Assembly: GCA_009773475.1 (NCBI GenBank) | Contig: WSXV01000004.1 | Span: 124,001 to 188,000 of the forward strand | From: Desulfobulbaceae bacterium | GTDB taxonomy: Bacteria; Desulfobacterota; Desulfobulbia; Desulfobulbales; Desulfocapsaceae | Reading direction: 5' to 3' | DNA: 64,000 nucleotides | Shown here: in pieces, positions 1-64,000 of the stretch | Layout of the letters: each line of letters starts with the position of its first letter | How positions within the stretch are numbered: the first letter of the stretch is position 1 | The notes under the pieces: model-generated | The model's input: the letters and a program-made list of their open reading frames with translations, nothing else | Database searches by the model: none | Told to the model about the DNA's origin: nothing | Program-made: the position numbers and the translations under genes

Positions 1-400
1 GCTGCATCTCTATGCGCCCAAGGTCGGTGAGATGAATCTGCTTGCCGCTGCGCGGGGCAAGGCCACCGGGCAAGGCCGTTTTAATGACCTCACCCAGCGG
101 ATAATGGTAATAGTTTGCCACCCAACGAAAAAAAGGGATCAGGTTAGCGGGAAAAAGCGGTTCCTGATCAAGAAACTCAATGATTTTTCGTAATTTGTAG
201 GCAATATCTTCGTCCGGCATAAGCCCCAAAACATAGCCGGTCACCCTGCGTTGACCAAGGGGAACAAGCACTCGTCTGCCGATCAGACCAGCCGGGCCAT
301 CGATTCTGTAAGCTGAATCAATCTCATCAGTCTCTTCATCCAACAGATAGGTGAGTGTCTGCCATAGGGGCACAGCGACCGCCACCTCAAGCCGGATCAT
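1..400 (-). CDS. priA: Primosomal replication helicase PriA, N-terminal part (gene runs off the window)
   Basis: The minus strand is open from an ATG at 400 to the window edge, giving the first 133 residues. PriA is the 3'-to-5' DNA helicase that reloads the replisome at collapsed forks. The visible part matches its N-terminal 3'-DNA-binding domain: a start of the form MIRLEVAVAVPLWQTLTYLL, then GRRVLVPLGQRRVTGYVLG, LRKIIEFLDQEPLFP and WVANYYHYPLGEVIKTALPG, in the family's order and spacing. The ATG overlaps the stop of galU as ATGA, so the two are probably translationally coupled. The helicase and zinc-binding domains lie outside the window and cannot be checked. Confidence 0.87.
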   Translation of the reverse strand, partial: MIRLEVAVAVPLWQTLTYLLDEETDEIDSAYRIDGPAGLIGRRVLVPLGQRRVTGYVLGLMPDEDIAYKLRKIIEFLDQEPLFPANLIPFFRWVANYYHYPLGEVIKTALPGGLAPRSGKQIHLTDLGRIEMQ

Positions 401-1269
401 AGAGATGCTGCTAACTCCTTGATATGGGCCTTGAGCTCAGCGCCGAGTTTATTGTGGAGCATGCCATAGGCGATGATGGCCTTCAGATACCCCATCTTGT
501 CACCGGCATCATAGCGGGTTCCCTGGAACTCATAGGCATACATATCCCGTCTTTTCCCAAGGGCCTGCAAGGCATCGGTCAACTGGATCTCACCGCCGTG
601 TCCGGGTGTGGTCTTTTCCAGGAGTTCGAAGATCTCGGGCATGAGAATATAGCGTCCGATAATGGCGAGGTCGGAATCGGTGGTTCCGGGCGCCGGTTTT
701 TCTATCATCCGGTTGACCTTATGGGTGCGATCACGTTCTAATAATTCACCCTCAACAATGCCATATTGAAAGGTCTGATCCTCGGGCACCCGCTGCACTG
801 CGACAATGGACTCCTGCACCTCATCAAAAAGATCAAGCATCTGGCGGGCACAAGGGGTTTTGCTCAAGACCAGATCGTCGCCCAGCATGACCATAAAGGG
901 CTCATCCCCCACCACGTGCCGGGCAGTCCAGATGGCATGGCCAAGACCAAGGGGTTTTTTCTGGCGGATGGAGACGATATCAATGAGATTGGAGATATTA
1001 TTCAGCTCTTCCCCAAGGGCGATCTTCTTCTTTTCCTTGAGAACGCTATCGAGATGAAAGTCATAGTCAAAATGGTTCTCAATGGCCGATTTACCGGCAC
1101 TGGTGATGAAAATCACCTGGTCAATCCCAGAGGCCACGGCCTCTTCAACGATGTACTGGATGGTTGGCCGATCCACAATGGTGAGCATTTCTTTTGGAAT
1201 GGCCTTGGTGGCGGGCAGGAACCTTGTTCCAAGGCCGGCCACGGGAATCACTGCTTTTCGTACCTTCAT
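397..1269 (-). CDS. galU: UTP--glucose-1-phosphate uridylyltransferase
   Basis: The 290-residue protein makes UDP-glucose from UTP and glucose-1-phosphate in the cytosol, feeding glycan, LPS and glycogen-related synthesis. The nucleotide-binding start AVIPVAGLGTRFLPATKAIP and the following KEML are textbook GalU, as are MLGDDLV near residue 130 and EIQLTDAL near residue 225. Length is normal for the family. A good ribosome site (AAAGAGGAG) lies a few bases upstream of the ATG at 1269. Downstream it overlaps priA by four bases. It is divergent from hrpA across 123 bp that must hold promoters for both. Confidence 0.96.
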   Translation of the reverse strand: MKVRKAVIPVAGLGTRFLPATKAIPKEMLTIVDRPTIQYIVEEAVASGIDQVIFITSAGKSAIENHFDYDFHLDSVLKEKKKIALGEELNNISNLIDIVSIRQKKPLGLGHAIWTARHVVGDEPFMVMLGDDLVLSKTPCARQMLDLFDEVQESIVAVQRVPEDQTFQYGIVEGELLERDRTHKVNRMIEKPAPGTTDSDLAIIGRYILMPEIFELLEKTTPGHGGEIQLTDALQALGKRRDMYAYEFQGTRYDAGDKMGYLKAIIAYGMLHNKLGAELKAHIKELAASL

Positions 1270-1392
1270 GTAACGTTCTCCTCTTTCAGGGTGACGGATG
1301 AAATGTTATAAGAACCCAGGTTATAGAGCCTGCAACACTCTTTATTCAAAACAATCCTATACCATAGAATCGAAAGATCAACCATCCATTCC

Positions 1393-4300
1393 ATGACAAT
1401 TCATCCCCCGGAAACCCTTCCCATCCTTAATCATAAAGCCGAGATCCAAGAGGCTTTACGAGCTCATCAGACCATCATTATTGCCGGTGACACCGGCTCG
1501 GGGAAGACAACACAACTACCGCAGTTCTGCCTGGAGCTTGCGCAAAACAAGGGGACTGACAACCACCAAAGAAAGAAAAGAACGGATCTTATCATAGGCT
1601 GTACCCAACCGCGACGCATCGCCGCCCTGTCGGTTGCAGAACGGGTACGTGAAGAGTTGACTGAAAAAGGTGAAAACGGCCTCCTGGTTGGTTCCAAGAT
1701 CAGATTCCATGATCAGACAACTCCTGATACCCGCATCAAGTTCATGACCGACGGAGTCCTGCTGGCCGAGACCAGAAACGACCCAATGCTCAGGAAATAC
1801 GGGGTGATCATCATTGACGAGGCCCATGAAAGGAGCCTCAACATCGATTTTCTCCTTGGCTTTCTTAAAAACCTGCTCCCCAAACGGCCTGAGCTCAAAC
1901 TGATCATCACCAGCGCCACCATCGATACCGCCATCTTTTCACACCACTTCGACCAGGCGCCGGTGCTCACCATTGCCGGCAGGGTCTACCCGATTACGGT
2001 TCGTTATGCTCCCGCAGAGGATGACGACACCAATGCAGGCAACGACCGTGATGACTATGTCAGCCACTGCGTCCAGACCGTTGTCGATCTCCACCTGCAT
2101 GACGGAGCCCGCGACACCCTGATTTTTCTCCCTACCGAGCGCGACATCCGCGCCTGTTGCACCCTTCTTGCCAAAAAAACACCGGATGCGGTCATCCTGC
2201 CTATTTTTGGCCGCCTCCAGGGAGCCGACCAGCGGCGGATCTTCCAGCCCTTCAAGCAATGTAAGATTGTGGTGGCGACCAATGTCGCCGAAACCTCCAT
2301 CACCGTGCCGGGGATCAGATATGTGGTGGACTCGGGACTGGCCAGAATCTCCCAGTATAATGTGCGGGCCAAGACCATCAGCCTGCCCATCACCAGAATC
2401 TCCCGCGCCGCCTGCAACCAGCGCAAGGGTAGGTGTGGCCGGATTGGTCCTGGCATCTGCGTCCGCCTTTACTCGGAAGAAGACTACCTGAGCCGGGAAG
2501 AATTCACCTCACCTGAAATCAAAAGAGCCAACCTGGCAGAGGTTATCCTGCAGATGATTGCCCACCATCTGGGAGACCCGAATTCTTTCCCCTTTGTCGA
2601 ACCACCGCCCCCCGGCACCATCCGCGATGGCTATAAACTCCTCACGGAACTTGACGCCATAGACGAGAATGGCAAGTTGACCAATCATGGCCGGATCATG
2701 GCGACCTTGCCCATTGATCCCTGTATCGCCAGGATCATCATTGCCGCCCAGGAAAATAACTGCCTGCGCGAGATCAAGGTAATTGCCGCCGCCCTCGCCA
2801 TTGCCGACCCACGAGTCAGGCCTGCCGACCGGGAACAGGAGGCTGACATCGCCCACCGGAAATTTGCGCACGCCAGCTCCGACTTCCTCACCCTCCTCAA
2901 TATCTGGGACCTCTTCCATGACGTTCAACTGCAAACCAAGTCCTGGAGTCGCCTGAAAAAATTCTGCACCAGCCATTTCCTCTCCTTCCAGCGCATGCGC
3001 GAATGGCTGGATCTGCACGAACAACTGGAACGGCTGCTGACTCTCCGTCCCGGGTTTGATGAAAACGTCACCCCTGCTTCCTACACGGCCATCCACCAAT
3101 CGCTTTGCACTGGTTTTCTGCGCAATATCGCGATGAAGCAAAAAGATAAAATCTATCTTGGCGGCGGTGGGATTGAGCTTATGATCTTTCCCGGCTCGAC
3201 TCTAGTGCTCAAACAGAAGTCAGATGACGGAAAACAGCAGAGGGAAGACAGCAGACAAAAAACGGATCCTCGTAGCGTTGAAGGGCTGGGACATCCAAAT
3301 CCTGGTGAAACCAAGGATGGCGTTAGCAGTCAATGGATCATCGCCTCCTCCTTTCTTGAAACCTCCCGGCTGTATGCCATGACAGTGGCCGCCATCGACC
3401 AACAATGGCTGGAACATCTGGGTGGAACGCTATGCAAACGTTCCTGGTCAAGCCCCCGCTGGCACAAGAAATCAGGGCAGGTCGTGGCCGATGAAAAAGT
3501 TACCCTCTTTGGCTTGGTGATCGTTGCCAGCCGCAAGATCAACTATGGTAGGATTGATGCCAAATGTCAGGCAGAGGCGCGACAGATTTTCATTCAGGCA
3601 GCCCTCATTAATGGTGAACTCGAGTCCCCTTTCCCTTTTCTGCAGAAAAACCTGAACCTCCTCGAAGAATGGCAGGCCACCGAAGATCGTCTCAGGAAAC
3701 GGGATATTGTGGTGGATGACCGGACACTCTTCGCCTTTTATGAACAACGGCTGCCGCAGGATGTCTATGACCGCCACACCCTGAACCGATTCCTGCAGAA
3801 GCAGAAAAATAAACAGTCGCTGGAGATGAACGAAACAGATATCCTCAACCGCCGACCGGAACAACGAGAACTCACCGATTTTCCGCCCCTGCTCACCATG
3901 GGCTCACACCAGTTCCGGCTGGAGTATCACTTTGCACCAGGGGCCCCTGATGACGGGGTGACCGTGCGTATTCCCCTGGATCTGATCGATGCCCTGCACG
4001 AGTCCTTCTTTGAATGGCTTGTGCCGGGATTGCTTAAGGAGAAGGTCACCTTCCTGCTCAAAGGGCTGCCGAAAAATATCCGCAAATTTCTCATTCCGTT
4101 AAGCGGCACGGTTGATATGCTGCTGGACGATCTGGATATGTATAAGGGCTCGCTTCTCCAGGCACTGGAGCGCTCTATTCTGAAATCCAGTCGGCGCATA
4201 ACCTCGCGCGCCGACTGGCCCACCGAACTGCCGCCCCATCTGAGCATGCGATTTCTTCTCTTTGATCATGCAGGACAGGAAGTAGCAACGGGCAGATCAC

Positions 4301-5388
4301 TGGCTAAGCTTCGGGAGGGACGCCATCAACCCACAACAACCACTTCTCTTGCCCGCCTGAAATCACAGGATAGAAAGACCAGAACGTTATGGGAGGGTAA
4401 GCTGTTTTCTACCTGGAACTTTGACGGATTGCCGGCCTCCCTTCCTCTGTACAGTCCGCAGCAGGAGATGTGCGGATCCCTTTTCCCGGCCTTCAAAGTG
4501 ATCAGGGATCGCGGCGGAGTGGTCATAGAATTTATCCCGGATCAGCATCAAGCCGCACAGCAAAACCGGGTGGGGCTCAATTTTCTCTATCAACTCCAAG
4601 TGGCCGAGCAATACAAAGCCCTGAAAAAATACTGCGCCGCTAGCCTGTCGGGGCCATCTTCCGCCTGGCTCATCCAAGGCCTTGGCAAAAATGCCGGCAC
4701 CGTGACAGAAACACAGGGCAAGGGGGGAAGCACGGGACTGGGACGCCCCGGTTTCACGCAAGCCAAGGATGGCGGAAGCGCCACGGTTCTTCTTTCCTTT
4801 ATCCTCAGCTCCCTTTTCCAGACCACCAATGCTTCCTTCCCCGACCGGAAAGAATTTGAAGAGATTGTGGACAGAGTAAAGAAACAGAATTTTCATGCGA
4901 AGGGGCGAATCATCTGCGATACTATCATGACCATACTCAGGCAGCGTAGGGAGGTCAGCTCTCATATCCAGCGTTTTGCCGATCTGGCCAAAAAATCCCA
5001 TTGTTTTTCGGAAGTGCGCTTCGATGAGTATGAGCGACTGCTCAAAGAAATCCTGCCGGTCAATTTTCTGGAGTCAAAGACGCTGGAAGAGTTGGAGCGA
5101 TGCAGTAGGGACATGAAGGCGCTCATCATCCGTATCGAACGGGCCCATGCCGACCCCGCCAAAGATAGCCTCAAGGCCGCTCAGCTCCAGCCGCACCTGC
5201 AGAATCTGGAAAAATTACGCGCCCGGGGTAAAGATCTCTCCCCGGAATGCCGGTTGCGGTTAAAACTCTACCAGGAGATGATCGCCGATTTCCGCATCGC
5301 CCTGTTTGCTCCTGAAATTAAAGGAAACATTCAGGTCTCTGCCAAAAAAATCAGCCAGCAATGGCAGGAAATCAACCACCTGTGCTGA
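1393..5388 (+). CDS. hrpA: ATP-dependent RNA helicase HrpA (DEAH box), with two in-frame insertions
   Basis: This 1331-residue protein has the DEAH helicase core: Walker A GDTGSGKTT at residues 32-40, DEAH at 142-145, SAT soon after, and motif VI QRKGRCGR from residue 343. A helicase-associated and OB-like region follows, then the long C-terminal region typical of bacterial HrpA. E. coli HrpA, of similar length, resolves stalled ribosomes and processes fimbrial mRNA. Two stretches look inserted. Residues about 608-646 are charged and low-complexity and separate FPGSTLVLK from WIIASSFLETSRLYA, which are nearly adjacent in relatives. Residues about 1096-1130 are glycine-rich. Both contain a GLG-x-P...KDG piece with related DNA. 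The start lacks a strong ribosome site but the N-terminus fits the family. Confidence 0.93.
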   Translation: MTIHPPETLPILNHKAEIQEALRAHQTIIIAGDTGSGKTTQLPQFCLELAQNKGTDNHQRKKRTDLIIGCTQPRRIAALSVAERVREELTEKGENGLLVGSKIRFHDQTTPDTRIKFMTDGVLLAETRNDPMLRKYGVIIIDEAHERSLNIDFLLGFLKNLLPKRPELKLIITSATIDTAIFSHHFDQAPVLTIAGRVYPITVRYAPAEDDDTNAGNDRDDYVSHCVQTVVDLHLHDGARDTLIFLPTERDIRACCTLLAKKTPDAVILPIFGRLQGADQRRIFQPFKQCKIVVATNVAETSITVPGIRYVVDSGLARISQYNVRAKTISLPITRISRAACNQRKGRCGRIGPGICVRLYSEEDYLSREEFTSPEIKRANLAEVILQMIAHHLGDPNSFPFVEPPPPGTIRDGYKLLTELDAIDENGKLTNHGRIMATLPIDPCIARIIIAAQENNCLREIKVIAAALAIADPRVRPADREQEADIAHRKFAHASSDFLTLLNIWDLFHDVQLQTKSWSRLKKFCTSHFLSFQRMREWLDLHEQLERLLTLRPGFDENVTPASYTAIHQSLCTGFLRNIAMKQKDKIYLGGGGIELMIFPGSTLVLKQKSDDGKQQREDSRQKTDPRSVEGLGHPNPGETKDGVSSQWIIASSFLETSRLYAMTVAAIDQQWLEHLGGTLCKRSWSSPRWHKKSGQVVADEKVTLFGLVIVASRKINYGRIDAKCQAEARQIFIQAALINGELESPFPFLQKNLNLLEEWQATEDRLRKRDIVVDDRTLFAFYEQRLPQDVYDRHTLNRFLQKQKNKQSLEMNETDILNRRPEQRELTDFPPLLTMGSHQFRLEYHFAPGAPDDGVTVRIPLDLIDALHESFFEWLVPGLLKEKVTFLLKGLPKNIRKFLIPLSGTVDMLLDDLDMYKGSLLQALERSILKSSRRITSRADWPTELPPHLSMRFLLFDHAGQEVATGRSLAKLREGRHQPTTTTSLARLKSQDRKTRTLWEGKLFSTWNFDGLPASLPLYSPQQEMCGSLFPAFKVIRDRGGVVIEFIPDQHQAAQQNRVGLNFLYQLQVAEQYKALKKYCAASLSGPSSAWLIQGLGKNAGTVTETQGKGGSTGLGRPGFTQAKDGGSATVLLSFILSSLFQTTNASFPDRKEFEEIVDRVKKQNFHAKGRIICDTIMTILRQRREVSSHIQRFADLAKKSHCFSEVRFDEYERLLKEILPVNFLESKTLEELERCSRDMKALIIRIERAHADPAKDSLKAAQLQPHLQNLEKLRARGKDLSPECRLRLKLYQEMIADFRIALFAPEIKGNIQVSAKKISQQWQEINHLC

Positions 5389-5518
5389 GGCAAGTGGAGG
5401 AAGGAAAAATATGGCTCAACCATGTTATCCGAATTTCACGCAAGAAACCCCCAAGTCCTGAGACAGGTTCATGATTCCTGTTCCTGGATGATCAATCCCA
5501 TGACGAGTTAAGAGCCAG

Positions 5519-6298
5519 ATGCATAGAGAGCAAAAAGATGGTGGTTTCAGGCACGACCCGTTGACACCCCATTTCACATTTACCGGTCAAATGCATGCTG
5601 CCATGAACCCGGCACTACTCATGGAAATCTTTCGACTGCGATACGAGGTCTATTGCCTGGAGTGCCATTTCCTGAATCCCCGTGACTATCAACACGGCTT
5701 TGAGACAGACCGCTTCGATACACGCGCCTTCCACGTTGCCTCCCACACCCTTGAAGGGTTACTGGTAGGCTCGATCCGACTGGTTCTCGCAGAGAAAAAC
5801 GAGGTTTTTCTCTTTCAAAAATACTGCCCGACCTTCAACGACTTCACCTTTCCGCCAGATAAGCAATGTGCCGAAATCTCACGTTTGATTGTCCATGCTA
5901 ACTATCGGCGACGAGCGGGAGATTCATTCCAAGGTGTAACAAGGGCTTTTCAGGAGAGAGGAGATATCAGCAATATCGGTAAGACAAGATCCAACACCAG
6001 CCGTGGAGAAATAGAAGAGCGTCGAAGCAACAACCCACAGATCCTCCTTGGCATGTACCGGGAGATCTATCGCTTCAGCCGCAGAAACGGAATTCGTTAC
6101 TGGTACGCAGCCATGGAACGCAGCCTTGCCCGCGTACTCGGCTCATTTGGAGTACAATTCACCCCCATCGGCCCGCAAGCCGACTATTACGGAGAGGTGA
6201 TACCATACATGGCCAATCTTGATGACCTTGAAGCAGGTCTATTCAAGGTCAATCCCTTCCTCGCCCAGTGGTTCGTAGAAGCATCATATCTTCATTAG
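5519..6298 (+). CDS. FeeM-like N-acyltransferase of the PEP-CTERM/exosortase-associated type (orphan)
   Basis: The 259-residue protein resembles the GNAT-fold acyltransferases related to N-acyl amino acid synthase FeeM and acyl-homoserine-lactone synthases, often annotated as PEP-CTERM/exosortase-associated acyltransferase. Visible signatures are EIFRLRYEVYCLECHFLNP near the N-terminus, an FDTRAFHV segment, SIRLVLA, EISRLIVHANYRRR, and later the block WYAAMERSLARVLGSFGVQF then PIGPQADYYGEVIPY. The middle, about residues 140-175, is variable and charged. No exosortase, PEP-CTERM protein or acyl carrier protein is in the window, so substrate and role are unknown. The ribosome site is poor and starts a few codons later are possible. 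It ends convergently with, and overlaps by four bases, the next gene. Confidence 0.68.
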   Translation: MHREQKDGGFRHDPLTPHFTFTGQMHAAMNPALLMEIFRLRYEVYCLECHFLNPRDYQHGFETDRFDTRAFHVASHTLEGLLVGSIRLVLAEKNEVFLFQKYCPTFNDFTFPPDKQCAEISRLIVHANYRRRAGDSFQGVTRAFQERGDISNIGKTRSNTSRGEIEERRSNNPQILLGMYREIYRFSRRNGIRYWYAAMERSLARVLGSFGVQFTPIGPQADYYGEVIPYMANLDDLEAGLFKVNPFLAQWFVEASYLH

Positions 6299-8778
6299 AG
6301 GGCATGAGGAAACAGCGGATCTCTTTGTAACTTGCGAAAAACCACCTCTCGAAAAAATGTGACCAGCCGCTTACGGCGCCCCAGCATCTTCCTCTGCTCC
6401 GGAATGAGGCCGGAAGGGGCCACCTTCATCACCGCCATCTTGTATTCGACGTGACTTGCAAAACGATTATCCAGATACCAGGCATAATTCAGGCCCATCA
6501 GCAATCCAGGGGGAGTAAACCCCTCTTCCCCATTAATCACCCGGGTGAAATGATCGGCCGCCCCGGAGACCGGCAGCATCCGGGAAAGTTCCAGATAGGT
6601 GCGCAGCTCTGTATCGCTGAACCAGCAATTACGTTCCCTTACAGGACGCAGAAAAAGATGATAGACTTTGCCCAGGGCGATGGAGTCAATCGTTAACGGC
6701 AACATCTCTTTGTGACGGACATAATTCCCGAGAAGTGACTGACCAAGGGCGACCAGAAAAGCCACCTCAAAGGACTGCTCCTGTTCCAGTTGATCCTGCC
6801 GGATCTTAATGAATCCATCCTCAGGGTCATAAAAGGAGAAAACACTATCCCATTTCTGACAGCGGCGCCACAAGTCCTGCTCGACACAGACAATACCGCG
6901 CACAGAGTCGAGGTGAGCCAAGGGGATATCCGGATGTCGCCAGAGAATATTTTCCACCATCTGCAAGATGCTGGCGGAGATCTCAGAGGAAACGAGTTGA
7001 TCGATTATATTGAGGGTTACTCCTGCGCCATCCTTGGGGGCCACCCCTTCAACAGGACGGCTGCAACCTGTTGCCAGATCAGTGAGTCGCTTTGCTATCT
7101 GGTGATACCGAAGGCAAGGACTTAGGACTGATTTTGGAGAATTGTGTATTGAGTCTTCCGGCGCAACCTTGTCCGTGGCCGGGAATAGTCTCACAACCTG
7201 TTCCGCAAGAAGGCTGGATTGAGCTTTTGCCTCTTGAGTATCTTTAAAATGGTCAAACACCGCCCACAGGGTTTTAATCACCTTGGCCAGATGCACAGGG
7301 CCATGCTGGATAACCCCCTGCTCAGCCAGAGCCACCCGGGAAAAAATCCCGCACTCAATGGGAACAAATCCTTGCTCGCAGACCTTGTCGCGATCAAGAT
7401 AAATGGGAACCTTGCCTTCCACCGCATACCTTTGCAGTACCGAGGCCGGAACATCCTTGAGTGATAAACAGAGTATCTGGTCGAAAAGCCCTTTTGTGCC
7501 TCCTGGAATATTCCGGTCATAGGCCCGGAGCAGATCCGAGACATGAAACTTGCGCTCGACATCTCCCATGCTCCGATCCGTCTCACCTGCCTGGACCCAA
7601 AGATTGGAGACCAGCAACTTCAAGGCCCGTTGATTTTGACGAACGGCAGCCGCCAGTCCGGGAATCTGAAAGATGGGAATCAGAGAACTATAGAGACTTC
7701 CTGGAGCCAGTACCAAAATATCAGCCTCAGCGATGGTCTCTAAAACTTCAGAAGAAACATCAGGTTTATCGCAGAACTCCACAAAAACATGATCTACTGG
7801 ATACCCGCGCTGGGCATACCCGGATTTATACTCACCCATAACCTCTACCCCGTTACTGTAGAGCACACTCAATAAGGCCTGAGTGACGGTGCAGGGCAGA
7901 ACCGCCAGTTCCCCGGCCCCGAGGCTTGTGGCCAAAGAACCCAAGGCCAGAATTAGAGCCTCTGCCTGCAGCTCAGGCCTGCCCAAGAGTTCAACAGAAC
8001 CGTATGATTGAGGAATCTCCGCGAAAATAGCGGCAGCCAGGATCAAATTCCCCAGACAGTGGGGCCTGGAAAGGGTGGGTTGAAGTCGGGGATCACTAAA
8101 GAGAAGCTCAACTAAACGGGCCAAGGTCTCTCGTAAGGGCAAAGGCAGGCAGGCAAAAGAGACATCAGGTTGAGCAAGAAGAAAAGCAGCAGATGCAGGG
8201 CGTTGGGTAAAACGGAGATTAAACAGAGAGGCCAAAGCTGCGACCACATCCGCGGCCTGGGACAGGCTCAAACCATACAGGGTCTGGAGTTTAACCGACT
8301 GGATGGAAGAGAGCAGAACATGACGGAGATCTCCCAAGGCTATTAGAGGAAGATCTTTCTGCAGCTCACCGGTAGAGCCGCCATCATCAGTCACGCAGAC
8401 AATGGCACGGGTTTTGGGGAAAAGCTCTTTCAGTCCGACGAAGGGCTTGCGTGTCCAGATGGGACGGCGACTATCCCCGCCGATCAGATTGGAGAGGCCG
8501 GTGCCACCTCCGAAAACCACCACCCGGACATCCTCCACCGCCTTGTCTTCCAAGGCAGTGCGAAGACGCTGAAACTGGCTGGCAGTTTCAGCGTCAAGAC
8601 CAGGCGGTTCCCCGGACAGAGTCAACTCCACCAGCTTTTCCCGCAGATCTGCATGGGGAAGCAAATCAAGGGGGGTAAGCTGCCTGGAAAGAAGTTTGCC
8701 CAGGGGATTGGCTATGGCATCCAGATTCTTCCGTTGTTGAATCGAAGAGAGGATCTGATCGCCGGGCACCTTTGACAC
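6295..8778 (-). CDS. Large CofD/YvcK-family protein with long C-terminal extension
   Basis: The N-terminal half carries the CofD/YvcK fold signatures: FGGGTGLS at residues 89-96, DDGGSTG at 131-137, GDLRHVL, HCLGNLILAAAIF, and LAPGSLYSSLIP. CofD transfers phospholactate to make coenzyme F420, while YvcK proteins bind UDP-sugars and control gluconeogenic growth and cell shape. At 827 residues this protein is about 2.5 times the usual YvcK length. It adds about 85 N-terminal residues and a C-terminal region of roughly 350 residues that I do not recognise. The start is a GTG five bases after mdh, so the two are likely cotranscribed. The link to mdh and the gluconeogenic genes nearby favours a YvcK-like regulatory role over F420 synthesis, but this is inference. 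Confidence 0.72.
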   Translation of the reverse strand: MSKVPGDQILSSIQQRKNLDAIANPLGKLLSRQLTPLDLLPHADLREKLVELTLSGEPPGLDAETASQFQRLRTALEDKAVEDVRVVVFGGGTGLSNLIGGDSRRPIWTRKPFVGLKELFPKTRAIVCVTDDGGSTGELQKDLPLIALGDLRHVLLSSIQSVKLQTLYGLSLSQAADVVAALASLFNLRFTQRPASAAFLLAQPDVSFACLPLPLRETLARLVELLFSDPRLQPTLSRPHCLGNLILAAAIFAEIPQSYGSVELLGRPELQAEALILALGSLATSLGAGELAVLPCTVTQALLSVLYSNGVEVMGEYKSGYAQRGYPVDHVFVEFCDKPDVSSEVLETIAEADILVLAPGSLYSSLIPIFQIPGLAAAVRQNQRALKLLVSNLWVQAGETDRSMGDVERKFHVSDLLRAYDRNIPGGTKGLFDQILCLSLKDVPASVLQRYAVEGKVPIYLDRDKVCEQGFVPIECGIFSRVALAEQGVIQHGPVHLAKVIKTLWAVFDHFKDTQEAKAQSSLLAEQVVRLFPATDKVAPEDSIHNSPKSVLSPCLRYHQIAKRLTDLATGCSRPVEGVAPKDGAGVTLNIIDQLVSSEISASILQMVENILWRHPDIPLAHLDSVRGIVCVEQDLWRRCQKWDSVFSFYDPEDGFIKIRQDQLEQEQSFEVAFLVALGQSLLGNYVRHKEMLPLTIDSIALGKVYHLFLRPVRERNCWFSDTELRTYLELSRMLPVSGAADHFTRVINGEEGFTPPGLLMGLNYAWYLDNRFASHVEYKMAVMKVAPSGLIPEQRKMLGRRKRLVTFFREVVFRKLQRDPLFPHAL

Positions 8779-8783
8779 GGAGA

Positions 8784-9710
8784 TTAGAGCCCGGTGGCTT
8801 CCATCTGCTTCTGAACGGCAGTTACCGACAGGGCCATGGCCTCTTTCTCTTCCGGAGTCAGCTTAAACTCCAGTATCCGTTCCACGCCACCCTTGCCTAA
8901 GACAACGGGCACACCGAGAAAATACCCATTAATTCCAAACTCGCCCTCTAAATAAGCGGCACAGGGCAGAACCCGTTTGGAGTCAGTGAGCACGGCCTCA
9001 GCCATCTCCACCGCCGCCAGTCCCGGCATGTAGAAGGCGGACCCGGTTTTCAGATGATTGACAATCTCAATCCCACCCTTCTGGGTTCGCTCCACAATTG
9101 CGGCAATCTGTTCTGCGGTCAGAAGGTCGGTGATGGGCACACCGGCCACATTGGCGAGGCGCACCATCGGCAGCATATTATCCCCATGAATCCCCATAAC
9201 AAGGGCGGTAACATCCTTAGGGGCAACTCCGATCGCCTCAGCCAGAAAAGTTCGGTAACGGGCGGAATCCAGCACGCCGGCCATACCGATCACTTTATGC
9301 TTGGGATGGCCGGTGGCCTTGAAGGCCGTATGCACCATGGCATCGATGGGGTTGGTGACTACGATCAACATACAGTTGGGCGAATGCTTGACAGCCTCTT
9401 CCGCACAACTCTTGACGATGGAGACATTAATGGCCAGTAAGTCATCACGGGACATACCCGGCTTTCGGGCGATACCGGCGGCAATGATCACCACATCAGA
9501 ATTTGCAGTATCTTTGTAATCGTTACTTCCCGTCACCTTAAAATTAAATCCTTCAACCGGCCCACACTCCCACAGATCCAAGGCCTTGCCCTGGGGAATC
9601 CCTTCTGCGACATCCAGAAGCACCACATCTCCAAGATTCTTAGCCGCCGCCCAGTGCGCTGTCGTTGCGCCCACATTTCCAGCCCCGATAATTGCAATCT
9701 TCTTTCTCAT
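8784..9710 (-). CDS. mdh: Malate dehydrogenase (LDH-like type)
   Basis: The 308-residue NAD-dependent enzyme interconverts malate and oxaloacetate. The dinucleotide-binding GAGNVG is at residues 9-14. The substrate-specificity loop reads [10 protein letters not shown] (arginines 82 and 88), the arginine at 82 marking malate rather than lactate dehydrogenase. VVTNPID near 117-123, [10 protein letters not shown] with Arg151, and the catalytic His175 in GIHGDNM complete the active site. The ATG at 9710 has a clear AGAGGAAA ribosome site. It lies between kdsB (52 bp upstream) and the CofD/YvcK-like gene (5 bp downstream), all on the minus strand. Confidence 0.96.
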
Positions 9711-9762
9711 GTTTTCCTCTTTAGTTATTAATATGTAGTATTTAATACAAAAAACACTTTAT

Positions 9763-10536
9763 TTATACGCAACTTTTCTTGAGATGTTCCTCCACCCGCC
9801 GAAGATCATCTGGAGTATCCACCTCAATGGAGTCATGTTCAGTCAGCACCACTCTGATCTTATATCCGTATTCCAGAGCCCGTAATTGCTCGAGCTTTTC
9901 AAAGCGCTCCCACTCCCCTTCCTGCAGTGCAACAAAGGTCAGCAGAAACCCCTTCCGATAGGCATAAAATCCAAGATGTTTGTAATAAGTCGGAGCTATC
10001 GTCTCTTCTGGATTGCGCTGGAACGGTACCGGAGAACGGGAAAAATAGAGGGCATTGTAATTGTGATCAAAGACGGTCTTGACATGGTTGGGGTCGTTGA
10101 TCTCCTCCGGACGAATGATTTTGTAAATCAGAGTGGACATCGGCAGGGCCGGATCATCCAGCAGGGGCTGCACCACCTGGGCCACAATCTCCTGCGCAAA
10201 CAGTGGCTGATCCCCTTGAATATTGACCACCACATCATGCTCGGATATATTCAGCAACTCGGCGGCTTCGGCCAGACGGTCAGAACCCGAGACATGATCG
10301 CTTCTAGTCAGCACATATTCCCCACCAAAGGATGCCACGCATTCGCCAATTCGCATATCATCGGTGGCGACCACCACCCGGCTTAAGAGCTCCACCCGTT
10401 GCGCCCGCTCCACCACATGCTGGATCATCGGCTTGCCGGCAATCAGGGCCAGGGGTTTTCCGGCAAAACGATTGGAAAGATAACGGGCTGGAATAATGGC
10501 CACGACCGCGGGTTTATGATTTTTTACGGGTTCCAT
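9763..10536 (-). CDS. kdsB: 3-deoxy-manno-octulosonate cytidylyltransferase
   Basis: KdsB activates Kdo as CMP-Kdo for attachment to lipid A, showing that the organism makes a Kdo-containing lipopolysaccharide. The 257-residue protein has AIIPARYLSNRFAGKPL with the nucleotide-binding RFxGKPL motif, VVVATDD, VSGSDRLAEA, VVNIQGDQPL, YYKHLGFYAYR and EKLEQLRALEYGYKI, all in family order. It opens a minus-strand group with mdh and the CofD/YvcK-like gene, with no obvious functional link to them. The upstream region is shared with the divergent rsmJ. Confidence 0.96.
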   Translation of the reverse strand: MEPVKNHKPAVVAIIPARYLSNRFAGKPLALIAGKPMIQHVVERAQRVELLSRVVVATDDMRIGECVASFGGEYVLTRSDHVSGSDRLAEAAELLNISEHDVVVNIQGDQPLFAQEIVAQVVQPLLDDPALPMSTLIYKIIRPEEINDPNHVKTVFDHNYNALYFSRSPVPFQRNPEETIAPTYYKHLGFYAYRKGFLLTFVALQEGEWERFEKLEQLRALEYGYKIRVVLTEHDSIEVDTPDDLRRVEEHLKKSCV

Positions 10537-10709
10537 AAGGGTAATCAGTGTATTATCTGTGAGTCACTTATCCGGTTCATCGAGGTCAGAAAGTTGCCTC
10601 TATTTCTCAATATGTGCGCCCAACGAAAGTCGATTTGGATTCGAGTCTTGTTGGGGAGAAGGTGGACCTCCTGATTTTGCTCAGCAGGTAAAAACAATTG
10701 ATCAGCTTT

Positions 10710-10732
10710 CTTGGCATGCTCTGCCTGCCAAG
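10710..10732. other. Hairpin in the kdsB-rsmJ divergent spacer
   Basis: CTTGGCA at 10710-10716 pairs perfectly with TGCCAAG at 10726-10732 around a nine-base loop. It sits about 37 bp upstream of the chosen rsmJ start, within a 232-bp spacer that must also hold the kdsB promoter. No T-run follows, so it is not a terminator. It may be a leader structure or chance. Confidence 0.3.
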
Positions 10733-10768
10733 TCAATAATAATCATCCCGGAAATCCCAAAAATTATA

Positions 10769-11584
10769 ATGACTACTCGCCCTTTCCTGCCTGAGAACAC
10801 CCTTGCACTGGCGATAATCTGCGATCCGGAAGACGACGCAGCCCTTCAGGCCAAGGCACACACCCTGGCCAAATCCCTGCACCTCAGGGAGGGGAGCCCA
10901 GGCAGCAGTCCTCACTCTTTTCTGCTGGTCTATACCGAAAATGGCCTGGAACTGCGGACCTTCAGCCTCGAATCAAACCGCTCCCCAACACCCCTGAGCA
11001 TTGATTTTATCTCCGGCAATACCGGCTATCGCCTTCTGCACGGCGGCGGCATCCATCAGCCTCTGGCCAGAGCGGTCGGGCTGAAACCAGGAGTTCGGCC
11101 AAGCATTATTGATGCCACCGCTGGGCTTGGAGTCGATGGCTTTATTCTGGCAAGTCTTGGCTGTCAGGTCACCATGATTGAACGCTCACCGGTGATGGTC
11201 GCGCTTCTGGGCGACGGACTGGAACGGGCGGCACACCATCCCGCAACCAGAGAGACTGCAGAGCGGATTAAGCTTTGTCTCGGCAATGCCCAGGAGATTA
11301 TCCCCGGCCTCGAAAATCGACCGGCCACCATCTATCTCGATCCCATGTACCCCCATCGCCGCAGCTCCGCCCTCAACAAACAGGAGATGCGAACCATCCG
11401 CGAACTTGTCGGGGATGACCCGGACGCCGCAGCCCTTCTTGAAACTGCCCTGGAGATTGCCACCAACCGGGTGGTGGTCAAGCGGCCCAAAGGTGCTCCG
11501 CTACTCAATACCAGATGTCCTTCCCATACCATCGAGATGAAAAACAGTCGCTTTGATGTGTACCTGACCGGACTCTCACGATAA
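10769..11584 (+). CDS. rsmJ: 16S rRNA (guanine-1516-N2)-methyltransferase RsmJ
   Basis: The 271-residue protein carries the RsmJ hallmarks: the SAM-binding IIDATAGLGVDGFILASLGC, MIERSPVMVALLGDGLERA, the catalytic YLDPMYPHRRSSALNKQEMR, RVVVKRPKGAP and the C-terminal SRFDVYL. RsmJ methylates G1516 of 16S rRNA during 30S assembly. The frame stays open for 70 codons upstream of ATG 10769, but that part has no family similarity and overlaps the divergent promoter region, so I chose the later ATG. The ribosome site there is weak. The gene is alone on the plus strand and ends 30 bp before the convergent rlmH. Confidence 0.88.
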   Translation: MTTRPFLPENTLALAIICDPEDDAALQAKAHTLAKSLHLREGSPGSSPHSFLLVYTENGLELRTFSLESNRSPTPLSIDFISGNTGYRLLHGGGIHQPLARAVGLKPGVRPSIIDATAGLGVDGFILASLGCQVTMIERSPVMVALLGDGLERAAHHPATRETAERIKLCLGNAQEIIPGLENRPATIYLDPMYPHRRSSALNKQEMRTIRELVGDDPDAAALLETALEIATNRVVVKRPKGAPLLNTRCPSHTIEMKNSRFDVYLTGLSR

Positions 11585-11613
11585 CAGACCACTACAGATG
11601 CTCTTGCCTGCCC

Positions 11614-12081
11614 TTATTTATGATACTTTTCCCCGGCTCTGATGGTATGGGCCCGATACAACTGCTCCAGGAGAAAAAGCCGGGTCATGTCATGGGTAAA
11701 AGTCATCTGCGACAGGGAGAGCAGCAGATCGGCCTTGTCCACCAGCGTCTTTGAATGACCAAGGGGCCCGCCAATAAGCAGGCTCACCTGCTTGAGCCCC
11801 TGTTGTTCCCACTGTCCGATGAGGTCCGCCAGGCCCTCCGAGGTAAACTGACGGCCGCGAAAATCAAGGGCAACCTTCAAGGCCCCGGCAGGGACATGGC
11901 TGAGAAGCAGGCGACCATCCTCCTCTTTTTCCTGTTCTTCACTCCACTGGGATTTTTTTTTGTGCTGGATGTGTTTTATCGATACCCTGGTGTAATGCTG
12001 CAGGCGTCCGGCAAACTCGGCTATCCCTTCGCTCAAATAGCTGTCTTTGGTCTTTCCAAGCAGGAGAAGCTCAAAAATCAC
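11614..12081 (-). CDS. rlmH: 23S rRNA (pseudouridine-1915-N3)-methyltransferase RlmH
   Basis: RlmH is a small SPOUT-class methyltransferase that modifies pseudouridine 1915 in helix 69 of 23S rRNA on assembled ribosomes. This 155-residue copy has normal length and the expected N-terminal MIFELLLLGKTK, ALDFRGRQFTSEGLA, the knot motif LLIGGPLGHSK, LSLSQMTFTHDMTRLFLLEQLYRA and the C-terminal GEKYHK. Relatives usually read GGPEG where this one has GGPLG. The gene heads toward the 3' end of rsmJ and is followed upstream by the YkgJ-like and YqgE genes on the same strand. Confidence 0.95.
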   Translation of the reverse strand: MIFELLLLGKTKDSYLSEGIAEFAGRLQHYTRVSIKHIQHKKKSQWSEEQEKEEDGRLLLSHVPAGALKVALDFRGRQFTSEGLADLIGQWEQQGLKQVSLLIGGPLGHSKTLVDKADLLLSLSQMTFTHDMTRLFLLEQLYRAHTIRAGEKYHK

Positions 12082-12121
12082 GGCTGCTCACGACGAAGCC
12101 ATGATCGTAATGAGCGGAATA

Positions 12122-12523
12122 TCAGCACAGAACCGTTCCCTGGGCGTCAATGATCGACTGGAGAATCCGGCAGAATTCCTCATAGGAAATCTGCTGATTA
12201 ATTCCGGGGCAAGATGCCTTGATTGTCTTAAAATTATTTTCATCGGTGAGCAGCGAGGGATGCATGGGCCACTGCCCGCAACGCCAGGGACGCCCGGCAT
12301 AAATGGTGCAACCGTTGTTGAAGAAAATACAATGTCCAGCAACAATTTTCATCTGGACAATATTGCCGGTCACCCGCCAATATTTTTTCCGGACCTCCTC
12401 CTCGCTCAGGCCCAAGGCTTCAACCATCCGCCGTTGATCCTCTTCATCCAGAGAAACGGTTGTTTTGCCTATACAACAATACCCGCAGCGCACACACTCA
12501 AAAATCTTTTGCATTTCATCCAT
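12122..12523 (-). CDS. YkgJ-family cysteine-cluster protein (putative Zn/Fe chelator)
   Basis: The 133-residue protein starts with a CVRCGYCC cluster and continues with CIFFNNGCTIYAGRPWRCGQWP and a final ASCPG, the cysteine pattern of the YkgJ/UPF0153 family thought to bind iron or zinc. No enzyme activity is established for most members. I chose the ATG at 12523 because an AGGCAGG ribosome site sits just upstream; the TTG six codons earlier is less likely. It lies 29 bp downstream of the YqgE-family gene and before rlmH, probably in one transcript. Confidence 0.82.
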   Translation of the reverse strand: MDEMQKIFECVRCGYCCIGKTTVSLDEEDQRRMVEALGLSEEEVRKKYWRVTGNIVQMKIVAGHCIFFNNGCTIYAGRPWRCGQWPMHPSLLTDENNFKTIKASCPGINQQISYEEFCRILQSIIDAQGTVLC

Positions 12524-12552
12524 AACAACCTGCCTCTTCAAAGAAAACTATA

Positions 12553-13128
12553 TTACGCATTTCCCACCACATCATCATAGGTGGAGATATCAATTCCATA
12601 CAGCATTGCCGCCCGTTGCCATTTATCGGGGTCGGGGACGTCAAAGATAATGGCATCATCACCGGGTACAACCAGCCAACCCTCTGCGATGAGTTCCATT
12701 TCCAATTGGCCGGGCCCCCAGCCGGCATATCCCAGGAGGAAGAGAAATTTCTCCGGCCCCTGACTCCTGGCAATATCCTCAAGAACACTGGCCTCTCGGC
12801 TTAACGAGATCGTCGAACTGACCGAAAGCTGCTGCTCCGACTGATATTCTGAACTAAACAAGATACAGGCAGTGGTTGGTTCCACCGGCCCGCCATTATA
12901 AACCGGAGGGAGTTTTTTCTCCGGTACGGCAAGATTGGCTCCCCGCAATATCTCATCCATGCTCAGAAAATAATTCGGCCGATTAATAACAAGCGCCATC
13001 GCACCCTCATGACTGTGGGCACAGATATAGAGTACCTGCTCACTGAAACGGGGATCAGGCATCCGGGGCGTAGAGATCAGAAACGAACCGGTCAGGGTAT
13101 CAATTATGGTTTTATTCTCTGGATTCAT
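12553..13128 (-). CDS. yqgE: YqgE/AlgH family protein (UPF0301)
   Basis: The 191-residue protein matches the YqgE/AlgH family: LTGSFLISTPRMPDPRFSEQVLYIC at the start, the HEGAMALVINRP motif, VYNGGPVEP, and LLGYAGWGPGQLEMEL near residue 135. The P. aeruginosa member AlgH was linked to alginate regulation, but the molecular function is unresolved. It is soluble, without a signal peptide. It is the first gene of the minus-strand group with the YkgJ-like gene and rlmH, divergent from glgB across 185 bp. Confidence 0.92.
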   Translation of the reverse strand: MNPENKTIIDTLTGSFLISTPRMPDPRFSEQVLYICAHSHEGAMALVINRPNYFLSMDEILRGANLAVPEKKLPPVYNGGPVEPTTACILFSSEYQSEQQLSVSSTISLSREASVLEDIARSQGPEKFLFLLGYAGWGPGQLEMELIAEGWLVVPGDDAIIFDVPDPDKWQRAAMLYGIDISTYDDVVGNA

Positions 13129-13313
13129 TTCTGTTCAATTCTTTCCATCCGATGTATTGTAAAAAGTGCTCTGTGTGGTAAAAATAATGTTTTGAATCCT
13201 ATCAGAGTTGGCATCTTTTCGTCAAGAACTACCATTAACCAACATTTGCAACACCAAAAAGATCCAAAAGCTGCACTGAAGACCCGCCATCGAAAAACTC
13301 CAGCAAAAGTGAG

Positions 13314-15533
13314 ATGAACGCCATGAACGAACAGCGCGACAGGATACTCAACGCCACACACCACGACCCTTTTCAGTTTTTGGGCGTTCATTTTGCCGGA
13401 GACCGTGAAGAAAAGGTTATAGTTCGTACTTTTCAGCCCCACGCAGCATCAGTTACCCTGGTGACATCATCCTTTTCCCTTTCCATGATAAAAAGCTGTG
13501 ACGAAGGCCTGTTTGAGTTGGAGATGGATCGGGCCGCTTTTCCCGACATCGACCTTGACCCATACAACTATCAGTTCAAGATCATCTATTTTGACGGAAC
13601 TATCCACACCGTCAACGATCCCTACCGTTTTCTCCCGGCCCTCAATGAACAGGACCGCTATCTCTTTAATTTTGGGACCCATTACACACTCTACGAACAT
13701 ATGGGAGCCCATCTGACCCAGCGATCCGGCATCAACGGCACCATTTTCAGGGTCTGGGCCCCGGCTGCTACGCGAGTTTCGGTGCTGGGCAATTTTAATG
13801 GCTGGGACGGACGGGTTCACCCCATGCGTTGCTTGGGGGATTCAGGAATATGGGAGCTATTCCTGCCCGGAATCGGTGAAAACGAACTCTATAAATTTGA
13901 GATCCGCACCCAGCAGGGCGAGATTCTTGAAAAAAACGACCCCTTTCAGTTTTATGGTGAACTTCGCCCCAAAACAGCGTCCATCATCCGCCCCTTAAAT
14001 CAGTACGCTTGGCAGGATGATGAATGGCAACAAAGCAGAAATGATACGCCCCCCTACGAACAGCCCATGGCCATCTACGAGGCCCATCCCGGTTCCTGGC
14101 AGCGGGATCCCGCTGATCCAGATCGTTTCCTAACCTTTCGGGAACTGGCCGACAAGCTTATCCCCTATGTCCAGAAACTAGGTTTCACCCACATCGAGCT
14201 GATGCCGGTGATGGAACACCCACTGGACGAATCCTGGGGGTACCAGGTGACCGGCCCTTTCAGCATGACCAGCCGCTACGGGATCCCTGAAGATTTCATG
14301 TACTTTGTTGATCAGTGCCACCAGAACAATATCGGTGTGATCCTGGACTGGGTGCCGGCCCATTTTCCCAAGGATTCGCACAGCTTGGCCCGTTTTGACG
14401 GAACTGCCCTGTTTGAACACGAAGACCCAAGAAAAGGCGAACATCAGGAATGGGGCACCTTCATTTACAACTATGGCCGTCGCGAGGTCAGCAATTACCT
14501 CATCGCCAACGCCCTTTTCTGGCTGGACAAATACCACATTGACGGACTGCGGGTTGATGCTGTCGCCTCCATGCTCTATCTCGATTATGCCCGCAAAGAA
14601 GGAGAATGGCTTCCCAACGCCTATGGCGGCCGTGAAAATCTGGAGGCCATCGAATTCATCCGCCATCTCAACTCCATCATCTATGAGCGCCATCCCGCCG
14701 CCCTCATGATCGCAGAAGAATCCACCAGTTTCTACGGGGTCTCAAAACCTGCCAGCATCGGGGGCTTAGGCTTCGGCTTCAAATGGAACATGGGCTGGAT
14801 GAATGACATTCTGACCTATTTCGAAAAGGATCCCCTGTATAGACGATATCATCACAACAGCCTTACCTTCTCCATCATGTACGCCTTTTCGGAGAACTTT
14901 ATCCTCCCGCTCTCCCATGACGAAGTGGTGCACGGCAAGCGCTCCCTGCTTGACAAGATGCCGGGGGATCTGTGGCAGAAGTTCGCAAATTTGCGCTTAC
15001 TCCTGCTCACCATGTGGATGCATCCCGGGAAAAAGCTGCTCTTTATGGGCAATGAATTTGGACAATGGACGGAATGGTATTGTAAACAGAGCCTGGACTT
15101 TCATCTGCTTGAGGAAGAACCCCTCCATGCCCAGATGCTGATTTTTATTGAGGAGCTAAACCGTCTCTACCGGGCTAACCCTTGCCTGTGGCAGCTGGAT
15201 TTCAGCCCGGAAGGCTTTCAATGGCTGGACCTTGAGGACCGCCAAAACTCCATTATCTCCTACGTCCGATATGGCAAAAACCGCTCCGACCATCTGGTCT
15301 GCCTGTTCAACTACACCCCCCAGACCCATTATGACTACAAGCTGGGACTGCCCACCGGCAGGAGCTATCAACAGGCATTCTGCTCGGATGAGAGAAAATA
15401 CGGCGGCAGTAACGCCGTCGACATCATCCAGTACCATCCCATCGCAGAACCCTTCGCCCAGGCACAATTTCACACCAAAATCACTGTGCCGCCTTTAGCC
15501 GGCATTATTTTGCGACCTGTCCCCACACCATAG
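13314..15533 (+). CDS. glgB: 1,4-alpha-glucan branching enzyme
   Basis: GlgB introduces alpha-1,6 branches into glycogen. The 739-residue protein has an N-terminal CBM48 module (GTIFRVWAPAATRVSVLGNFNGWDG), then a GH13 barrel with IYEAHPGSW, GVILDWVPAHFPKD, the nucleophile Asp415 in GLRVDAVASML, the acid/base Glu468 in MIAEEST, and LPLSHDEVVHGKRSLLDKMPGD, ending in an all-beta domain. Length matches E. coli GlgB. A second in-frame ATG at 13323 has a better-spaced GAG and could be the true start. No other glycogen genes are adjacent, but galU, gpmI and fbp are in the window. Confidence 0.97.
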   Translation: MNAMNEQRDRILNATHHDPFQFLGVHFAGDREEKVIVRTFQPHAASVTLVTSSFSLSMIKSCDEGLFELEMDRAAFPDIDLDPYNYQFKIIYFDGTIHTVNDPYRFLPALNEQDRYLFNFGTHYTLYEHMGAHLTQRSGINGTIFRVWAPAATRVSVLGNFNGWDGRVHPMRCLGDSGIWELFLPGIGENELYKFEIRTQQGEILEKNDPFQFYGELRPKTASIIRPLNQYAWQDDEWQQSRNDTPPYEQPMAIYEAHPGSWQRDPADPDRFLTFRELADKLIPYVQKLGFTHIELMPVMEHPLDESWGYQVTGPFSMTSRYGIPEDFMYFVDQCHQNNIGVILDWVPAHFPKDSHSLARFDGTALFEHEDPRKGEHQEWGTFIYNYGRREVSNYLIANALFWLDKYHIDGLRVDAVASMLYLDYARKEGEWLPNAYGGRENLEAIEFIRHLNSIIYERHPAALMIAEESTSFYGVSKPASIGGLGFGFKWNMGWMNDILTYFEKDPLYRRYHHNSLTFSIMYAFSENFILPLSHDEVVHGKRSLLDKMPGDLWQKFANLRLLLLTMWMHPGKKLLFMGNEFGQWTEWYCKQSLDFHLLEEEPLHAQMLIFIEELNRLYRANPCLWQLDFSPEGFQWLDLEDRQNSIISYVRYGKNRSDHLVCLFNYTPQTHYDYKLGLPTGRSYQQAFCSDERKYGGSNAVDIIQYHPIAEPFAQAQFHTKITVPPLAGIILRPVPTP

Positions 15534-15541
15534 GAGATATC

Positions 15542-15742
15542 ATGTCAACCCCAACTCAACGACCCGCTGATAAACTGAGAAATGCCATCTGCACATTTTC
15601 CGAACTCCTTCAGCAGTATCCTGAAAAAAGTAGGGCTTCCCTCCTGCGGCAGGTCGAGATCCAGTTTGACCTTTCGCCAAAGGAATGTCAGTTTCTTAAT
15701 ACTCATTTAACGGAATGCCAGGATCAGGGAAACCCCATCTGA
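15542..15742 (+). CDS. Small uncharacterised protein in operon with glgB
   Basis: I do not recognise this 66-residue protein. It is predicted soluble and helical, with a motif-poor sequence (AICTFSELLQQYPEKSRASL, then FDLSPKECQFLNTHLTEC) and no signal peptide. It begins only eight bases after the glgB stop and has an excellent TAGGAG ribosome site, which argues for a real gene cotranscribed with glgB. A role with glycogen branching is only a guess from position. Confidence 0.6.
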   Translation: MSTPTQRPADKLRNAICTFSELLQQYPEKSRASLLRQVEIQFDLSPKECQFLNTHLTECQDQGNPI

Positions 15743-15863
15743 ACTAACCGATCGATAAAAATATCGTAGGCACTGTGCATGGTTGGCAAACCGGAAGAAC
15801 ACACTTATCGTCTAATTTATGGCACTTTTTTTATGATATTGACTGCACGTATGGGAGAATAAA

Positions 15864-16508
15864 ATGGATGCTTACCAGCAACTCATTGCCACCATTGCCT
15901 TGACAATGGGCACTGCCTGGGCCGCAGGGATCAATCTCTATGCAACCATTGCGGTCCTTGGGTATCTTGGAGTCACCGGCAACATTGTTCTTCCCGAACA
16001 GCTGCAAATCCTCCAGAACCCAATGGTGATAGGTGCCGCATCCCTCATGTATGTGGTCGAGTTTTTTGCCGACAAGACCCCGGGGGTGGATACCGGCTGG
16101 GACACCATTCATACCTTTATCCGCATTCCAGCCGGAGTCATGCTGGCTGCCGGGGCAGTGGGTGAGGTTAATCCTGCCGTGGTCATTGTGGCCGGCATCC
16201 TGGGCGGCACCATTTCAGCCACCAGCCACTCCATCAAGGCCGGCTCCAGAATACTGATTAACACCTCACCGGAACCCTTCAGCAACTGGACCGCATCAAT
16301 TCTCGAAGATGTGGCTGTTTTCGTCGGACTCTGGGCTGCGCTCCATCATCCGCTGACTTTTTTGGGTCTTTTCTGCCTTTTTATTTTGCTTGCCATCTGG
16401 CTGTTGCCAAAGATTTGGCAGGGGATCAAGGCGCTTTTCCGCTCCATAAGAACATTCTTCAGTAGCGATGCAACCCCTCCGCCACCACCATCCGCTCGAC
16501 AGACCTGA
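15864..16508 (+). CDS. DUF4126 integral membrane protein
   Basis: The 214-residue protein has several hydrophobic helices (about residues 5-45, 55-75, 85-125, 150-190) and the typical DUF4126 features: a start rich in Gly/Ala with GTAWAAGINLYATI, a central VEFFADKTPGVDTGWDTIHTFIRIPAG, and GGTISATSHSIKAGSR. Its function is unknown; the family sits in the inner membrane. The C-terminus ends in a cytosolic basic, proline-rich tail. A GGGAG ribosome site precedes the ATG. It lies between the glgB pair and rsmE, all on the plus strand. Confidence 0.85.
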   Translation: MDAYQQLIATIALTMGTAWAAGINLYATIAVLGYLGVTGNIVLPEQLQILQNPMVIGAASLMYVVEFFADKTPGVDTGWDTIHTFIRIPAGVMLAAGAVGEVNPAVVIVAGILGGTISATSHSIKAGSRILINTSPEPFSNWTASILEDVAVFVGLWAALHHPLTFLGLFCLFILLAIWLLPKIWQGIKALFRSIRTFFSSDATPPPPPSARQT

Positions 16509-16561
16509 AACTTTTCTATTTATTTACATTACTTTCCGACAGCACTAAAAATCCTCTACCC

Positions 16562-17323
16562 ATGAATATCATTCTCATAGAAAGACAGGAACTTCAGCAC
16601 GACACCGTTATCCTCACCGACCGTCGGGCCAGCCATCTGATCAAGGTTCTCGGGGTAAGCTCTGGTGATTCAGTTCGCATCGGCATTGTTGATGGCCCTC
16701 AAGGACTTGGAATGGTTACTGATATCTGCAAACGCTTTCCTTTTCAGGTTTGTTTACAGGTTCAATTTGCCGAAGAAAACAATCAGAATCCGGGAGAAAA
16801 ACCTTTTATTGATCTGCTCCTGGCACTCCCCCGTCCCATTATGCTTAGACGGATCTTCAGCCAGGCTGCAGCTCTGGGCGTAGAGAATATCTTTATCACC
16901 CATGCCCAGCGGGTGGAAAAAAGTTTTTGGAACGCCACCCTGCTCAACGAAAAGGAATATCGGCCCCATCTGCTGCAAGGTCTCGAGCAGGCCATCGATA
17001 CCAGGGTCCCAAAGATCCATATCCATGAGCGTTTCAAGCCCTTTGTCGAGGATGTTTTGCCGGAAAAAATCAAAGATTACAGCCATCTCCTGATAGCTCA
17101 TCCCGACAGCATCGCACCCCTTAAAGATGTTATCCTCGAAAAGCCTGACAAGATCCTTGTGGCCATTGGCCCGGAAGGTGGCTGGATTGATTATGAGATG
17201 GATCGATTTGCGGAAAGCGGCTTTGCCGCTTTTTCACTGGGAAAACGCATTTTGAAGGTGGATACGGCGGTGGTTGTCATCCATGCGCGCCTCTCTGAAC
17301 GCAGGGACTCCTTTGGAGTGTAA
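16562..17323 (+). CDS. rsmE: 16S rRNA (uracil-1498-N3)-methyltransferase RsmE
   Basis: RsmE is a SPOUT-class enzyme that methylates U1498 of 16S rRNA. The 253-residue protein has an N-terminal PUA-like domain (HLIKVLGVSSGDSVRIGIVDG), then LLLALPRPIMLRRIFSQAAALGV, and the knot with LVAIGPEGGW and FSLGKRILKVDTAVVV. The usual LR-x-ET reads LKVDT here. Length is normal. It is 53 bp downstream of the DUF4126 gene and is followed by a long spacer before gpmI. Confidence 0.94.
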   Translation: MNIILIERQELQHDTVILTDRRASHLIKVLGVSSGDSVRIGIVDGPQGLGMVTDICKRFPFQVCLQVQFAEENNQNPGEKPFIDLLLALPRPIMLRRIFSQAAALGVENIFITHAQRVEKSFWNATLLNEKEYRPHLLQGLEQAIDTRVPKIHIHERFKPFVEDVLPEKIKDYSHLLIAHPDSIAPLKDVILEKPDKILVAIGPEGGWIDYEMDRFAESGFAAFSLGKRILKVDTAVVVIHARLSERRDSFGV

Positions 17324-17413
17324 TCAGTATTTTTTGCTCGTCAGCTGAATCTGTTGGGGGTCGTTCAGGTTCTGGCAAATTGCCAAGTGAATCATATCTG
17401 GCGATGTCAAGGC

Positions 17414-17443
17414 ACGTTTCAGCTACGTTATAAGCTGAAACGT
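17414..17443. repeat. Perfect 11-bp inverted repeat
   Basis: ACGTTTCAGCT at 17414-17424 is exactly complementary to AGCTGAAACGT at 17433-17443 with an eight-base loop. No T-run follows, so a simple intrinsic terminator is unlikely. It may be a dispersed palindromic element or a protein-binding site. A shared GTTTCAGCTA word also occurs in the leader of the cold-shock gene. Confidence 0.7.
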
Positions 17444-17586
17444 CAAACTCCAGGCAACCTGCGATCACAATCGGGGTAATCCTGTGAACAATGATCTTGT
17501 TAACTGGTGTACCGAAAAAACATTGATGATTTCAAATAAATACTGCTCTCAAATTTAAGCAAATGTGCACCCGACACCCAATTTAA

Positions 17587-17616
17587 TTGGAATATCGCTG
17601 CCTATTAAGAGATAAT
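17587..17616 (+). promoter_or_regulatory. Candidate promoter for gpmI
   Basis: TTGGAA and GATAAT are separated by 18 bp and lie about 65 bp upstream of the chosen gpmI start. They fit a sigma-70-type -35/-10 pair moderately well. This is a pattern match only. Confidence 0.35.
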
Positions 17617-17681
17617 GTCAACAGCATCATGACATGCAATTTAAGATTCCACGGAATAACAAACACCTAACAGGAGATCCG

Positions 17682-19337
17682 ATGCCAGATCTACATTTGA
17701 AAAAGCTTCCAGGCTACCATCCGTTCTCAGGACCAGTGGTGACTGTCATTATGGATGGGGTTGGAATCGGCCCCGAAAGTGAGAGTAACGGAGTTTTTAT
17801 GGCCTACACTCCGGTCCTCGATGAGTTGATGAAAGATAGGTTGGTGACTAGACTTAAAGCCCATGGCACGGCAGTGGGGCTGCCTTCCGATGATGACATG
17901 GGAAACTCTGAGGTAGGACACAATGCCTTGGGGGCCGGGCGTATCTTTGCACAAGGAGCAAAACTGGTCAATGAAGCCCTGAAAAGCGGCGCGGCCTTTA
18001 CCAGCAGGGCTTGGCAGGAGGTACTCAAGCGTACAGCAACCGGTGGCACCCTGCACCTGATCGGCCTGATCTCGGATGGCAATGTACACAGTCACATCGA
18101 TCATCTCTACGCCCTGCTTTCCCAATGTTTGCATGACAAAATTCACAAGGTGAGGGTGCATGGCCTTCTCGACGGCCGTGACGTAGGCCCAAAAAGTGCG
18201 CTGGAGTATTTCCAGCCCCTAGAAAAAAAGTTACAGAAACTTTCAACTGATGGCCGGGATTTCCGCATTGCCTCCGGTGGTGGCCGAATGATCACCACCA
18301 TGGATCGCTATAACGCCGACTGGTCCATTGTTGAACGGGGATGGAAGGCTCACGTTTTGGGAGAAGGCAGGTCTTTCCCTTCGGCCTGCGATGCCATTCG
18401 TAGCTATTACAGCGAAGATCCGGCCATGACCGATCAATACATGGAGAGCTTCGTTGTGACCGAAGGCGAAAAGCCCGTGGGTATTATGGAAGATGGTGAC
18501 GCGGTCATCCTTTTTAACTTTCGGGGGGATCGGGCCATTGAGATTTCCCGCGCCTTTGATGAGGGTGAATCGGAAACATTTACCTATTTTGACCGGAAAC
18601 GGATTCCAGATCTTTTTTATGCCGGAATCATGCAGTATGACGGTGACGCCCTGATTCCTGCCCATTATCTGGTGGAACCACCGGCCATTGACCGGCCGCT
18701 GGGTGAGTATCTCTGTGCTGCCGGCATCAGTTCCTACGCCATCTCCGAAACCCAGAAATTCGGCCATGTGACTTATTTCTGGAATGGAAACCGCTCCGGC
18801 TATATTGATGAAAAACTGGAGACCTACGTGGAAGTCCCCTCGGACAGGATCACCTTTGATCTGCGGCCCTGGATGCAGGCGGCACAAATTACCGATCAAG
18901 TCATCGCCGCCATTGAAAGTGGCCAATATAAATTTATCCGCCTCAACCTTGCTAATGGCGACATGGTCGGCCATACCGGCGTGGTCATCTCGGTGCGCAT
19001 CGCCGTTGAAACCGTCGATTTATGCTTAAAGAGAATTCTGACTGCCCTGGAAAAAGCGGCCGGCATCGCCCTGATTACAGCGGATCATGGCAACGCGGAT
19101 TGTATGTGGACTGAGAAAAATGGTACACGTACAGCAATGGTGGCGCACACCAGAAACCCGGTGCCTCTGATCATCCATGACTTTAATGGCAAAAATGACT
19201 TTCAGCTTGCCCATCTCGCTCAACCAGGACTCTCCAGTGTGGCCGCAACCATCTGCAATCTCCTCGGATTCGAGGCACCGCAAGATTATGACCCTTCGTT
19301 AATTGTCTTACCCGTCGATGAAAGGTCAAACAGATAG
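17682..19337 (+). CDS. gpmI: 2,3-bisphosphoglycerate-independent phosphoglycerate mutase
   Basis: The enzyme interconverts 3- and 2-phosphoglycerate in glycolysis and gluconeogenesis using two metal ions. The 551-residue protein belongs to the alkaline-phosphatase superfamily. It has VVTVIMDGVGIG (metal Asp), DDDMGNSEVGHNALGAGRI with the catalytic serine in GNSEVGH, HVHSHIDHL-like NVHSHIDHL, HGLLDGRDVGPKSA, ANGDMVGHTG and ITADHGNADCM. ATG 17682 has an AGGAG site eight bases upstream; the 16 codons of open frame before it are not family-like. It is monocistronic, with a hairpin right after the stop. Confidence 0.95.
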   Translation: MPDLHLKKLPGYHPFSGPVVTVIMDGVGIGPESESNGVFMAYTPVLDELMKDRLVTRLKAHGTAVGLPSDDDMGNSEVGHNALGAGRIFAQGAKLVNEALKSGAAFTSRAWQEVLKRTATGGTLHLIGLISDGNVHSHIDHLYALLSQCLHDKIHKVRVHGLLDGRDVGPKSALEYFQPLEKKLQKLSTDGRDFRIASGGGRMITTMDRYNADWSIVERGWKAHVLGEGRSFPSACDAIRSYYSEDPAMTDQYMESFVVTEGEKPVGIMEDGDAVILFNFRGDRAIEISRAFDEGESETFTYFDRKRIPDLFYAGIMQYDGDALIPAHYLVEPPAIDRPLGEYLCAAGISSYAISETQKFGHVTYFWNGNRSGYIDEKLETYVEVPSDRITFDLRPWMQAAQITDQVIAAIESGQYKFIRLNLANGDMVGHTGVVISVRIAVETVDLCLKRILTALEKAAGIALITADHGNADCMWTEKNGTRTAMVAHTRNPVPLIIHDFNGKNDFQLAHLAQPGLSSVAATICNLLGFEAPQDYDPSLIVLPVDERSNR

Positions 19338-19344
19338 AATCTTA

Positions 19345-19370
19345 CCTTCTGCAGATTTCCCTGCAGAAGG
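19345..19370 (+). terminator. Hairpin just after gpmI, possible terminator
   Basis: CCTTCTGCAG at 19345-19354 pairs perfectly with CTGCAGAAGG at 19361-19370 around a six-base loop, starting eight bases after the gpmI stop. The downstream sequence lacks a clear run of T, so termination efficiency is uncertain. Confidence 0.5.
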
Positions 19371-19615
19371 CTTACTAACCGAAAACATTAGAAAATGACT
19401 ATTTATTACAAAACTCAAATTAATATTTATTTTTTTCTGGTTTTTCAAGATTCTATTTGATATAAAAATTATAAGTATTCACAGTGTAGTGTTTCAGCTA
19501 GTCAGTAATACAGCCATATTTAAAGAAGATTTAATATGTGTCTTATTTGTTGTTAGTTTAAATTACTGCACAGGTTAATGGTAATTTGATTAAAAATTAG
19601 GAGCGAAAAGGCATT

Positions 19616-19816
19616 ATGTTAGAAGGCACAGTAAAGTGGTTTAATGAGTCCAAGGGATTTGGTTTTATCGAGCAAGATGGTGGTAAAGATGTTTTCGTAC
19701 ACTACTCTGCAATTGCTTCAGAAGGCTTCAAGACCTTGAACGAAGGCGACAGGGTTCAGTTCGAGATTACAGAAGGCCCTAAAGGACCTGCTGCTGCCAA
19801 CGTACGAAAAATCTAA
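19616..19816 (+). CDS. Cold-shock domain protein, CspA family
   Basis: The 66-residue protein is a single cold-shock domain that binds single-stranded RNA/DNA and melts mRNA structure. RNP1 reads KGFGFIEQ near residues 13-20 and RNP2 reads DVFVHYSAI near 25-33. Length is typical. It follows an AT-rich stretch of nearly 250 bp, consistent with the long structured leaders of csp genes, though no specific cold box can be assigned by eye. It is monocistronic with a strong terminator. Whether it is cold-induced or constitutive cannot be told. Confidence 0.96.
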
Positions 19817-20135
19817 TCAATTTCATTTTCACCCCCCTTAAGGTCTGCCTGATCTCTTTCAGGTGGACCTTTTTTTTGGATGCCATCAATACCTCCCTTC
19901 GCCTTCCCTCTGTTCACTCTTAATTTACATTCTGCCCCTTTCTGCCCGCTCCTGTTTTTTCATATCCATCAGCTCTCTTCTTGCCTCAGTAAAGCCGATG
20001 AGGGTATACTAAATCCTTAGTCTACCGACAACGTCATAAGGTTGCCGCAATTGAATGACAGTGATGACCCAACATTTTTTCAAGATAGACTTAATTCATC
20101 CAGCTCATAAAAGCCATATACCAGTGGAGTTCCCC
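19817..20135 (+). other. 319-bp spacer after the cold-shock gene
   Basis: The first 60 bases hold the strong terminator of the cold-shock gene. The rest is pyrimidine-rich, without a convincing gene. The upstream region for the next transcript starts here; no promoter is clear. Confidence 0.6.
19841..19877 (+). terminator. Strong intrinsic terminator of the cold-shock gene
   Basis: A 12-bp stem (AGGTCTGCCTGA at 19841-19852 with TCAGGTGGACCT at 19859-19870, including two G-U pairs) with a six-base loop is followed by eight T residues. This is a textbook Rho-independent terminator 24 bases after the stop codon. Confidence 0.93.
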
Positions 20136-21839
20136 ATGCAGGATCTTACCAAAGCCCAAAAAGCCCGCCTTGCCATTCGAACCTTTCAAACCCTGGCCGA
20201 TGCCCTGACATTACGTGGAAATTACCGGCCTTCGGGAAAATCCGGTGAAAAACTGGCGGAATCATTAAAATTGTTTTCCCCTGAGATCTATGGCTCCATG
20301 GTGGATTCCCGAGTTATGGAACTCCAGGGCCTAGAGTATGTCATTGACCGGATGCCACGGGGGATTGAAAAATGCAACCGCATTATCCTGACCGGCAATG
20401 AGGATTTCGAGAACACCACTTTTGAGCAGGTCATCCCGCTGAAACGCCGGCGACTATCCTATGTGGTCTCAGAAAGTGAGATTTGTTTTGTCATCACGAA
20501 AGGGCTGACCGAGGTCTATGATATCCTCACCCACATCACCTTCCTCAGCATTGAGTCCCAGAAGATTCAGCAGCAGGTTTGTGATAAGGATGGAAGAACA
20601 TGTTCCGAATGGCACGATCTTGGAAAAGCCGCAAACGGTGAACTGGTGTTGGAAGGTGCGGTACTGGATCAAGCCATCTGGAACCTTTCCATTCTTCTGG
20701 GACGTACTTATCGGGAGACTCGTGAAACCTATGAAAGCATGATTAAAACACACCATGGACAACGATACAATAATGGCTTGTTTTCGATAATTTACAGCAT
20801 GGGAGAACGGATAATCAAAGAGATCAAATTTCCAGATGAACATCTGACGATCTACTTTACCCCGTCATTGCAGGAGATGATTGCCCATCATAAATACGCC
20901 TCAAAATGGGCAGGGACTGTGAAACTGCATCTGGTTGAACGCGGCTTTCAGGAACGGCCTATCCATATTATCAGTTCCAACATGCATTCGGTGAAGAACA
21001 TTCTTTATGGTGCCGGCGCTTTACAAGGAATGAAAGAAGATATCCCGACCAGTCTCTATGAGATGATTCCGACTTTAAAGGGCAAGGGGGAAGAAGTAGA
21101 GGCCTTTGCCGAGCAGCATGGCTTAACCTTTCTCCCGGACAGCTCCGGGTCAAATATTGATGTCATGGTTATTGATCCGGCAGAGATCGACCACAGCTCC
21201 CTTCACCCAGATCTGAATATTGATCAGGAGTACATAAAAAATTTTAAACCGGTGATCGTGGTCATGGACTATGCCTTTGGAACGCAAGCCTTTGAAGTCA
21301 TGGATGAGCTTCTGCGTCCTGATCGGTTTGAGGATAAACTCCTTACCTTCAAATTCTCCTCCATCTCCATTATGGGTAAGGCAGGGATTCTACCAGGAAA
21401 AAAAGGAGACATTATCCTGGCCACAGCCCATGTCATGGAAGGGACTCCCCACAACTACATTGTAGCCAATGATTTACGACCCACTGATTTTGGGGAAAAA
21501 GTGAATGTGTATATGGGGCCGATGGTCACAGTGCTCGGCACCTCTCTTCAGAATCGTGATGTGCTGGAGCGCTTTTACAGCTCAAGCTGGAAGGCCGTGG
21601 GCCTGGAAATGGAAGGTGGACATTATCAACGAGCCATCAATGCCGCAGTGATTCAAGGACATATCTCCTCGCAGGTACGCATACGCTACGCCTATTATGC
21701 ATCTGATAATCCTCTGCATGGTGGACAGACCCTGGCTGCCGGCTCCATGGGATCAGAAGGTATCGCCCCCACCTACCTGATCACGAAGGTTCTCATTCAT
21801 AAAATACTCAATCCGCCGGCTGATCGAAGATGCGATTAA
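20136..21839 (+). CDS. Uncharacterised protein with C-terminal nucleoside-phosphorylase-like region (DUF6909-like)
   Basis: The 567-residue protein begins with a conserved-looking block (GNYRPSGKSGEKLAESL, LFSPEIYGSM, LQGLEYVIDRMPRGIEKCNRI, FVITKGLTEVYDILTHITFL) that I associate with an uncharacterised family annotated DUF6909, from memory. The C-terminal third has FKFSSISIMGKAGILPGKKGDIILATAHVMEG and the acidic motif GLEMEGGHY (Glu491-Glu493), which resembles the MEG signature of PNP/UDP-type phosphorylases and AMP nucleosidase. A nucleotide or nucleoside ligand is therefore plausible but unproven. ATG 20136 has GGAG at good spacing. The stop overlaps the next ATG, a histidine kinase, by ten bases, indicating translational coupling. 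Confidence 0.62.
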   Translation: MQDLTKAQKARLAIRTFQTLADALTLRGNYRPSGKSGEKLAESLKLFSPEIYGSMVDSRVMELQGLEYVIDRMPRGIEKCNRIILTGNEDFENTTFEQVIPLKRRRLSYVVSESEICFVITKGLTEVYDILTHITFLSIESQKIQQQVCDKDGRTCSEWHDLGKAANGELVLEGAVLDQAIWNLSILLGRTYRETRETYESMIKTHHGQRYNNGLFSIIYSMGERIIKEIKFPDEHLTIYFTPSLQEMIAHHKYASKWAGTVKLHLVERGFQERPIHIISSNMHSVKNILYGAGALQGMKEDIPTSLYEMIPTLKGKGEEVEAFAEQHGLTFLPDSSGSNIDVMVIDPAEIDHSSLHPDLNIDQEYIKNFKPVIVVMDYAFGTQAFEVMDELLRPDRFEDKLLTFKFSSISIMGKAGILPGKKGDIILATAHVMEGTPHNYIVANDLRPTDFGEKVNVYMGPMVTVLGTSLQNRDVLERFYSSSWKAVGLEMEGGHYQRAINAAVIQGHISSQVRIRYAYYASDNPLHGGQTLAAGSMGSEGIAPTYLITKVLIHKILNPPADRRCD

Positions 21840-23680
21840 TCAAAAAGCAGCGTCTTGCTCTTGTTTCTCCCTGGGTTCTGGCTGCCGCCTGTGCCTTGCT
21901 GGCTTTGATTATTACCGTTTTTGCGGTCAATAATTACCGACGCGAAAAAATCATGATGACCGAGGTTCTGTTGGAGCGGGGGGCTACCCTGATTCGCTTT
22001 GTCACCTCCGCTGCCAGGGCCTCATTCCTTGACGGAGTTCGCAGGGGGCTGACATCTTCTTGGCAACTAGCTGACCATGTCCAAGATATTCTTGAACGAG
22101 CCGCTGAACAACCAGGTATTCATTTTCTCGCCCTTGTCGATCACTCAGGAAAAATTCTCGCAAGCTCTGAACCAAAAGCTGTTAACTCACCAGTTGACAG
22201 TGAAACCTTGGCATTTATTGGTACCATAAATGGAGAAATCCACGATCTTGGAAGGTTTCGATATCGCATTGGCGGACATGATCAGGTTTCTGCATTTCAA
22301 GTGGCTGCCATTTTCGTCCCCATCGGCAAAAGACAATTTGAACGGCAGTCCCGGTTTTCCAGAGGACTCTTTTCAGGACCGGAAGGTGTCGGGAACTTAA
22401 TGATGCGCCAGCATCAACCCCCGCCGCCGGAGTGGAATGAAGAGCTGGAGCGGATAAGTCAGCAAAAATATATCCTCCTGGTGGAGCTTGATCTCTCTCA
22501 GTTGAACAAGGCAGTCAGGCAGCAACTTCTCCAGATTATCATCCTGTCCGTCGTTCTTCTACTGGTTGGCATTGGAGGATGGCTGTCGCTCTTAACCCTT
22601 GAGGGGCTGAAAGGATCGCAGAGCAGGCTTGACCGGATCAAAGCATTTCGCGACACCCTTATCTCTTCGTTGCCGGTGGGATTAATCGTCACAGATAGCC
22701 AGGGCTTGATTGTTCTTTGCAATCAGTTTGCCGAACAGATGACTTCCGTAGTCGAAAAAGATGTGGTGGGGTTGGCTCCCGAAGAAGTGCTGGCGCCAGA
22801 ACTGGCACAAGCCCTTTCTGGCCAGGACATGACAACGGAGAGTTCGACCCGGAAAGAAATTATTCTTCCTGACCATAAGGGTGGGCTACGAACCTTGCAA
22901 CTGCACAGTATGGCTGTTGTTGATAACGAAGGAGCCCCCTCCGGGATCATGCTGCTGATCCAGGACTTAAGCCAGGTAAAATCCCTGGAAGATGAGCTAC
23001 GTCGCAGTGAACGCATGGCTGCCCTTGGCAAAATGGCTGCCGGAGTTGCCCATGAATTGCGGAATCCATTAAGTTCGATCAAGGGCTTGGCCCTTCTGCT
23101 TAGATCAAGGTTTCAGGAGAAAAGTAATGATCAGCAAACGGCTGATATCCTTGTGCAAGAAGTGGAGCGTCTGAATCGCAGTATCAGTGAGCTGCTTGAT
23201 TATACTCGGCCGCAGAAACTGATGATGGGAGATGTCCATCCCGAAGAGGTCGTGCGCAAGGCCATGTCGCTTATTCGCATGGATGCGGAATCCATGGGAG
23301 TCATGATGGAGATCCATGCAGTGGAGAATGTCCCGGTCATACAGGCAGATCAGGATAAATTGAATCAAGTCTTTCTTAATCTTTTCTTGAACTCCATCCA
23401 GGCCATGGAACATGGCGGTAGACTGGACATTTATGTTGCGAGCGAGGGCAGAAATATCACCTTCACTGTCAAAGATACGGGATGCGGTGTACACAAAGAG
23501 GATCTTCCCCGCGTCTTTGACCCCTATTTTACCACCAAACCGGAGGGCACCGGACTGGGACTCGCCCTGTCTGCAAAGATTATTGAGGAACATGGCGGCA
23601 CGATCAGCGTCCAGAGTGATCCGGATAATGGAACAATCGTTACGGTCATCCTCCCTGCTAATGGCTCTGACCATGTCTGA
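21830..23680 (+). CDS. Membrane sensor histidine kinase with PAS domain (ZraS/NtrB-like)
   Basis: The 616-residue kinase has one membrane helix near residues 14-34, a periplasmic sensor region to about residue 225, a second helix near 230-252, a PAS domain from about 270 to 385, the dimerisation domain with phospho-acceptor His408 in AHELRNPLSSIKG, and an ATPase domain with NLFLNSIQAM, DTGCGV and GTGLGLALS. The design matches ZraS-type kinases that pair with sigma-54 response regulators, but no regulator gene is nearby. It overlaps its upstream neighbour by ten bases and its downstream neighbour by eight, so the three are made together. Confidence 0.93.
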   Translation: MRLIKKQRLALVSPWVLAAACALLALIITVFAVNNYRREKIMMTEVLLERGATLIRFVTSAARASFLDGVRRGLTSSWQLADHVQDILERAAEQPGIHFLALVDHSGKILASSEPKAVNSPVDSETLAFIGTINGEIHDLGRFRYRIGGHDQVSAFQVAAIFVPIGKRQFERQSRFSRGLFSGPEGVGNLMMRQHQPPPPEWNEELERISQQKYILLVELDLSQLNKAVRQQLLQIIILSVVLLLVGIGGWLSLLTLEGLKGSQSRLDRIKAFRDTLISSLPVGLIVTDSQGLIVLCNQFAEQMTSVVEKDVVGLAPEEVLAPELAQALSGQDMTTESSTRKEIILPDHKGGLRTLQLHSMAVVDNEGAPSGIMLLIQDLSQVKSLEDELRRSERMAALGKMAAGVAHELRNPLSSIKGLALLLRSRFQEKSNDQQTADILVQEVERLNRSISELLDYTRPQKLMMGDVHPEEVVRKAMSLIRMDAESMGVMMEIHAVENVPVIQADQDKLNQVFLNLFLNSIQAMEHGGRLDIYVASEGRNITFTVKDTGCGVHKEDLPRVFDPYFTTKPEGTGLGLALSAKIIEEHGGTISVQSDPDNGTIVTVILPANGSDHV

Positions 23681-24491
23681 GATAAGAAATCCTTTGGAAC
23701 TCTACAAATTCCTGCCTAAAACCAACTGTGGCCATTGTGGTGTACCATCGTGCATGGCTTTTGCCGCCAGGATACTTCAGGGATTACTGGCCATTAACGC
23801 TTGCCCCTATCTTGAAAAGAAGGTTGCTAATCTCTTAAGCGCAAGTATTGTCCAGCGCAAAACCCCGGACGATGAACACAACGAGGTCATCAAACAGTTA
23901 CAGAGAGAGGTGCAACTTCTAGATTTTTCAAGCGTTGCACCTCGTATAGGAGCAAAGTTGATTGACAAGCAACTGGCAATCAACTGCCTGGGAAAAGATT
24001 TCTTCATTTCCCCGTCCGGCGAGATGACGTCCTCCTGCCATATAAACCATTGGCTCTATGTCCCGCTGCTGCATTACATCGTTGAATGTGAAGGCGTCAC
24101 CCCGCTCAACAACTGGCTCCCCTTTCACGAACTTTCAAATGCCGGACAGTGGAGTCAGTACTTCTCTCATCGCTGTGAAGAGGCCTTGCGCCAACTAACC
24201 GATGCCCATCAGGAATTGATCTTCGAGATACTGTCCCTTTTCGGGGCCAGGCCAATAACGACCACAGGCGATGCCGACTATTCCTTGATTATCATGCCCC
24301 TGCCAAAGGTACCCTTTCTTATCCATTACTGGCAGGAGGAGGACGGCTTTCCCTCTCAGCTCAACATCCTGCTGGACCGCTCTGCCAACAGAAATATCAA
24401 CGCCCATTCCATTAATCTGTTGGCCCGCGGCATTGTCGAAATGTTTCGTCAACTCATTGTCACCCATAGCAAAGACGGAAAACTATTTTAG
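23673..24491 (+). CDS. 4Fe-4S cluster / DUF3786 protein
   Basis: The 272-residue protein opens with a cysteine cluster KTNCGHCGVPSCMAFAARI (Cys19, Cys22, Cys27) plus Cys44, the arrangement of the 4Fe-4S domain of corrinoid/Fe-S proteins and related electron carriers. The rest resembles DUF3786, common in anaerobes, with unknown function, including WLPFHELSNAGQWSQYFSHRCEE in which an FxxL/W-rich helix stands out. The start lies inside the kinase gene (overlap of eight bases); an ATG at 23661 is an alternative. A terminator follows closely. Coupling to a kinase suggests a redox or corrinoid sensing link, which is inference. Confidence 0.8.
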   Translation: MSEIRNPLELYKFLPKTNCGHCGVPSCMAFAARILQGLLAINACPYLEKKVANLLSASIVQRKTPDDEHNEVIKQLQREVQLLDFSSVAPRIGAKLIDKQLAINCLGKDFFISPSGEMTSSCHINHWLYVPLLHYIVECEGVTPLNNWLPFHELSNAGQWSQYFSHRCEEALRQLTDAHQELIFEILSLFGARPITTTGDADYSLIIMPLPKVPFLIHYWQEEDGFPSQLNILLDRSANRNINAHSINLLARGIVEMFRQLIVTHSKDGKLF

Positions 24492-24506
24492 TGCTCATTT
24501 CTCATT

Positions 24507-24552
24507 GAGACGTTATGACAGAGACTTAGTCATAAGGGGCGTCTCTTCTTTT
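24507..24552 (+). terminator. Intrinsic terminator of the phosphorylase-like/kinase/DUF3786 operon
   Basis: GAGACG plus TTATGAC (24507-24519) pair with GTCATAA and CGTCTC (24529-24545), with a four-G bulge on the right side and a nine-base loop. The stem is followed by TTCTTTT. It begins 16 bases after the DUF3786 stop. Confidence 0.75.
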
Positions 24553-24632
24553 CAGGCAAGGTCCCTTAACCCGGATGACTCAAATTCGAGTTCATTTACC
24601 AACTGTACCTTTTACTCCTTTTATAAATCGCA

Positions 24633-25580
24633 ATGATCACGCTTTATAGACTCCACGAAAAATCGCTCATCGGGGCACAAGCCTCCAGTTGCGGCCCCCT
24701 GCCCTCTGATGCTCTCTGGATTGACCTGTTAAACCCGACTCCTGAAGAAAAATTACTGGTCAGCAAGGCATACAATCAACTCCTGCCCTCTGCCGAGGAT
24801 GTGCAGGAAATTGAAGCCAGTTCCAGATTCTTTGTCGATGAGCAGGGCCTGCATATCCGGTCCTATTTCCTTTTCCAGACTCCTGACCACTTTGAAAATG
24901 TCACCATGGCATTTATTCTAAATCAGGGCCGACTCTTTACCATACGCCATGAGAAGCTGGAATCCATCCATGTTTTCAAGCAGAGAGCGGCTACCGGGGC
25001 AATCCGGATCAAGGATAATTTTGACCTGTTATTCTCTCTCTTTGAGATCAAGGTAGATCGGTTGGCAGATAGGCTTGAGCTTCTCCAGAGCGAAATCGAC
25101 AACATCAGTCAGGATGTCTATGATGGCGATAATCGGAATCTGGAGCAGATAGTATTGCGCCTCGGTTCGCTTCAGGATACCAACGATAAAATTCGACTGG
25201 GAATGCTGGATATGCAACGGCTTTTTTCATTTTTCAAACGAAGCGGCTATGATCTTAAAAAAAATCTACCAATTCTGCAGAGCCTGATCGAAGATATTGA
25301 TTCTCTTGTTCAATACTCAACCTTTCTGTTTGACAAAAGTGACTCATTACTCAATGTAACCATCGGACTTATCAGCAGTGAACAGAACAAAATCATCAGG
25401 ATCTTTTCCATTATCTCCGTGGTCTTTATGCCGCCAACCCTTGTGGCGAGCCTCTATGGTATGAACTTTGACGCTATGCCGGAACTGCACTGGCCCCACG
25501 GATACCTTTTTGCTCTTTTACTGATGCTGGTGTCTGCCATCATGCCTTATCTACTGTTCAGACACAAAGGTTGGCTCTGA
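24633..25580 (+). CDS. corA: CorA-family magnesium/cobalt transporter
   Basis: The 315-residue protein has the CorA layout: a large acidic and coiled-coil cytosolic domain (FDLLFSLFEIKVDRLADRLE, then LGSLQDTNDKIR), followed by two C-terminal membrane helices. The first ends in the signature YGMNF, the ion selectivity loop, and the second is YLFALLLMLVSAIMPYLLF. CorA pentamers carry Mg2+ inward. The ribosome site is weak. It is flanked by a terminator upstream and a 441-bp non-coding stretch downstream, so it is probably transcribed alone. Confidence 0.95.
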   Translation: MITLYRLHEKSLIGAQASSCGPLPSDALWIDLLNPTPEEKLLVSKAYNQLLPSAEDVQEIEASSRFFVDEQGLHIRSYFLFQTPDHFENVTMAFILNQGRLFTIRHEKLESIHVFKQRAATGAIRIKDNFDLLFSLFEIKVDRLADRLELLQSEIDNISQDVYDGDNRNLEQIVLRLGSLQDTNDKIRLGMLDMQRLFSFFKRSGYDLKKNLPILQSLIEDIDSLVQYSTFLFDKSDSLLNVTIGLISSEQNKIIRIFSIISVVFMPPTLVASLYGMNFDAMPELHWPHGYLFALLLMLVSAIMPYLLFRHKGWL

Positions 25581-26021
25581 TAAGGGCTATTTAACTCCCA
25601 AGGATATTGCCCACCCCTTTCCCTTTATCTCCAGCCTTTCCGTCAATCTGCTGGTGGTCACCCGCTACACCAACAGTGACCGATCCTATTTTTCAACCGG
25701 ATCAAAATTCCCATCAATGACAAGATGCCACGTTTTATCTGCATAGACGGTCAGAGAAAATGCCCTGGAAGACAGCGACATCATTGACGCTCTCTATCGG
25801 GCATATCAGGCCAGAATCCCCATGAATGCCGCGTGAATCAATTCCATGCGTCCATGGTTTCGGTTGATTATCAAGTTGCTTCCTACTACCACTCTTAATC
25901 AAAATCTAATTTAAGTCCCCTTCTCCATATCAAGTGCAAAGCCACTTCCTTTATGGTATAATTTTCATTTTACAAATTATCCATTTTTATTTCAGCAGGT
26001 TGTTTCGCAAGGAGGTCCACT
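25581..26021 (+). other. 441-bp spacer with a possible decayed coding remnant
   Basis: No intact gene is visible. One plus-strand frame reads protein-like but is broken: the stretch 25745-25836 encodes VRENALEDSDIIDALYRAYQ and ends in a stop, and preceding sequence from about 25600 could belong to it only with frame changes. The last 30 bp hold the ribosome site of the following lipoprotein gene. Confidence 0.35.
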
Positions 26022-26969
26022 GTGTCCCGAGTAATTCTCCCCTTCTTCCTTTTCTGTACTCTCCTGTTTACGGGATGCGCTCCGGTTACCCAAAACCAGA
26101 TGGCAGCTAAAGGCAGTACTCCACTGACCGCCAAACAAATCTTCGATATGGTCTCTGGAAACAGCATGCATCTTGAATCCGTTGATTTTAATGCAAACAT
26201 CTATCTTCAGCCAGACGGCTCAATTTCAGCCAGCGGTGAATCCCTTACCGCTGATGATACAGACAAGGGAGGGTGGGACATCAACGGCGCAAACCAGCTC
26301 TGTCTGAAATTCAAGGTCTGGTATTATGGCGAAATGAAATGCTATTCCGTGTATCCTGATGCCGGTAAAAATGCCTACGCCCTCTTCAACGACAAAGGAG
26401 CCCTGGCCTACAACGCCAAAGTATCCAGTGGTGATTCAGCGCACCTCTACAAATCGCCTGAACCAACTAAAAAAACGACCTATCTGCGGGAATCCCTGGC
26501 CAGCGGCCAAACCTCAGCCCAAGCCTCTTCAACGAACAGCTCTCGGCCAGAGGCAGAGTCTGCCGCCAAGACCACCTATCTTCGTCAATCCCTCACTTCA
26601 AGCCAACCCGCTGCTATACAGCAACAAACATCCAGTCCTTCCGAACCGACCGTAATAGCTTCCCCCGGCGCCTCCGATGACGAGATTGAACACACCGTAA
26701 AATCCATGGCCAAAAACTGCCCCGGTTGTAATCTTGAGAAAAGTGATCTCCGTCAGGCCGACTTGGTGGGCGCCAATCTGCAAGGTGCCAATTTAAAGGG
26801 AGCCGACCTGAGTCGCGCCAATCTTCGCCGTGCCAATCTGAAAAAGGCTGACCTCACTAATGCTGATTTCACCGGCGCCAATCTGATCCAGGCGGATTTC
26901 ACCGGTGCCAAAACCGAGAATATGATTCTCACGAATGCCCATACCGAAGGTGCTAAAGGACTGAAGTAA
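26022..26969 (+). CDS. Pentapeptide-repeat lipoprotein with DUF995-like N-terminal domain
   Basis: The 315-residue protein has a lipoprotein signal peptide with lipobox LFTGC (Cys19). Residues about 35-135 (LTAKQIFDMVSGNSM, then CLKFKVWYYGEMKCYSVYPD) resemble DUF995-type periplasmic domains. A Ser/Thr/Gln-rich linker contains a duplicated unit (KKTTYLRESLASGQ and AKTTYLRQSLTSSQ). The C-terminal 80 residues are A(D/N)L-x-x pentapeptide repeats forming a beta-helix, starting after a CPGC motif. The start is a GTG at 26022 with a perfect GGAGG eight bases upstream. Function is unknown; the protein should be membrane-anchored and face the periplasm. It stands alone between non-coding stretches. 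Confidence 0.82.
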   Translation: MSRVILPFFLFCTLLFTGCAPVTQNQMAAKGSTPLTAKQIFDMVSGNSMHLESVDFNANIYLQPDGSISASGESLTADDTDKGGWDINGANQLCLKFKVWYYGEMKCYSVYPDAGKNAYALFNDKGALAYNAKVSSGDSAHLYKSPEPTKKTTYLRESLASGQTSAQASSTNSSRPEAESAAKTTYLRQSLTSSQPAAIQQQTSSPSEPTVIASPGASDDEIEHTVKSMAKNCPGCNLEKSDLRQADLVGANLQGANLKGADLSRANLRRANLKKADLTNADFTGANLIQADFTGAKTENMILTNAHTEGAKGLK

Positions 26970-27113
26970 CCATTTGATTAAGCAGCATCCCTGGTTGAAT
27001 CAACGTCGCTCCGCCACCACAAACCATGAAAGTTCACTGCATCAGCTTCCTCTCGTTCGATTTGCTAGCAACTTTCTCATAATTTCTTCAAGACACATCC
27101 TCTAATTATCCCT

Positions 27114-30100
27114 ATGAGCGCCGGTTTTGTTCATCTTCACGTCCACACCCAGTACAGTCTGCTGGATGGTGCCATCAGAATTCCTGACTTGCTCGACAAG
27201 TGCCGTGAATATGGGATGAACAGCGTTGCTGTTACCGATCATGGCGCCATGTATGGGGCTTTGGATTTCTATGTTAAGGCCAGAAAGGCGGGTATAAAAC
27301 CGATCATTGGCTGTGAATTCTACATAGCCCCCGGCCATCGTGGAGAACGAAAAAAAGGACATTTCCATCTCGTCCTTCTCGCCATGAACTTCACCGGCTA
27401 TAAAAACCTGATGAAAATGGCAGGCATTGCTCAGTTCGAAGGATTTTACCACAAACCTCGCATTGACATGGAGACCTTGGCCACCCACAACGAAGGCCTG
27501 ATTGCCCTTACCGCCTGCCTCAAAGGGCAGATCCCCTGGCTTGTGGGTCAAAATGATCTGGACGGTGCCAGGGAAAAGACCAAGGAATACCTCAATATCT
27601 TTGGCGACCGACTCTACTTTGAGCTCCAGGAAAACGGCATCGCCGAACAGACCCCGATTAACGAGGGGATGAAAAAACTGGCAGCTGAATTTGAAATCAA
27701 AACCGTTGCCACCAATGACTGTCATTACCTTCTTCAGGAAGATGCCCATGCCCATGAGGTACTCCTCTGCATCCAGACCAACAACACCTTAAACGACGCC
27801 CGCCGTTTCAAATTTTCCTCCGACGAATTCTATTTCAAGTCGCCCGAGGAGATGAAAAATCGATTTCACCATACTCCCGAAGCCGTTGCCACAACCGTCG
27901 AGATTGCCGAACGTTGTAATCTTGAAATCGGTTTTGGTGATTATCACTTTCCCGTCTTTCCGGTAACGGAAGGGGAAACCCTCGAATCAATGTTTGCCAC
28001 CTCTTGTCAGACAGGACTCAAGGAACGTTTTTCGGCCATGCGGACATCCGGCACACTCACTCCGGCGCTGGAAGATCAGTATAAAAAACGACTTGCCCAT
28101 GAAATTGAGGTGATTAACACCATGGGCTTCCCGGGATATTTTCTCATCGTGGCTGATTTTATCAACTGGGCGAAGAATCAGGGCATTCCGGTGGGCCCAG
28201 GACGCGGTTCAGGAGCAGGAAGCCTGGCTGCCTACTGTATGCGGATCACCAATATCGACCCCATCCCCTATGGTCTGCTCTTCGAGCGATTCCTGAATAT
28301 CGAACGCAAATCAATGCCTGACTTTGACGTTGATTTCTGTCAGGAACGGCGTGGCGAAGTCATCGACTATGTCCAGGAAAAGTATGGCGGGAAATCCCAT
28401 GTCGCCCAGATTCTGACCTACGGTACCATGAAGGCCCGGGGGGCCATCCGTGACGTGGGCCGGGCCATGGATCTGCCCTTGAACGAGGTGGATCGGATCG
28501 CCAAGCTGGTTCCTGAAGAGTTGAAGATGACGATCAAAAAGGCCATTGCTGATGAGCCTCGTCTTCAGGATGCCGCCGACAGAGATCCGAAAATCGCCGA
28601 GCTGCTGCGCGTCGCCCAGGCCCTGGAGGGATTGGCACGGCACACCTCAACCCATGCGGCAGGGGTGGTGGTTGCTCCCAGCCCGATGGTCGATTTCCTG
28701 CCAACCTGCAGGGGAAAAGAGGGCGAGACTCTGACCCAGTATGACATGAAGCATACTGAGATGACCGGACTGATCAAGTTTGACTTTCTTGGCCTCAAGA
28801 CCCTCACCGTCATCGACAAGGCACTCAAACATATCAAGGCTGACATTGGCACGGAGCTTGACATAGACACCATCCCAACAGATGATCTCAAAACCTATGA
28901 CCTGCTTTGCAAGGGTGATGCCTTGGGCGTCTTTCAGTTGGAAAGTTCTGGAATGCGGGATTTGCTGGTCAGGATGGCGCCTAGGCAGTTCAGCGATCTC
29001 ATCGCCCTGGTCGCCCTCTATCGTCCCGGCCCCTTGGATTCCGGGATGGTCAGCGATTTTGTCGAGACCAAGCATGGCCGCGCCACTGCGAACTACCCTT
29101 TACCCCAGATCAAATCTGTCCTTGAAGAGACCTATGGCGTTATCGTCTATCAGGAACAGGTCATGCAGATCGCCAATATCCTGGCCAGCTACTCCCTCGG
29201 TGATGCCGACAACCTGCGCCGGGCCATGGGCAAGAAGATCTCCGAGGTCATGGACAAGGAAAAGGTTAAGTTCATGGCCGGGGCCAAGAAGAATAATATT
29301 CCGGCGGACAAGGCGGAAGCGGTCTTTGACCTAATGGCAAAATTTGCCGGCTATGGTTTTAACAAATCGCATTCGGCCGCCTATGCGCTGATCTGCTACC
29401 AGACCGCCTATCTCAAGGCCCACTATCCAGCCCAGTTCATGGCGGCACTGCTTTCCTGCGACATGAACAACACCGACAAGATTGTTCTCTATATCAATGA
29501 ATGCAGGGAACACAAACTTGAGGTGCTGCCGCCGGATATTAATGAATCGTACTACGATTTCAGCGTCAAGGATGATCGTATTCGTTTTGGCATGGCTGCA
29601 GTCAAAAATGTCGGAGAATCTGCCCTTGAATCAATCATTCAAGAGAGAGCGGACTCAGACCGATACACCTCCCTTGAGAATTTCTGCAACCGCATTGATT
29701 CGCGGCGGGTTAATTCACGGGTCATCGAGAGTCTGATCAAGGCCGGCGCCTTTGACTCATTAGGCTGTAAACGCTCCCAGCTTTTCACCATCCTGCCCCA
29801 GGCGATGGAGCAGGCCAAGGCCGCTCAACGTGATCGTCAGAGCGGACAGATGTCTCTTTTTTCTCTGGCTCCCGTCACCACCAGCCAGGAGTTAAATGCC
29901 ATCACCCTTCCTGACATTGCTGAATGGACTGAACTGGAGCGACTGGCCTTTGAAAAGGAAACCGTTGGTTTTTACATTACCGGCCACCCCCTCGATGATG
30001 CCATTCACGAGATCAGAACGGTTGTCGACACTGAGATCGGCAAGCTCTCAGAGTGGGGCGACGCTCAACCCGTCCGGGTGGGCGGGCTTATTCGGACCTG

Positions 30101-30623
30101 CAAACTGTTGAAGAGCAAAAAGGGTGACCCCATGGCCTTTATGGCCTTGGAGGATATTCTCGATTCCGTCGAAGTGGTTGTCTTTCCTGAGGTATATGCC
30201 CGTTCTCAGCACCTTCTTACCTCCACCGAACCGGTGATTATTCAGGGAACGGTACAAAAAGATGAACGAGGAGCCAAAATCATTGCTGAATCCATTGATC
30301 CCCTGGCTGAAGCCCTTGAAAAATATACGGAATCGATCAATCTGAAACTGGAAGCGGCAACCGTTACCCGACAACGTCTTGAGGCGCTGAAAAAAATATG
30401 CTATCAATTTCATGGCCTCTGCCCTTTGTTGCTGACCATCCACTTCCCCGGACACGGCGAAGTGGATATTGAGATTCTCAAAGACCTCACCATCCGCCCC
30501 TGCCGAGAGTTTACTGAGAAGATGAATGAGACTCTCGGCTATCCGGCTCTTTCTTTCAAGAAAAAACCATTGTTTGCTCCTGTCCGTAAAAAATGGGCCA
30601 AGAAGAATGACAACAACTCCTAA
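27114..30623 (+). CDS. dnaE: DNA polymerase III subunit alpha
   Basis: DnaE is the replicative polymerase. The 1169-residue protein has the N-terminal PHP domain (FVHLHVHTQYSLLDGAIRI, VTDHGAMYGALDFY), the palm with VGPGRGSGAGSLAAYCM and the catalytic PDFDVDFCQERR, the fingers (YGVIVYQEQVMQIA, GYGFNKSHSAAYALICYQTAYLKAHYP), and a C-terminal OB-fold (VRVGGLIRTCKLLKSKKGDPMAFMALED). Length is normal for DnaE1. It is followed 21 bp later by a diguanylate cyclase gene. Confidence 0.98.
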   Translation: MSAGFVHLHVHTQYSLLDGAIRIPDLLDKCREYGMNSVAVTDHGAMYGALDFYVKARKAGIKPIIGCEFYIAPGHRGERKKGHFHLVLLAMNFTGYKNLMKMAGIAQFEGFYHKPRIDMETLATHNEGLIALTACLKGQIPWLVGQNDLDGAREKTKEYLNIFGDRLYFELQENGIAEQTPINEGMKKLAAEFEIKTVATNDCHYLLQEDAHAHEVLLCIQTNNTLNDARRFKFSSDEFYFKSPEEMKNRFHHTPEAVATTVEIAERCNLEIGFGDYHFPVFPVTEGETLESMFATSCQTGLKERFSAMRTSGTLTPALEDQYKKRLAHEIEVINTMGFPGYFLIVADFINWAKNQGIPVGPGRGSGAGSLAAYCMRITNIDPIPYGLLFERFLNIERKSMPDFDVDFCQERRGEVIDYVQEKYGGKSHVAQILTYGTMKARGAIRDVGRAMDLPLNEVDRIAKLVPEELKMTIKKAIADEPRLQDAADRDPKIAELLRVAQALEGLARHTSTHAAGVVVAPSPMVDFLPTCRGKEGETLTQYDMKHTEMTGLIKFDFLGLKTLTVIDKALKHIKADIGTELDIDTIPTDDLKTYDLLCKGDALGVFQLESSGMRDLLVRMAPRQFSDLIALVALYRPGPLDSGMVSDFVETKHGRATANYPLPQIKSVLEETYGVIVYQEQVMQIANILASYSLGDADNLRRAMGKKISEVMDKEKVKFMAGAKKNNIPADKAEAVFDLMAKFAGYGFNKSHSAAYALICYQTAYLKAHYPAQFMAALLSCDMNNTDKIVLYINECREHKLEVLPPDINESYYDFSVKDDRIRFGMAAVKNVGESALESIIQERADSDRYTSLENFCNRIDSRRVNSRVIESLIKAGAFDSLGCKRSQLFTILPQAMEQAKAAQRDRQSGQMSLFSLAPVTTSQELNAITLPDIAEWTELERLAFEKETVGFYITGHPLDDAIHEIRTVVDTEIGKLSEWGDAQPVRVGGLIRTCKLLKSKKGDPMAFMALEDILDSVEVVVFPEVYARSQHLLTSTEPVIIQGTVQKDERGAKIIAESIDPLAEALEKYTESINLKLEAATVTRQRLEALKKICYQFHGLCPLLLTIHFPGHGEVDIEILKDLTIRPCREFTEKMNETLGYPALSFKKKPLFAPVRKKWAKKNDNNS

Positions 30624-30644
30624 TCATTACAAAAGAAACTTCTC

Positions 30645-33017
30645 ATGACTAACCCGAAATTCTGGAATAACTGGACGATTGCCACCAGAATTGGCGCGGT
30701 TATCTCTGTAGGAGTTGTCACCAGCGTTGCCATCATCATCATCGGGGCGGCAACCTATCTCAAAAAAGACCATATCGCCACCTTTGGCAGGCAGCAATTC
30801 ACTTCCTTGCAAGCCTTTGCCATGTACCTTGATGCCGATCTCACCAGTAAGCTCAAGGTGATAAAAAATGTAGCGGATATCATCCCCCCACAAGTTCTCC
30901 TGGATCCATCTTCAGCCCAGCAGTTTCTCACGAATAGAACCGGACTTTCCACACTGTTTGACGACGGGCTGATGATCGTTTCAACCCAGGGCCGACTCCT
31001 GGCAGAGATCCCCGTCATTTCATCGGAAAGAAAAGACATTGATTACTCCGCAGCCCCATTCTTCCAACAGGCTAAAGCGGCAGCTCGTCCGGTTATCTCT
31101 GAACCTTTCTACTCAGTGAAGCCCGATCATAAACCCATTGTCGAGATGATTGCCCCCATTCAAGACACCCAAGGGAACGTCGCGGGTTATTTATGCGGCG
31201 GCATTACCCTGAATGGTGATAACGCGCTTGGCAACATTGCCCGTCGCCAGATGGGAGACAAGGGATATTTTTATGTTTTTTCTCAGGACCGAACCATCCT
31301 TATCCATCATGATGCCTCCCGGATGCTCCAAAAAGATGTCCCCATTGGCTCCAATCGCCTCTTTGACCTTGCGCTCCAAGGATTTAACGGTAGCGGCGAG
31401 ACCATAAACTCAAAGGGGCAGGCTCTCCTGGCATCGTTTCAGCATCTGCAGGCCGCACCCTGGATTCTGGCAGGGAATCTTCCTAAACAAGAGGTTCTAA
31501 CCCCTTTTTATGAGAACCAGCGTCTGGTCATCCTGACCATTATTATTTGTGGAGCAGCAGTCATTCTCTTCAGTTGGATATCACTATTACGTTTTCTGGC
31601 CCCCATTGAGCGTTTTATCACTCACATGAAGGAATGTGGCGATAATGCCTCGCCTTTTCAGCACACTGGCGGCCCGGAACTGACCCTGCTTGCCACCATC
31701 TTTAACCAAATGCTGGACAAAATGAATGACACGCAGGCTGAGCTCGCAGCCAATGAAGAATTACAACGTACCCTGCTCAACGCCTCACCCGATATCATCT
31801 CTTTCAAGGATGGAGAAGGACGCTGGCTGTTGGCCAACAAGGCCGATCTGGCCCTGTTTCACCTTGAGGACGTCGATTACAAGGGGAAAAAAAGTTCCGA
31901 GCTGGCCGGCTACAGCCCATTCTATCAGGATACCATCATGGCCCGTGAGATATCAGATGAACAGGCATGGAACCACGGCAGCATGCTCACCACAGAGGAG
32001 ATCATCCATACTCCTGACCAGGGCGATAAAGTTCTTGAGGTCATCACGGCCCCTCTTTTCCATCCGGACGGAAGACGTAAAGCCCTGGTCATCATCGGCC
32101 GCGACATTACCGCCCGAAAAAATAATGAAGACAAACTGCACAAACTTTCCATGGCTGTGGAGCAATCTCCTGTTACCATTGTCATCTTCGACACTCGAGG
32201 GAATATCGAATTCGTTAATCCTGAGTTTACCTACCAGACCGGCTACACCCTTGACGAGGCCATGGGGCATACCCCACAATCCCTTCTTAAGACGGAGGAG
32301 ACTCCTCCAGGAATCATCACCGAACTCTGGCAAGCCATCGGCGCCGGCAAGATATGGGAAGGTGATTTTTATAATACCAAGAAAAATGGTGAGAAGTTCA
32401 TCGAACACGTTATCATCTCACCCATTCGCAACGACAGGGGTAAAATCACCCAGTACATGTCTATTAATGAGGATATTACGGCCAGAAAACAGTCCGATGA
32501 GATCATCTGGCGACAGGCTAACTTCGACCACCTGACCAATCTGCCCAACCGCAGACTATTCCTCTACCGTTTACAAAAAAGTATCCTCTACACCAGCAGA
32601 GAAGGCTCCTCTTTGGTCTTGATGTTCCTTGATCTGGACCGTTTCAAGGAGGTTAACGACACCCTGGGCCATGACTATGGTGACATTCTGCTCATTGAGG
32701 CGGCGCGGCGGATTGTTGAGTGTGTGCGTGATACCGATACCGTTTCTCGTTTTGGGGGCGATGAATTTGTCCTGATGCTCACCCGCATCAATGTTAATGC
32801 GGGGATTGAAAAGATATCAAAAAAAATTCTCACAGCCTTGAGCAAACCATTCTATCTCGAAAATGAAACTGCCTCCGTTACCGCCAGTATCGGAAGCACC
32901 ATCTGCCCGCAAGACGGAACCGATATCAGCACCCTCTTGAAAAACGCTGACCGGGCCATGTATCTGGCCAAGGGGTCCGGCCGGAACTGCTGGCGCTCAT
33001 TTACTGATCTTCCTTAG
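30645..33017 (+). CDS. Membrane diguanylate cyclase with Cache sensor and two PAS domains
   Basis: The 790-residue protein has a membrane helix near residues 15-38, an extracytoplasmic dCache-like region (FDDGLMIVSTQGRLLAEIP, GYFYVFSQDRTILIHHD), a second helix near 295-318, a HAMP-like linker, two PAS domains (about 370-490 and 500-620) and a C-terminal GGDEF domain. The active site reads FGGDEFV (residues 703-709). RDTD five residues before it is an inhibitory I-site, so product feedback by c-di-GMP is expected. There is no EAL domain. It follows dnaE by 21 bp; a functional link to replication is not implied. Confidence 0.93.
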   Translation: MTNPKFWNNWTIATRIGAVISVGVVTSVAIIIIGAATYLKKDHIATFGRQQFTSLQAFAMYLDADLTSKLKVIKNVADIIPPQVLLDPSSAQQFLTNRTGLSTLFDDGLMIVSTQGRLLAEIPVISSERKDIDYSAAPFFQQAKAAARPVISEPFYSVKPDHKPIVEMIAPIQDTQGNVAGYLCGGITLNGDNALGNIARRQMGDKGYFYVFSQDRTILIHHDASRMLQKDVPIGSNRLFDLALQGFNGSGETINSKGQALLASFQHLQAAPWILAGNLPKQEVLTPFYENQRLVILTIIICGAAVILFSWISLLRFLAPIERFITHMKECGDNASPFQHTGGPELTLLATIFNQMLDKMNDTQAELAANEELQRTLLNASPDIISFKDGEGRWLLANKADLALFHLEDVDYKGKKSSELAGYSPFYQDTIMAREISDEQAWNHGSMLTTEEIIHTPDQGDKVLEVITAPLFHPDGRRKALVIIGRDITARKNNEDKLHKLSMAVEQSPVTIVIFDTRGNIEFVNPEFTYQTGYTLDEAMGHTPQSLLKTEETPPGIITELWQAIGAGKIWEGDFYNTKKNGEKFIEHVIISPIRNDRGKITQYMSINEDITARKQSDEIIWRQANFDHLTNLPNRRLFLYRLQKSILYTSREGSSLVLMFLDLDRFKEVNDTLGHDYGDILLIEAARRIVECVRDTDTVSRFGGDEFVLMLTRINVNAGIEKISKKILTALSKPFYLENETASVTASIGSTICPQDGTDISTLLKNADRAMYLAKGSGRNCWRSFTDLP

Positions 33018-33085
33018 TTCATTGTGGCCAGAGGAGAATTCCGGTACAAGGAACAAAAATGAAATCAAACTAAAAAAGGTGAACC

Positions 33086-33919
33086 ATGTGGAAATCTAAA
33101 GATGTCTATTATCTCTCTGGCAGTACCGGCATTCTGGCCGAGGATCTTGGCAAGGCACTGCTCTGCCAATTTCCAGAGATCAACTTCAATGAAGAAAAAC
33201 TTCCCTTCATCCGTACCGAAAAGGAAGCCTGGGAGGCTCGTGAACTCATCCTTAAACAATCATCCGGGCGACACCCCCTTGTCTTCTCCACCATCATGAG
33301 CCCTGAATTGATCGCGATTCTGGATGCACCAGAGGTAGAGCTTTTCAATATTTGCGAAAACTACCTCGGCAGGCTGGCACAACTTTTGGAAGCTGAACCG
33401 TTACGGGAATCTGGCTTTTCAAGGCATCTTGATGATACCCACATGGCCAAACGGGTCTCCGCCATCCAGTACTGCATCAACCATGATGACGGCTCCGCAA
33501 CTAAAGACTATGATGAGGCAGAGGTTATTCTGCTTGGGGTTTCACGGTCCGGAAAAACTCCAATTTCTGTTTATCTGGCAACCCAGCTAGGCATTAAGAC
33601 CGCCAATTACCCCCTTGTCTGTGACGATTTAAATACCTACAGTCTGCCGGCGGATATCATCCGCAATAAAAAACGGGTCATCGGGCTTTCCACCACCCCG
33701 GAAATTCTCCATCATATCCGCGAAAAACGCTACAAGGGAAGCTCATACGCAAAACATGCGACCTGCGTCAACGAACTGAGTCAAGCTCACCAGATCTTTC
33801 TAAACTATGAGATTCCGGTCATCATGTCAGACGGCCGTTCCATCGAGGAAACTGCCACTCAGGTGGCCCAGGAACTGGCTATCCGGAAAAAGTCTTATGT
33901 ACACGCAAAACTAAAATAA
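33086..33919 (+). CDS. ppsR: Pyruvate, water dikinase regulatory protein (kinase/pyrophosphorylase)
   Basis: The 277-residue protein belongs to the DUF299 family, which switches PEP synthase or pyruvate phosphate dikinase off by ADP-dependent threonine phosphorylation and on by phosphate-dependent dephosphorylation. Signatures are the N-terminal YYLSGSTGILAEDLGKALL, the P-loop LGVSRSGKTP (residues 150-159), TPISVYLATQLGIKTANYPL and IMSDGRSIEETA. The ribosome site AAAGGTG is well placed. The target enzyme gene is not in the window. Confidence 0.94.
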   Translation: MWKSKDVYYLSGSTGILAEDLGKALLCQFPEINFNEEKLPFIRTEKEAWEARELILKQSSGRHPLVFSTIMSPELIAILDAPEVELFNICENYLGRLAQLLEAEPLRESGFSRHLDDTHMAKRVSAIQYCINHDDGSATKDYDEAEVILLGVSRSGKTPISVYLATQLGIKTANYPLVCDDLNTYSLPADIIRNKKRVIGLSTTPEILHHIREKRYKGSSYAKHATCVNELSQAHQIFLNYEIPVIMSDGRSIEETATQVAQELAIRKKSYVHAKLK

Positions 33920-34089
33920 TCAGAACGACTTGGGTCTTAGGGATTTTCTGACATCAAGTTGAAATGTTATAGATATCAATCAATTTTAATAAAAGACATA
34001 CGACGTTCACAAACGCAAGAAATGTGTAAGACTTGCTGACGGGCCTTAGTATGAAAAAAGCAACTGCTCACTCCTGTCGAGGTTTATGC

Positions 34090-34911
34090 ATGACTGATTA
34101 TAGTAAATTGGATCACCCTGAAATCCTTTCCCATATCTTTTATCCGCAAAAGGAGACTGTCACCCCCCTGCCACCGGGAGCCTGCGATTTCACTGTTATC
34201 GTTGAGCCAGGGGTTACCATCGGCTGCCGGTTTCATATTACAGACCCCTCCGCGCCCTGTATTCTTTATTTTCACGGCAATGGAGAGACCGTCAGCGACC
34301 TCGACAGCATTGGCCAGCGATACAATGAAGCCGGCATGAACCTCCTGGTGACGGATTATCGGGGATATGGCTGGAGCACTGGTCAGCCCAGCGTCTCCGC
34401 CATGTTCAGCGATGGAGAGATTCTCTTTCAGGAATCGAAAAAATGGATGGCGGACAACGGCTACACCGGCGCCTTTTTTCTTATGGGACGCTCACTGGGA
34501 TCTGCCTGCGCCATTGATCTTGCAGCAAAATTCTCTGATGAGATCAAGGGCGTCATCATAGAAAGCGGCTTTGCCGACACCCTCCCTCTGGCATGTTCAT
34601 TGGGGTTGGAACTGAATGACCATGACATTTCTGAAGATGAATGCTTCAACAATATGGCGAAGATCGCACTTATCACCAAGCCGACATTTATTCTCCATGG
34701 CGCCTTGGACGAAATTATCCCGGCTGCCGAGGCAGAAAAACTGCAGGCATTTTGTGGAGCTAAAAGCAAGGAGTTCCAGATTGTTCCCGGTGCAGATCAC
34801 AACTCCATCGTTTCGGTGGCAGGAAACCTCTATTTCCAGGTCATCAAGCAATTTATCGACAAAATTACCGGAGTCTCTTCATGGAGAACAAGACGAAAAG
34901 CGGCAAAATAA
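34090..34911 (+). CDS. Alpha/beta hydrolase (serine peptidase S33/BAAT-like)
   Basis: The 273-residue protein has the alpha/beta-hydrolase order: oxyanion-hole motif FHGNGET (residues 61-67), VTDYRGYGWSTGQPS, the nucleophile elbow GRSLGS (Ser135), the acid in HGALDEIIP (Asp207) and the catalytic His237 in GADHNSI. No signal peptide is seen. Substrate is unknown; relatives include bem46-like and thioesterase-like enzymes. I chose ATG 34090 for its GAGG site; the frame is open 19 codons further upstream, including an ATG at 34051. It appears to stand alone. Confidence 0.87.
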   Translation: MTDYSKLDHPEILSHIFYPQKETVTPLPPGACDFTVIVEPGVTIGCRFHITDPSAPCILYFHGNGETVSDLDSIGQRYNEAGMNLLVTDYRGYGWSTGQPSVSAMFSDGEILFQESKKWMADNGYTGAFFLMGRSLGSACAIDLAAKFSDEIKGVIIESGFADTLPLACSLGLELNDHDISEDECFNNMAKIALITKPTFILHGALDEIIPAAEAEKLQAFCGAKSKEFQIVPGADHNSIVSVAGNLYFQVIKQFIDKITGVSSWRTRRKAAK

Positions 34912-34937
34912 GTACTAAGACTGAAAATCAGGTTGCA

Positions 34938-34960
34938 TGTTGACGAGTTTTTGGTCAACA
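34938..34960. other. Small inverted repeat ahead of a lipoprotein gene
   Basis: TGTTGAC at 34938-34944 pairs with GTCAACA at 34954-34960, with a nine-base loop. It is about 110 bp upstream of the solute-binding lipoprotein gene. It could be an operator or the weak end of the hydrolase transcript. Confidence 0.3.
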
Positions 34961-35071
34961 AAACCAAGGTGAATTTTTCACTTTATTTTAATGGCGCCAC
35001 AGGGTATAGGCGGTGGTTCAGAAGGCCTAAGCTTTTGTTAAAAAAAACAAATAATCAGAGAACACTTTTTT

Positions 35072-35947
35072 ATGAAAAGAAATTATTTCCATCCCTTACT
35101 GAGCCTGTTTTTCGTGCTTTTTCTTGCTTGTCTCAATGGTTGCGCACCGGAAATTTCTGATCAGATGGAAACCATAGATACCGCTCCGCAATATCCGTCG
35201 CCGCAAACCGATTCCCCTGAAGTTAAACAACTTCCCCTTGCTGACCCAGAAATCGCAGCTGACTCCAAGGTCTTACGAGTCGGCATTTTCCTGAACGCAC
35301 CACCCTTTATTTTTGAAAAAGATTTCAAAATTATGGGCTTGGAAGCTGATCTTGCCAATCAACTGGGCGTATACACCAACAAGAGCGTGCAGTTCGTCAA
35401 GGTTCCTGAGCCATTGGCAACCGAGGCCCTTTTAAAAAACCATGTCGATATTCTTATGACCGGGCGGAAAATTATCAGGAACTCTAGTTCTCCAGTGACG
35501 TTCAGTGAACCATACCTGCGATCTGGTCAGATCCTCCTGGTCAGAACCCATGAAGTTCCACTCTTTTCCTCCGGAATCTACAATCTGGAAAATACCGGCT
35601 ACACCTTTGGTGTCCTTCCCAACAGCGCCGGTGACCAATTTCTTACCAAAAACATCCATGGCATCAGGATATTACGATTCAAGTCAGTATCCGGCGCAAT
35701 AAAAGCCCTGAATAGTAAAAAGATAGACATCTTCCTGCATGACGCACCGACAATCTTTTCGTATGCCTTCGCCAATAAAACAGCCAACCTGACCCCCATT
35801 TTATCCCTGTTGACGGAAGAATACATTGGCTGGGAAATGCGGAGAGATGACGAGGAATTGCGTCAACAGGCCAACACCTTTATTCGCCAGCGTAAGGCTG
35901 ATGGTTTGCTCCAGAAGACGATCAAGCAATGGATCCCTAACCTATAA
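35072..35947 (+). CDS. Amino-acid-type solute-binding lipoprotein (SBP family 3)
   Basis: The 291-residue protein has a lipoprotein signal peptide with lipobox LNGC (about Cys24), a Pro/Ser/Asp-rich linker to about residue 65, and then a periplasmic binding domain of family 3: [56 protein letters not shown], and [15 protein letters not shown]. It should be anchored in the membrane and bind a small polar solute. No permease or ATPase gene is adjacent; the next gene, 19 bp on, encodes dCMP deaminase. It may serve a distant transporter or act in sensing or cell-wall turnover, like MltF-type domains without the lysozyme part. Confidence 0.85.
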
Positions 35948-35966
35948 TTTTTTCCAACCTTTTGAG

Positions 35967-36485
35967 ATGATGAAAGACAAAAAACGGAGCGGCTATCTTT
36001 CCTGGGATGAGTATTTCATGGCAGTCGCCCTCCTCTCAGCCCAGCGAAGCAAGGACCCAAACACCCAAGTGGGCGCCTGTGTTGCCAATGAACAGAACAA
36101 GATTGTCGGTGTCGGCTATAATGGATTTCCCTGGGGATGTTCCGACGATGAGCTGCCCTGGGCCCGGGAAGGGGCATTCCTGGACACCAAATACCCCTAT
36201 GTGTGTCATGCAGAGGTAAATGCCGTCCTCAATTCCATCACCCATCAACTGAACAATTGCCGCATCTATGTGGGGCTCTTCCCCTGTAACGAATGTACCA
36301 AGGTTATTATCCAGGCTGGAATCAAGGAAATTATCTATATGTCGGACAAGTATAAGGAGAGTGACACGGTGCGGGCATCGAAGATAATGCTCGACCGAGC
36401 CGGAATCGGATACCGGCAATTCAAAAGCAGCCGAGAGTCAATCACTATTGATCTGACCCATGCGCCGGATGTGGGTGAAAGGTAA
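35967..36485 (+). CDS. Deoxycytidylate (dCMP) deaminase family protein
   Basis: The 172-residue zinc enzyme would convert dCMP to dUMP for thymidylate synthesis. It has [26 protein letters not shown], the zinc/catalytic HAE at residues 81-83 ([10 protein letters not shown]) and the second zinc motif PCNEC (Cys107, Cys110). The frame remains open upstream into the lipoprotein gene, but the similarity begins at ATG 35967; a second ATG follows immediately. It lies 19 bp after the solute-binding lipoprotein gene. Confidence 0.93.
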
Positions 36486-36587
36486 AAACGGAATGATGGT
36501 TTGTTTGCGGCCAAGGCGCAATATTATGGCCAAAAAGACCGTAACCAGAGACACGGTGCGCAGGATCCATCAGTTTCCCGGTCCTTC

Positions 36588-36610
36588 AGCCTTTTCAGGC
36601 TCTTCTTTTA
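36588..36610 (+). terminator. Weak terminator-like hairpin after dCMP deaminase
   Basis: AGCCT at 36588-36592 pairs with AGGCT at 36597-36601 around a TTTC loop, followed by CTTCTTTT. It sits between convergent genes and may stop the plus-strand transcript. The stem is short, so this is tentative. Confidence 0.35.
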
Positions 36611-37612
36611 ATGCTCATATCCCTGAAAACTGATATCTGTTCGGCTTCCATTTTTTTGTTCAAGGATAACGCCCTGGCCTTCGGTGATAATCCCCACAGG
36701 AAATATTTGCTGGTCGAGAAAGGATGCCATTTTGACCTTCAGCTCTTCCTCCCGATGGGGACGTACCGTAAAAACCAACTGATAGTCCTCCCCTCCCTTC
36801 AAGAGTAAATCCAATTTTTCTTTCCCAAGAAACTTGGCTGCAGCGTCAAGGACAGGCAATGACGGCAGACTTTCAAGATGGAGAATACTACCGGTACCGC
36901 TTTCCTGACAGATATGGGCAAGATCCGTGGCCAGACCATCGGAGATATCCTGCATAGCCGTCACACAGCCAGTGCTGGCAAGTTCCTGCCCGAGCTTTAC
37001 CTGAGGGAAGGGATTGAGATGGGAATCCAGCAAGACCTGCCACTGAAGCTGTAGCCCAAGGTCTATCTGTTCCTGTTTGGCTTTTTGAAACAATGCCAGA
37101 CCGGCGGCGGCAGCCCCAAGGGTGCCGCTCACATAGACGATATCACCAGGGATTGCCCCTGAACGATAGAGAATCCCACCAGAACCCGGCTCGCCAATCA
37201 CCGTCACCGAGATCATCAACTCCTTGCTCTGCACCGTGTCGCCACCAATAAGAACACAACCATATTCAGCGAGGATGGCGGAAACCCCGGAAAACCACTG
37301 TTGGAGCCAGTCAGCATCAAGGGCGGGAGGCAGACACAAGGAGAGCAGAACAAAACGGGGACATCCACCCATCGCCGCGATATCACTTAAATTAACGGCA
37401 ATACTCTTGCGGCCAAGGAGAGCGGGAGGATGCCAATGACAGTCAAAATGCACACCATCTACCAAGGTATCGGTGCTGATTAACCACCGTCCCTCTCCGG
37501 AATTGCCAAAAACTGCGCAATCATCGCCAATTCCTTGGACAAGGCCTGGGGCCGCAGCTGCACTCGCCTCCCTGATCAGCCGAATCAGGGCCCGCTCAGA
37601 GAGTTTGGCCAT
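36608..37612 (-). CDS. thiL: Thiamine-monophosphate kinase
   Basis: ThiL phosphorylates thiamine phosphate to the active cofactor thiamine diphosphate. The 334-residue protein belongs to the PurM/AIR-synthase superfamily, with GIGDDCAV near residue 26, STDTLVDGVHF, GRKSIAVNLSDIAAMGG, IGGDTVQSKELMISVTVIG, AMQDISDGLATDL and LLKGGEDYQLVFTV. It is the last gene of the long minus-strand run and its ATG overlaps the stop of the preceding small gene (TAATG). Confidence 0.95.
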   Translation of the reverse strand: MAKLSERALIRLIREASAAAAPGLVQGIGDDCAVFGNSGEGRWLISTDTLVDGVHFDCHWHPPALLGRKSIAVNLSDIAAMGGCPRFVLLSLCLPPALDADWLQQWFSGVSAILAEYGCVLIGGDTVQSKELMISVTVIGEPGSGGILYRSGAIPGDIVYVSGTLGAAAAGLALFQKAKQEQIDLGLQLQWQVLLDSHLNPFPQVKLGQELASTGCVTAMQDISDGLATDLAHICQESGTGSILHLESLPSLPVLDAAAKFLGKEKLDLLLKGGEDYQLVFTVRPHREEELKVKMASFLDQQIFPVGIITEGQGVILEQKNGSRTDISFQGYEH

Positions 37613-38004
37613 TATTTGACCCGCTTGAGAAAAGAAGCCTTCTTCCCTTCCGGAGGTGCAGGCTTAGCCCCTACCCCCTGAATATCCTCGCTTGACTGCA
37701 GGGGAATGATCCCTAAATCAACGGCCTTGACAAAGCGCTGTTCGCCACCCATGGTGAAGACCTCCATGCCGGTCAATTGGGGGGTTCGCAAGGTCCATGT
37801 GATTTTCTGGGGCGGCAAGGAGAGCAAGGTCATTCCCACATGCCACCATTCGTTCTTGCGACTGTCATCCCGTTCAATGCTCGTCACCAGAGCATAGGAG
37901 ACCATAACCTGGGGTTCCTTGGCAACAATCAGGACTAGATCTCCGATATCCGTACTGTCTTTGAACTTAACGACTTTTGTTAACTCGGTAATCAGTTTGT
38001 CCAC
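37612..38004 (-). CDS. Uncharacterised small protein upstream of thiL
   Basis: I do not recognise this 130-residue protein. It is predicted soluble with a beta-rich core (DLVLIVAKEPQVMVSYALVT, KNEWWHVGMTLLSLPPQKIT, QLTGMEVFTMGGEQRFVKAV) and a flexible basic, proline-rich tail ending KKASFLKRVK. There is no signal peptide. Its stop codon overlaps the thiL start by one base, so it is real and translationally coupled. It follows the membrane-anchored protein gene by 84 bp. Confidence 0.72.
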   Translation of the reverse strand: MDKLITELTKVVKFKDSTDIGDLVLIVAKEPQVMVSYALVTSIERDDSRKNEWWHVGMTLLSLPPQKITWTLRTPQLTGMEVFTMGGEQRFVKAVDLGIIPLQSSEDIQGVGAKPAPPEGKKASFLKRVK

Positions 38005-38088
38005 AGTTATTCCTGCTCGTGGGTATGCCCGGAAGATGTTTTTGTAAAAAATATTATCAAGGGAGGTATCATAAAGGCATGGGGCGTG

Positions 38089-39828
38089 TCATTGCACCGG
38101 CGCCAGGATCATTGTCGATTCCATGATTAGCGCATCATCCAGAATCACACTCCGAGATCCCATGACCTCATACATGGCCAGGCCATCCAGGAGTGGAAAA
38201 ATCAGCTGGTCCAGCACGACCTTTGACATCTGACCGGTCTCAGTATCCTGCATGGCAAGGATGGCCCCGCCCCAGTTGGCAAGCTCTTTAATCATCTTCA
38301 ACAGGGATGAAAATTTGATATAGCTGACGGAGTTATTGCTTCCGGTCAGCCCCTTATGCAATCCTTCATTCACCTGCTGAAAACTTTTCTCAGCCGATAA
38401 GCCTTGCCCTCCTTGACTATCAACGATCTTTTTCACCATATCAGCACTGCCGGCCAGAATCAGATATCCTTGATGCATGACATAGACAGGCCGCAAACTC
38501 GGGTGAAAGGAGATATCCAGGGTATTCAGGGTAACCCCTTTGTACTCTTCAGCCTGAATGGCAATATCCATTTTGGCTAGTTGTGATTTTACCATCTTAA
38601 GCAAGTCTGTCTCTTTCTCAATCTTCAGGAAGATGGCACCATTCGGCAAAGGGATAAACCCGTCGGTGACCATCTCTTTCATAAGAACAGCTGCCTCGGA
38701 ACCAAACATGGCAAGAATCTGATTCAACTCCAGGCCGGTAGAGGACTTAACCTCCTTTTCGATGGCCTTGAGTTGTTCCTCGCTACCCTGCATTTCGCGG
38801 CTGAACATCTCCCAGAACATCCCCATATTGAGGGTATTCGTCCAATAATATCCTAAAATGTCTGCAGGTACCATGGCATAGGTTTTATTTTCGGTGGCCT
38901 TCACACTGCACATCTTAGCCACCAGTGGATCGAGTTTTTCTTTATTAAACAGTGCAACCCCCTTGTTCCGTATCTGTCCTTTTTCTTTCCACGCTCCAAA
39001 GGCCAGTCCATTCCACCCTTTCCACTGATCAATAGCCTTGAGCAGTTCGTCATGCTCAGGGATGTCGAGATTCTCGGCAAATCTTCCTGCCTGATCGTGC
39101 AGCATGGGCATGGAGACATAGACAAAGCATTTGGCATCGATGAATTCATGGCGCAAACGGATATACTCACTACTTTGGGCAAGGGTTCCCTTTTTGCTTC
39201 CTGTCTTATTATCAAAACGATCCAGGCTTGCCTGAACAAGCCCCAGATCCAGGGCGGCAATCACATAGCCTTGAACCGTTGTCACGTTCAAGACGATTCC
39301 CTCTTCAATGGCAACCTGATGAATGCTGTACTTTCCGTGCTTGATGGAAGTCTGATTGAGTTTCCCGATAAAGATTGAACTGATCAGCTTAAGGATATCA
39401 GCATCATGGCTGGGTCTGGAGATAAATATAAGGCTGCCGGTGACACTCTTTGCAGGGCTGGTCAGATTCGCATCGACCACCGGCAACAAGGCAAGGGTGA
39501 ACTCCTTTCCAAAAAACTCCTGAAACACCGGACTTTTGAAAAAATCCCCCATCTGTTTGATGACACCACCGATCTTCTCAACCTCCTCTGGCGCCATTCC
39601 AAGATCTGAGGCAACCTTCAAGTAATCAATGCCCGTTATGGTAAGCCCAAGGCGTGATTTTTTATAATCTTCCAGCAACCGCCCAAGATCCTGCTGCTCT
39701 ATGGCCAGTAGAATCTCTTCGGGTAAAAAATCAGCCGCTGTCACCTTGCCCAGCCTGGCTGTCACCAGAAAATAAAGCCCTACGGCCATAACAACGATGA
39801 TGGCAAGCATCAATCCAGTTTTCTTCAT
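38089..39828 (-). CDS. Membrane-anchored extracytoplasmic protein (DUF3352-like)
   Basis: The 579-residue protein starts with a single uncleaved or signal-anchor helix (TGLMLAIIVVMAVGLYFLVT) and is otherwise predicted extracytoplasmic. The body contains two similar halves with the style of DUF3352 proteins (FLPEEILLAIEQQDLGRLL; GSLIFISRPSHDADILKLIS; GYLILAGSADMVKKIVDS). Function is unknown. ATG 39828 has a GGGGAG site; an ATG ten codons earlier would overlap gmhB. It begins one base after the gmhB stop, so it is cotranscribed with the heptose genes, which hints at an envelope role. Confidence 0.72.
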   Translation of the reverse strand: MKKTGLMLAIIVVMAVGLYFLVTARLGKVTAADFLPEEILLAIEQQDLGRLLEDYKKSRLGLTITGIDYLKVASDLGMAPEEVEKIGGVIKQMGDFFKSPVFQEFFGKEFTLALLPVVDANLTSPAKSVTGSLIFISRPSHDADILKLISSIFIGKLNQTSIKHGKYSIHQVAIEEGIVLNVTTVQGYVIAALDLGLVQASLDRFDNKTGSKKGTLAQSSEYIRLRHEFIDAKCFVYVSMPMLHDQAGRFAENLDIPEHDELLKAIDQWKGWNGLAFGAWKEKGQIRNKGVALFNKEKLDPLVAKMCSVKATENKTYAMVPADILGYYWTNTLNMGMFWEMFSREMQGSEEQLKAIEKEVKSSTGLELNQILAMFGSEAAVLMKEMVTDGFIPLPNGAIFLKIEKETDLLKMVKSQLAKMDIAIQAEEYKGVTLNTLDISFHPSLRPVYVMHQGYLILAGSADMVKKIVDSQGGQGLSAEKSFQQVNEGLHKGLTGSNNSVSYIKFSSLLKMIKELANWGGAILAMQDTETGQMSKVVLDQLIFPLLDGLAMYEVMGSRSVILDDALIMESTMILAPVQ

Positions 39829-39829
39829 T

Positions 39830-40489
39830 TCACTCCCCTTCTCTTTCCAATCGTACACATTTATTATCCGTTTCAGTTTTTATCCGCTCAAGTATCCATT
39901 GCACAACTGCAGTGAGATCATCCCCGACATAGGCTGGCTGCACCACCTGGGTCGGCCCGATATACTGGGCATCTCCACGGCCATAGCCAGTCAGCACCAG
40001 TAGCGGCACAGCTCCGCAGGCGGCTGCCGTCTTCAAATCCGACCAGCGATCACCAACGACAAAAGAACGGGCAAGATCCAGCCCCATTTCACGCGCCGCC
40101 TGCAACAACAGACCAGGTTTAGGCTTTCGGCAATCGCAGTTGAGCCGGTACTTTTCATTCTTGGCCTCTGGATGATGGGGACAAATATAGATACCATCCA
40201 CATGCGCCCCCTGCTCCGCCAGCAGTGTCTTCATTTTTTCATGCACAGCAACCAGGAGCTCGGCCGGAAAATAACCGCGCGCCAGCCCCGATTGATTGGT
40301 CACCACCACCACCGGAATATTACGTTCGTTGAGCTGCCTGATAGCCGCAGCAACACCGGGCAACAACTGAAACCGGCTGATATGATTGATATAGCCCATC
40401 TGCTCATTAATAGTACCGTCCCGATCAAGAAAAACGGCAGGGCACAAGATAGGCGAAGGGGACGACGAAGGTTCAGCCACAGGTGTCAT
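39830..40489 (-). CDS. gmhB: D-glycero-D-manno-heptose 1,7-bisphosphate 7-phosphatase
   Basis: GmhB removes the 7-phosphate during ADP-heptose synthesis for the LPS inner core. The 219-residue HAD-superfamily enzyme has the nucleophile motif FLDRDGTIN (Asp22, Asp24), VVVVTNQSGLARGYF, the zinc-binding cysteine/histidine set CPHHPEAKNEKYRLNCDCRKP, and VVGDRWSDLKTAAACG. The first 14 residues are Ser/Pro-rich and variable. Its ATG overlaps the waaF stop as ATGA, consistent with their shared pathway. Confidence 0.95.
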   Translation of the reverse strand: MTPVAEPSSSPSPILCPAVFLDRDGTINEQMGYINHISRFQLLPGVAAAIRQLNERNIPVVVVTNQSGLARGYFPAELLVAVHEKMKTLLAEQGAHVDGIYICPHHPEAKNEKYRLNCDCRKPKPGLLLQAAREMGLDLARSFVVGDRWSDLKTAAACGAVPLLVLTGYGRGDAQYIGPTQVVQPAYVGDDLTAVVQWILERIKTETDNKCVRLEREGE

Positions 40490-41655
40490 GGAGTTTTTCC
40501 TGGAAGTGAAGATTCAGCCACGGCAAGAATCCCGGCAACCTCCGCGTACACCTCCTGGCTGCTGATCTCTTCCAGGCAGCGGAGATGCTTCAGGGGACAC
40601 TGGGATTGGAGGCAGGGACTGCATTCCATCTCCTTGCGAATCACCACCGCCTTCTGTGAAAAGGGGCCGGTGGCGATATGATCGGTGGACCCGAAGATGG
40701 CAACGGTGGGAGTCTCAAGGGCAGCCGCCACGTGCATCAGACCGGAATCGTTGGTCACAAAGACATTGCAGCAATGGATCAGGGCCATAACCTGCTGGAG
40801 GGTGGTTTTTGCGGTCATATCCACGACATGATGGGGAGTGCGGATGGAGAATTCTTTGATCGAACGGGCGGCCTCTGTATCAGCTGTCGTGCCAAAGACT
40901 AAGATCAGACAACCACGCTCCCCATGGTGGTTGGCAATAAGGGCCGCCAATTGCCCGAACTTCTCGGCGGGCCAGCGTTTGGCCGGGCCATAGGCCGCCC
41001 CGGGATTAAAGCCGATCACCGGCATTGCCGCCATATTCGTGGCAGCTATATTTTCCCTGGACAGGGGCTGGCCACCTTGGCTGGAGAAACCAACCTCGCT
41101 CTTCAGACCCGCAATGGTGTCTCGGGCCCGGTCGATAAGCTCATCCGTGAGAGGCAAGCGCAAATTGTCGGACCCTGGAACCAGCCCCAGCCCGGCAAGC
41201 AGCATCTGATAGTAATGGACTTGATGACGGCCGCGAATTTCTGGGGTCAGCTCAACCCCATGGGTCAAAAGCAGACCGCGGCCATCTCGTTTATAGCCTG
41301 CTCGCAAAGGGATCCCGGCAAGTCTGGCAATAAAGGCGGCCTCAAAGGCATTCTGCAGCAGGATCGCTGCGTCAAACTTGTATTGCAGTAGATGGGCGGC
41401 CAGCTTCACCACCCCTTTGATCTTGCCGGAATACATCTCTTTTTTATCATACACCCAAACCTTATCCACATCGGGGCTGAGGCGGAAGATATCCGCTACC
41501 CAAGGGACCGCCAGCATAGTGATCTCGGCATCAGGAAAATTTTCCCGGATGGTATGCACTGCCGGAGTGGTCATGATCGCATCTCCAATCCAGTTAGTGG
41601 AACGGATCAGGATCTTTTTCGGGTTCATCTGTTTAAAGGTTGATGGTACTGCCAC
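40486..41655 (-). CDS. waaF: Lipopolysaccharide heptosyltransferase II
   Basis: WaaF adds the second heptose to the LPS inner core from ADP-heptose at the inner face of the cytoplasmic membrane. The 389-residue GT9 protein shows KILIRSTNWIGDAIMTTPAV at the N-terminus, PVIGFNPGAAYGPAKRWPAEKFG in the middle and FVTNDSGLMHVAAALETPTVAIFGSTD for nucleotide-sugar binding. The probable start is a GTG at 41655 because GAGAGG sits seven bases upstream; ATG 41628, nine codons later, lacks a good site. A cysteine pair in CSPCLQSQCPLKHLRC near the end is usual for the family. It is coupled to gmhB. Confidence 0.94.
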   Translation of the reverse strand: MAVPSTFKQMNPKKILIRSTNWIGDAIMTTPAVHTIRENFPDAEITMLAVPWVADIFRLSPDVDKVWVYDKKEMYSGKIKGVVKLAAHLLQYKFDAAILLQNAFEAAFIARLAGIPLRAGYKRDGRGLLLTHGVELTPEIRGRHQVHYYQMLLAGLGLVPGSDNLRLPLTDELIDRARDTIAGLKSEVGFSSQGGQPLSRENIAATNMAAMPVIGFNPGAAYGPAKRWPAEKFGQLAALIANHHGERGCLILVFGTTADTEAARSIKEFSIRTPHHVVDMTAKTTLQQVMALIHCCNVFVTNDSGLMHVAAALETPTVAIFGSTDHIATGPFSQKAVVIRKEMECSPCLQSQCPLKHLRCLEEISSQEVYAEVAGILAVAESSLPGKTP

Positions 41656-41716
41656 AAGAAGCCTCTCTATTCAGAAATCAAACAATTTTCTGACAACAAA
41701 TTGTAATTCGAAATTT

Positions 41717-43459
41717 TTAATTGGTTATTTCAGATAGCTGCTGCCGGGCAAATTCAATGGTAGGATCAAGAGAAAGGGCGATGGTAAAAAAATGCACGGC
41801 CTGATCCCTGTTGCCGACCTTTCGATAATTAACACCCAGATTGGCATAATCCATGGCCGAGACCGGATTTAACTCCACAGCTCTGTGAAAATAGACAATC
41901 GCTTGATTATAAAGCTCCTTTTTATAGCAGCAGACACCAAGCATATTGTACAGATCCGGCCGTTCCTCATCTTCAGCCAGGCCGAGCTCCAAGGTCTCAA
42001 TCGCGGCATCATAGTCGCCCAGATCTTTCAGGCAGCTGCCCTTGTACGAATAAATATAGGGAAGATCTTCCTGTTCAGGGAAAAGGGAGAGCGCACGATC
42101 AAAGGCCATTATAGCTGCTTCGAGCAACCCCTGACCATAAAGATTGCGCCCTCGATAAAAGGCCAGGTAATAGGCATCCGGGATCAGCTGTTCCATGGCC
42201 GCCAGTTTCTTCTCCAGCTCTTCGCTCTCCTCAACCAGTTCCACCAGTAATTTGGCCGCGAAAAGACCCACATTCTGAATCATTGAGCGCTCACGAAAAT
42301 GGGCTCCGGGAATAATGGTATAGATGGCGGGGATCTGTAGGCTGGGATGGGTGACATCAAGCATGAACACCTCCAGATCATCCTTTGCCAGTGCGGCAAC
42401 ACAGCGCTCCACCTCAACCTTGATATTTTGATCGGCAAGGGAATTCATCTGGGCCACGGTGGTGTCCAGCCCGGATTCCGTCACATACCGAACCTCTTCC
42501 ATGGACAGCGGCTTAGGCAGCCCGGATGCAACATAATTGGAGCCGCTGTTAAAATCACCGGCAAGTTGTGCCACCTCAGTGATGGTCCGAATGATCGCCT
42601 TTTCCGGATCAGGGGTGGTGCCGGCAGTAAAGACGATTTCGCTGGTCTCAGGAAAGGTATTACGGTCGATGGCAATTGCCGCCACGGTACTGATACCGAT
42701 ATCGAGACTGAAGTCATGGAGTGTGATTTCAATATCATTTTTGGCAAATTTTGCCAGCAGCTCCCTGGCCACAGGATCCTGAACCGAGGCTTGATCAATG
42801 ACCGGTGTTGGGATTTTCAGATGACTAACAAGGGCACAGACATGTCGCTCCACCACCTCGGAGATGCCCTGCAGCGCCGCTTCTTCAAAGGTATTACCGG
42901 CAGAAGAGCCATTAAACTCATTGATTGCAAAAAACCAGGAAAATGGAATCAGCGTGTCTAGCCCGGTGGTCAAGCTGGTGGCCCAAGTCCACTGCATGGG
43001 AATACCAGAAAGTAATTTCTCAACAAAAATGACATCATGACGGTTATCATGCACCGACTGAAGCAACCTTGAAGGGGCCAGAACCGGATATCCGGCTGCA
43101 CGCATTTGTGCGTAATCACCAACGATGAAGTTTTCAGCATTGCTCTTGAAGGAAAAGAGAGAAAACCTTTCGGCAAGCTCCATGCAAGCGGAGGCCTCAG
43201 CCTGGATGGGTGAGGAACCCTTTCCCATCTGTTTTTTGGTACCGGTCAAGGCCTCGGCCCCTTCACCACAGATGCTGAAGAAAACGGGGATATCAAGCCT
43301 CCCGTTATCAATCCGCTTCACCTCTTTAAGGATCTCGACATCAAGACCCTGCAGTTTTTCCCTGAAACGGGCCACGGTTTCTTCCGGCCGAATGGCCTTA
43401 TCCTGATCTGTGGTATATTTCTTCAGACAATCCTGAAGACGAATGATTTTTTTTTGCAT
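41717..43459 (-). CDS. YcaO-domain protein with C-terminal TPR repeats
   Basis: The 580-residue protein has a YcaO domain over about residues 20-390: IQAEASACMELAERFSLF, GISEVVERHVCALV, TPDPEKAIIRTITEVAQ and FMLDVTHPSLQIPAIYTIIPG supply the acidic ATP/Mg positions. YcaO enzymes activate amide backbones with ATP to make azolines or thioamides. E. coli YcaO, of similar length, assists RimO in beta-methylthiolation of ribosomal protein S12. The last 140 residues are at least three TPR units (NLYGQGLLEAAIMAFDRALS, YDAAIETLELGLAEDEERPD, YNQAIVYFHRAVELNPVSAM). No precursor peptide, TfuA or dehydrogenase gene is nearby. A run of nine A follows the start codon. It sits 61 bp upstream of waaF. Confidence 0.86.
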   Translation of the reverse strand: MQKKIIRLQDCLKKYTTDQDKAIRPEETVARFREKLQGLDVEILKEVKRIDNGRLDIPVFFSICGEGAEALTGTKKQMGKGSSPIQAEASACMELAERFSLFSFKSNAENFIVGDYAQMRAAGYPVLAPSRLLQSVHDNRHDVIFVEKLLSGIPMQWTWATSLTTGLDTLIPFSWFFAINEFNGSSAGNTFEEAALQGISEVVERHVCALVSHLKIPTPVIDQASVQDPVARELLAKFAKNDIEITLHDFSLDIGISTVAAIAIDRNTFPETSEIVFTAGTTPDPEKAIIRTITEVAQLAGDFNSGSNYVASGLPKPLSMEEVRYVTESGLDTTVAQMNSLADQNIKVEVERCVAALAKDDLEVFMLDVTHPSLQIPAIYTIIPGAHFRERSMIQNVGLFAAKLLVELVEESEELEKKLAAMEQLIPDAYYLAFYRGRNLYGQGLLEAAIMAFDRALSLFPEQEDLPYIYSYKGSCLKDLGDYDAAIETLELGLAEDEERPDLYNMLGVCCYKKELYNQAIVYFHRAVELNPVSAMDYANLGVNYRKVGNRDQAVHFFTIALSLDPTIEFARQQLSEITN

Positions 43460-43501
43460 GATTCAAATTAGTTGTTAAAAGAGAAATACACCATGCGGCA
43501 C

Positions 43502-44701
43502 TCAGATAAAATAACCCGTCCAGCGCACGGCATCCAGATAATACTCAATCATATTCGAGCTGACCAACCCCAATTCGTGTATGGCCGCATCCAGTTCCAC
43601 CCATTGTCCAGCCTCATAAATCTTGATGAGCTGCAGCAAAGGATATAAAGGCCCAGCTTGATGCACCAGTGCCTGGACGATATCATCGGAGACAGGGAGT
43701 TGTAGCATCAGAGATTCCATGGAGGAATCGAGGATGGCATCGAGCATGGAGAAAAGACCGAGCATAAAGGCCTCTCCAGTATCCCGCTTCACCTCACCAG
43801 CCACAAGCTCAAGGAAACGGGCTCGAATACACGAGGTCCGAAGAAGTTCGTCCGGTTTACTCTCCGAGAGCTTTGAGGTAGCAATCAACGACACAAACAT
43901 CCGTATACCCTGTTCTCCCAGGTAGGCAATGGCATTGCGGATGGATGAAATCGGCTGCAGACGTGAATAATAGGCGGAGTTGATACACTTGAGCAGTTTA
44001 TAGGAAATGGCCACATCCTGCATGACCAGAGTCTCAAGATTTTTTACATCAAATTCCGCCCGGTTGATTTCCATGATCAACTTCATGTAGATCATCTGGG
44101 AAGATGAAATCTCTTTATTGTGCAAGACCTCCGGTTTGGAGAAAAAGTAGCCCTGAAAATACACAAACCCAAGGGAACGGGCCAGGGTATATTCTTCATA
44201 GGTTTCAATCTTCTCGGCCAGCAATTTAAAGTGATATTTGGTGGAAAATGCCACAAGCTCTTTAATCTCATCAATGGAACTAATGGTAAAATCAACCTTG
44301 ATGATTTGTGCAAGCTCCATCAGGGGGCGATGCTTCATGGTATAGACGAAATCATCCAAGGCCAGCAGATAGCCTTTGTTCACCAGCTTTTGACAGGCGG
44401 TAACGACCTCGTCCGTCGGCTCAACATCCTCGAGGATCTCGACCACAATGGATTGGACGGGAAACAGAGTGGGCATCCCACGCAGAACCATTTCTTCTGG
44501 AAAATTAATAAAGGCCCTGCGTCCGCTGGTGATTTGCCCAATGCCAACGGTAAAGAAGGAAGAGGAGAGCAGGCTAGATGTGGCTAACCCATCTTCAACG
44601 CCTGGGAAGGAATTCGCCATCCCCGTCCGGAACAAAAGTTCATACGCAAAGAGACGCCGAAAGCGATTAAAAATCGGCTGACGAGCTACGAAAACATCCA
44701 T
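43502..44701 (-). CDS. EAL-HDOD signalling protein, tandem copy 2
   Basis: The 399-residue protein joins an N-terminal EAL-type domain to a C-terminal HDOD domain, as in B. subtilis YuxH and V. cholerae CdgJ. The EAL box reads YELLF. Other active-site positions appear kept (INF, VEILED, ALDDF, KVD, AEKIE, QGYFF), but the glycine after the DDF of loop 6 is missing, so phosphodiesterase activity against c-di-GMP is uncertain. The HDOD part has LVMQDVAISYKLLKCINSAYYSRLQPISSIRNAIAYLG. It is a close paralogue of the gene 30 bp upstream, with the same length and colinear motifs. Confidence 0.9.
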   Translation of the reverse strand: MDVFVARQPIFNRFRRLFAYELLFRTGMANSFPGVEDGLATSSLLSSSFFTVGIGQITSGRRAFINFPEEMVLRGMPTLFPVQSIVVEILEDVEPTDEVVTACQKLVNKGYLLALDDFVYTMKHRPLMELAQIIKVDFTISSIDEIKELVAFSTKYHFKLLAEKIETYEEYTLARSLGFVYFQGYFFSKPEVLHNKEISSSQMIYMKLIMEINRAEFDVKNLETLVMQDVAISYKLLKCINSAYYSRLQPISSIRNAIAYLGEQGIRMFVSLIATSKLSESKPDELLRTSCIRARFLELVAGEVKRDTGEAFMLGLFSMLDAILDSSMESLMLQLPVSDDIVQALVHQAGPLYPLLQLIKIYEAGQWVELDAAIHELGLVSSNMIEYYLDAVRWTGYFI

Positions 44702-44731
44702 CTGTTCTGCACCATAAAAGCCTCTGGAAGA

Positions 44732-45931
44732 TCAGATGAAACTCTCGGCCCAACGTACGGCGTCGAGATAATAAGTCATGATCAAGTTTTCATCAAGCGC
44801 CAGTTCAATCCGAAGTGTATTCATATCGTCCCACTCCCCGGCCTCGTACAGAACAATAAGCTGAAGCAGGGGGAAAAGACGTCCGGTTTTATGCACCAGT
44901 GCCTGGGTAATATCCTCGGAAAGTGGAAGTTGCTCCATCAGGACATCCATGGAGACATCAAGCATTGCGTCAAGCAGAGAAAAGAGGCCCAGCATAAAGC
45001 AATCGCCATGATCAAGATTCTGATCCATCCCGATCTGCTCAAGAAATCGGGCACGAATACAGGCGGTACGGATCAGTTCATCCGGTTTCTGTTCGGAGAG
45101 TTTGCTCGTGGCAATCAGAGAGACGAAGAGACGCGTTCCCTTCCCACCCAGAAATGCGATGGCTTGATGAATAGAGGTGATGGGCTGAAGCCGTGAGTAA
45201 TAGGCGGAGTTTAAGTATTTCAGCAACTTATAAGAAATGGAAATATCCTGGGTCACCAGTTTCTCAATATCAGATACCTCAAAATCAGCCTGATTCACCT
45301 TGACTATCAATTGCATCAAGGCCATCTGCGATGAAGGAATATCTTTATTTTTGAGGATTTCCGGTTTGGAAAAAAAGTACCCTTGAAAATAGATAAATCC
45401 CATGCTGTCGGCCAAGGCAAACTCCTCATGGGTTTCAATCTTTTCAGCAAGCAACCGGCACGGATAATCCTTAAGTGTTTCCACCATATCCTTAATCTGC
45501 GCAAGGGGAGTAAGGCGGAAATCCACCTTAATAATGGCGGCAAGTTCAATCAAGGGAACAAGATTATCCTGATAGACAAAATCGTCGAGTGCCAGAATGT
45601 ACCCTTTGCGCACGAGTTCTCGACAAGCAGAAATAACTTCTTCCGTTGGTTGCACATCCTCAAGGACTTCCACCACCACGCAATCCTTGGGGAACATGGC
45701 GGGAACCCCCTGCACCAGCATATCTTCGGTGAAGTTGATAAAAGCCTTGTGTCCACTTGCTATCTGCTCTATCCCAACCGTAAAAAAAGATGAAGAAAGC
45801 AGACTGGAGGTCGCTTCATCGCCATCAACTCCGGGAAAAGCATTGGACATTCCAGATCTGAAAAGAAGCTCATAGGCATAGACTTGCCGATGCCGATCAA
45901 AGATTGGCTGACGTGCTACAAAAACATCCAT
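44732..45931 (-). CDS. EAL-HDOD signalling protein, tandem copy 1
   Basis: The 399-residue protein has the same architecture as its downstream neighbour: EAL box YELLF, INF, VEVLED, ALDDF, KVDF, AEKIE, QGYFF, then HDOD with LVTQDISISYKLLKYLNSAYYSRLQPITSIHQAIAFLG. By eye well over half of positions are identical, so the pair arose by tandem duplication. Divergence is greatest near the C-terminus. HDOD proteins act in signalling without enzymatic activity of that domain. It lies 41 bp downstream of tsaE. Whether it is a c-di-GMP phosphodiesterase, a binder or inactive cannot be told from sequence alone. Confidence 0.9.
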   Translation of the reverse strand: MDVFVARQPIFDRHRQVYAYELLFRSGMSNAFPGVDGDEATSSLLSSSFFTVGIEQIASGHKAFINFTEDMLVQGVPAMFPKDCVVVEVLEDVQPTEEVISACRELVRKGYILALDDFVYQDNLVPLIELAAIIKVDFRLTPLAQIKDMVETLKDYPCRLLAEKIETHEEFALADSMGFIYFQGYFFSKPEILKNKDIPSSQMALMQLIVKVNQADFEVSDIEKLVTQDISISYKLLKYLNSAYYSRLQPITSIHQAIAFLGGKGTRLFVSLIATSKLSEQKPDELIRTACIRARFLEQIGMDQNLDHGDCFMLGLFSLLDAMLDVSMDVLMEQLPLSEDITQALVHKTGRLFPLLQLIVLYEAGEWDDMNTLRIELALDENLIMTYYLDAVRWAESFI

Positions 45932-45972
45932 AATTCTATAGTTACCGGATAAATATAAACTAAGTTACTTAC

Positions 45973-46446
45973 TTATTCTGGATAGAAAGGACACCTCTCC
46001 CGCCAACTTCCAACCCCAGGATCACAGACGACAAACCGGGATTCATCGAGGCCAATGGTCAAGGTTAACCTAAGCCTATTTGCCGGAAGCAGGCTCTCAG
46101 CGCGTTCGCACCATTCTAACACAGTGAGCCCGGAAAGGGAGAAATATTCATCCAGGCCTAGATCGGCCACCTCGGCAGCATCAGTGAGACGGTAAAAATC
46201 CATATGGTACATCGGCATCCTACCCTGATACTCATGGAGGATGGCAAAACTGGGGCTGGTCACATACTCATCCGGGGGCACCTCAAGGCCTGCGGCAATG
46301 GCCTGGGTCAAGGTGGTTTTACCTGCCCCCAGATCCCCATCCAGACAGATCACATCGCCAGGCTGGGCAATTTGTCCCAGGAAACGGCCAAAGGCCAGCG
46401 TATCCGCCAGGGTCTTCAACACTATGGTCTGCGTTGATTTCTTCAT
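45973..46446 (-). CDS. tsaE: tRNA threonylcarbamoyladenosine synthesis ATPase TsaE
   Basis: TsaE is the P-loop ATPase that works with TsaB and TsaD in t6A37 modification of tRNAs. From ATG 46446 the protein has 157 residues, the family length, with Walker A GDLGAGKTT at residues 37-45, VTSPSFAILHEY, MYHMDFYRL and LTVLEWCERAE. A GTG start 15 codons upstream would overlap the preceding gene; the ATG with GGAAGG just upstream is preferred although spacing is short. It follows the binding-protein gene by 14 bp. Confidence 0.94.
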   Translation of the reverse strand: MKKSTQTIVLKTLADTLAFGRFLGQIAQPGDVICLDGDLGAGKTTLTQAIAAGLEVPPDEYVTSPSFAILHEYQGRMPMYHMDFYRLTDAAEVADLGLDEYFSLSGLTVLEWCERAESLLPANRLRLTLTIGLDESRFVVCDPGVGSWRERCPFYPE

Positions 46447-46460
46447 AGCCTTCCGGAAGA

Positions 46461-48284
46461 TCAGCGGGCCGGGGCTGGCGCCTTCAGCCACCAGCTCATC
46501 AAAAGCTGCACCGGATCATAATACAAGGGCAGGGTTTCCGGTTGTTGAAAGATATTACGATAGGCAAGGCGATACCCGTTCATGTACCAGTTTGGCACCA
46601 GATAGTAGCCATACCAGAGGACACGATCCAGGGCCTTGCAGGCTGCAGTCAATTCTTCCTGGGTATGGGCGTAGATTATCTTTTCCACCATGGCATCCAC
46701 CACCGGATCTTTTACCCCGGCCAGATTTTTAGCACCCGGGATATCAGCAACAGTCGAATGCCAGAAGTTACGCTGCTCATTTCCTGGTGACAGGGACTGG
46801 CCATAGACATGGACAATCATGTCAAAATCAAACTTCTGTTCCCGGTCCGTGTACAGGGCTGGATCGATGGTCCGGTACTCCGCACGGATGCCCAGTTTTT
46901 TCAGATTGCTGACATAAGGCGCCATCACCCGCTCAAAGGATTGGGAGACCAAGAGGATTTCAAAGGTGAAAGGATTGCCGCCCTTATCCTTCAACACACC
47001 ATCCTGAATCGTCCAGCCGGCATCGCGCAGCAACTCTCCGGCCTTACGCAGATTCACCCTCGCCCCCTCTTTCTCGGGGGTCACTGGGGGCGTCGGCGGT
47101 GTACGAAAGACATCGGCAGGCAACTGCTCGCGAAAAGGCTCTAAATACTTCAGCTCCAAACCTTCCGGAACACCGGTGGCGGCGAGCAGCGAATTACTAA
47201 AAAAAGAATTGGACCTGGTGTACTGGTCAAAAAACAGGGATTTGTTGGTCCACTCAAAATCAAGGGCCAGCCCCATGGCCTGTCGAACCCTTGCGTCTTT
47301 GAAGATCGGTCGGCGGGTGTTCATCAGAAAGCCCTGCATCCCGGCGTTATTCTTATGGGGAAAAAGCTTCTTGATCAGGGTCCCGTCGGCGAATCGTCCA
47401 CCTTCCATATCCCGGGCCCATTGTTTGGCAATATTGACCGGCATAAAATCAAATTCACCGGCCTTGAAGGCCTCCACCGCGACGATCTGATCCTTGTAGT
47501 AGTTGCTGGTAATGGTATCGAAATTAAACAGCCCTTTCCTGACCGGATGATTTATGGCCCAGTACTTGGGATTGCGCTTATACGTGATGGATTTTCCCTG
47601 CTGTACATCCGCCACCATATAGGGCCCTGAGCCAATGGGAGGGGTCATTGCCAGCTTCCCGTCTTCCGGAGCAAATCCTTGCGTTGCGTAAAACCTGGCC
47701 GACATAATTGGAATCTGAGCGGCAATCATCGGCAGCTCCCGGTTGGCCTTGGCAAAGACAAAACGAACACGACGGGAATCAAGGATCTCCGCCTTTACAA
47801 TATCATGATAATAATAGGCATAAGAAGGATGGGCCTGATCGCTTTTTAAAATATCCAGGGAGTATTTTACGTCCACCGGCGTTATGGGGCTGCCATCGGA
47901 AAAACAGGCGGCCTCATTTAAGGTAAACACCATGGATAATTTATCTTTGGCCACCTCAATATCTTTGGCAATCAGGCCATATTCTGCAAAAGGTTCATCC
48001 AGACTCGCCACCGCCAGGGGTTCAAAGACAAAGGAGTCAAGCCCCATGGGCGGCGTACCTTTCAGGGTAAAAGGATTCATCTTGTCAAAACTGCCGAGAT
48101 CATGCAGCACAAGAGCCCCCCCCTTCTCAGCCTGGGGGGAAGCATAGTCAAACTGCTTAAATCCAGGCGCATACTTCAGGTTACCATCTATGGAAATTCC
48201 ATGGCCCGCATGGGATATGGAACTGGAGCAGACAGAAAAAAGGAAAACCAGGAGGACCGAAAGGAAAGGGACTGAGCGGGGCAT
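46461..48284 (-). CDS. Oligopeptide-type extracellular solute-binding protein (YejA-like)
   Basis: From ATG 48284 the protein has 607 residues and a Sec signal peptide (PFLSVLLVFLFSVCSSSISHA). The mature part is an SBP family 5 protein close to E. coli YejA, the microcin C/peptide binding protein: YASPQAEKGGALVLHDLGSFDKMNPF, FTLNEAACFSDGSPITPVDVKYSLD, IGSGPYMVADV, NTRRPIFKDARVRQAMGLALDFEW, NLRKAGELLRDAGW. An AAGGA site supports this ATG over the GTG at 48323. No permease or ATPase genes are adjacent. It heads the ten-gene minus-strand run and is divergent from leuC. Confidence 0.91.
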   Translation of the reverse strand: MPRSVPFLSVLLVFLFSVCSSSISHAGHGISIDGNLKYAPGFKQFDYASPQAEKGGALVLHDLGSFDKMNPFTLKGTPPMGLDSFVFEPLAVASLDEPFAEYGLIAKDIEVAKDKLSMVFTLNEAACFSDGSPITPVDVKYSLDILKSDQAHPSYAYYYHDIVKAEILDSRRVRFVFAKANRELPMIAAQIPIMSARFYATQGFAPEDGKLAMTPPIGSGPYMVADVQQGKSITYKRNPKYWAINHPVRKGLFNFDTITSNYYKDQIVAVEAFKAGEFDFMPVNIAKQWARDMEGGRFADGTLIKKLFPHKNNAGMQGFLMNTRRPIFKDARVRQAMGLALDFEWTNKSLFFDQYTRSNSFFSNSLLAATGVPEGLELKYLEPFREQLPADVFRTPPTPPVTPEKEGARVNLRKAGELLRDAGWTIQDGVLKDKGGNPFTFEILLVSQSFERVMAPYVSNLKKLGIRAEYRTIDPALYTDREQKFDFDMIVHVYGQSLSPGNEQRNFWHSTVADIPGAKNLAGVKDPVVDAMVEKIIYAHTQEELTAACKALDRVLWYGYYLVPNWYMNGYRLAYRNIFQQPETLPLYYDPVQLLMSWWLKAPAPAR

Positions 48285-48550
48285 AAGTTTAGAATCCTTA
48301 CTAAAAAAATGAACCAAGCGCACGCCTGAGCGTAAAAAAACGGCATCGGTCCTTAGGGAATATTTTCATTGAACAATTATTTATTTCAACGGCTTAACTA
48401 TGGCAATAGTACCCTTTATCGACTAATATATCAGCCTTTATATCAGTTACTTATTGTCTCGTTTTTCCTTCCAGTGAAGGATACGAAAAGTTACTCGTAA
48501 AATCAATACCATATTATTCACCACTCAACATGCCAATCAGGAGCTGCAAG

Positions 48551-49840
48551 ATGGGAAAAACCATAGCTACGAAGATATTTGACGCACATCTGCGTGACAC
48601 CCCCACCCCGGGCAATATGATCCTTGATATTGATGTTGTCATGTGCCATGAAATCACCACTCCCATAGCGATCATGGATCTCATGGAAAAAGGGATGGAC
48701 CGGGTCTTTGATCCGAGCAAGATCAAGGCGGTCATCGACCATGTGACTCCGGCCAAGGATTCCAAGACCGCCATGCAGGGCAAGATCATGCGGGACTGGG
48801 CCAGGCGGCACCAGATCAAGGATTTCTTTGATATCGGCGCGAACGGTGTCTGCCATGCCCTCTTTCCTGAAAAGGGCTTTATTCGTCCCGGCTACACGGT
48901 GATCATGGGCGATTCCCACACCTGCACCCATGGGGCCTTTGGCGCCTTTGCCGCCGGTGTCGGCACCACCGACCTTGAAGTCGGCATCCTCAAAGGCGTT
49001 TGCTCCTTCCGGGCTCCGGAAACCATGCGCGTGGTCCTGAACGGCGCCCTCTCCACCGGGGTCACAGCCAAAGACGTGATCCTGTCTGTTATCAAACGAC
49101 TAACCGTCAATGGCGCCACGGACCGGGTCATCGAGTTTGTCGGCCCGGTGGTGGACGCCATGACCATGGCTGCCCGCATGACCCTGTGTAACATGGCTGT
49201 GGAAGCAGGGGCCACCAGCGGCATCTGCCTGCCGGATCAGGTAACAGCCGAATATCTCTGGCCATTTATCAAGGATACATATACTTCTCTTGCAGCCGCA
49301 GTGGAAGATTTCAAAAAATGGCATTCCGATCCAGACGCGACGTATGTGGAAACCCTAGAATTTGATATCTCTGCCCTTGAACCCCAGGTCACCTTTAATT
49401 TTAAGCCTGATCAGGTCAAGGATATCAGTGAGATGGAAGGTACGCATGTTGACCAGATCTACATCGGCTCCTGCACTAATGGTCGCATCGAGGATCTTCG
49501 GGACGCTGCCTCGATCCTCAAGGGGAGAAAACTTGCTGACGGAGTGCGTGGAATCGTCACTCCTGCCACTCCCGCCATTTATTCACAAGCCCTTGAAGAA
49601 GGGATCATCAAGATCTTTATGGAGGCCGGCTTCTGCGTGCTGAATCCTACCTGTGGCGCCTGTCTTGGAATGAGCGCCGGGGTCATGGCGGCTGGCGAGG
49701 TCTGCGCCTCAACCACCAACCGTAACTTTAATGGCCGCATGGGCAAAGGCGGCATGGTCCATCTGATGAGCCCCTTCTCCGCCGCCGCTGCCGCTGTCAC
49801 CGGCACCATCACTGACCCCCGGAAATTTCTGAATCAATAA
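48551..49840 (+). CDS. leuC: 3-isopropylmalate dehydratase large subunit (LeuC/homoaconitase family)
   Basis: The 429-residue 4Fe-4S aconitase-superfamily subunit isomerises isopropylmalate in leucine synthesis. It has VMGDSHTCTHGAFGAFAAGVGTTD, the first cluster cysteine in GDSHTC, YIGSCTNGRIEDLRDAA, NPTCGACLG with the remaining cysteines, and NRNFNGRMGKGG. It belongs to the shorter archaeal/anaerobe LeuC class that also includes homoaconitases, so substrate is not strictly fixed. ATG 48551 has AGGAG eight bases upstream; a start 21 bases earlier lacks one. leuD follows after 142 bp; leuA and leuB are not in the window. Confidence 0.93.
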   Translation: MGKTIATKIFDAHLRDTPTPGNMILDIDVVMCHEITTPIAIMDLMEKGMDRVFDPSKIKAVIDHVTPAKDSKTAMQGKIMRDWARRHQIKDFFDIGANGVCHALFPEKGFIRPGYTVIMGDSHTCTHGAFGAFAAGVGTTDLEVGILKGVCSFRAPETMRVVLNGALSTGVTAKDVILSVIKRLTVNGATDRVIEFVGPVVDAMTMAARMTLCNMAVEAGATSGICLPDQVTAEYLWPFIKDTYTSLAAAVEDFKKWHSDPDATYVETLEFDISALEPQVTFNFKPDQVKDISEMEGTHVDQIYIGSCTNGRIEDLRDAASILKGRKLADGVRGIVTPATPAIYSQALEEGIIKIFMEAGFCVLNPTCGACLGMSAGVMAAGEVCASTTNRNFNGRMGKGGMVHLMSPFSAAAAAVTGTITDPRKFLNQ

Positions 49841-49982
49841 ATGATACAGTAAAAGGATAGAGGCTGATGGCCAATAACTGTAAAATAGACACTGCAAGCA
49901 GCTGATTCTGAAACACGAGCAGCCCATTCATCAAATTATTTTGAAAAGCTCGTCATATAAAATAGAGATAAGAGGAAATGCC

Positions 49983-50531
49983 ATGAACACAGTCACTAAA
50001 ACCTTCGGTGGGCCCGCCATCCTGCTGGACAGAAACGATATCAATACCGATGAGATTATCCCAGCCAAATATCTCACCGAGATTACCAAAATGGCCCTGA
50101 AACCCCATCTTCTCGAAGACTTGCTGCTCGACGGTCAGCCCTTCAACCTCCAGTCACCTGGGATGCAGCAGGCAAGGGTGGTGATCACCCGCGCCAACTT
50201 TGGCTGCGGCTCATCAAGGGAACACGCGGTCTGGGTCTTTGAAGTCAACGATATCAACATTGTCATTGCCGAGAGCTTTGCCCGGATCTTCCGCCAGAAC
50301 ATGTTTAACTGTGGCATCCTCGCTATTGAACTTCCCGCAGCCGACATCGATCACCTCTTTGCGATGAAGGGTGCGCTTACCGTCGCCGTTGACCTCGAGA
50401 CAACCACAATGACGGCCAGTTCAAGCGATCCAGGCCAGGCGCCTTTCTCCTGTCCGTTTCAGATGAACCCCTTTGACCGTGACCTGGTGGCGGCTGGTGG
50501 TTGGCTAGCCTACGCCGACAAAAAATTTTAG
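49983..50531 (+). CDS. leuD: 3-isopropylmalate dehydratase small subunit
   Basis: The small subunit pairs with LeuC to complete the active site. The 182-residue protein has FGGPAILLDRNDINTDEIIPAKYL, RVVITRANFGCGSSREHAVWVF and IAESFARIFRQNMFNCGILAIEL, all diagnostic for the swivelling domain. It has a clear AGAGGAAA ribosome site. Length is typical of the class, with a slightly longer C-terminal tail. A large hairpin begins at its stop codon. Confidence 0.93.
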   Translation: MNTVTKTFGGPAILLDRNDINTDEIIPAKYLTEITKMALKPHLLEDLLLDGQPFNLQSPGMQQARVVITRANFGCGSSREHAVWVFEVNDINIVIAESFARIFRQNMFNCGILAIELPAADIDHLFAMKGALTVAVDLETTTMTASSSDPGQAPFSCPFQMNPFDRDLVAAGGWLAYADKKF

Positions 50532-50585
50532 AGCCCGTTATGAGACAAGCAAGGTCTTCTTCTTGTTTGTCTCATTTACGGGCTC
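50531..50585 (+). terminator. Long hairpin at the end of leuD
   Basis: GAGCCCGT (50531-50538) pairs with ACGGGCTC (50578-50585), and ATGAGACAA (50540-50548) with TTGTCTCAT (50567-50575), separated only by a T against TT mismatch. The stem can extend toward the loop. It starts at the last base of the leuD stop. Only two T residues follow, so it may protect or process the mRNA 3' end as well as terminate. Confidence 0.7.
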
Positions 50586-50589
50586 TTAT

Positions 50590-50637
50590 GCAGCATCCGG
50601 AAAACAGCAATCTGTTCTGCTGTTTTCCGGATGCTGC
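50590..50637. repeat. Perfect 20-bp inverted repeat after leuD
   Basis: The 20 bases at 50590-50609, beginning GCAGCATCCGG, are exactly complementary to 50618-50637, with an eight-base loop. It comes four bases after the leuD-end hairpin. No T-run follows. A perfect 20-bp stem is far beyond chance for a spacer of this size. Confidence 0.92.
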
Positions 50638-50651
50638 GTCCAACAAATCAC

Positions 50652-50714
50652 ATCCACCGGATGTTTATCGGAATCCACCAGATGTTTACCGGTATCCACC
50701 GGATGTTCAACCAG
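50652..50714 (+). repeat. Three tandem copies of a 21-bp repeat
   Basis: Units at 50652-50672, 50673-50693 and 50694-50714 share the core ATCCACCGGATGTT (unit 2 has AGATG). The first two units continue as TTAYCGG. Each core is itself a small palindrome (ATCC-acc-GGAT). The period is a multiple of three, so one frame reads PPDVYR-like heptapeptides, but no start signal supports translation. The CCGGATG word also occurs in the adjacent 20-bp hairpin. Confidence 0.9.
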
Positions 50715-50797
50715 ACGACAAACAGTTGTACCATTTTCTGACAGGCTTCAAATTACCCCCGATAAACGGGATATCTGACTATTAAAGTAAACCCACT

Positions 50798-53398
50798 ATG
50801 ACCAAATCGAATTTCCTCATCGGCATCGCCATCACCATGGTGTCCATTATGTTCTGGGCATCTCTTAACCGGCCGGAAAACGCACCCCCCTGGCCGACCC
50901 AGATCCAGGGATTCTCCTTTTCTCCCATGCGGGAAAACCATAATCCCATCGACCATATTCTGCCCAATGCCGATGAAATAGATCAGGATCTTGCTCTCTT
51001 AGCCCATACCACCCATGCCGTTCGCACCTATACCATGGAGGGAGACCTCAGCAAGATTCCTGCCCTGGCCCAGAAGCACGGTCTCAATGTAACCCTTGGC
51101 GCCTGGCTGAATGCTGATCCCAAGGCTAACGAGATTGAAGTCAATAAGCTTATTACAACGTCCAAGGAAAACTACCGGAATGTGGTGCGGGTGGTGGTGG
51201 GCAATGAGTCCATCCTGCGTGGCGAGCTCAAGGTCGAGGAAGTTGCTGTCTATCTGAAACAGGTACGAGAGGCGCTGACAATCCCCGTGAGTACTGCTGA
51301 GACCTGGGACGTGTGGCTGGCTCATCCAGAGTTGGCCGAGCATGTCGATTATATCGCCGTCCATATCCTTCCCTACTGGGATGGCGTAGAGCTTGATCAG
51401 GCCGTCGATCATGTGGTCGTCACCATGAACAAGCTGAAAAGTAAATTTCCTGACAAAGAGATTGTCCTTGCCGAGGTAGGCTGGCCCAGCAATGCCCGTA
51501 CCCACAAGGCGGCTGTGGCTTCACCGGCCAATCAGGCAACCTTCCTCCGTCATTTCCTGCTTCGGGCTGAACAGAAAAAGTACGTCTATTATATCATGGA
51601 GGCCTTTGACCAACCCTGGAAACGAATAAGTGAAGGATCAGTCGGGGCCTACTGGGGAGTCTACGATGTCCATCGTCAACCCAAATTTGCCTTTACCGCC
51701 CCCATCGTCGAGATTCCCCAGTGGCGCCTGCTGGCTGGAATCTCCATCGTCATTGGGATCATCACCTTCGCCATGCTGCTCATAGACGCCCGCAGTTTAC
51801 AGAAGCGAGGCCGCAGCTTCCTCGCCATTGTCGCCTTTTGCTCAGCCACGGCCGCCGTCTGGATTATTTACACCTATTACAACCAATACATGACGGTCAC
51901 CGCCATTATCGTCGGAGTGTTGATGATCATCGGCATGATCGGCGTCGCCCTGGTTCTTCTCACCGAGGCCCACGAATGGGCCGAGGCCATCTGGGTGGAT
52001 AAGTGGCGGCGGGGATTCACCCCAATCCTGCTGGCGGACGAGGATCTGCCAATGGTATCGGTACACGTTCCGGCCTACAATGAACCGCCGGAGATGATGA
52101 TAGCCACCATTGACGCCTTAGCAGCCCTTGATTATCCCCATTTTGAGGTGATTGTTATCGACAATAACACCAAGGATCCAGCTATCTGGCAACCCGTTGA
52201 GGCCCATTGCGCCACCCTTGGTCCCCGTTTTCGGTTTTTCCATCGCGACCCGCTGCCCGGGTTCAAGGCAGGTGCCCTCAATTTTGCCCTGGCCCAGACC
52301 GCACCGGATGTCGAGGTCATTGCCGTCATCGACAGCGACTATCAGGTGTCTCCCCTCTGGCTGCGCGACCTTGTGCCCCAGTTCAGCAAGCCGGAAGTAG
52401 CCATTGTCCAGGCCCCCCAGGATTATCATGACGAAAAGGAAAACCTGTTTAAGGCCATGTGTTATGCCGAATATCGAGGATTCTTCTATATCGGAATGCA
52501 GACCCGCAATGAACGTAACGCCATCATCCAGCATGGCACCATGACCATGGTCCGAAAATCCGCCCTGGAGGAAGTCAATGGCTGGTCAGAATGGTGTATT
52601 ACTGAAGATGCGGAACTGGGACTCAAGATCTTTGAGAAGGGCTATGAAGCCAATTACATTGCCAAAAGTTACGGCAAAGGGGTTATGCCGGACACCTTTA
52701 TTGACTTTAAGAAACAACGTTTCCGCTGGGCTTACGGGGCAGTGCAGGTTATGCGCCACCACTTCGGCATCCTCTTTCTCGGGCGCGGCCACACCAAACT
52801 GACCAGCGGCCAGCGATATCACTTCGTCGCCGGTTGGCTCCCGTGGATGGCCGACAGCCTGAACATGCTCTTCACCCTGGCCGCCATCGGCTGGTCCATT
52901 GCCATGATTTACAATCCCCTCAAGTTTGACCCGCCCATGGTGATTCTCTCTTCCATGCCCATGATGCTGTTCTCATTCAAGATGGCCAAGATGATTTATC
53001 TGTACCGCACCCGGGTCGGTGCCACCGTGGCCCAGACTGCCGCCTCGGCACTGGCCGGTCTGGCCCTATCGCACACCATCTCCATGGCCATCCTGCAGGG
53101 AGTCTTCACCAAGAGCAAACCCTTTTTCCGAACCCCAAAAATGGAACAAGCCCATGCCCTGCGCAAGGCCATGCTCTCCGCCCGGGAAGAAGGGTTGATC
53201 ATGCTGGGACTGTGGAGCTCTGCCTATGGAGTGGCAGTAAAACAGGGAACCGAATCCTCTGATCTGATTGTCTGGATCATGGTCCTGCTCGTCCTCTCCA
53301 TTCCCTATCTGGCAGCAGTTCTGTTCTCCCTGATCAGTGGTTTCAGCTGGCTGCCCAGCTGGCTGCTTGCCAATAAATCCAGTGATCCCAAGAAATAA
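50798..53398 (+). CDS. ndvB: GH17-GT2 fusion membrane glycosyltransferase (NdvB-like beta-1,3-glucan synthase)
   Basis: The 866-residue protein joins an N-terminal signal-anchor and GH17-like domain (residues about 35-300; acid/base Glu137 in VVGNESILRG, nucleophile Glu226 in VLAEVGWPS) to membrane helices near 310-390, a GT2 domain (VSVHVPAYNEPP, VIDSDY Asp512/Asp514, TEDAELG at 602-608, QRFRW at 640-644) and further helices. This is the layout of the P. aeruginosa and Bradyrhizobium NdvB proteins that make cyclic beta-1,3 glucans, linked to osmotic adaptation and biofilm antibiotic tolerance. The name is by architecture; product is inferred. It is preceded by the repeat-rich spacer and has an 18-bp inverted repeat over its stop. 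Confidence 0.83.
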   Translation: MTKSNFLIGIAITMVSIMFWASLNRPENAPPWPTQIQGFSFSPMRENHNPIDHILPNADEIDQDLALLAHTTHAVRTYTMEGDLSKIPALAQKHGLNVTLGAWLNADPKANEIEVNKLITTSKENYRNVVRVVVGNESILRGELKVEEVAVYLKQVREALTIPVSTAETWDVWLAHPELAEHVDYIAVHILPYWDGVELDQAVDHVVVTMNKLKSKFPDKEIVLAEVGWPSNARTHKAAVASPANQATFLRHFLLRAEQKKYVYYIMEAFDQPWKRISEGSVGAYWGVYDVHRQPKFAFTAPIVEIPQWRLLAGISIVIGIITFAMLLIDARSLQKRGRSFLAIVAFCSATAAVWIIYTYYNQYMTVTAIIVGVLMIIGMIGVALVLLTEAHEWAEAIWVDKWRRGFTPILLADEDLPMVSVHVPAYNEPPEMMIATIDALAALDYPHFEVIVIDNNTKDPAIWQPVEAHCATLGPRFRFFHRDPLPGFKAGALNFALAQTAPDVEVIAVIDSDYQVSPLWLRDLVPQFSKPEVAIVQAPQDYHDEKENLFKAMCYAEYRGFFYIGMQTRNERNAIIQHGTMTMVRKSALEEVNGWSEWCITEDAELGLKIFEKGYEANYIAKSYGKGVMPDTFIDFKKQRFRWAYGAVQVMRHHFGILFLGRGHTKLTSGQRYHFVAGWLPWMADSLNMLFTLAAIGWSIAMIYNPLKFDPPMVILSSMPMMLFSFKMAKMIYLYRTRVGATVAQTAASALAGLALSHTISMAILQGVFTKSKPFFRTPKMEQAHALRKAMLSAREEGLIMLGLWSSAYGVAVKQGTESSDLIVWIMVLLVLSIPYLAAVLFSLISGFSWLPSWLLANKSSDPKK

Positions 53399-53439
53399 AT
53401 ACTTAATTGATCATATCGCAGTATGATCAATTAAGTATT
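53398..53439. terminator. Perfect 18-bp inverted repeat at the glucan synthase 3' end
   Basis: The 18 bases at 53398-53415 (AATACTTAATTGATCATA) are exactly complementary to 53422-53439 around a six-base loop, starting on the last base of the stop codon. The stem is AT-rich, without a T-run. It lies between convergent genes and may act as a two-way terminator or a protein-binding site. Confidence 0.75.
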
Positions 53440-53552
53440 CGATTATGCTAAAAATTCTTTACACAGGACCAAGTTTTTTTGCCTGTACTAGCGATTTTCA
53501 GTATTCCCTGGCTTGAACCAAAACTCACCTGTACAAGGCACCCCCGAGCTCT

Positions 53553-54566
53553 TTACTTCTTTCCTAAAAAGCTCTCCAGCACATCAATGTCTTGCTTGCT
53601 TCCAAGGATCAGCGAGGTGCGTTCATGCAATGATTCCGGCTGGATATCAAGAATTCTCTGGCCTGCATCATTGACGGCGCGGCCTCCTGCCTGTTCTATC
53701 AGAAAAGCCAAAGGAGAGGCCTCGTATAACAGTCGCAACTTCCCTTGGGGCTTGTCGGGATTTCGGCAATCACTGGGATAGAGGAAGACCCCGCCGGTAA
53801 TCAGATTCCGGTGGAAATCGGCAACCAGGGTGCCAATATAGCGAGAGCTGTAGGGACGGCCGGAACTCTCGTCAATCTCCTTGAAGTACTGGATATAATC
53901 CCGCATCACCGGGCTCCAGTAGTGATAATTCCCCTCATTGACCGAAAAATATTTGCTCCTTTCCGGAACGCGGATATTTTCATGGGAGAGAAAAAATTCA
54001 CCAACACTGGGATCCAGAGTAAAACCATGGACTCCATGTCCCGTCGAATAAACCATCATGGTTGAAGAACCATAAATAATATAACCGGCGGCAACCAATG
54101 TGTTGCCGGGCTGAAGTATATCCTGCAAGGTTCCCTGCCCTTCCTGACTCTTGCGGTGATGAATAGAAAAGATGGTCCCTATGCTGACATTGACATCAAT
54201 ATTGGAAGATCCGTCCATGGGATCAAAGGCAAGGGTATATTTGCCTTCATATCCTTCTCGGGCCGGAATAATTTCATCATCTTCCTCTGAGGCCATAACA
54301 CAGACGAAGCCGCTTCTGGCCATTCTCCGTTTGATAGTGTTATTGGCAAACTCATCTAACTTTTGAACCTCCTCCCCCTGGATATTCGTCTTCCCTGAAT
54401 CCCCGATAACATCGGCAAGACCCGCCATATTGACCTCAGCCGAGATAATTTTTCCGGCAACAATCAGCTCAGTTAACAGACCTGACAAATCGCCGGTTGC
54501 TTCCTTATGCATTTGCTGACTGTCTGTGATCTGCCGATGGACGGTAATTCCCACTGGTCGTTTCAT
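53553..54566 (-). CDS. fbp: Fructose-1,6-bisphosphatase class I
   Basis: The 337-residue enzyme hydrolyses fructose-1,6-bisphosphate in gluconeogenesis. It has DVIGDSGKTNIQGEEVQKLDEFAN, VMASEEDDEII, the metal-binding FDPMDGSSNIDVNVSIGTIF, GTLVADFHRNLITGGVFLYP, GKLRLLYEASPLAFLIEQAGG. An upstream open frame of over 100 codons is spurious; ATG 54566 with an AGGAG site and the normal family length define the start. It lies 121 bp downstream of pepA on the same strand and faces the glucan synthase. Confidence 0.96.
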   Translation of the reverse strand: MKRPVGITVHRQITDSQQMHKEATGDLSGLLTELIVAGKIISAEVNMAGLADVIGDSGKTNIQGEEVQKLDEFANNTIKRRMARSGFVCVMASEEDDEIIPAREGYEGKYTLAFDPMDGSSNIDVNVSIGTIFSIHHRKSQEGQGTLQDILQPGNTLVAAGYIIYGSSTMMVYSTGHGVHGFTLDPSVGEFFLSHENIRVPERSKYFSVNEGNYHYWSPVMRDYIQYFKEIDESSGRPYSSRYIGTLVADFHRNLITGGVFLYPSDCRNPDKPQGKLRLLYEASPLAFLIEQAGGRAVNDAGQRILDIQPESLHERTSLILGSKQDIDVLESFLGKK

Positions 54567-54687
54567 TATTTCTCCTGGTTGAATTGAGGGGTTCTTGATT
54601 TGTAATGGGCTGAAGGTTGAATGAGTGGTGCGACACAACATGCACCCTCCACAATCTTCCTGTTTTCTATCTTCCGACTCCTGCCTT
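54567..54687 (-). other. Purine-rich fbp-pepA spacer with a dispersed GAAGA-type repeat
   Basis: On the minus strand the spacer is almost all purine, with a word at 54660-54678 that matches 15 of 19 bases of a word inside the first hrpA insertion (3219-3237). It reads as a short AG-rich repeat. The end adjoining fbp carries its ribosome site. Confidence 0.5.
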
Positions 54688-56244
54688 TTATCCTTCTTTT
54701 TTTTCTTCCATTTTCCACCGACGCACCAGCTCCAGCAAGGTCCTGACCCCGGTTCCGGAAGGACCTTTGGGAATGTACGACTTTTCCGTGAACTCCCAGG
54801 CTGTCCCGGCGATATCGAGATGCGCCCAGGGAGTCTCTCCGACAAACTTCTCCAGGTAGGCTGCGGCGGTAATGGTGCCGGCGGATTTCCCACCAGTGTT
54901 TTTTATATCCGCCACCTGCGACTCGATCTGTTTTGTGTACTCCTTCCCCAGGGGAAGCCGCCACAAAGGTTCTGCACACCGTTCGCCGGCGGCCAGAAGA
55001 CGGCCCACCAATTCATCACTATTGCCCAACACCCCGGTACGATGATGCCCAAGGCCAACAATCACCGCTCCAGTGAGGGTGGCAAGGTCAACGACATAGT
55101 CGGGTTTAAACTTTTCCACCCCATAGGCCAGGGCATCGGCCAAAATCAGCCGTCCCTCCGCGTCGGTGTTGACAATCTCCGAGGTAAGACCATTATAGTG
55201 GGTGATAATATCTCCCGGTTTCAGAGCAGCTCCGCCTGCCATGTTATCCGTTGACGGCACAATGGCAATCACCCGCAAATCAGGCCGCTCTTCCCCTATG
55301 GCCTGCATTAAGCCCATGACCGCTGCGCCACCGCACATATCATATTTCATCTCCTCCATGCCGGTTGCTGGTTTCAGGCTGATCCCGCCTGAATCGAAGG
55401 TGAGCCCCTTCCCCACCACCAACAGGATCTGGGAGGCATTAATCGGCCGATAATCAAGTATCACCATCCGGGGCGGCTCTGTCGAGCCCTGATTGACTGC
55501 CAGGATTCCACCCATCCCCAGCCGTTCCATGTCATCTTTCTCTAACACGGTGCATTTCAGCGAGTACTTTTTTGCAAGCATTCTTGCATGGGCGGCAAAA
55601 TGGGAAGGCGTCCAGCCATTGCCCGGCTCATTGGCCATATTCCGTGCTTCCCGACCGGCAAAGGCAGCGATTTGGCCCTGACGGGCTCCTTTATGAATGG
55701 CATCGGTGGCAGCTAGAACCCCCAGACGAATCTCAACAAGTCCCAGATAGGTCTCGCCTTTGGGATCTTTCTTTTTATATTTGAGAAAACGATAATCTCC
55801 AAGCAGCACCCCTTCACTGAAACATTCCGCCACCGCTTTGGCTCGTAAACCTATACTCTCCGGGAGACAGATCATGAGTTTGACCGCCTTGACCTTAGCC
55901 GCCTGCTGGGCTACAACCCCGCCCGCTTGGCGACAGCGCTCCCGCAGCTCATCCACTCCTTTCTCTTCAAGCTCTCCCAGCCCCAGCAGCAGAAGGCGCT
56001 TTGCAGAGAAAAAGCCAGGAACGTCAGTCCCCTTTCTATCTACTTGGGGATACAGCAGAAGGCATTCACCCTCCTTGCCACTGAACTCGCCCATTGATCC
56101 AAGCTGTTCCAGCCAGCTCTGCACCATTGGGTTATTACACTTGAGGGCTTTATTTTTTTTGATCTGTTCTACACAATATACCAACAGATCTCCGGAAAAT
56201 TGCTCAGCTTTTTTCTCAGTGACAATCAGTTTTGTCAATTCCAC
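54688..56244 (-). CDS. pepA: Leucyl aminopeptidase (M17, PepA family)
   Basis: The 518-residue two-metal aminopeptidase removes N-terminal residues from peptides in the cytosol. The catalytic domain shows GKGLTFDSGGISLKP, MKYDMCGGAAVMG, the family signature NTDAEGRLILADAL and HHRTGVLGN. The N-terminal domain has the usual ERRxLLLGLG-like AKRLLLLGLG preceded by a slightly longer loop than usual (VDRKGTDVPGFFS). Length is near 500 as expected. It is the first gene of a minus-strand pair with fbp. Confidence 0.95.
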   Translation of the reverse strand: MELTKLIVTEKKAEQFSGDLLVYCVEQIKKNKALKCNNPMVQSWLEQLGSMGEFSGKEGECLLLYPQVDRKGTDVPGFFSAKRLLLLGLGELEEKGVDELRERCRQAGGVVAQQAAKVKAVKLMICLPESIGLRAKAVAECFSEGVLLGDYRFLKYKKKDPKGETYLGLVEIRLGVLAATDAIHKGARQGQIAAFAGREARNMANEPGNGWTPSHFAAHARMLAKKYSLKCTVLEKDDMERLGMGGILAVNQGSTEPPRMVILDYRPINASQILLVVGKGLTFDSGGISLKPATGMEEMKYDMCGGAAVMGLMQAIGEERPDLRVIAIVPSTDNMAGGAALKPGDIITHYNGLTSEIVNTDAEGRLILADALAYGVEKFKPDYVVDLATLTGAVIVGLGHHRTGVLGNSDELVGRLLAAGERCAEPLWRLPLGKEYTKQIESQVADIKNTGGKSAGTITAAAYLEKFVGETPWAHLDIAGTAWEFTEKSYIPKGPSGTGVRTLLELVRRWKMEEKKEG

Positions 56245-56411
56245 GCTTCACCTTTATTTATAATCTTTGGTATCCCCAATCTTCAAAACAAAAAAAGGAG
56301 CCATAACGCTATGCTTGGTGCGCTTTAAAAACATTTATAAATTCCATCCCATCAGATAGCAAAAGCTATCATCCAAGATTAACATAAAATCTTTTGCTAA
56401 ATTCTTTCCAA

Positions 56412-56441
56412 TTGAAAAGTGGAATGGATAGAGAGTATATA
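56412..56441 (+). promoter_or_regulatory. Candidate promoter for the CNNM/CBS gene
   Basis: TTGAAA and TATATA are separated by 18 bp, about 125 bp upstream of the GTG start. The fit to a sigma-70-type promoter is fair. It would yield a leader of about 120 bases carrying the inverted repeat at 56522-56541. Confidence 0.4.
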
Positions 56442-56521
56442 TACACTACATTGGGTTACTGCTTCATGACAAAGAATATCAACCCGGTAACTCCCTAAGC
56501 TAGGGATTATTTACGTTCTAC

Positions 56522-56541
56522 TCCGTTTTCCAGAAAACGGA
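56522..56541. promoter_or_regulatory. Inverted repeat just upstream of the CNNM/CBS ribosome site
   Basis: TCCGTTTTC at 56522-56530 and GAAAACGGA at 56533-56541 are exact complements with two central bases. It lies 14 bases before the AGGAG ribosome site. It could be an operator or an mRNA hairpin affecting initiation. Confidence 0.5.
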
Positions 56542-56566
56542 TTCCATTTCCTCCAGGAGTAATTGA

Positions 56567-57640
56567 GTGTTATCTACCCTTATTACCGCAGTCCTAATAA
56601 CCTTGGCAATCTCTTTCTGCTGCTCACTTTGCGAAGCAATAATCTATTCCCTCTCCGCCAGCCAAGTGGAAATGCTCCGAAAAAGCGGGCATCAATCCGC
56701 CGCATTGCTCAACATCATGCGATCCGACATCAACAAACCCATCACGGCTATTTTGACCTTGAACACCGTTGCCAACACCGTCGGGCCGACCTTTGCCGGC
56801 GTGACGGCGGCGGCACTCTTTGGACAATCAAATATCATCTTTTTTTCCATCTTTTTTACCGCAGCCATCCTCCTTTTTTCTGAAATCATCCCCAAGACAA
56901 TCGGCGTGACTTATGCCTATAAGTTAGCCCCTTACATTGCCAGACCTCTCTTTCTGGTGGTGACCCTGCTTACTCCCATCATCTGGCTGTGCAGGGTGAT
57001 TACCCGTCTCATCCCCCAAAACAAGGAGGGTGGTCAGGTCTCCGCTGAAGAATTACGAACCATCGCTGCCCTCTCGCTGAAATCCGGGCAGATTGAATCC
57101 GATCAGGAGATGGTTATCAACAATATCCTTGAGCTCGGCAACAAGGTTGTCCGGCAGGTCATGACCCCGCGCCCGGTCACCTTTTCTTTGGAGCAGAACT
57201 TGACCGTCGCTGAGGCAATGGAACAGGAAAACATGTTGCGCCGGCACAGCCGAATCCCCCTTTATGAGAATAATCTTAATGATATCGTAGGAATTATTCT
57301 CTACAAAGACATACTCTTGGCCGCAGCGGAACAGAAAAAGACCCTGCCTCTCTCAGCGCTCATGAATCCAGTCCACTTTGTTGCCGAGACGGCCCCGTTG
57401 AACCGGGTCCTTATGGATTTTTTTGAGCGACACCAACATCTTTTCGTGGTTGTCGATGAATATGGAGCGATGACTGGGGTTATCTCTTTGGAGGACATTC
57501 TGGAAGAGATCATTGGTCGAGAGATTATGGATGAATCCGACAAGGCGAAAAACATGCGTGAGCTGGCTCGCAAGAGACATATTTCGGCTTCCTCAGAAAC
57601 CTCCCTGGAAGGAAATCAAGGAAAAGAAGAAAAAAAATAG
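56567..57640 (+). CDS. CNNM (DUF21) membrane protein with CBS pair
   Basis: The 357-residue protein has a DUF21/CNNM transmembrane domain over about residues 1-170 (three to four helices, with ILTLNTVANTVGPTFAG and FSEIIPKTIGVTYAYKLAP) and a cytosolic CBS pair (VMTPRPVTFSL; HLFVVVDEYGAMTGVISLEDILEEIIG). CNNM/CorC proteins are linked to Mg2+ export. The usual C-terminal CorC_HlyC domain is absent, replaced by a short polar tail. The start is a GTG with AGGAG at good spacing. It appears monocistronic, followed by 330 bp without a gene. Confidence 0.9.
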   Translation: MLSTLITAVLITLAISFCCSLCEAIIYSLSASQVEMLRKSGHQSAALLNIMRSDINKPITAILTLNTVANTVGPTFAGVTAAALFGQSNIIFFSIFFTAAILLFSEIIPKTIGVTYAYKLAPYIARPLFLVVTLLTPIIWLCRVITRLIPQNKEGGQVSAEELRTIAALSLKSGQIESDQEMVINNILELGNKVVRQVMTPRPVTFSLEQNLTVAEAMEQENMLRRHSRIPLYENNLNDIVGIILYKDILLAAAEQKKTLPLSALMNPVHFVAETAPLNRVLMDFFERHQHLFVVVDEYGAMTGVISLEDILEEIIGREIMDESDKAKNMRELARKRHISASSETSLEGNQGKEEKK

Positions 57641-57970
57641 TTCCTGCCGGTAGCCACGATTTCTTCGACAATGGCAACTCAATTTTTCCTGATGCGATCG
57701 TCCTGATTGATCGCTCTACATCTCTTTACCTCAATTTTTTCTGACGAGAATCACTTCTGACCTTGGCACAATTTGCACTATACAACGACTTGCACTCAAG
57801 CTCCCCGGTCGTTCCAGAGGATTTGAAAATAGAGAGAATTCTCAACCTAATAAGAGGTTAAATGTCCCACCGCAGCTACTTCACGAGAAAGCATCACAAC
57901 TCGGATGGATTCGCTGTGCTACATTGCTTCTCCCCGCAAATTATTAACAGAAAAGTGAAGGAGTCATTTC
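57641..57970 (+). other. 330-bp spacer after the CNNM/CBS gene
   Basis: No gene is seen. GCGATC (57694-57699) pairs with GATCGC (57709-57714) as a small hairpin, possibly the transcript end. The last 15 bases hold the ribosome site GAAGGAG of the kinase operon. No clear promoter was found. Confidence 0.5.
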
Positions 57971-59902
57971 ATGTCTTTTTTTCCTAAAAAATACCCGGTG
58001 CCAAGCAAAGAAGAATTGCTGGCCATGGCGGACTCTTCGCGGGACTGGGAGGTTTTTTGCGGCGGGAATTGCAACTGGAAATATGTCTCCCCGGCCTGTG
58101 AACGAATCACTGGTTACACTCCGGAAGAATTTCTGGAAAGTCCTGATCTTTTTGAAAACATTCTTCATCCCGACGATAAAGAGCGGGTCAAGACCCAATG
58201 CCAAACCCATTCCAACCATGAATTTATACCCTTCGAAGTTGAGTTCCGCCTCTTCACCAAGACTGGTGATACTCGTTTGATTTGGCGAAAATGCCAAGCT
58301 GCCCGTGACACCCAAGGGAATTTGCTTGGACGCCGGGTAAGCATTCAAGACATCACCGACCAGCATGCTACTGGAGCCGCCCAGCAACAAGTGAGAACCA
58401 TGTTCATGAATGGCCCGGTCATTGTTTTTCTCTGGCAAAACAGACGCAACTGGCCGGTGGAAAGCATCTCCGGAAACGCTTTTGATCTCCTTGGATATTC
58501 AAGTGAGGAGTTTCTCAGCGGCTCAGTACTCTACAGCTCGATCATCCATCCTGACGATATCGTCCGGGTAACCGCTGAAGTGGAGGCCAATTCTTTACCG
58601 GAAAGTACTAATTTCATTCACAAACCCTACCGCCTGATAGCCCGAGGCGGCAGGATTATCTGGGTTCTTGAATCCACCACTCTGGTTCGTGACAGCACCG
58701 GCCAGATCACCCATTATCATGGCTATCTGGTTGATATTAGTCATACGGTCCAGATGGAAGAAGAGGCTCTGGCCGTCAAGAATCGTCTCGAATTCATCAT
58801 TGACAGCACCAGCCTTGGTACCTGGGACTGGAATATTCAGACCGGTGAGCTAGTCTATAATAATCAATGTCTGGAGATGCTGGGCTATGGCCCTGGCGAG
58901 CTGAGTCCTAACGTCGCCTCCTGGCTGAAACTGATTGACCCTGAACAAAAGGTCAACGTCATCCGAGCGTTAACGGATCACCTGGAAGGACGGAGCCCGA
59001 GGTTTAGCCTTGAACACAGACTTCAACACAAGTCAGGGAGATGGATCTGGGTGCTCAACAGCGGCAAGGTATGGGAAGTTGATCACAATGGAGTTCCTGC
59101 GCGAGCCTGCGGCATTCATCTCGACATCACCCATCGGAAGGAACAGGAACTCCTTCTCCTGGAAACAATCCAGCGGAAAGAACAGGAAAAGCGCATTGAA
59201 TCACTGAAAACCATGGCCGTCGCCGTTGCCCATCGTTTCAACAACTCCATGCTGGTGGTTCTGGGAAATCTTGAAATGCTGTGCAGGAATTTTCCCGATG
59301 AATCAAAGTCCAAGGAGATGGCTCTCATGGCCTTGCAAGAGGGCAAAGAAGCCAGCAAGATAGGGCAATCCATGCTGACCTATCTTGGATATGGAATACC
59401 TCGAAAACAACCACAAGATCTTGCGGCGCTAGCCTGCGAATCTTTTTCAGCCATCATCAAGACCTTTCCATCCGCAATCATCAGTCAGTGTATCACCCCG
59501 CCGGCACCCATTCACTGCCGATTCGATACGATCCAGATTAGACAGGTTCTCAACAACGTCCTGACCAATGCCCTTGAATCGCTCACCCCGAAAACACGAC
59601 AGATTACTCTTACCTTTGGCACGGCCGTGCATTCCCCTGCCGATTTCCCCCTCCTCTTCCGGGAAGGGCTCCCGGATACCTGCAGGTATGGTTTCTGCCG
59701 GATTGCTGACAATGGCGTCGGGATCGCCACGAAAGATATTGAGCGGATTTTTGAACCATTTTTCACCACCCGGTTTATAGGCCGTGGATTAGGGCTGGCC
59801 CTTGCAGCAGGAATCATGCGTTCCCATCAAGGGGCCATTGTGGTAAAGAGCACCTTGAAGAGAGGCACAAAAATCACCATACTGCTGCCGATGGAAGAGT
59901 AA
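57971..59902 (+). CDS. Soluble histidine kinase with three PAS domains
   Basis: The 643-residue protein has no membrane helix. Three PAS/PAC units (about residues 20-135, 140-265 and 270-395; GYTPEEFLESPDLFENILHP, GYSSEEFLSGSVLYSSIIHP, GYGPGELSPNVASWLKLIDP) precede a kinase core with His421 in VAHRFNNSM, where relatives have HDFNN, and an ATPase domain with NNVLTNALES, DNGVGI and GRGLGLALA. There is no receiver domain, so it needs a partner regulator. A GAAGGAG site precedes the ATG. It is followed after 20 bp by a binding lipoprotein and then a hybrid kinase, in one apparent operon. Confidence 0.9.
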   Translation: MSFFPKKYPVPSKEELLAMADSSRDWEVFCGGNCNWKYVSPACERITGYTPEEFLESPDLFENILHPDDKERVKTQCQTHSNHEFIPFEVEFRLFTKTGDTRLIWRKCQAARDTQGNLLGRRVSIQDITDQHATGAAQQQVRTMFMNGPVIVFLWQNRRNWPVESISGNAFDLLGYSSEEFLSGSVLYSSIIHPDDIVRVTAEVEANSLPESTNFIHKPYRLIARGGRIIWVLESTTLVRDSTGQITHYHGYLVDISHTVQMEEEALAVKNRLEFIIDSTSLGTWDWNIQTGELVYNNQCLEMLGYGPGELSPNVASWLKLIDPEQKVNVIRALTDHLEGRSPRFSLEHRLQHKSGRWIWVLNSGKVWEVDHNGVPARACGIHLDITHRKEQELLLLETIQRKEQEKRIESLKTMAVAVAHRFNNSMLVVLGNLEMLCRNFPDESKSKEMALMALQEGKEASKIGQSMLTYLGYGIPRKQPQDLAALACESFSAIIKTFPSAIISQCITPPAPIHCRFDTIQIRQVLNNVLTNALESLTPKTRQITLTFGTAVHSPADFPLLFREGLPDTCRYGFCRIADNGVGIATKDIERIFEPFFTTRFIGRGLGLALAAGIMRSHQGAIVVKSTLKRGTKITILLPMEE

Positions 59903-59922
59903 TCCTGACCCTGGAGAACGCC

Positions 59923-60729
59923 ATGCCCTCAAACCCTGCAAGTATTTCTTGTACCCTCCACACCCTCCTGATCGGGATTTTGCTGCTTCTCAGCTCCTGT
60001 GACACAACTCCAGATCAACACACTACTCAAGGACAGAATGGGCCTAAAAGAGAGCTTCTGGTCTATTGCGGCATAACCATGGTTCAACCGACCATGGAAC
60101 TTGCGACGCTTGTTGAAAAAGAAAAAAACTGTACAATCAAAGTTAGTTACGGAGAATCAGAGTGGCTGAAAGCAACTGCCGTCGACTCTAAAACCGGCGA
60201 CATTCTTTTTCCCGGAGCACCTTCTTATCTACAATCCATGATAGAAGACGGGTCCATTAATAAGACTGTGACCGTGGGGGAGAACCGCATCGCCCTGATA
60301 GTACAGAAAGGCAACCCCAAACAGGTTCGACCGGATCTTCACGAACTCCTCAGAGAGGATCTACAGATTGTCATAGGAGCTGCGGATTCCGGCTCCATCG
60401 GCAGAGAAACATTCTACAGCCTAAAAAAACTCGATATCTATGAACAGGCCATCACTAAAGCCCTGTACCTGACGGCCGATTCCAAAGGACTGTCACAGGC
60501 ACTCCACTCCAAAGATGCCGACCTGGTCGTCAACTGGCGAGCCGTGGCCACGTTTAAAGACAATAAGCAGTTTATGGATGTACTCCCGCTCCCCGATGCA
60601 CAGACCGAAACTCACCCTCTGGTTATGGGCCTTTTGAGTTACAGCAAACATAAAGATCTAGCAGAATATTTCCTCCAACGCGCAGGCTCCGAATCAGGCC
60701 AGGAAATTTTCTCCAGATATGGGTTCTAA
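59923..60729 (+). CDS. ModA/PstS-like solute-binding lipoprotein in a kinase operon
   Basis: The 268-residue protein has a lipoprotein signal peptide with lipobox LLSSC (about Cys26) and a binding domain of the ModA/PstS/extracellular family 1 type: ELLVYCGITMVQPTMELATLVEK, VSYGESEWLKATAVDSKTGDILFPGAP, RIALIVQKGNP, IGAADSGSIGRETFYSL and DADLVVNWRAVATF. The ligand is likely an oxyanion or small anion, but that is inference. No permease is adjacent; instead it lies 20 bp after a kinase and 11 bp before another, suggesting that it is a periplasmic sensor component. Confidence 0.85.
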   Translation: MPSNPASISCTLHTLLIGILLLLSSCDTTPDQHTTQGQNGPKRELLVYCGITMVQPTMELATLVEKEKNCTIKVSYGESEWLKATAVDSKTGDILFPGAPSYLQSMIEDGSINKTVTVGENRIALIVQKGNPKQVRPDLHELLREDLQIVIGAADSGSIGRETFYSLKKLDIYEQAITKALYLTADSKGLSQALHSKDADLVVNWRAVATFKDNKQFMDVLPLPDAQTETHPLVMGLLSYSKHKDLAEYFLQRAGSESGQEIFSRYGF

Positions 60730-60740
60730 TTCACCAGCAT

Positions 60741-61454
60741 ATGACCTTTTCAACCCTTAAAGAGCCAATGTGGCGACAGATTATTCTGTTCATCTGTATT
60801 TTCTTTACCATTCTTGGATGCGTTATCATCTTTCAGAATAGGATGCAGAGCGAGCTCTCCTCTATTGTTTCCCTTCGAAGAAATGAATTAGAACGGATCG
60901 AGATGAGCTATCTCATCCACATCGACCTGCAAAAGGTTCAGTCCCTGTTCCAGAACATGTCGACATGCAGAACAGAATATGAACTGGATTATTTTGAAAA
61001 ACAGATCCAGACTACTATCGCTAAAATTCAGGAGCTCATCACCATTATTGGAAATGGTGGTACCGCCACCTATACCTACAAAGTCAATTTCGGCAATGAA
61101 GAGGAAATTCAACGAAGCTTTACGTACAGGAATGAACGTCAGAGCGAGCTCAGCCTTGACACCTTTGAGCTGAGCAGCAAGGTCAAAATTCTTCTCCAGA
61201 ACGAGTCAAGATTCAAGGAACTTATTAAAGATAAGTCGACTCTCACAGATCCCACGCTGCAACCCCAGATCGACCAGAAGGTCTTTTTTTTCTACAAGGG
61301 TATTGATCCTTATTTCCAGCGCATCTTTGAGAACTCCTATCGCATCTATTTTAATTCTCAAAAGGAGATGCAGCGCTTCCATACCCTTGTCGATCAAACC
61401 ACAAAAAAAATTCCCTTCGATTCCGGATTTTTCTCTCCCTGGCCGGCTTATTGA
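60741..61454 (+). CDS. Sensor domain of a membrane hybrid kinase, first half (frame-split gene)
   Basis: These 237 codons encode a membrane helix (IILFICIFFTILGCVIIFQ, residues 13-31) and a helical, charged periplasmic domain, then stop at 61452-61454. The domain resembles helical-bundle sensors such as that of TorS in style only. The true continuation is in another frame: from the A8 run at 61403-61410 onward, the -1 frame reads KNSLRFRIFLSLAGLLMATLTGK, a second membrane helix leading straight into the kinase. The last 15 codons of this frame (after TTKK) are therefore probably not the natural ending unless the short product is also made. Confidence 0.7.
   Translation: MTFSTLKEPMWRQIILFICIFFTILGCVIIFQNRMQSELSSIVSLRRNELERIEMSYLIHIDLQKVQSLFQNMSTCRTEYELDYFEKQIQTTIAKIQELITIIGNGGTATYTYKVNFGNEEEIQRSFTYRNERQSELSLDTFELSSKVKILLQNESRFKELIKDKSTLTDPTLQPQIDQKVFFFYKGIDPYFQRIFENSYRIYFNSQKEMQRFHTLVDQTTKKIPFDSGFFSPWPAY
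61403..61410 (+). promoter_or_regulatory. A8 frame-change site joining the sensor and kinase halves
   Basis: Eight A residues span ACA-AAA-AAA-ATT in the first frame. A -1 shift here (ribosomal on A-AAA-AAA, or one extra A in the transcript or in the real genome) joins residue 223 of the sensor part to a transmembrane helix and the kinase. The alternative is independent initiation at ATG 61454 overlapping the stop. Confidence 0.6.
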
Positions 61455-64000
61455 TGGCTACCCTGACCGGGAAAGTTCTTCTAAATATTAGAAAAATTCT
61501 TCGTGAGCGAAATGCCTTCCAGCAGGAATTAAAGCAGACCAATGAAGGGCTGGAACAAACAATACTCGAACGAACCTGGAAGCTGCACGAAGAGGTGGAA
61601 GAAAGAAAAAAAGCTGAGGAAAAAGAACATCAACATGCCCTATTTTTAAAAACCATCATCAATTCTCTGGCACATCCATTTTATGTAGTGGATGTAGAGA
61701 CCTATGAGATCAAGATGCTGAACGATGCCGCCCGTCAATTAAATCCTGAGCACAGCCGGTTTTGTTACACCCTGACCCATCACAAGGATGATCCATGCAA
61801 TGGCAAGGATCATCCCTGCCCTCTGGCTGAAGTCAAGCGAAGTGGGCAGTCGGTAACCATAGAACACATTCATTACAATCAGGCCGGTGAAAAGATCTAT
61901 GTCGAGGTGCATGGCTACCCCGTATTTGATGCGGACGGAAACGTCATCCAGATGATCGAATATAACATTGATATTACAGATAGAAAACTTGCTGAAATGG
62001 CACTGACGGAGTCTCATAAAAATCTGGAGGCAACCGTTAAAGAACGAACGGCAAACCTTGAGGAAGAAATTGAGAAACGTCAGAAGATTCAGGCCTATTT
62101 CCAGGAAAGTGAACATTATTATCGAACCCTCATTGAGAGCAGTAATGACTTAATTACAATCATTGACGGAAGCGGGACAATTACCTATGCCAGCCCTTCA
62201 ATCCGGCGAATGCTCGGTTATTCCCCAGAGTTTATTGAAGGTAAAAATCTCTACGACTATCTACACCACGATGATATTCGCTTTGGCAAGGATCAATTCA
62301 GCGCATTTCTGGCTTCACTCGTCCCTGAAAAAAGACTGGAGCATCGAATTCTAGCCAGTGATGGCCGGTACCTCGTCATGGATTCATCTTTCCACAACCT
62401 TTTCCATGACAAAGCCATCAACGGGCTCCTGCTGACTGCCCGTGATATAACAGCTAAACGAGAGGCCGACGCCTTGATGCGCAAGCTGCAACTGGTGATC
62501 GAGCAGAGTCCAAATAGTGTTGTGATCACTAATAAAGATGGGGCGATCGAATATGTCAACCCCCAGTTTGAACTGGTCACCGGCTACACCAAGGCCGAGG
62601 CACTGACTCAGAATCCGAGAATGCTCAACAGCGGGCTCACTTCCCCAGAGACCTTTCAGTCAATGTGGAATACGATCTCCCAGGGTAAGATCTGGCAGGG
62701 AGAATTTGCCAATCGCAATAAAATGGGGAAGATCTACTATGAAAACGTGGTAATCGCCCCCTTGAAAAATGAGCTCAATGAAGTTACCCACTACGTGGCA
62801 ATGAAGGAAAATATCACCGAGCTTAAACTTGCCCGTGAACAGGCAGAGGCCTCCAATAAGGCCAAATCCGAATTCCTATCCCGGATGAGCCACGAGCTGC
62901 GCACCCCGCTCAACGCCATCAACGGGTTTTCAAAGCTACTAATGGGCAGTAAAACCAGTCAATTAACTCCACGCCAACAAGAACAAGTCCTCCAGATCAA
63001 TACAGCGGGCCATTATCTGCTTGCGCTCATCAATGAAATCCTTGATCTGTCCCGCATTGAATCCGGGAAGCTGACCCTTTCCATCAAAAGTATTCAACCA
63101 GCCGAAGAAATTAATAACTGCCTTGCCCTGGTGGAATCACTGGCCGTTAATAACAAGGTCAGCATTCATATTGATGACACCATTCGGGAGTTACCGGCCA
63201 TCAAGGCCGACCCGACCCGCTTCCAGCAGGTTATGCTGAATCTGCTAAGCAATGCCATCAAGTACAATCGACCTGACGGTACCGTCACCATTACCGGAGC
63301 AGTGGAAGAAAAAATGGCCTGCATCCGGGTTATAGATACCGGTATTGGTATTGCTCCGGACAAACAGAAAGAACTCTTTGTCCCCTTCACCCGACTTGGC
63401 CAAGACGATACCACGGTGGAGGGAACCGGCATCGGTATGACCATCACTAAGCAGTTGATTGAGCTGATGCAAGGAGTCATCGATTTTACCAGTATTCCCG
63501 GGTCTGGAAGCACCTTCAGGGTGGCCTTGCCACTGGCTGACCATGAAGATCAGGTAATAATGAATGCGGACTTAAAGATCGAGCAGATCGACTTGGCCTC
63601 CAAGGCCGCCACAATTCTTTATATTGAAGATAATAGCGACGATATCTCTCGAATGCGTAAACTTATGGTCCATTGGCCGCATGCTTCGCTGGTCATTCGG
63701 AAGACACCGGAAAAAGGAGTCCAGACCGTTGAAATGCTCAACCCCAATTTTATTATTCTGAGTCTCGATCTTTTTGGCGCTGATGCAGCCAATACTATAT
63801 TCAACCTGCAACAAGATCCACAGACACGAAACATTCCCATTGTCGCTTTAGGCGGGGAAGCTTTACCAGACACCGCTAACGGCCAACAGGACGCGTTCCA
63901 CAAACTTGGATGTTATGAATATTTCACTAAACCCATGGACGTGTCGAAATTGCACACCATCCTCACCACAGTCCTCAAGGAAAAAAGAAATGACAGAGAA
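61454..64000 (+). CDS. Hybrid sensor histidine kinase, kinase half (runs off the window)
   Basis: The frame is open for 849 codons to the window end. It starts with the end of a membrane helix and a coiled coil (RERNAFQQELKQTNEGLEQT), then three PAS-type units (about residues 65-185 with an added cysteine pair in CNGKDHPC, 210-330 and 330-455), a dimerisation domain with phospho-acceptor His480 in MSHELRTPLNAINGFSK, an ATPase domain (NLLSNAIKYN, DTGIGIA, GTGIGMTITKQL) and a C-terminal receiver beginning ILYIEDNSDD. The receiver is cut by the window. The ATG at 61454 overlaps the upstream stop (TGATG), so it may be coupled, but the helix upstream in this frame argues that the halves are one protein. 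Confidence 0.88.
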   Translation, partial: MATLTGKVLLNIRKILRERNAFQQELKQTNEGLEQTILERTWKLHEEVEERKKAEEKEHQHALFLKTIINSLAHPFYVVDVETYEIKMLNDAARQLNPEHSRFCYTLTHHKDDPCNGKDHPCPLAEVKRSGQSVTIEHIHYNQAGEKIYVEVHGYPVFDADGNVIQMIEYNIDITDRKLAEMALTESHKNLEATVKERTANLEEEIEKRQKIQAYFQESEHYYRTLIESSNDLITIIDGSGTITYASPSIRRMLGYSPEFIEGKNLYDYLHHDDIRFGKDQFSAFLASLVPEKRLEHRILASDGRYLVMDSSFHNLFHDKAINGLLLTARDITAKREADALMRKLQLVIEQSPNSVVITNKDGAIEYVNPQFELVTGYTKAEALTQNPRMLNSGLTSPETFQSMWNTISQGKIWQGEFANRNKMGKIYYENVVIAPLKNELNEVTHYVAMKENITELKLAREQAEASNKAKSEFLSRMSHELRTPLNAINGFSKLLMGSKTSQLTPRQQEQVLQINTAGHYLLALINEILDLSRIESGKLTLSIKSIQPAEEINNCLALVESLAVNNKVSIHIDDTIRELPAIKADPTRFQQVMLNLLSNAIKYNRPDGTVTITGAVEEKMACIRVIDTGIGIAPDKQKELFVPFTRLGQDDTTVEGTGIGMTITKQLIELMQGVIDFTSIPGSGSTFRVALPLADHEDQVIMNADLKIEQIDLASKAATILYIEDNSDDISRMRKLMVHWPHASLVIRKTPEKGVQTVEMLNPNFIILSLDLFGADAANTIFNLQQDPQTRNIPIVALGGEALPDTANGQQDAFHKLGCYEYFTKPMDVSKLHTILTTVLKEKRNDRE

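Follow-up and report, generated by a model that had tools for sequence, protein, structure and literature searches.

A DUF6909 protein with a predicted PNP fold and its lineage-specific pairing with a putative ZraS-like sensor kinase in a Desulfobulbaceae bacterium

Introduction

Three overlapping genes in the genome of a Desulfobulbaceae bacterium raise the question of whether their products work as one unit, and of what the first product, a member of an uncharacterised family, might do. The genes lie in a 64,000-nucleotide stretch of contig WSXV01000004.1 (positions 124,001 to 188,000, hereafter the window) from assembly GCA_009773475.1, which comprises 3.03 Mb in 26 contigs. An earlier note on this DNA read the trio as a single sensing or metabolic control unit, with a kinase locked between a possible nucleotide-binding protein and a redox protein. 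Literature searches by DUF6909 or PF21850, and a search combining histidine kinase, nucleosidase, operon and Desulfobulb-, found no paper. What we rate as new in the present analysis is a PNP-superfamily architecture with a lineage-specific kinase partner.

Results

The three open reading frames are co-directional on the + strand and encode P0001 (20136-21839, 567 aa), P0002 (21830-23680, 616 aa) and P0003 (23673-24491, 272 aa). The start of P0001 is backed by an alignment of 14 relatives. The first two genes overlap by 10 bases (21830-21839) and the second and third by 8 bases (23673-23680), in agreement with the coordinates of the earlier note. The upstream limit of the unit is set by a terminator-like hairpin of 13 pairs with a T run (19840-19871, + strand), located 3' of a cold-shock-like gene. 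The trio was also said to end at one terminator. A hairpin is indeed present 3' of the third gene (24507-24545, + strand), found by folding and followed by TTCTTTT, but its stability of -14.8 kcal/mol corresponds to a z of only -1.19, with 26 of 200 shuffles equally or more stable. It is also absent from the list of a consensus terminator scan, in which the regional count does not exceed that of shuffles, and the terminator is thus plausible only.

P0001 belongs to PF21850 (DUF6909), which it matches at 205.1 bits (E 2e-60) against a gathering score of 27. Sequence searches of DUF6909 with Pfam, NCBIfam, phmmer and a PDB profile search returned nothing PNP-like or relevant; at E<=1 P0001 matched neither PF01048 nor any NCBIfam family, TIGR01717 (AMP nucleosidase) included. 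The AlphaFold2 model of P0001, calculated from a 66-sequence alignment, has a mean pLDDT of 91.9 and a pTM of 0.90. Compared to the PDB with Foldseek, the model matches 318 chains at E<=0.001, and the top three are AMP nucleosidases (PDB codes: 2guw twice, and 7uwq). With VIA-align, residues 255-562 (20898-21821, + strand) superimpose on the hexameric PNP 1xe3 with a Z of 19.6, 213 residues being aligned at 2.6 Å and 13% identity.

Profile comparison with hhalign points in the same direction, with E-values that refer to one template at a time. The C-terminal domain of both DUF6909 subfamilies aligns with 17 AMP nucleosidases at a probability of 85% (E 6e-6), the main subfamily alone with the same 17 at 13% (E 0.002), and the main subfamily with a mixed PNP/Amn set at 87% (E 4e-6). 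When the two subfamilies together were compared by subgroup, the probabilities were 46% for AMN-like, 16% for short PNP, 14% for proteobacterial Amn and 4% for MTA/futalosine enzymes. No significant alignment was obtained against eight full-length Amn sequences alone, and the reversed-profile and N-domain controls gave E-values from 0.04 to 0.62. The earlier note had proposed a PNP-type C-terminal region from a GLEMEGG motif, which corresponds to residues 489-495, and had suggested structure prediction with fold comparison of that region. The predicted fold, Foldseek and the profile comparison bear the proposal out over about 300 residues, and we predict with high confidence that the C-terminal 300 residues of DUF6909 adopt a PNP fold.

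The N-terminal domain (residues 1-253; 20136-20894, + strand) was also modelled confidently, with a pLDDT of 92.0 when folded alone. Foldseek against the PDB found nothing at E<=0.001 for this domain (best E 0.36), and the best VIA match has a Z of 2.5 with nothing above; these are absences of matches and no proof of a new fold. The block described previously as uncharacterised matches no known fold by either method. A confident model without a match among solved structures makes the domain a reasonable target for structure determination. It was considered whether the domain also occurs as a separate module, which was rejected: five of 148 genomes of the phylum have a match, four of them in full-length frames and one in a frame of 134 aa.

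In a study of Klebsiella Amn (PMC9584410), only M404, E405 and D428 of the active site are described as conserved among distant structural relatives. The hhalign alignment places these residues on M492, E493 and D524 of DUF6909, all three invariant in the 66 sequences and also kept in the second PF21850 subfamily, which is about 21% identical to the main one. They lie within Glu491-Met492-Glu493 (21606-21614, + strand), aligned with Met404-Glu405 of AMP nucleosidase, and Ser523-Asp524-Asn525-Pro526 (21702-21713, + strand), aligned with its Asp428 region. In a cross-subfamily alignment of 18 sequences (four of the second subfamily and 14 of the 66), the kept positions are K103-R106, N282, H284, S285, G414-K415, D425, T465-V466, G468-T469, E491-E493, S523-D524 and P526. 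The KRRR motif at residues 103-106 (20442-20453, + strand) is invariant in both subfamilies. It is noted that DUF6909 loci without the kinase keep the same invariant residues.

Aligned by eye, Asn282 of DUF6909 corresponds to Asn205 of Amn, and the phosphate contacts of Amn, R381 and K436, correspond to Gln472 and Thr532. Judged from the aligned residues, the base and sugar machinery appears to be kept while the phosphate contacts look different from those of Amn. Since the R381 and K436 contacts are apparently lost, AMP may not be the substrate; that KRRR or K415 replaces them would be a guess. The most likely reaction of DUF6909 is cleavage of the N-glycosidic bond in a purine nucleoside or nucleotide, and by analogy with AMP nucleosidases we would favour hydrolysis over phosphorolysis.

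The reading of DUF6909 as a full-length AMP nucleosidase found no support: a likeness by eye of KRRR to the N-terminal domain of Amn is not significant by hhalign, and the Amn-type N-terminal domain is not among the fold matches of residues 1-253. An in-frame TGA in some AMN-like frames proved to be a normal stop only. DUF6909 was also considered as a replacement for Amn: none of the 148 phylum genomes reaches the Amn cut-off, but most of them lack DUF6909 too, so that the absence of Amn says nothing on replacement.

Genomic context offers some hints of a purine role. The second-subfamily gene directly follows a nucleobase permease gene of the Xan_ur_permease type in four of four genomes, with gaps of 13, 13, 37 and 13 bases. 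The permease was identified by Pfam in the two genomes scanned and, in the remaining two, from a shared block of sequence; NCBIfam has no good named family for these permeases. It should be mentioned that the four genomes represent one genus of another order, where PF21850 is present in four of 21 genomes searched. The remaining neighbours vary among the four, and one of these genomes has guaB-like and guaA-like genes (named by eye) close by. In the main subfamily, to which the window protein belongs, purine-type neighbours are rare: a futalosine hydrolase gene lies 8 bases from DUF6909, convergently, at one locus (L089), and PNP-like genes lie 3-4 kb away at three (L102, L119 and L121).

The second protein, P0002, consists of an apparent periplasmic sensor followed by PAS (273-379), HisKA (399-462) and HATPase_c (507-610) domains, the last two at 56.2 and 95.5 bits, both over the Pfam cut-offs. 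Its best NCBIfam matches are ZraS (NF007688, 351.8 bits, below the cut-off of 479) and AtoS. An alignment of the sensor region, inspected by eye, shows a variable region, which includes a stretch rich in Met, His and Arg, between two apparent membrane segments. Sensors related to it are present in 61 of the 96 sampled genomes of the order, including families without DUF6909. The idea that the kinase is specific to DUF6909, which is found in 14 of the 96, was therefore rejected. Twenty kinase loci were fetched from genomes without DUF6909, and a small secreted-looking neighbour was scanned in eight. Seven of the eight score at E<=3.5e-4 with PF13801 (Metal_resist), including one above the cut-off, and the eighth has no match. 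ZraR of E. coli, according to PMC7657598, activates the chaperone ZraP and is tied to zinc and envelope stress. Based on the ZraS match and the PF13801 genes beside its relatives, P0002 is read as a putative ZraS-like envelope sensor (21830-23680, + strand).

A reading of the ORFs in the window neighbourhood of P0002 found no zraP-like gene, and there is no response regulator beside the kinase among the ORFs at 15000-30000. The genome encodes 16 strong sigma-54 activators elsewhere; around one of them (C10:92883-94271), no kinase was recognisable by eye in the surrounding ORFs. The genome has one PF13801 gene, which shares a contig with the window locus at a distance of approximately 125 kb.

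PF21850 is present in 14 of the 96 genomes of the order, all within the family of the window genome, and in all 13 of the other family genomes the kinase lies 3' of DUF6909. When named genome contigs were scanned, at least 532 relatives emerged. Those listed with up to 90% identity to P0001 carry the labels Desulfocapsa, Desulfocapsaceae and Desulfobulbaceae, which suggests a Desulfocapsaceae-like source. We kept 80 relatives, of which one (L086) gave no usable ORF, leaving 79 loci. A scan of viral contigs gave two fragments, which were left out of the analysis. A P0002-related kinase directly follows DUF6909 in 43 of the 79 loci drawn from these at least 532 relatives. The two genes overlap, by a mechanical start call, in 37 of the 43; in the other six they do not overlap and are still together. 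The paired loci include those of Desulfopila aestuarii DSM 18488, where an 87-base gap separates the genes, and Desulforhopalus singaporensis DSM 12130. The 36 unpaired loci include three with too little sequence, one where the contig ends just past the gene (L082) and two with fewer than 300 bases left (L107 and L122). The DUF6909-kinase overlap exceeds chance.

A tree was built from the DUF6909 proteins of the window and of 65 among the 80 loci, 66 in all. On it, a single branch with support of 100/100 separates 33 paired proteins, including that of the window, from 33 unpaired ones. The pairing state changes once on this tree, compared to a mean of 22.3 for shuffled states. As the pairing arose once, it counts as one evolutionary event. 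The unpaired proteins come from Desulfobacterales, Spirochaetes, SAR324 and other groups, and the genes next to them vary. The flanks vary within the paired clade as well, with genes named by eye as gpmI-like at 19 loci, engB-like at 12, hisG-like at 11, glgB-like at 23 and DUF4126-like at 21, and the pair outlasts its surroundings. The conserved unit is the pair of DUF6909 and kinase, not the trio. The proposed link of the first protein to a kinase is real within one clade, as seen in the 13 family genomes, the 43 loci and the tree branch; outside that clade the neighbourhoods hold no such kinase. Of the two findings that the earlier note gave as refuting its reading, neighbourhoods lacking the kinase are seen and the lack of a phosphorylase-like fold in the predicted structure is not.

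The third protein, P0003, carries the expected Cys4 cluster, Cys19-x2-Cys22-x4-Cys27-x16-Cys44 (PF04060, E 1.2e-13), followed by a DUF3786 domain (PF12654, E 1.7e-40). Its gene (23673-24491, + strand) is a recent neighbour outside the conserved pair, and the 8-base overlap at 23673-23680 is a new junction. A DUF3786 gene follows the kinase in one of 13 family genomes, the closest relative, and in one of the 79 loci, which is the same contig. DUF3786 itself is common: 83 of the 96 order genomes have it, usually twice, and the window genome also has two copies. Among 12 DUF3786 neighbourhoods taken from sites other than that of DUF6909, six are from the genus of the window genome. Five of these six congeners (G093, G089, G084, G033 and G023) have a P0003 orthologue with 61-71% identity located away from the pair; the sixth (G056) has a more distant copy with 36% identity. 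In G089 the orthologue stands directly before a pentapeptide-repeat gene and dnaE, both of which are also found 3' of P0003 in the window, with a CorA-like gene (named by eye) between, and the DUF6909-kinase pair of G089 is located elsewhere, beside glgB (L046). Because the two blocks are separate in relatives, the trio of the window is a rearrangement junction: the DUF3786 gene joined the pair recently, by rearrangement. A single observation speaks for the opposite: at one of the 36 unpaired loci, in Desulfobacterales (L089), DUF6909 is preceded by a FeS-DUF3786 gene at a distance of 18 bases. The neighbourhood survey replaces the kinase "locked between" two partners with a recent junction. 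The three-gene control unit is largely refuted, as the DUF3786 gene adjoins the kinase in no surveyed genome other than that of the window and one close relative.

Discussion

We propose, with slightly better than even confidence, that DUF6909 is an enzyme of the PNP/AMP-nucleosidase superfamily, probably active, which is made together with an envelope-stress kinase, and that the junction with DUF3786 is recent. From the computed families, predicted fold, conserved residues, one-branch pairing and junction we infer an activity, a substrate, transcription as an operon and a purpose of the coupling, as follows. DUF6909 would combine an N-terminal domain of unrecognised fold with a PNP domain whose base and sugar site is apparently complete (Met492-Glu493 and Asp524). 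In a Desulfocapsaceae-like lineage, its gene would have become coupled to that of a ZraS-like envelope or metal-stress kinase, and the coupling would have been kept while the flanks changed. From a single transcript, translated in step, the stress sensor and the purine enzyme, a nucleosidase or phosphorylase, would be made at a more or less constant ratio. The kinase would report envelope stress via a response regulator encoded elsewhere, and the likeliest benefit would be the adjustment of purine pools under envelope stress. Direct contact between DUF6909 and the kinase is possible but speculative. Several results speak against this reading: the sequence searches that returned no PNP family, the non-significant alignment with full-length Amn alone, the apparent loss of the phosphate contacts, a permease link seen in one genus of another order, the rarity of purine-type neighbours in the main subfamily, the single origin of the pairing, and the presence of kinase relatives without DUF6909 in most of the order.

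An alternative, unlikely but deserving serious weight, is that the kinase is an unrelated passenger of DUF6909, itself an active purine enzyme. An ancestor would have acquired the overlapping gene order on a single occasion, and inertia would have preserved it, since translation of the kinase would require the upstream gene. The single origin of the pairing in the tree, the wider distribution of the kinase family and the difficulty of separating overlapping genes are all consistent with a passenger. However, the pair has been held from 90% down to about 56% DUF6909 identity with the flanks changed on both sides, and the six paired loci that lost the overlap remain together.

It is rather improbable, in our judgement, that DUF6909 lacks catalytic activity and senses purine nucleotides, contacting and gating the kinase on the cytoplasmic side, perhaps through the PAS domain, and adding a metabolic input to the envelope-stress sensor. 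Such a sensor would account for a pair kept on one tree branch despite changed flanks, for the overlapping genes at 37 of the 43 paired loci and for the large conserved N-terminal domain, which could serve as a ligand or docking domain. Its base and sugar residues, however, are conserved as in active enzymes, and DUF6909 occurs without the kinase, with the same invariants, in 36 of the 79 loci (three being too short to tell). We find quite doubtful the related proposal that the activity of the ZraS-like kinase is under the direct control of DUF6909, acting as an enzyme or sensor of purine nucleotides. If true, the purine or energy state would be read together with envelope damage, and the two-component system would have a new kind of input, gained by the coupling of a sensor kinase to a nucleosidase-like protein whose N-terminal domain is unrecognised. 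That the trio acts as a single unit of sensing or metabolic control, in which the FeS-DUF3786 protein would be the redox partner, is extremely improbable. The 8-base overlap that the window shares with a close relative and the upstream FeS-DUF3786 gene at one distant, unpaired locus stand against the absence of DUF3786 beside the kinase in 12 of 13 family genomes, the P0003 orthologues elsewhere in five congeners and the commonness of DUF3786 in the order.

With the preferred reading of a probably active enzyme made together with an envelope-stress kinase, an uncharacterised family of at least 532 relatives in sulfur-cycle bacteria, spirochaetes and SAR324 now has a predicted fold and a probable set of active-site residues, as well as a reaction open to testing. 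The kept pairing provides a concrete hypothesis on how purine metabolism might be tied to envelope stress in these bacteria.

Comparison with known systems

AMP nucleosidases, both Amn (TIGR01717) and the short AMN-like proteins (TIGR01721, NF005500), have in common with DUF6909 the PNP fold, predicted in the latter, the Met-Glu and Asp of the base and sugar site, and SDxPL. The AMN-like proteins are the best-scoring of the four subgroups in the profile comparison. Amn and DUF6909 both have an extra N-terminal domain, but hhalign found no significant alignment between the two domains. The PF01048 enzymes, namely hexameric PNP/DeoD, uridine phosphorylase, MTA nucleosidase and futalosine hydrolase, resemble the predicted DUF6909 fold with Z values of 18.4-19.6 and have similar EME and SD motifs. 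They differ in being only 10-15% identical to DUF6909, which adds the 250-residue N-terminal domain.

The 4Fe-4S domain of AcsC, the gamma subunit of the corrinoid/iron-sulfur protein of acetyl-CoA synthesis, matches residues 8-57 of P0003 (PDB code: 2h9a, E 2.2e-10). The remainder of P0003 is DUF3786 and has no match to the corrinoid-binding part of AcsC. P0002 resembles ZraS of the ZraPSR zinc/envelope-stress system in its best NCBIfam match and its Met/His-rich sensor, and a ZraP-like PF13801 gene adjoins its relatives in genomes without DUF6909. In contrast to ZraS, P0002 scores below the family cut-off, contains a PAS domain and has DUF6909 beside it instead of an adjacent zraR or zraP.

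Gene neighbourhoods of DUF6909 and of the kinase

At an unpaired Desulfobacterales locus, L089 (7096-10487), three adjoining genes encode a 4Fe-4S/DUF3786 protein, DUF6909 and a futalosine hydrolase (convergent), with intergenic gaps of 18 bases between the first two and 8 bases between the last two. The distant second DUF6909 subfamily has a Xan_ur_permease-type gene immediately 5' of its own gene in four of four genomes of one genus (L191, L192, L294 and L295), and these loci may be where the substrate of the family is most easily found.

In four loci pairing DUF6909 with the kinase (L063, L064, L073 and L115), a glycosyltransferase-like gene, named by eye, lies 3' of the kinase on the same strand. 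Within the window, positions 26022-26969 encode a secreted-looking protein whose C-terminal end carries a pentapeptide-repeat-like stretch, read by eye; the gene is conserved ahead of dnaE in L283 (a congener) and L040.

A candidate partner for the window's ZraS-like histidine kinase is a sigma-54-type response regulator of the source genome (G000 C10:92883-94271; L318:4883-6271), among whose surrounding ORFs no histidine kinase was recognised. Where Desulfobulbales families lack DUF6909, the related kinase adjoins a small gene of the Metal_resist (ZraP-like) type (L264, L266, L270, L272, L275, L277 and L279), and no adjacent response regulator was seen beside these genes. This is a split ZraPS-like arrangement.

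Follow-up and report, generated by a model that had tools for sequence, protein, structure and literature searches.

Receptors that depend on a solute-binding protein (SBP) to act across the membrane form a mechanistic class that includes TorT-TorS, XylFII-LytS, BctC-BctE and AioX-AioS. TorT is an SBP of a type other than the ModA fold, XylFII has a sugar-binding SBP fold, and AioX is a PhnD-like SBP whose system controls a transcription factor; QseG, the partner of the kinase QseE, is an outer-membrane lipoprotein and not a solute-binding protein. A survey from 2022 put the number of sensor kinases characterised as SBP-activated at only about ten and gave 13 of 22 SBP families as having some known connection with signalling (PMC9602780). 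The arsenite system AioX-AioS-AioR is a three-component signalling system in which the SBP gene lies directly upstream of the sensor kinase gene and no transporter is involved (PMC7533571), and in Pseudomonas aeruginosa three SBPs encoded near the kinases AgtS and AruS gave no interaction with them (PMC11113362). No report of SBP_bac_11 or ModA-like proteins together with histidine kinases was found in the literature searched, in which subscription papers were thinly covered. Here we analyse a locus whose mechanism would belong to the known class and whose SBP/sensor family is apparently undescribed.

The window, that is, the whole stretch of 64,000 nucleotides analysed (G000:C10:124001-188000), comes from a draft genome (91% complete, 26 contigs) and closes with a run of genes that continues into the extended contig, with the following features.

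57971..59902, forward strand: K1, soluble triple-PAS histidine kinase, 643 aa, H-box AHRFNN (open reading frame, three PAS_3 matches, HATPase_c)
59923..60729, forward strand: SBP, ModA-fold binding lipoprotein, 268 aa (PF13531, 146.6 bits)
59998..60000, forward strand: codon of the lipobox Cys26 (LSSC), with Asp at +2 (read from the translation)
60741..61454, forward strand: first half of the receptor, TM1 and periplasmic sensor domain, 237 aa (open reading frame; AlphaFold2 model, pLDDT 93.4)
61059..61127, forward strand: codons of the beta-hairpin insert, residues 107-129, between helices 2 and 3 (DSSP of the model)
61403..61410, forward strand: A8 tract with a one-base loss that splits the receptor (comparison with the sister genome G009)
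61411..64000, forward strand: second half of the receptor in a shifted frame, with TM2, PAS domains, HisKA, HATPase_c and a degenerate REC (domain matches, intact G009 orthologue)
63987..65069 of the extended contig, forward strand: REC-HD-GYP phosphodiesterase gene, 360 aa, overlapping the end of the hybrid kinase gene

The first-pass annotation, made from the window alone, had described a soluble triple-PAS kinase, which the three PAS_3 stretches and HATPase_c bear out, and had given gaps of 20 bp (K1/SBP) and 11 bp (SBP/receptor) and no permease; the gaps are as given, and no permease (ModB) gene lies beside the SBP gene in the window. The kinase half of the receptor runs to a stop at position 64030 of the extended contig, and the response regulator that the annotation proposed to look for beyond 64000 is the REC-HD-GYP protein, encoded by the fourth gene of the operon. 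All four genes occur in identical order in the same-genus sister genome G009 at about 80-91% identity, K1 being 84% identical and syntenic and the REC-HD-GYP protein having a 91% identical orthologue in the same place.

The membrane hybrid kinase with a helical periplasmic domain, also predicted earlier, stands as far as the helical sensor is concerned, according to the structure model, but is not encoded by a single open frame. TM1 and the sensor lie in the reading frame 60741-61454 and TM2 and the cytoplasmic domains in another, the A tract at 61403-61410 having one base fewer than in G009 (AAAAAAAA versus AAAGAAAAA), where the orthologue is one intact hybrid kinase of 1088 aa. To gauge how frequent such frameshifts are, we compared 30 proteins of G009 that match somewhere in the region of the window, among which the receptor is the only one that matches in two frames. 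Programmed frameshifting at the A8 tract was considered and judged unlikely because the tract is not conserved, G009 having AAAGAAAAA and one continuous frame. Since the receptor is frameshifted in the assembly, its function in this strain is uncertain. The chances that the lesion is real, and the module a fresh pseudogene at the level of the strain that yields a truncated, membrane-anchored sensor and a kinase fragment lacking sensor and TM segments, appear to us just short of even: the frame is broken in the assembly while the other 29 proteins compared show no split frames, but the site is a homopolymer tract, a classic spot for sequencing error, and beyond it an open frame of 859 codons retains every kinase motif and is about 83% identical to G009. 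Receptor genes of two other MAGs (L054:1348-3399 and L092:1904-4738) carry a single in-frame stop in the sensor domain.

A profile of the SBP alone retrieved 80 loci from GTDB genomes. In 76 of them the gene immediately downstream of the SBP codes for a membrane receptor that carries the sensor domain of the window's receptor. For 70 of these the downstream gene has a pair of TM segments with about 215 residues between them; for the other six the sensor domain was recognised right after the SBP in a gene that is interrupted, truncated where the contig stops or not picked up by the TM rule. The four true exceptions (L034, L035, L090 and L097) have the SBP gene by itself, not beside a receptor, and each of their genomes contains exactly one family SBP and one strong sensor match elsewhere. 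Lipoprotein homologues lying beside ABC permeases had been named beforehand as the pattern that would speak against a sensing role, and no such pattern emerged for the pair, a permease-like neighbour within about 4.5 kb being present in at most 1 of the 80 SBP loci. The other pattern named beforehand, a lack of co-occurrence, did not emerge for the pair either. By record label the hosts include Desulfobacterota-type deltaproteobacteria, alpha-, beta- and gammaproteobacteria, Sulfurospirillum, Planctomycetes, Bacteroidales, Ignavibacteria, Acidobacteria, Anaerolineae, Cloacimonadota, Omnitrophota, Eisenbacteria, Clostridia and Pontiellaceae (MAG labels as given), so that the pair spans about a dozen bacterial phyla.

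We also surveyed 296 genomes of the window's own phylum, with thresholds of >270 bits for the SBP and >140 bits for the sensor. The SBP was present in five genomes and the sensor in six, with both in four, where they are adjacent (Fisher p 2.4e-7 for co-occurrence). In G179, the fifth genome with the SBP, the contig breaks off within the SBP gene or shortly past it, and the contig of the sensor-only genome G098 starts just before the receptor; the SBP was not detected in this survey in the genome of G051, which carries a divergent receptor. The next SBP-like matches scored ≤158 bits, and, by hand count, about 18 of the 25 lower-scoring SBP-like loci whose surroundings were examined adjoin a 4-6-TM protein of ModB size. 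Family SBPs and ordinary ModA proteins are therefore separable by both score and neighbourhood. The association of SBP and receptor is far beyond chance, and the conserved core is this pair and not the triplet of genes suggested at first: SBP and receptor occur together in 76 of the 80 loci, but the PAS kinase was seen in this position in the sister species alone, and the triplet was rejected as a conserved unit.

The searches also brought up several related arrangements. A second type of receptor has the same sensor domain in kinases of about 680 aa (L024:7773-9818, L026:6923-8959, L157, L158, L160 and L161). In place of the SBP, a conserved protein of about 204 aa with one TM segment (..GYIKKET..) comes before it; the SBP is then encoded in trans or, in G051, was not detected. 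Other ModA-like SBPs directly precede two-TM receptors in L027:8750-11793, L028:222-3741 and L122:1420-3635; the SBPs of L027 and L028 show 22-24% identity, the sensors of all three receptors have no match to the sensor family of the window, and these loci are probably further, independent SBP-receptor pairs. Finally, in L025:5605-9799 (G031) a related hybrid kinase is paired with HD-GYP and has no SBP; its sensor is a distant relative (48.8 bits), and its receiver domain has seemingly lost the phospho-accepting Asp.

The receptor has its extracytoplasmic sensor between two TM segments, the second of which lies in the shifted frame in the window. The 237 residues of the window's sensor were modelled with a pLDDT of 93.4 and a pTM of 0.85 as a bundle of four helices, with a beta-hairpin (107-117, 120-129) inserted after the second. 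Five residues, G106, G107, N116, R194 and E197, are invariant in an alignment of 69 rows, and of these G107 and N116 lie within the hairpin insert and G106 immediately precedes it. None of the 69 sensor members scanned gave a convincing Pfam match above the gathering score; the most widely shared sub-threshold match was PilJ (4 of 69 sensors, best E 0.014), and the best match of the window's sensor was TssO, with 18.9 bits against a cut-off of 29.2. NCBIfam gave no match for the sensor domain. A profile of the 69 sensors matched no bacterial sensor chain in the PDB by sequence up to E 1, and no sequence homology to the solved TorS or LytS chains was found with it. By structure, the neighbours include both sensors solved with a protein partner, namely LytS with XylFII (Z 13.9 over 122 residues), TorS with TorT (Z 12.8 over 126 residues, rmsd 2.4) and QseE with the lipoprotein QseG (Z 12.1 over 151 residues), and the direct ligand binders Vc1313, MCP2201, NarQ and McpN, but Z values of about 13 are near the unspecific range for helical bundles and therefore support the fold class, not a function. 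The top Foldseek matches, to flagellin, were discarded as long-helix artefacts (TM about 0.2, rmsd about 29).

The SBP was earlier called a ModA/PstS-like lipoprotein; the first half of that label is upheld by the PF13531 (SBP_bac_11) match, 146.6 bits against a gathering score of 25, and the relation to PstS was dropped, as no PstS-type match was found. The score against the modA equivalog TIGR01256, 35.3 bits, is below the cut-off of 62.5, the closest PDB match is a ModA-type protein of Clostridium difficile (4kd5, E 1.1e-21), and PF13531 was the only family matched up to E 0.01, with no match to the PhnD-like family of AioX. The lipobox Cys and the Asp at +2 are both kept in G009; Asp at this position of a lipoprotein is an inner-membrane retention signal in E. 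coli. In nine loci (L080, L081, L083, L086, L087, L092, L093, L101 and L102), which belong to the mostly Thiodiazotropha/gammaproteobacterial branch with GGDEF receptors, the SBP seemingly sits on an uncleaved N-terminal membrane anchor and not on a lipid.

Residues T52, S79, I159, S187 and W205 of the SBP align with the molybdate-contact positions S12, S39, A125, V152 and Y170 of E. coli ModA. Across 67 aligned SBP sequences T52, S158 and G160 are invariant and S79, S187, N204 and W205 nearly so. As judged from these alignments, the predicted pocket is ModA-like but altered; the ModA-type positions make the anion binding proposed earlier plausible, and the ligand is probably an oxyanion or a small acid. 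A cysteine, C49 in strand 1 (YCGIT), lies close to the pocket residue T52 and is kept in 63 of the 67 SBPs, so that thiol-reactive ligands are worth considering.

Pairwise distances among 50 SBP/kinase loci, in all of which shared ancestry contributes to the values, gave a Spearman correlation of 0.75 (Pearson 0.86) between SBP and sensor, compared with 0.58 between SBP and kinase core and 0.48 between sensor and kinase core, although the last two are parts of the same polypeptide. The sensor therefore tracks the SBP better than it does the kinase of its own polypeptide. The partial correlation of SBP and sensor given the kinase was 0.66, and the maximum of 500 shuffles was 0.26. This internal comparison of correlations argues for a specific partnership of SBP and sensor. 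The SBP and receptor genes share a reading frame in 24 loci, and reading through the stop between them gives one chain; a model of such a read-through SBP and sensor from Marinomonas (L038, 24 rows), made without a negative control, had a disordered linker and a pTM of 0.70, against the roughly 0.45-0.51 that we estimate for two well-folded, independently placed domains, and hints at a defined interface. Only SBP chains were among the matches listed in a Foldseek search of this fused model, which therefore says nothing on the interface.

Receptor outputs vary. They are histidine or hybrid kinases in 53 loci by motif and in a few more by reading, and GGDEF proteins in nine; an HD-GYP gene lies close to the pair in 11 of the 70 two-TM loci. 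The regulator encoded at the window has a receiver and intact HDxGK (MHDIGK) and HHEKWDGSGYP motifs, with matches to the receiver and NosR-type PDE models, and is a predicted HD-GYP response regulator; the output here is probably c-di-GMP hydrolysis. Because the hybrid kinase's own receiver is degenerate, with a Pfam score below the cut-off and Gly in place of the usual Thr/Ser, our preferred route is direct phosphotransfer to the receiver of the HD-GYP protein. A Cys/His cluster, CYTLTHHKDDPCNGKDHPCPL, in the first PAS region of the hybrid kinase (about 61740-61850, forward strand, frame of the kinase half) is kept in G009 and could bind a metal or cofactor. K1 does not accompany the pair in almost any other locus and was seen with it only in the sister species; it is a genus-level addition to the module. 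The convergence of two kinases on one output, as the first-pass annotation had it, found no support beyond the operon shared by two species. The HD-GYP regulator might be phosphorylated by K1 as well as by the hybrid kinase, which would combine a cytoplasmic signal with a periplasmic one, and the single operon-like run of four genes in two species and the intact H-box motifs of both kinases would fit, but a PAS kinase is absent from nearly all other loci, including a relative (L030) that keeps SBP, hybrid kinase and HD-GYP, and we consider this convergence unlikely.

Our main reading, to which we give a probability of roughly 0.75, is an SBP-dependent, transporter-less receptor in two parts. 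A ModA-fold SBP, held at the membrane by a lipid anchor here and having an uncleaved anchor or a plain signal peptide in some relatives, would capture a ligand that is small and probably an oxyanion; once loaded and closed, the SBP would then dock on the periplasmic helical bundle of the two-TM receptor and change the activity of the kinase, or of the GGDEF domain in relatives. The kinase would most likely drive the adjacent REC-HD-GYP phosphodiesterase and thereby change, and probably lower, c-di-GMP. This reading agrees with the earlier proposal that an SBP without a transporter serves the helical-bundle sensor of a kinase, as in TorT-TorS. It is well supported by the co-occurrence of the two genes, by the persistence of both where they are unlinked, by their coupled divergence and by the fold of the sensor model. 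We let retention in trans and coupled divergence outweigh gene order, since adjacency of an SBP and a kinase gene is not proof of partnership (PMC11113362), and count against the reading that the divergent family receptor of G051 comes without a detected SBP in its genome and that the receptor frame is broken in the present assembly.

The sensor bundle might instead bind the ligand itself, like NarQ and the four-helix-bundle chemoreceptors, with the SBP merely scavenging, buffering or modulating. NarQ, McpN, MCP2201 and Vc1313 are indeed among the fold neighbours, and the invariant polar residues N116, R194 and E197 could make a pocket; a separate binder, however, would need neither an SBP that is almost always present, even unlinked, nor a sensor that diverges in step with it, and we regard self-binding as improbable. 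Far less probable still is that the SBP serves a transporter whose permease is encoded elsewhere, its place beside the kinase being incidental: the fold is that of ModA-type transporter subunits, but the modA cut-off is missed, at most 1 of 80 homologues has the permease-like neighbour that ordinary ModA relatives usually have, and the same type of receptor adjoins across about a dozen phyla. Taking the two-part receptor as the preferred reading, we tentatively suggest, with less than even confidence, that SBP and hairpin sensor form one obligate receptor for one shared extracellular anion across about a dozen phyla, with outputs swapped between histidine kinase, hybrid kinase with HD-GYP, and GGDEF; it could be an external c-di-GMP input common in sulphur- and nitrogen-cycling bacteria. 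The near-invariant pocket-equivalent residues T52, S79, S158, S187, N204 and W205 across phyla fit a shared ligand. The family is large and homologous, with SBP and sensor both recognisable from sequence and with varied outputs, and yields a sensor-domain profile that is new, natural partner pairs by the dozen on which binding and co-evolution could be tested, and a way toward a signal that feeds c-di-GMP. Culturable hosts of the pair include Dechloromonas agitata (L072) and Marinomonas (L038).

Compared with known systems, the SBP shares with ModA of ModABC its fold (TM-score to targets about 0.8-0.88) and the aligned pocket positions, but has Ser and Trp in the C-lobe pocket where ModA has Val and Tyr, has no ModB/ModC neighbours and scores below the modA equivalog cut-off. 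AioX-AioS-AioR is similar in having the SBP gene directly before the sensor kinase gene and no transporter, and differs from the window, where the SBP matches only PF13531 and the output is HD-GYP. QseG-QseE (PDB 9m08) likewise joins a lipoprotein to a helical-bundle kinase sensor, but one with no sequence relation found to the window's sensor. XylFII-LytS, which senses xylose (PDB 5xsj), also has an SBP-type protein serving a kinase with a four-helix sensor, but the LytS sensor is shorter, lacks the hairpin insert and has no sequence match. TorT-TorS, which senses TMAO (PDB 3o1h), resembles the locus in combining a periplasmic binding protein with the helical-bundle sensor of a hybrid kinase; TorS has no sequence match to the profile of the window's sensor, and the pair of the window is instead composed of a ModA-fold lipoprotein and a hairpin-bearing sensor.
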